From positions 1 through 13,534 of the forward strand of contig JAGMAN010000037.1 in assembly GCA_023130215.1 (NCBI GenBank): a DNA stretch of 13,534 nt, given 5' to 3'. Positions within the stretch are counted from its first letter, which is position 1. Each line of letters opens with the position of its first letter. Below are positions 1-13,534 of this stretch, piece by piece. The DNA comes from a bacterium (GTDB lineage Bacteria; NPL-UPA2; JAGMAN01). The position numbers were made by a program, and so were the translations under genes. The notes beneath the pieces were generated by a model. That model was not told the origin of the DNA, made no database searches, and saw only the letters and a program-made list of their open reading frames with translations.

Positions 1-1037
1 ACCAGGTTATCTCCGGTAAAAGGACTTCCTCCTCCGGCCGGAAGAACCATATAGCGCTCTTTTCTAAAGGCGCGGGCATGGCCGAGTTCATCAAGCATGC
101 CGGTGCTTAAAGGCGGCATTTCGGTATAGGGGTGAAAGGCAGAAACTATATCCACTTTTTTAACATCCCATCTTAAGTCGCGGCAAACCGTATAGGCAAA
201 AACCACTGACTCGTCTTCAGGATTGATGTTTTGTCCTATCTCAATTGACGCCGGGTCTATGACCGCTCCGTAGCCGCGCAGGCGCCATATCGTGTCATTT
301 ATTTCTTTTCGTATTTCTTCGGTTGCCACGGTCATGGAATAAGAAGCATAAAAGCTGGGGAGTCGTTTCTCGGCAGCAAGCTTCGTCATGTTATCCACAT
401 CTCTTACATATATATCTCTGTCTTTACGGCTTGGCGTTTCTATCCCCAATACAAAGTGTCTGACTTTTCTACCCGTAAGATGCGTTGCCCATTCAGCCCA
501 GTCTTCGCTTCTGGATACCTCCGAACCCAGCCAGCGCAGGATCCTCTCTAAGGTCATCCCTTTTTGATGCGCCAGCGTCTTTAAAGCATGCTTGCCGTAT
601 TCGGTTTTGAGACGCTTCATAATTTTCCACTCAGCGTCAATAAGGGTAACTATCCGCTGGGGCTTAAGCTCCGTGCCGATTATACGGTGGTCCTTAAATT
701 CAAGATTAACCCCGCGCCACTCGACGGAAGCGGGAGTTCTGACAATTACGTTCGTCGTCCCGGGAAGTTTATCTATTTCCCGCGCGATGGACAAGTAAGC
801 CTTCTCGCGCATAAGCCTCAGCTGATACTGGTAGCCGTCCAGGAGTTCTCCTATATATGAAGCCTGCTCGTACGCGTTTCTGGGATACATACCTGCCTGT
901 TTCAGAATCTCGTCAAATAGATTGAAAACTACTATTTTTCTTCCCGTCCGTGCTGCAAACTCCACCGTATCTTCAAGAAACCATGTAGACCTTAATCCTA
1001 CTATAGGTCCGGTTACTATGCTTACTACGTTCGGCAT
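1..1037 (-). CDS. AdkA-like P-loop domain fused to nucleoside 2-deoxyribosyltransferase-like domain (3' end outside window)
   Basis: The frame is open from ATG at 1037 to the window edge, giving 345 codons with no stop. An AGGGAGG site lies about 10 bases upstream of the ATG. Residues 1-145 resemble archaeal-type adenylate kinase: a first strand VVSIVTG, a P-loop-like GPIVGLRST that lacks the Lys of GKS/T, VVFNLFDEI at 37-45, and a late strand IVTLIDAEWKIMKRL at 129-143. A helical linker follows. Residues 228-345 look like the nucleoside 2-deoxyribosyltransferase fold: strand FYASYSMT, then VIDP, then WDVKKVDIVSAF, then PPLSTGMLDELGHARAF, where the Glu-containing helix resembles the family's catalytic region. 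The gene is last in the minus-strand operon, 22 bases after the EEP gene. Activity is unproven. It could bind or transfer nucleotides or bases, or act as a nucleotide-sensing effector. Domain calls come from visual pattern matching; the open frame is certain, the function is not. Confidence 0.6.
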   Translation of the reverse strand, partial: MPNVVSIVTGPIVGLRSTWFLEDTVEFAARTGRKIVVFNLFDEILKQAGMYPRNAYEQASYIGELLDGYQYQLRLMREKAYLSIAREIDKLPGTTNVIVRTPASVEWRGVNLEFKDHRIIGTELKPQRIVTLIDAEWKIMKRLKTEYGKHALKTLAHQKGMTLERILRWLGSEVSRSEDWAEWATHLTGRKVRHFVLGIETPSRKDRDIYVRDVDNMTKLAAEKRLPSFYASYSMTVATEEIRKEINDTIWRLRGYGAVIDPASIEIGQNINPEDESVVFAYTVCRDLRWDVKKVDIVSAFHPYTEMPPLSTGMLDELGHARAFRKERYMVLPAGGGSPFTGDNL

Positions 1038-1059
1038 TTTTTCTTTACCTCCCTGTTTT

Positions 1060-2058
1060 TTACAAATCCAGTGTCAGATAAGGCGGGTGATGGTCTGAAG
1101 GCTTCATCCCGGCAAACTTTCCGGGAAGTCCCTTAACCGGCAGCCGTTTGTGTAAAATCCCGGCACTTCCCTTTACTACGGAATTTCTAAGCTCCGGAGA
1201 AACCAGGATGTGGTCTATCCACGACCTCATCTCCTTTGGCTGGCCATAGCGCGATTCCGCAAGCGGATTAAGTATGCGGTCCAGGAAGTCTATGGTCCAG
1301 CGCACATCTTTACTTAAAGAATAATGGGGATTGTGCATAGTCTTGCCCGGCTGCCAGATGCTTCCCATCATAGGTTCCAGAAAACCGTGACCGAGCATAG
1401 CGGCGTATTTATCGAATTCCGGGCCGTCGTTCATATCGCCCATCACGGCCACTCTGCCCCGTCCGTCATCATCGATTAACCGGTCGAGCCTTTTTCTTAT
1501 TGCGTTTGCCTGAGCTCTCTGTTTCATCCGGTTTGCCCGGGAAAGTTTCTCATAGGCAAAAAGGTCTCCGGGGATGAATACTCCCTTCGATTTGGCATGA
1601 ATAAGAATAAAAGTAACCTTATCTTTAAGGCCTCCTCCCGATACGGTTACTTCAAAGGGAACGCGGTTCCACCAACTGTAGTACTCTTTTATACTGTCTC
1701 TGTCAGCGTCAAATTTATCTAATTTGAAATCCTTCAGGCTTTGCTGTTTAGAGCGTTTATTTATTTTTACTTTCAGGTTGCGCCGGAAGAGAAAAGCAAA
1801 GCCGAGCAGGCCTCTTTTTTCACCCTGGCAGACGCTGTATTTTCCATCCAGGTAGTAATCCACGAACTTTTCGCTGCGTGCCTGGGTCGGCGGAGCCTCC
1901 ACAAGGCCGATAATATCAGGGTTTATTTCCCGTATCATCGCGGCCAGAAGCCTGGCTCGCCAGTAATGAGAACTCTCTTTTCCCGGGATTTTGAGACTTC
2001 TTGGTACAAGGTCAACCATGTCCTCGCCGTTTAAGCTCATAATCTTTAACCTGGCCAT
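1060..2058 (-). CDS. endonuclease/exonuclease/phosphatase (EEP) family protein
   Basis: 332 residues, full length for an EEP-fold metal-dependent phosphodiesterase (DNase I/exonuclease III/sphingomyelinase superfamily). Landmarks are visible in order: opening strand LKIMSLNGEDM with the metal-site Asn (res 4-14); NPDIIGLVEAP with Glu54; FILIHAKSKG with His154; VAVMGDMNDGPEFD with Asp208 and Asn210; SWIDHILVSPEL with Asp282-His283; and the terminal PSDHHPPYL with Asp322-His323. All expected catalytic positions seem present, so it should be active on DNA, RNA, nucleotides or another phosphodiester. No signal peptide is visible, so it is probably cytoplasmic. The ATG at 2058 has AAGGAGG four bases upstream, close but usable; an internal ATG at residue 7 would leave the SD too far away. 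It lies between the broken small gene and the kinase/transferase gene in the same operon. Substrate cannot be read from sequence. Confidence 0.85.
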   Translation of the reverse strand: MARLKIMSLNGEDMVDLVPRSLKIPGKESSHYWRARLLAAMIREINPDIIGLVEAPPTQARSEKFVDYYLDGKYSVCQGEKRGLLGFAFLFRRNLKVKINKRSKQQSLKDFKLDKFDADRDSIKEYYSWWNRVPFEVTVSGGGLKDKVTFILIHAKSKGVFIPGDLFAYEKLSRANRMKQRAQANAIRKRLDRLIDDDGRGRVAVMGDMNDGPEFDKYAAMLGHGFLEPMMGSIWQPGKTMHNPHYSLSKDVRWTIDFLDRILNPLAESRYGQPKEMRSWIDHILVSPELRNSVVKGSAGILHKRLPVKGLPGKFAGMKPSDHHPPYLTLDL

Positions 2059-2059
2059 T

Positions 2060-2357
2060 TTACCTCCTTAAATATCCCATAGCCCCAGAGCGTGCAGGCG
2101 CAGAAACTGCGCGCTCCAGGTAGTAAATTCCGCTGTAGTCTCCAGCCTTCTCGGCAGGGGAATCTCCGGTCTTCCGGCAGCTTTGCCGGATGAAACGGAC
2201 TGCGGCGGTACCCGGTGATAAGAAATGCCCGGCCGCAGCTTGCCGCGGTCGCCAGCTCACTGCCGCAACCGTCAAATTCTCCGTTCAGCTTTTGACGGTG
2301 TATCAGCCAATCCAAGCCGTATCTTACAGAGTCCTGAAGCTCATTCTTTAGTTCCAT
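2060..2357 (-). pseudogene. small gene with a probable frameshift
   Basis: An ATG at 2357 overlaps the end of the TrlF-like gene by 17 bases. The first 50 or so residues (MELKNELQDSVRYGLDWLIH onward, through GSELATAASCGRAFLITG) read like a real protein and loosely recall one repeat of the prenyltransferase/squalene-cyclase alpha-toroid family. Further on, the frame loses protein character and runs into the EEP start. Near the four-C run (complement of 2157-2160), a one-base change would join it to a frame reading PAEKAGDYSGIYYLERAV and stopping at 2060-2062, one base before the EEP ATG. That frame has G-rich first codon positions typical of genes. The third frame also reads plausibly, ending LETTAEFTTWSAQFLRLHAL before a TAA inside the EEP SD. 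I cannot decide between a true pseudogene, an assembly error, or programmed frameshifting. Function unknown. Confidence 0.45.
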
Positions 2358-4314
2358 ATCTAATCGCCCTTTTTTTAAACGACTTTAACCCGCCTTCCAT
2401 CAGGTTAATAAGGTGCTCCTTCCGCTCCTCCTCATCAATGGAAAAACCCGAGTTAATACCGGTTAATTTCTTGCCTTTTGTGCTTAACAAAACGTAATTT
2501 TCCGGGTCCGGATTTACGGCCAAAATCGGATTGCCCGTAAATAATATAATTTGCCGTAAATCTTTATACTTCTTGATGATAGGAACGAGAAAATTTACAA
2601 TATCTTTGTTATCAAAATTACTTTCAGGCGCGTCAATTATTAACGGCCCGAAATTACCGCTTACAACTATCATAGAAATCATGGCGATTCTTCTCAAACT
2701 ATTACGCAGCTTGAAAAAATTCATCATCTTCACTTTTCCGGTATGCCAGTTAACATTTACGTGCAGCTTGTATCTGCCGTTATCCGCTTCCGCGTAAAGA
2801 AGCTGTTCTTCTTTTGCTTCAAGAAAATTCGGAATAGAAAATATCTTGTTAAATTTATCGACATTCCGTTTTGTAGGCTTTCCGAAATGTCTTATTAAAA
2901 ACGCGTTCAAATCATTCCTGGAGGAAATCAATTTCTCGATTTTATCCGAATGGTAAAATTTGGGTTCTATCATCAATTCCTTCAGCCGGCCCGTATTGAT
3001 TCCGGCTACTGTTCCTTTATTCTTGTTTATTGAATATAATTCTACAAAATCTTTCTCATTATCATTGCAAAAAGCATAATGATACAGCTTTGAATCAATT
3101 ATCTTTTCAACGAACAGCTTAACGTCCCCTTTGATTTTTGCGGAACCGGGCTTTACGGCCTTCTGCATCAATTGGAAAATGCACGATTTGCCCGACTCCT
3201 TCTCTCCGGCAACACAGTTAAGGTGACGGTTAAATCTTATGAAACGCCTGCCGAAATATTCATTTTTTATCTCCACGCCGTATATGTAGAGACCTTTTGT
3301 TACCCTCTTGTGAAGTTCAGATATTCTGGCCCTTGAGGCGGGAACGGACACCGCGATTTTTAACCCGGCGAAAGACGGGGCCGTCATCTTTAAAAAAGTG
3401 AACCTTTTGCCTATCGATTTCAAATCGTGCGCGTCCGAACCCTGAAGATATGTAATTGGGGCAACATCTTTCTTTATCCTTAACGATTTAATCCAGTTCT
3501 TTATTGTCATTTTGAGCTTTTTATCCTGCCGGCTAAACTTTGAGGGATTCACGACTTCAACAGCTAATAACTTCTCGTTACAAAACACGTTTTTCATCGC
3601 CCCGCTGTTAAGTTTGTAAAGTTTCAATAAGGCCTGGTCGCTTCCGTCTATATGTGCGATTATGGAGAGCCCGCCTTTTTGACGGATTAAATCCACGGCA
3701 TCTATTATGCTTCTTTTCCCGACCTTAGGATTTCTTCCCCATTCCTTAATGCTAAAACCTACTTCCTCCAAAAGGTCACATATTACAAAATGAATCGCCC
3801 GCCGGGGATCATGCGGCGGAAATACCGCCAGAATATGAACCCCCGTGCAGCTTATCTCCGCGCCCGGCAATATGGTTATAACCTTTCTACCTGCTTTTGC
3901 ATTTATCTTCTCAGCCTCGTCATCAATTATTTCGTACCACATCGGAGCCTTTAAATCCATTACGCCGGTTTTGGAACCTGCGTCAGGCCACAATGTCCCT
4001 ATGGCATTATGGTCGGTTACAGCCACCACTGAAAGCTTTTCTTCGACAAATCTTTTAACTATCTTCGCGGCGACTTTTCTCGCGTCAGCCAGTATTTTTT
4101 CCTGAACCTTTTTAATCTTGCCGCAATGTTTCTCAAAATCGCCATCCCGGCTGGGATATTTGATTCTGTAGGGATTAAAATTATAGCGGTTTTTTCCTCT
4201 CGCGTCCTCAGATGCCGGCGTATGAAAATGCAAGTCCACTTTGTAAAACCTGGCCCCGAAATTAACCTTCCTTACTTTTTCAAAGCTGGAGATTATATCT
4301 TTTTGAGTTTTCAC
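2341..4314 (-). CDS. TrlF-like PHP phosphoesterase-ATPase
   Basis: 657 residues from a GTG at 4314, chosen because AAGGAGG lies nine bases upstream; a TTG 24 bases further out would put that SD inside the coding region. Residues 25-300 form a PHP metal-phosphoesterase domain: DLHFHTPAS with HxH (29/31), AVTDHNAIG (His102), ILPGAEISCTGVHILAVFPP (Glu153, His160), LSIIAHIDG (His221), and LQGSDAHDL (Asp294, His296). The rest is an SMC/ABC-type ATPase: Walker A GEKESGKS (370-377) and Walker B GPLIIDAPESN (Asp561, Glu564), followed by DNKDIVNFLVP. Only about 185 residues separate the Walkers, so there is no long coiled coil and it is shorter than many TrlF-type proteins. The usual H-loop THN is FTGNP here, so the switch His is missing. 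PHP-ATPase fusions are found in defence and DNA-processing loci. It is the first gene of the operon and probably an ATP-gated nuclease or phosphoesterase. Confidence 0.8.
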   Translation of the reverse strand: MKTQKDIISSFEKVRKVNFGARFYKVDLHFHTPASEDARGKNRYNFNPYRIKYPSRDGDFEKHCGKIKKVQEKILADARKVAAKIVKRFVEEKLSVVAVTDHNAIGTLWPDAGSKTGVMDLKAPMWYEIIDDEAEKINAKAGRKVITILPGAEISCTGVHILAVFPPHDPRRAIHFVICDLLEEVGFSIKEWGRNPKVGKRSIIDAVDLIRQKGGLSIIAHIDGSDQALLKLYKLNSGAMKNVFCNEKLLAVEVVNPSKFSRQDKKLKMTIKNWIKSLRIKKDVAPITYLQGSDAHDLKSIGKRFTFLKMTAPSFAGLKIAVSVPASRARISELHKRVTKGLYIYGVEIKNEYFGRRFIRFNRHLNCVAGEKESGKSCIFQLMQKAVKPGSAKIKGDVKLFVEKIIDSKLYHYAFCNDNEKDFVELYSINKNKGTVAGINTGRLKELMIEPKFYHSDKIEKLISSRNDLNAFLIRHFGKPTKRNVDKFNKIFSIPNFLEAKEEQLLYAEADNGRYKLHVNVNWHTGKVKMMNFFKLRNSLRRIAMISMIVVSGNFGPLIIDAPESNFDNKDIVNFLVPIIKKYKDLRQIILFTGNPILAVNPDPENYVLLSTKGKKLTGINSGFSIDEEERKEHLINLMEGGLKSFKKRAIRYGTKE

Positions 4315-4323
4315 CCGGGCTAT

Positions 4324-4330
4324 CCTCCTT
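4324..4330 (-). promoter_or_regulatory. Shine-Dalgarno site that fixes the TrlF-like start
   Basis: The minus strand reads AAGGAGG, nine bases before GTG at 4314. It supports GTG rather than the in-frame TTG at 4338 as start. It also lies only six bases beyond the U-tract of the leader hairpin, so folding of that hairpin could affect translation as well as transcription. Confidence 0.75.
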
Positions 4331-4336
4331 AAAAAC

Positions 4337-4375
4337 AAAAAACCCCTTTCAGACTTTTCAGTTCCGAGGGGGTTT
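4337..4375 (-). terminator. intrinsic-terminator-like hairpin in the operon leader (attenuator candidate)
   Basis: On the minus strand, AAACCCC (complement of 4369-4375) pairs with GGGGTTT (complement of 4340-4346) around an interior carrying GGAACTGAAAAGTC. It is followed by T6, G, T5. It lies between the promoter at 4464-4492 and the first gene's SD, so it would stop transcription unless bypassed. There is no gene upstream on this strand that it could serve as an ordinary 3' terminator. Confidence 0.6.
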
Positions 4376-4450
4376 AACCGCCGCTCAACAAACTTCGTAT
4401 TTTAAGGGAAAACAGGTGACCCCTTTTTTTTCCTACTGCTTTAATTTCAA
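4340..4450 (-). repeat. leader repeat copy A
   Basis: This is the copy next to the TrlF-like gene. It shares ordered blocks with copy B (4553-4658): TTGAAA, then CCYTTAAAAT about 50 bases on, a TTGA block, GG, AAACCCC, and a 16-base identical block CGGAACTGAAAAGTC plus one preceding T, then the GGG-T-tract. Variable spacers separate conserved blocks, as expected of a structured leader RNA rather than of a simple recent duplication. Confidence 0.55.
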
Positions 4451-4463
4451 CTAGATGTGGTTA

Positions 4464-4492
4464 TTTTTACCACGCACGCTTATTTCTGTCAA
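4464..4492 (-). promoter_or_regulatory. sigma70-type promoter of the TrlF-like operon
   Basis: Minus strand: TTGACA (complement of 4487-4492), a 17-base spacer, then TAAAAA (complement of 4464-4469). The -35 is perfect and the -10 matches four of six. Transcription would start near 4457, leaving a leader of about 140 bases that contains the attenuator-like hairpin. A perfect inverted repeat, GCACA-6-TGTGC (4501-4516), lies just upstream of the -35 and could be an operator. Confidence 0.6.
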
Positions 4493-4500
4493 GGAAAAAC

Positions 4501-4516
4501 GCACAAAAATATGTGC
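4501..4516. promoter_or_regulatory. inverted repeat upstream of the operon promoter (possible operator)
   Basis: GCACA and TGTGC flank a six-base A/T spacer, ending eight bases before the -35 of the minus-strand promoter. Short dyads of this kind are often repressor or activator sites, but a 5-bp arm can occur by chance, so this is tentative. Confidence 0.3.
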
Positions 4517-4550
4517 AAAGCCCTCTGCTTTTTTTAACCCAACTATCCAT

Positions 4551-4586
4551 AAAAAAAACCCGGACTTTTCAGTTCCGAAGGGGTTT
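4551..4586 (-). terminator. second terminator-like hairpin (leader copy B)
   Basis: On the minus strand, AAACCC (complement of 4581-4586) pairs with GGGTTT (complement of 4556-4561), with inner GGAAC/GTCC pairing across a TGAAAA loop, and an eight-base T-tract (4558-4551). No coding region on this strand ends into it within the window. It could insulate the operon from upstream transcripts, or be a leftover leader. Confidence 0.55.
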
Positions 4587-4658
4587 GGCCATCATTCAAT
4601 CAACCTTGCATTTTAAGGAAAAATAGAACCGTTGTCTTTATCTACTACCTCGTTTCAA
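4553..4658 (-). repeat. leader repeat copy B
   Basis: Diverged partner of copy A with the same block order and nearly the same spacing (TTGAAA to TTAAAAT is about 48 bases here and 51 in A). Unlike A, it has no convincing promoter directly upstream and no gene after its hairpin. Confidence 0.5.
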
Positions 4659-4666
4659 TTAAATAG

Positions 4667-4852
4667 CAGTTGTTGTCCCTGATTTCCTGATTTCTAGCCT
4701 TTCTACTGGCAGAAGAGCCCTGCCCAAGAAGGTAATGAATCAATATATCATCTTACAAAGGGATAATTAGGAATGTCCGGGGACGAAAACCATGTGGCCA
4801 CAAGATATAGGGGTAACGCCAGTCAAGTGGATACCCCAGAAAAGAAAAAGAC
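4667..4852. other. remainder of the intergenic region, no gene seen
   Basis: No supported ORF or RNA gene. It holds short palindromes: GTCCGGGGAC (4775-4784), TGTGGCCACA (4793-4802), and a GGGGTA...TACCCC hairpin (about 4810-4837) with an inner CCA/TGG pairing, just upstream of the -35 at 4853. They might be regulator sites or the remains of a small repetitive element; none is strong alone. Confidence 0.35.
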
Positions 4853-4881
4853 TTGACAATATATGTATAATACTTTACAAT
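4853..4881 (+). promoter_or_regulatory. sigma70-type promoter of the PLD-family gene
   Basis: TTGACA (4853-4858), 17-base spacer, TACAAT (4876-4881). The -35 is perfect and the -10 matches five of six. The start point would be near 4888, giving a leader of about 115 bases that contains a 15-codon ORF. Confidence 0.7.
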
Positions 4882-4915
4882 ATTGCCAAGTAAAGCTAAT
4901 ATATGAAAAGAGGTA

Positions 4916-4963
4916 ATGGTTAAACAAATAGACGTTATCAAAATACTGGATAATTCCAACTGA
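4916..4963 (+). CDS. possible 15-residue upstream ORF
   Basis: ATG at 4916 with AGAGGT immediately upstream encodes MVKQIDVIKILDNSN and stops at TGA 4961-4963, 38 bases before the PLD-family start. It lies wholly within the predicted leader. It has Ile and Asn/Asp residues but no run of one amino acid as in classical attenuation peptides. It may be chance or a short regulatory ORF. Confidence 0.25.
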   Translation: MVKQIDVIKILDNSN

Positions 4964-5001
4964 AAAGGGGGTGCGGAATCGGAGAAGAATCCGGAAGAAA
5001 A

Positions 5002-5775
5002 ATGTTAATGAAGAAGATATCTTTATTTTTCTTGTCGTTTATTTTGGCAGCTTTTATCATCCCTTCAATATATGCTCAAACTCCTACCCAAATCGCACCA
5101 CAGATAAAAGTTTTATTCTCACCACAGGATAACTGTGCGCAGGAGATTGTTTCAGAGATCGATAAAGCAAAAGATTATGTCTATGTGGCGATGTATTATT
5201 TTACCTCAAGGCCTATTGCCCAGGCTTTAATCAGGGCAAGGGATAGAGGCGTGGATGTTAAGGTCTGTCTGGATGAAGAGCAGCCCACCTATGAATATTC
5301 CAAGAGCAGATTTTTAGAGAACAAAGGCATCAATATGAAACTAATAGGCGGCTCAGGTATTATGCATAACAAATTTTGCATTATCGATGATCACATTACG
5401 CTCACTGGCTCATGCAACTGGACCGTCAGTGCGGATTTAAAAAACGATGAGAACCTGTTAATTATAGAATCTGAAGAAATAGCCAGGATATACAAAGAGC
5501 AGTTTAATAAATACTGGAATGGCACTTATATAGATACCTGTGAATATAGAAACGAGAGTAGGTTAGAGAAGGTCCCAGTGGCTACAGGTACTGTTTTGCC
5601 CATGCCTAAATCTTCATCTAAAGGTAAATATGTTGGCCATAAAAAGAGTAAGAAGCTTCATTATCCCTATTGCAGATGGGCTCAGAAGATGAATTCAGAG
5701 AATCAAATCTGGTTTAAGAGCCGCCAGCAGGCAATCGATAAAGGTTATGTTCCTTGCAAGGTGTGTAAACCCTAA
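5002..5775 (+). CDS. secreted single-HKD phospholipase D-family nuclease with Ada-like C-terminal cysteine module
   Basis: 257 residues. ATG at 5002 is followed by an in-frame ATG at 5008; both give a signal peptide (basic KK, then hydrophobic LFFLSFILAAFIIPSIYA), so the product is exported. Residues about 33-172 are a PLD domain with one HKD motif, HNKFCIIDDHITLTGSCNW (H-x-K-x4-D then GSxN), so the enzyme probably acts as a homodimer like Nuc/NucT-type nucleases. The last 50 residues contain YVGHKKSKKLHYPYC, then IWFKSRQQAIDKGYVPCKVCKP. This resembles the Cys-rich Ada-type metal-binding module often attached to extracellular nucleases. Likely role: degrading extracellular or periplasmic DNA/RNA for nutrition or uptake; phospholipase activity is possible but less likely for this architecture. 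It has its own promoter at 4853-4881. Confidence 0.85.
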   Translation: MLMKKISLFFLSFILAAFIIPSIYAQTPTQIAPQIKVLFSPQDNCAQEIVSEIDKAKDYVYVAMYYFTSRPIAQALIRARDRGVDVKVCLDEEQPTYEYSKSRFLENKGINMKLIGGSGIMHNKFCIIDDHITLTGSCNWTVSADLKNDENLLIIESEEIARIYKEQFNKYWNGTYIDTCEYRNESRLEKVPVATGTVLPMPKSSSKGKYVGHKKSKKLHYPYCRWAQKMNSENQIWFKSRQQAIDKGYVPCKVCKP

Positions 5776-5904
5776 GCAGGAAAATAAGGATGAAAAAATG
5801 ACCGATGAGGCAAGATAAGGACTCAAGATGACTCAAAAATGCTGTGTTGGGGGTGTCCAGAGAAACGAGCTTCCTATCATTTATCATTTATTGGGGGAGA
5901 GAAG

Positions 5905-6966
5905 ATGATAGCTTTATATATCGGTTCAATTAGGGGTTTTTCCGGGAAGAGTTTGGTCAGCTTGAGCTTAGGAAGAGGATTGAGGGAAAGGGGTCTCCGG
6001 GTCGGCTATTTCAAGCCATTGGGGACTCTGCCCGTTAAAGTCAAGGGGAAGATGGTAGATGAGGATGCTCTGTTCGCTCGTGGCTACTTAGAGCTAAAAG
6101 AGCCGCCTGGACTACTGTCGCCGGTCCTCTTCACTCCCCAGTTGATTAAAGAGGCGCTGGGAAGAAGAAAAAATCTACAGGATAAGGTCAAGAATGCCTT
6201 TTTTAGGGTAACAAAAGGTAAGGATATAGTCATAGTGAGGGGAGCTGGTTCCCTGAGCAAGGGAACCCTGATTGGACTCTCCGGCTCGGAGCTGGTAAGG
6301 ACTCTGAAGGCGAAGGCTCTCCTGATAGTGAGGTATGAATCGGAATTAGTGGTAGAGGATATATTCTGGGCAGGCGAGCAGCTTAAGAAAAATCTTTTAG
6401 GGGTCATCATTAATGATGTTCCTCAAAATAAAGCTAAATATGCTGAAGAGAGGCTTCTCCCCTATCTTGAGAAGCAGGGCATTACGGTGTTTGGAGTCAT
6501 GCCCCACGATAAGGTCCTGGCCTCAGTCAGTGTTCAGGAATTAGTGGAACGTTTAGGTGGTAAGGTTCTCTGTCGAGAAGATAAACTTCAGGAACTGGTG
6601 GAGGACTTTAGCATTGGAGCAATGAATGTAGAGAGTGCCCTCAGGCATTTTCGAAAGAAAGTGCATAAAGCAGTAATTACCGGAGGAGACCGACCGGATA
6701 TTCAGTTAGCGGCTCTGGAGACCTCCACCAAGTGTATCATCCTTACCGGCAACCTCTATCCCAATGCTGTCGTTTTAGGAAGAGCAGATGAATTGGGAGT
6801 GCCCATGATATTAGTAGCTGAAGATACTCTTGCCACAGTGGAGAGAATAGAAGATATCCTGGGCCATCTGAGAATCAGGGAGGAGAAAAAACTCCTGCAG
6901 GCAAAGGCCTTAGTGGAGGAAAGAGTAGACCTTAAAAGGCTTTATGCGGCTTTGGGTCTGCGATGA
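5905..6966 (+). CDS. BioD-like P-loop / DRTGG-domain protein
   Basis: 353 residues from ATG 5905, chosen for its GGGGGAGAG SD; an in-frame ATG at 5839 adds 22 residues without family character. The N-terminal half is a BioD/CobQ-like P-loop domain: IGSIRGFSGKS (Walker A, res 6-16), VGYFKPLGTLP, DEDALFARG, IVRGAGSLSKGTLIG, LLIVRYESE, GVIINDVP. Residues about 197-310 form a DRTGG domain: FGVMPHDKVLASVSVQELVERLGG, then AVITGGDRPDIQLAAL and CIILTGNLYPNAVVLGRA. This pairing is the N-terminal part of long phosphotransacetylases and also occurs alone, as here with no acyltransferase domain. It probably binds nucleotide and regulates acetyl-phosphate/acetyl-CoA metabolism, but the free-standing form has no settled function. 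Its stop is followed after 23 bases by the alkyltransferase gene. Confidence 0.8.
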   Translation: MIALYIGSIRGFSGKSLVSLSLGRGLRERGLRVGYFKPLGTLPVKVKGKMVDEDALFARGYLELKEPPGLLSPVLFTPQLIKEALGRRKNLQDKVKNAFFRVTKGKDIVIVRGAGSLSKGTLIGLSGSELVRTLKAKALLIVRYESELVVEDIFWAGEQLKKNLLGVIINDVPQNKAKYAEERLLPYLEKQGITVFGVMPHDKVLASVSVQELVERLGGKVLCREDKLQELVEDFSIGAMNVESALRHFRKKVHKAVITGGDRPDIQLAALETSTKCIILTGNLYPNAVVLGRADELGVPMILVAEDTLATVERIEDILGHLRIREEKKLLQAKALVEERVDLKRLYAALGLR

Positions 6967-6989
6967 AGTAACTCAAAACTCAATAAGCT

Positions 6990-7280
6990 ATGGCAAATTG
7001 GCAGAAGAAACTTAAAGAATGTCCACCATTCCAGCGCCGGGTGTGGGAAGTAGTTAAGACCATCCCTTATGGTCAGACCAGAAGCTATAAGTGGGTAGCG
7101 GAGAAATCAGGGAATCCAAAAGCATCCCGGGCAGTTGGACAGGCCTTGAAAAAGAATCCCGTCCCCGGAATCATCCCCTGCCACCGGGTCATCCGCTCAA
7201 ATGGCAGCCTGGGGGGCTTCTCCCCCTTTGGGGGGAGGAGGAGAAAGAGGGGTCTTCTCCTCTCAGAGGGAGTTCGCTAA
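6990..7280 (+). CDS. ogt: O6-alkylguanine-DNA alkyltransferase, catalytic domain only
   Basis: 96 residues, the DNA-binding/catalytic half of MGMT/Ogt without the usual N-terminal domain. Visible: FQRRVWEVVKTIPYGQTRSY, ASRAVGQALKKNP with the Arg-finger position Arg47 and Asn56, the acceptor motif GIIPCHRVI with Cys64, LGGF, and terminal LLLSEG with Glu94. With the Cys present it should transfer alkyl groups from O6-alkylguanine to itself, unlike alkyltransferase-like proteins that lack it. The residues after LGGF (SPFGGRRRKRG) are unusually Arg-rich. No clear SD precedes ATG 6990, so it may be translated by coupling to the gene 23 bases upstream. Its 3' end overlaps the convergent TonB-like gene by 18 bases. 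The symbol names the family; an MGMT-only protein may carry another locus name. Confidence 0.85.
   Translation: MANWQKKLKECPPFQRRVWEVVKTIPYGQTRSYKWVAEKSGNPKASRAVGQALKKNPVPGIIPCHRVIRSNGSLGGFSPFGGRRRKRGLLLSEGVR
7220..7237. other. GC-rich hairpin at the convergent gene ends
   Basis: CTCCCCC (7220-7226) pairs with GGGGGAG (7231-7237) across a four-base loop. A second GGAGAA/TTCTCC pairing follows (about 7240-7260). Both lie in the last codons of the alkyltransferase gene and just beyond the TonB-like stop. With no T-tract these are not standard intrinsic terminators, but they may slow polymerase from either side. Confidence 0.35.
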
Positions 7281-8021
7281 AACCAGTTCTCTGACGGTGA
7301 TGCCGTAACGGCCCTGGCTGTCCTGGCCAATACCGAAGACTACCTTCTTTAAGGGCGTGTCAGGTGGCAGGCCTCGCTTTCCAAGTTCTTCCCTTTCTGC
7401 TTCTAAAATAGTTAAGTAGATCTTTGGCGGGATAACTAAGACCATGCTCCCCGGCTTCGGTCTTCCTGAGAAAGTGACAGGTGAGCGACCTTCCTTGCCA
7501 GTTAATTGTTCTTTGTCAAAGGTAAAGGCGTCAACTAAATTGCTTGCGCCTGCCTGGCTGAGCTCATCAGTACATCTTTCATACCTCATTCCATAACGTT
7601 TGAAGACAGCCTCCATTGCAGACAGTGGATATCCCTGGAAATCAACTATTCGTTTGGGGAAAGTTACTCCTCGTGGGAACTTCGGTGGAAGCCTCTCCAC
7701 CATATCGGCCGTTTCTTCAGCTCCTCCCTCAACTTCAATTAACTTGACCGGTTCTTCGATTGTCTTGCCTGTGCCCTCTATCTTATTTTGAGCTAACCGA
7801 ATCTCTTCTAAGAAAGATTCTTCCTTTAGCATATTAACGGGACTTGCTTCTCCCGGGGAAATTTCCTTCTCAAGGTCTTCTGTCTTCATTAAGCGGATCT
7901 GCATTAACTTCGTTTCCCTGGTGGGGGGAAAGAGGGAACTGAAATTTATTCCGGGAATAGCAAGGACGGCGGCATGTAAGGTCAGGGAAATAAGCATGGC
8001 TATCTTGAAGGTTCCATTCAT
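7263..8021 (-). CDS. TonB-like periplasmic energy-transduction protein
   Basis: 252 residues. It starts with one membrane helix, IAMLISLTLHAAVLAIPGI, containing the S-x3-H spacing (Ser12, His16) known from TonB anchor helices. A charged Glu/Lys/Pro linker (res 40-115) and a folded C-terminal part follow. The C-terminal part lacks an obvious TonB beta-alpha-beta signature: it has PPKFPRGVTFPKRI, a Cys at about 149, and GSMVLVIPPKIYLTILEAER. It overlaps the ExbD-like gene by four bases (ATGA type) and is third after exbB and exbD, so context and anchor point to the TonB/TolA-like partner. The C-terminal domain may bind something other than a TonB-dependent receptor. Identification rests mostly on position and the anchor helix. 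Confidence 0.6.
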   Translation of the reverse strand: MNGTFKIAMLISLTLHAAVLAIPGINFSSLFPPTRETKLMQIRLMKTEDLEKEISPGEASPVNMLKEESFLEEIRLAQNKIEGTGKTIEEPVKLIEVEGGAEETADMVERLPPKFPRGVTFPKRIVDFQGYPLSAMEAVFKRYGMRYERCTDELSQAGASNLVDAFTFDKEQLTGKEGRSPVTFSGRPKPGSMVLVIPPKIYLTILEAEREELGKRGLPPDTPLKKVVFGIGQDSQGRYGITVRELVLANSL

Positions 8022-8665
8022 TTCTCTTCTCTCTCCACGGCTATCACCAACCTGTCAACTCCGGCGCTGCACGCTATATCCAGGACTCTCACCACTTTCC
8101 CATGGGCAGTGGTTTTATCAGCTTTAATGATGAGAACATTCCCCTCTGCCCTCATCAAATCCTTCAGTCTCTGTGGCAAAGTTTCCAGATCGATCTCCTC
8201 TTCATTGAGATAAAGGAGGCCATCTGTAGTAAGGTAAACAGTAAACTTCTTCTCTATTTCCTCCTCGGCGCTGGCCGCTTGAGGCAGACTAACCTTTATG
8301 CCTGACTGAACTGTGAAGGTAGCCGTTAGCATAAGGAAGATGAGCAGGAGAAAAACGACATCAATGAGAGGCACTAAGTCAATCGGTCCAATTGACTTCC
8401 GCCGACGCCTCTGGACACCAATAATATGGCCCTTGGGCGTTTCCTCAACTTTGGCCAGTCCCGGGTGGAAGAAGGGAATGAGCTCCCGCACCTCCTCGGC
8501 CTTAACCCAGGTCTTACCTCCGTCAGGAGAGACTAAATCCTCCCCGATAACCCTGGTCTCCCAGACCCATTGCCTGAGCTCCTGAAGAGAGACTGGTCCA
8601 TATATTCTGCCACTTCCCTTCTTGACCAGCCAGTGTTTATAAAAAGACAAAGATAGCTGCTTCAT
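8018..8665 (-). CDS. ExbD/TolR-family protein with N-terminal GYF-like domain
   Basis: 215 residues, longer than the roughly 140 usual for ExbD. Residues 12-68 form an extra domain: HWLVKKGSGRIYGPVSLQEL, then IGEDLVSPDGGKTWVKAEEV and ELIPFF, matching the GYF_2-type pattern (W-x-V, GPxS, W-x-A). A basic stretch QRRRRK (85-90) precedes the single membrane helix DLVPLIDVVFLLLIFLMLTA, which holds the proton-path Asp102. The periplasmic part follows the ExbD pattern with EKKFTVYLTTDGLLYLNEEEI and VLIIKADKTTAHGKVVRVLD. With ExbB it should form the proton-driven motor that energises the TonB-like protein. The GYF-like part would be cytoplasmic and could bind a proline-rich partner. Four-base overlaps with both neighbours suggest coupled translation. 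Confidence 0.85.
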   Translation of the reverse strand: MKQLSLSFYKHWLVKKGSGRIYGPVSLQELRQWVWETRVIGEDLVSPDGGKTWVKAEEVRELIPFFHPGLAKVEETPKGHIIGVQRRRRKSIGPIDLVPLIDVVFLLLIFLMLTATFTVQSGIKVSLPQAASAEEEIEKKFTVYLTTDGLLYLNEEEIDLETLPQRLKDLMRAEGNVLIIKADKTTAHGKVVRVLDIACSAGVDRLVIAVEREEK

Positions 8666-9342
8666 TCACCAGACTCTTTAAACTGTATTGACTTAGCAAT
8701 AAGCGACCTCATCTCCAGTTGTCTGAGGAGCCAGGCCACAGCCTTCTCTATCTCTAAGACAAAATGGTCCACCTGGCTGGTGAAGTAGCTGTGGGCGAAG
8801 AAGGCAGGTATGGCTACCGTCAGTCCTGCTGCTGTAGTAATGAGAGCAATGCCAATTCCTCCAGCTAAAGCATCTGGCTCTCCTAAGCCAGTCCGGGAGA
8901 TAGCTCCAAATAGTCTTATCATTCCTACTACTGTTCCCAGAAGACCCAACAGGGGAGTTCCCCGGGCCAGGCTGTCCAGGATATTCAAATGTTTCTCTAA
9001 ATGAGGGATGCAGTTCAACTGAATTTCCTCGCTCACTGCCTTACGGGTAGTTTCTACATCGTTTTCTTCTTCCCACTTGAGATCTCCAATTGCCTCAGCT
9101 TCGTTCTCTAAGGCCACCCGGAATATCTGAGGAATTACACCCTTGTTCTTTTTACATACCGAGGTGGCCTCCTTTATCCGATTATTCTTCAGATGAAGAG
9201 CAATCTCTCGTTTCAGCGTTTCCGTATCTGACCCTGCTCTCCGAAAATACAGGAGCTTCTCTATAATGAGCCCCAGGGCAAGCACCGAACAGAAGAGGAT
9301 GGGAACCATAAGCACCCCACCCTTAGCTAAGAGAGCAATCAT
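8662..9342 (-). CDS. exbB: MotA/TolQ/ExbB proton-channel family protein
   Basis: 226 residues, normal ExbB/TolQ length. Membrane helix 1 is VLMVPILFCSVLALGLIIEKLLYF; a cytoplasmic stretch follows; helix 2 lies in TPLLGLLGTVVGMIRLFGAI, the family's signature; helix 3 is GIGIALITTAAGLTVAIPAFFAH. ATG 9342 has AAGGAGG eight bases upstream. It starts the minus-strand operon exbB-exbD-tonB-like, driven by the promoter at 9382-9410. ExbB forms the inner-membrane pore through which protons drive ExbD and TonB. Whether it serves nutrient uptake (Exb/Ton) or envelope integrity (Tol) cannot be decided here: no receptor, TolB or Pal gene is in the window. Confidence 0.9.
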   Translation of the reverse strand: MIALLAKGGVLMVPILFCSVLALGLIIEKLLYFRRAGSDTETLKREIALHLKNNRIKEATSVCKKNKGVIPQIFRVALENEAEAIGDLKWEEENDVETTRKAVSEEIQLNCIPHLEKHLNILDSLARGTPLLGLLGTVVGMIRLFGAISRTGLGEPDALAGGIGIALITTAAGLTVAIPAFFAHSYFTSQVDHFVLEIEKAVAWLLRQLEMRSLIAKSIQFKESGE

Positions 9343-9381
9343 ACTAATCCCTCCTTCAGCTACACTTTACGCGTTGCTTTG

Positions 9382-9410
9382 ATTTTACCACCCAATATAT
9401 AGTGTGTCAA
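9382..9410 (-). promoter_or_regulatory. sigma70-type promoter of the exbB operon
   Basis: Minus strand: TTGACA (complement of 9405-9410), a 17-base spacer, TAAAAT (complement of 9382-9387). The -35 is perfect and the -10 matches five of six. The 13-bp repeats begin only three bases upstream of this -35. Confidence 0.75.
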
Positions 9411-9413
9411 GCC

Positions 9414-9452
9414 GCAGAAATTTTGTGCAGAAATTTTGTGCAGAAATTTTGC
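9414..9452. repeat. three perfect 13-bp tandem repeats between divergent promoters
   Basis: GCAGAAATTTTG(T/C) occurs three times head to tail (9414-9426, 9427-9439, 9440-9452), the last copy differing only in its final base. Each repeat plus the next two bases gives an imperfect 15-bp dyad GCAxAAAnTTTxTGC, so the array can also be read as consecutive, slightly overlapping palindromic sites. It fills the gap between the -35 boxes of the two divergent promoters, as expected for a shared operator. Confidence 0.75.
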
Positions 9453-9481
9453 TTGACTTTCTGTACGGTTTGCACTATAGT
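9453..9481 (+). promoter_or_regulatory. sigma70-type promoter of the aldolase-nusA-infB operon
   Basis: TTGACT (9453-9458), 17-base spacer, TATAGT (9476-9481); five of six matches in each box. The -35 directly abuts the third 13-bp repeat, so a protein bound there would contact or block polymerase. Transcription would start near 9488, giving a leader of about 140 bases. Confidence 0.7.
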
Positions 9482-9500
9482 CTAACAGTAGACAGGTAAA

Positions 9501-9585
9501 TCTACCAGGTAGAGCCGTTATTTTGTAGTATAGGAAACTGAAAGTTTCCAATACGTTATAAAATAATGTGCGAAGCGCTTATTTT
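9501..9585 (+). promoter_or_regulatory. leader with three inverted repeats
   Basis: TCTACC-A-GGTAGA (9501-9513) is a perfect palindrome just after the predicted start point. GGAAACT-GAA-AGTTTCC (9533-9549) is a perfect 7-bp hairpin. AAAATAA...TTATTTT (9560-9585) has 7-bp arms with an inner GCG/CGC pairing. None is followed by a T-tract, so termination is unlikely. They could be operator sites or structures affecting leader stability or ribosome access at the AGGAGG near 9616-9621. Confidence 0.45.
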
Positions 9586-9626
9586 GGTATCACAAAGTAA
9601 CAAATAATTGTGGAAGGAGGAGAAGT

Positions 9627-10700
9627 ATGACAGTTTATGCGAAATATAAGGACGGGGTGGAAGTAGATGAAAAATTGTTTGGGGTCTTAGCAAAATATGC
9701 TCCTGATGGAGTAATGGATGTTTTCGCTTCTGACCAGCACGGTTCCTACTTGAAACTGGCGAATGCTTTTTTCAAGCATACCGGGGAGAATAAAGAAGCA
9801 ACCGATGAGGATGTCCAGGAGATATGCCGGAGGTTTGCCGGATGTTTACGGGGAGAAACAACGGCCGCTTTATTTAACCACCTTGCTTTTTTGAGTCCCG
9901 GCTTTAAGGAACTTTTAGGGGAAAAGGTGCTTCTGGTTGGAAGACTTGAGGATACAAATGCAACTGCGGTAGATAATGGAAGGGGGAAGATAGCACGGCT
10001 GGCAGTCGAGCCAGAGGAAGTTGCAGACAAAGTCGATGCATTTAAGACTCTTGTTTTCTTAAATCCAAATCATAAAGAAAGCTGGGAGAAGAATAAAGAA
10101 TGGCTCAGCGATGTTTTTCAGAGATGTCAAAAATTAGGTAAGCCTTTGTATAATGAGACTCTTCTGCTTGAGGAGCCGGGTGAGGGAAAGGCTGAAAAGG
10201 GAAGAAAATTGCCGGAGGCTCTCATTAAGATGGCAGAAGATTTCAGTCCGTATGGCCATTTTTACAAAACGCAGATCCCTGTTCTCTGGGTGGAAGACGG
10301 AGGGAAGATTACAAAAATTTCCACTCCCGATGTTATAAGGAAGACTGCGGCTGAAATGGAGAAGATTTCTCCAAGACCAATGCTGCTATTAAGTGCGGCT
10401 GTTGATTTTGAGCAATATTCAGTCCAGTATGGTGCTGTCTGTGACCTTGTTTCGGGTCCCATGTGCGGGCGGGCATATTTCAAGGAGGCATTCAACGACC
10501 CTCAAACAAAGGACTGGGATAGTATGGGAGAATCTTTTAAAAGAATTGCCCTTCCCAGAATAAGGCAGATAAGAACCTTAGCCAGAGTTATGGCCAAAAG
10601 CTGGTGGTATAAGTTTGAATGGATAAGCGGGGAGGGAAAGTCTTTAATTGGTAAACCAAGGCAAATAAAGCCCGGGCTTAAAGCTGATTTTGGATATTGA
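9627..10700 (+). CDS. class I aldolase of the LacD (tagatose-1,6-bisphosphate / sulfofructose-phosphate aldolase) type
   Basis: 357 residues from ATG 9627 with a strong GGAAGGAGGAG SD. Family signs: DVFASDQHGSYLKL (the DQxGS motif, res 31-44), KTLVFLNPNH, KPLYNETLLLEEP, YGHFYKTQIPVLW with Lys214 as the likely Schiff-base lysine, and RPMLLLSAAVDFEQYSVQYG followed by GPMCGRAYFKEAF near the phosphate-binding end of the barrel. This fits reversible cleavage of a ketose phosphate to dihydroxyacetone phosphate plus an aldehyde. The DQHG form (LacD is usually DQRG) and other differences make the exact sugar uncertain. No kinase or isomerase for tagatose or sulfoquinovose lies nearby. It sits 15 bases before nusA, probably in one transcript. 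The family is fairly clear; the substrate is not. Confidence 0.65.
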   Translation: MTVYAKYKDGVEVDEKLFGVLAKYAPDGVMDVFASDQHGSYLKLANAFFKHTGENKEATDEDVQEICRRFAGCLRGETTAALFNHLAFLSPGFKELLGEKVLLVGRLEDTNATAVDNGRGKIARLAVEPEEVADKVDAFKTLVFLNPNHKESWEKNKEWLSDVFQRCQKLGKPLYNETLLLEEPGEGKAEKGRKLPEALIKMAEDFSPYGHFYKTQIPVLWVEDGGKITKISTPDVIRKTAAEMEKISPRPMLLLSAAVDFEQYSVQYGAVCDLVSGPMCGRAYFKEAFNDPQTKDWDSMGESFKRIALPRIRQIRTLARVMAKSWWYKFEWISGEGKSLIGKPRQIKPGLKADFGY

Positions 10701-10715
10701 ATAGGGGAAATTTTT

Positions 10716-11948
10716 ATGAGTGAGAACCTGTTAGCTATCCTGGAAAGCATGGGAAAGGAGCGAGGTATAGACCAGGAGATTTTGATAGAGGCAGTGGAGG
10801 CGGCCATTCTCTCTGCCTCTAAGAAAGCCTTTGAATCTATGCCCCAGGCAAGGGTCTCTATTGACAGAACCACTGGAAGAATAAGGGTATTCTCAAGTAA
10901 GAAGGTGTCAGCTAAGGTCACTCACCCCTCGCAGGAGATAGGATTAACTGAGGCTAAGGAGATAAACCCTGATTTGAAAATTGGAGAGACGATAGAGGTG
11001 GAGGTCACTCCACGTGATTTCGGTCGTATCGCCGCTCAGACGGCCAGACAGGTGATTATTCAAAAGATTCGTGAGGCAGAGAGAGATAATATTTACCGAG
11101 AATATGAGGAGAAGGAAGGAGAGATAATTACTGGAGCGGTGGAGAGATTTGAACATGGAAATGTCATCCTGGATTTGGGCAACACGGAAGCGCTTCTTCC
11201 TCAACGAGAGCGCTGTCCTGGGGAAAACTTTCGCCAGGGGGAAAGAATAACGGCCTACATTTTGGAAGTGAGGAAGGCAAGCAGGGGACCTCAGGTTATC
11301 CTTTCCCGCACTCATCCAGGGCTGGTCAGGAAACTCTTTGAGCTGGAAATTCCGGAGATTCATCAGGGGGAAGTGGAGATAAAATTAGTGACCCGGGAGC
11401 CAGGGGAACGTTCCAAGGTAGCTGTTTCCACCCATATGAAAAATGTTGATTCAGTAGGCGCCTGTGTGGGAGTGAGGGGGACCCGGATAAAATCAATCAT
11501 GAGAGAACTTGGAGGAGAGAGAATAGACATTATCCGCTGGGATGAGGAACCGGCTGCTTTCATCACCAATGCCCTCAGCCCGGCTAAGATTATAGATATC
11601 AAGATAAATGAAGTAGGAAAGAAAAGCAATGTCATCGTTTCCAATGACCAGCTCTCCCTGGCCATTGGAAAGAAAGGGCAGAATGTCCGCCTGGCGGCTA
11701 AACTAACGGGCTGGGACATTGACATAAAAGGAGAGTCGGAAGTAAAGGCAGAGAAAGAAAAGATAGTTCTTGATTTTACCAAGATTCCTGGAGTAGGAAA
11801 GGGTTTGGCTGGGGCTCTCAGCCAGGCAGGATTGGGCAGCCTCAAGGAATTAGCTGAGGCAGAGATAAAGAATTTAACCAAAGTGCCCGGGGTTGGCAAG
11901 AAGAAGGCAGAGAAAATCCAGATAGCAGCCAAGGAAATCCTGAAATAA
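10716..11948 (+). CDS. nusA: transcription termination/antitermination factor NusA
   Basis: 410 residues. An N-terminal RNA-polymerase-binding domain (1-110) contains IDQEILIEAVEAAILSASKK and DFGRIAAQTARQVIIQKIRE. An S1 domain (about 132-200) reads GEIITGAVERFEHGNVILDL. KH1 has VGACVGVRGTRIKSIMRELG and KH2 has LSLAIGKKGQNVRLAAKLTG, both with intact GxxG loops. The C-terminal 55 residues hold two helix-hairpin-helix motifs, IPGVGKGLAGAL and VPGVGKKKAEKI. It binds RNA polymerase and nascent RNA and modulates pausing, termination and antitermination. The acidic repeats of enterobacterial NusA are absent. Spacing is 15 bases after the aldolase and 4 bases before infB. Confidence 0.97.
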   Translation: MSENLLAILESMGKERGIDQEILIEAVEAAILSASKKAFESMPQARVSIDRTTGRIRVFSSKKVSAKVTHPSQEIGLTEAKEINPDLKIGETIEVEVTPRDFGRIAAQTARQVIIQKIREAERDNIYREYEEKEGEIITGAVERFEHGNVILDLGNTEALLPQRERCPGENFRQGERITAYILEVRKASRGPQVILSRTHPGLVRKLFELEIPEIHQGEVEIKLVTREPGERSKVAVSTHMKNVDSVGACVGVRGTRIKSIMRELGGERIDIIRWDEEPAAFITNALSPAKIIDIKINEVGKKSNVIVSNDQLSLAIGKKGQNVRLAAKLTGWDIDIKGESEVKAEKEKIVLDFTKIPGVGKGLAGALSQAGLGSLKELAEAEIKNLTKVPGVGKKKAEKIQIAAKEILK

Positions 11949-11952
11949 TTTT

Positions 11953-13534
11953 ATGGATAAGATAAGGGTTCATCAGTTAGCCAAAAAACTTGATGTCTCC
12001 AGCCGTGAGCTGGTAGAGGAGTTAGAGGGGTTAGGGGTTAAGGGAAAGAAGCCTCTCAGTGTTCTGGAGGAGACAGAGGCTGAACTTGTTTCCGAATCTT
12101 TAGCTGAGAAGAAAGCTAAGGAAGAGAGAGAAAGACCATTTCTTATTGTAGAGGAATCAATTACCGTGGGTGGCTTAGCCGTGAAACTGGCTGTGAAGTC
12201 CAATATCCTCATTAAAAAATTAATGCAAATGGGTATATTTGCCTCTATCAATCAGAGATTAGACAAAGAAGTTATTGGCAAGATAGTTGATGAGCATGGT
12301 TATCAGGCTAAGATTCTTCCGGAGGTAGAGGCGGCCCTGGCCAGCGAGGATGTGGAGGATGAGCCTTCCCAGCTTCTTCCTCGCCCGCCGGTAATCACCG
12401 TGATGGGACATGTCGACCATGGCAAGACTACTCTTCTTGATGTAATCAGGGAGACCGATGTGGTCCGTTCGGAATCAGGGGGAATCACCCAGCATATCGG
12501 AGCTTATGAGGTAGAGTTACCCAAGGGCAAGGTGGTCTTCTTAGACACTCCCGGGCATGAAGCCTTCACTGCTATGCGGGCTCGTGGAGCTCAGGTTACC
12601 GATTCAGTCGTTCTGGTGATAGCCGCCGATGATGGAATTATGCCACAGACGGTAGAGGCTATTGACCATGCCAAAGCGGCCGGGGTCCCCATCGTGGTAG
12701 CCATTAGCAAAATAGACAAACCAAATGCCAACCCCATGAGGATAAAGCGTCAATTAATTGAACATGGTCTAACGCCGGAGGAGTTGGGTGGGAAGACCAT
12801 CTGTGCTGAGATATCAGCTACTGAGAAGCGAGGGTTGGAGCATTTGCTGGAGATGCTTATCTTAGAGGCGGAGATGCTGGAACTGCAAGCCAATCCCAAT
12901 CGGCCGGCTAAAGGAACGGTCATTGAAGCCAGACTGGATAAGGGAAGAGGTCCGGTAGCCACTATTTTGGTGGAGAAGGGAACCTTGAGGGTAGGAGACT
13001 ATTTCGTCTGCGGTCTTTTCGGAGGAAGGGTGAGAGCTCTTATCAACAATAAGGGGCAGAATGTAAAGGAAGCTACCCCCTCTATTCCAGTTGAGGTGTT
13101 AGGTTTCAGCGGAGTTCCCCTGGCAGGTGAGCTCTTTCAGGCAGTGCGCGATGAGAGGAAAGTTAAAGAAATAAGTTCCAAGCGTCAGCTCCTGGAGAAG
13201 GAAAAGGAATTGGGAGAGACAAGGCATCTCACCCTCAGTGACCTCTATGCTGAGATCCAGGAAGGCAAGCTAAAAGAGCTACCCATCATCATCAAAGGCG
13301 ATGTCCAGGGTTCAGTGGAGGCTTTATCGGATTCACTGAGGCAGTTAAGTAGCGACCAGGTAAAGATGAAGGTTATCCATGCCGCGGTGGGAGCGGTGAA
13401 TGAATCCGATGTCATGCTGGCATCTGCTTCCAATGCTATCGTCATTGGATTCCACGTCCGGGCAGAGCCGGCTGTAGCCGAGTTAGCCGAGAAAGAGAAA
13501 GTGGATGTTCACTTTTATGATATCATTTATGAAG
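11953..13534 (+). CDS. infB: translation initiation factor IF-2 (3' end outside window)
   Basis: 527 codons are visible from ATG 11953, open to the window edge. Two IF2_N-type modules (1-50: [20 protein letters not shown]; 63-118: [19 protein letters not shown]) are joined by a short charged linker, so the long variable N-terminal region of many IF-2 proteins is absent. The GTPase domain has G1 GHVDHGKT (152-159), G2 [11 protein letters not shown]3 DTPGHE, G4 SKID (252-255) and G5 ISAT. The G4 Asn of NKxD is Ser here (AGC), an oddity. Domain II ([20 protein letters not shown]) and the start of domain III ([15 protein letters not shown]) follow. It carries initiator tRNA to the 30S subunit and promotes subunit joining. 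It directly follows nusA, the usual order. Confidence 0.96.

What the first reader, a model, noticed from the sequence alone, without database searches (positions are those of the whole stretch)
1..4314. Candidate unrecognised defence-type operon: PHP-ATPase, EEP enzyme, kinase/transferase fusion
Three large intact genes and one broken small gene share strand and tight spacing (17-base overlap, 1-2 bases, 22 bases). Predicted activities are a PHP phosphoesterase gated by an SMC-like ATPase, an EEP nuclease/phosphatase and a nucleotide-handling fusion. TrlF-type PHP-ATPases are known from defence loci; I do not recall this combination as a named system. Having two different metal phosphoesterases plus a nucleobase or nucleotide enzyme suggests either sensing and destruction of foreign DNA, or making and breaking a nucleotide signal.
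Basis: partly seen in the sequence, partly recalled or inferred. Interest (0 to 1): 0.75.

Follow-up and report, generated by a model that had tools for sequence, protein, structure and literature searches.

The report
Two gene modules, not one system
A bacterial contig end carries a shortened version of a known anti-phage-type nuclease gene and, behind it, a separate pair of nucleotide-handling genes whose closest relatives sit in Asgard archaeal genomes; nothing found shows that they form one defence system.

Summary
The genes are real, but "three large intact genes" is wrong. The window is a whole contig (13,534 bp), and the third gene runs off its end (345 of about 390 residues seen). The tight spacing between the first two large genes depends on a small broken ORF that matches no family; the actual gap is 282 bp.

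Module 1 is a compact TrlF/Ppl-like PHP-ATPase: the PHP active site and Walker A and B are intact, but the coiled coil and the ABC signature are missing. Its only full-length relative found (56% identity) stands without the other two genes.

Module 2 is an EEP phosphohydrolase and an adenylate-kinase-like/deoxyribosyltransferase (NDT) fusion. The kinase part has lost its P-loop; the NDT residues are kept. Closest relatives lie in Asgard-phylum genomes (65% and 68%). In one of these the EEP again lies near an NDT-like gene, a weak sign of an EEP-NDT link. A distant fusion relative lies in a nucleoside-salvage cluster.

Neither Asgard genome has a detectable PHP-ATPase. I read this as a probable single-gene defence nuclease beside an unrelated nucleotide or nucleoside pair. 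A three-part defence system is not supported, though not excluded because the operon is cut off.

The parts
2341..4314 (-). Compact TrlF/Ppl-like PHP-ATPase, 657 aa, GTG start; PHP motifs H29xH31, D101-H102, E153, H221, D294xH296; Walker A 370-377, Walker B 559-564; no coiled coil, no ABC signature
2046..2357 (-). Small ORF or broken remnant between PHP-ATPase and EEP; no family match; possible toroid-repeat remnant only by eye
1060..2058 (-). EEP (endonuclease/exonuclease/phosphatase) superfamily hydrolase, 332 aa; N10, E54, D-x-N-D at 208-211, DH at 282-283, DH at 322-323 (numbered from Met1); 65% identical to an Asgard-genome fragment
1..1037 (-). Adenylate-kinase-like domain with a lost P-loop, fused to a nucleoside 2-deoxyribosyltransferase-like domain; cut by the contig end (345 of about 390 aa)
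4316..4450 (-). Leader element copy 1, directly upstream of the PHP-ATPase; ends in a CCCC...GGGGTTTTTT hairpin just before the ribosome-binding site
4540..4660 (-). Leader element copy 2, imperfect direct repeat of copy 1; the shared 15-mer occurs nowhere else in the genome

Best explanation
The stretch holds two independent modules that happen to be neighbours on one strand. (1) A compact TrlF/Ppl-like PHP-ATPase. It is most likely a stand-alone metal-dependent nucleic-acid phosphoesterase whose activity is controlled by nucleotide binding to the ATPase part; by analogy with Ppl, ATP/NTP holds the PHP nuclease off and falling NTP pools plus free 3' ends release it. Without coiled-coil arms and ABC signature it probably does not work as a DNA-tethering SMC machine. 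(2) An EEP phosphohydrolase plus a pseudo-adenylate-kinase/NDT fusion. These probably work together on a nucleotide or nucleoside: the EEP removes or cleaves a phosphate or phosphodiester, and the NDT domain cuts or transfers the base through Glu317, with the kinase-like domain serving as a nucleotide-binding or structural part. The second module was probably exchanged between this bacterium and Asgard archaea. Shown here: domain content, motif retention and loss, neighbourhoods. Inferred: catalysis, regulation, substrates, transfer.
For: PHP-ATPase: TrlF model 229 bits, Ppl 124 bits; PADLOC Ppl 2.9e-26; complete PHP motif set and Walker A/B conserved in both compact members; alignment with the genome's own 945-aa TrlF shows loss of the coiled coil and replacement of SAGQQ by xSLRR; the relative in G293 lacks the other genes nearby; Ppl mechanism from PMC12904381. 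Separate histories: GC 0.41 for the PHP-ATPase against 0.48-0.49 for EEP and fusion; 282-bp gap; no PHP-ATPase in the Asgard genomes with close EEP or fusion relatives. EEP-NDT pair: in Asgard-phylum genome G129 the 65%-identical EEP is followed, after one 798-aa gene, by an NDT-like protein (hhalign against the fusion family E 4e-8). Salvage role of the fusion family: in G333 a member lies in a cluster with pyrimidine-nucleoside phosphorylase, phosphoribosyltransferase, DeoC, BtpA, uridine kinase and thymidine kinase. NDT residues including E317 invariant in six members, canonical P-loop absent in all six.
Against: The genes are co-directional and could be one transcript. The contig ends inside the third gene, so partners may be missing. 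The compact PHP-ATPase was found only twice and the close fusion only twice, so 'never together' rests on very few loci. The EEP-NDT parallel rests on one 3.7-kb archaeal contig. The salvage-cluster relative is only about 26% identical to the window's fusion. G293's PHP-ATPase lies 6.4 kb from a type IIG restriction gene, too far to count as linked but compatible with a defence role.
Confidence: 0.5

Rival explanations
1. All genes form one multi-gene anti-phage system: the PHP-ATPase senses NTP loss or DNA ends and degrades nucleic acid, while the EEP and NDT fusion deplete nucleotides or make or break a signal.
For: Same strand and order, ribosome-binding sites at each gene, 22-bp EEP-fusion gap; Ppl-like defence relatives; NDT-like domains occur as retron effectors (own knowledge); all three genes undetected in the two incomplete same-genus genomes.
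Against: No second locus with the trio; no PHP-ATPase in the Asgard genomes with close EEP or fusion relatives; EEP and fusion match no PADLOC model; a 282-bp gap and a GC difference separate the first gene; distant fusion relatives lie in salvage or other non-defence contexts.
Confidence: 0.15
2. All three act in nucleotide or nucleic-acid housekeeping (RNA or DNA end trimming, repair, nucleoside salvage) and none is a defence gene.
For: Fusion relative in a nucleoside-salvage cluster and beside deoxyhypusine synthase; PHP-ATPase of G293 beside pdxJ and a GTPase gene.
Against: Patchy, rare distribution: one full-length compact PHP-ATPase besides the window in 290 and 317 partly overlapping genome sets; strongest matches are TrlF/Ppl; TrlF relatives are common on plasmids.
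Confidence: 0.2
3. Decaying acquired island: the broken small ORF and patchy presence mean that the genes are remnants without present function.
For: Small ORF without consistent coding frame.
Against: The large genes keep complete catalytic motifs and 56-68% identity to relatives over the aligned length.
Confidence: 0.08

Closest known systems
TrlF family AAA-like ATPase (NCBIfam NF045780)
   Same: Same order of domains: N-terminal PHP, then split ABC-type ATPase; best profile match, 229 bits
   Different: 657 aa against 944; coiled-coil insert missing; ABC signature replaced; below the curated cut-off of 350 bits
Ppl anti-phage protein (NF042955; PADLOC Ppl)
   Same: PHP nuclease with NTPase part; matches the PHP-to-Walker A region in both compact members
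   Different: 124 bits against a cut-off of 1000; shorter, no coiled coil; no activity known
EEP superfamily (Pfam PF03372)
   Same: Above gathering score (52.4 against 24.5) with the catalytic residues present
   Different: Own branch; no PDB relative by sequence; relatives in diverse contexts
Adenylate-kinase-like (AAA_17) plus nucleoside 2-deoxyribosyltransferase (PF05014) fusions
   Same: Same architecture in five distant bacterial proteins and one Thorarchaeota protein
   Different: No library names the fusion; the window protein itself reaches no Pfam model for either half; P-loop lost in all six examined

Membership tests
TrlF family | Score above the NCBIfam cut-off (350 bits) | tested here: not met
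   229.1 bits
TrlF family | PHP domain with metal-site motifs | tested here: met
   H29xH31, D101-H102, E153, H221, D294xH296, also in L031
TrlF family | SMC-like ATPase with coiled coil and ABC signature | tested here: not met
   Walker A and B present, coiled coil and signature absent
Ppl defence protein | Score above the NCBIfam cut-off (1000 bits) | tested here: not met
   124.4 bits
Ppl defence protein | NTP-inhibited 3'-5' ssDNA exonuclease giving phage protection | not testable with these tools
   Mechanism known to me only from PMC12904381 for E. coli Ppl
EEP superfamily | Pfam PF03372 above gathering score, catalytic N/E/DxN/D/H | tested here: met
   52.4 bits; residues present
Nucleoside 2-deoxyribosyltransferase-like | Pfam PF05014 match | tested here: inconclusive
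   Window protein: none; aligned relatives match below the cut-off, 18.6-27.8 bits against 28.8
Nucleoside 2-deoxyribosyltransferase-like | Conserved Tyr, Asp and nucleophile Glu | tested here: met
   Y230, D261, D287, D296, E317 invariant in six members; catalytic assignment by analogy, own knowledge
Adenylate kinase / P-loop kinase | GxxxxGK[S/T] P-loop | tested here: not met
   Absent in all six members, although PDB 6ln3 adenylate kinase matches the N-terminal half, E 2e-4
Multi-gene defence system | Repeated co-occurrence of the three genes in unrelated genomes | tested here: not met
   few loci, so weak

The most novel reading that the evidence does not exclude
A mobile nucleotide-targeting system shared between bacteria and Asgard archaea whose core is an EEP hydrolase plus an NDT enzyme, with lineage-specific accessory parts (compact Ppl-like nuclease here, a 798-aa protein of no known family in the Asgard locus).
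Probability: 0.12. Interest if true: 0.7.

Novelty: new variant of a known kind. Interest (0 to 1): 0.35.

Why it matters
The compact PHP-ATPase is a natural test of which parts of Ppl/TrlF proteins are needed: it keeps the nuclease and nucleotide-binding sites but has lost the arms and the ABC signature. If it still protects against phage, the NTP-sensing model gains support over an SMC-like DNA-loop model. The EEP-NDT pair, if confirmed, would be an unnamed nucleotide-processing unit found on both sides of the bacteria-archaea divide.

Tried and rejected
AlphaFold model of the fusion from two sequences was too poor to use (mean pLDDT 38.9), so no fold search was run. Rfam found no known RNA in the leader region; single-sequence folds of the leader copies were not clearly better than shuffles. 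Small ORF as a prenyltransferase-toroid remnant (L003 has such a gene beside the fusion): only a 14-residue match at E 0.10 and no Pfam hit, so not claimed. Viral contigs: no relative of the fusion or of the 798-aa protein, only distant PHP-ATPase and EEP relatives. Plasmids and phages: no match to fusion or EEP. Papers: nothing found on TrlF biology or on kinase-NDT fusions.

Full report
What is there. The window is a complete contig (C68, 13,534 bp) of a 1.01-Mb, 136-contig genome that is 90% complete. On the minus strand lie, in order of transcription, a PHP-ATPase (4314-2341), a small doubtful ORF (2357-2046), an EEP protein (2058-1060) and a fusion protein (1037 to beyond base 1). Each of the three large genes has a purine-rich ribosome-binding site. 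The third gene is cut by the contig end: its 68%-identical relative in a Thorarchaeota contig has 390 residues against 345 seen here.

Spacing. The 17-base and 22-base figures are correct, but the first depends on the small ORF. That ORF matches no family even at E 10, and no frame in the gap gives a consistent coding signal. Leaving it out, 282 bp separate the PHP-ATPase from the EEP gene, and only EEP and fusion are tightly coupled. The PHP-ATPase also differs in base composition (41% GC against 48-49% for EEP and fusion).

PHP-ATPase. Its best profile is NCBIfam TrlF (229 bits, cut-off 350), then Spaf_1101 and Ppl; PADLOC gives Ppl at 2.9e-26. All PHP metal-site motifs and Walker A and B are present and shared with the 56%-identical, full-length relative in G293. 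Aligned with the 945-residue TrlF of the same genome (contig C26), both compact members lack the coiled coil and have xSLRR where TrlF has SAGQQ. The G293 gene lies between pdxJ and a GTPase gene, without EEP or NDT neighbours; a type IIG restriction gene lies 6.4 kb away. A review states that E. coli Ppl is a single-gene 3'-5' ssDNA exonuclease, held inactive by NTPs on both domains and released by nucleotide depletion and 3'-OH ends (PMC12904381). I infer a similar role here; this is analogy, not a test.

EEP. Pfam PF03372 is matched above its gathering score and the catalytic residues are present. Among 290 bacterial genomes only two weak relatives were found. Among 221 genomes of the phylum of the Thorarchaeota record one fragment is 65% identical (G129). 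That fragment starts a 3.7-kb contig and is followed by a 798-residue protein of no known family and then by an NDT-like protein.

Fusion. Its N-terminal half resembles adenylate kinase (PDB 6ln3, E 2e-4; AAA_17 in distant relatives), but no member has a canonical P-loop. Its C-terminal half is NDT-like: distant relatives match PF05014 below cut-off, the G129 NDT protein aligns with the family profile at E 4e-8, and Y230, D261, D287, D296 and E317 are invariant in six members. A pattern scan of about 85,000 species genomes found only the Thorarchaeota relative; that scan detects close relatives only. Distant members (about 20-28% identity) lie beside deoxyhypusine synthase, in other non-defence neighbourhoods, and in one case inside a nucleoside-salvage cluster.

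Is it one system? The trio was not found anywhere else. The genomes with the close EEP or fusion relatives have no detectable PHP-ATPase, and the genome with the other compact PHP-ATPase shows no EEP or fusion beside it. An EEP relative near an NDT gene occurs twice if the window and G129 are both counted. With two loci this is a lead, and I computed no statistic for it. The archaeal bins are drafts, so misplacement of L003 or L048 is possible; I did not test their origin beyond the record title and the phylum sampling.

Verdict. Two neighbouring modules: a compact Ppl/TrlF-like nuclease, probably a single-gene defence protein of a new variant, and an EEP-NDT pair that probably handles nucleotides or nucleosides and has its closest relatives in Asgard archaeal genomes. 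The single three-gene defence system is not supported but, with the operon truncated and the families so thinly sampled, not excluded.

Noticed in passing
window 4316-4450 and 4540-4660, minus strand: Two imperfect copies (roughly 110 bp) of a leader element lie upstream of the PHP-ATPase, the first ending in a terminator-like hairpin right before its ribosome-binding site. The shared 15-mer occurs only twice in the genome. Attenuator, decoy or duplicated promoter region are all possible; a TTGACA-18-AAAAAT promoter-like site lies between them.
   Followed up: partly
L035 (G000 contig C26) 267-4757: The same genome carries a full-length 945-aa TrlF directly followed by a 550-aa serine-recombinase-like gene, next to genes that look like miaB/miaA, which suggests an integrated mobile insertion.
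   Followed up: partly
window 5002-5775, plus strand: Secreted-looking PLD-family protein with a C-terminal zinc-binding Ada-like domain (PF13091, PF02805), divergent from the PHP-ATPase; PADLOC DrmC hits look like generic PLD similarity.
   Followed up: no
L048 525-2921: 798-aa protein of no known family between EEP and NDT in an Asgard-phylum genome; no relatives in plasmids or viral contigs.
   Followed up: partly
L034 10049-12311 (G332; same pair in G598, L007): A deoxyhypusine synthase gene directly followed by a kinase-like/NDT fusion in two bacterial genomes of one genus, an unexplained pairing.
   Followed up: no
L003 6105-7004: Prenyltransferase alpha-alpha toroid protein next to the Thorarchaeota fusion gene; the window's small ORF has a 14-residue resemblance, not significant.
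   Followed up: partly
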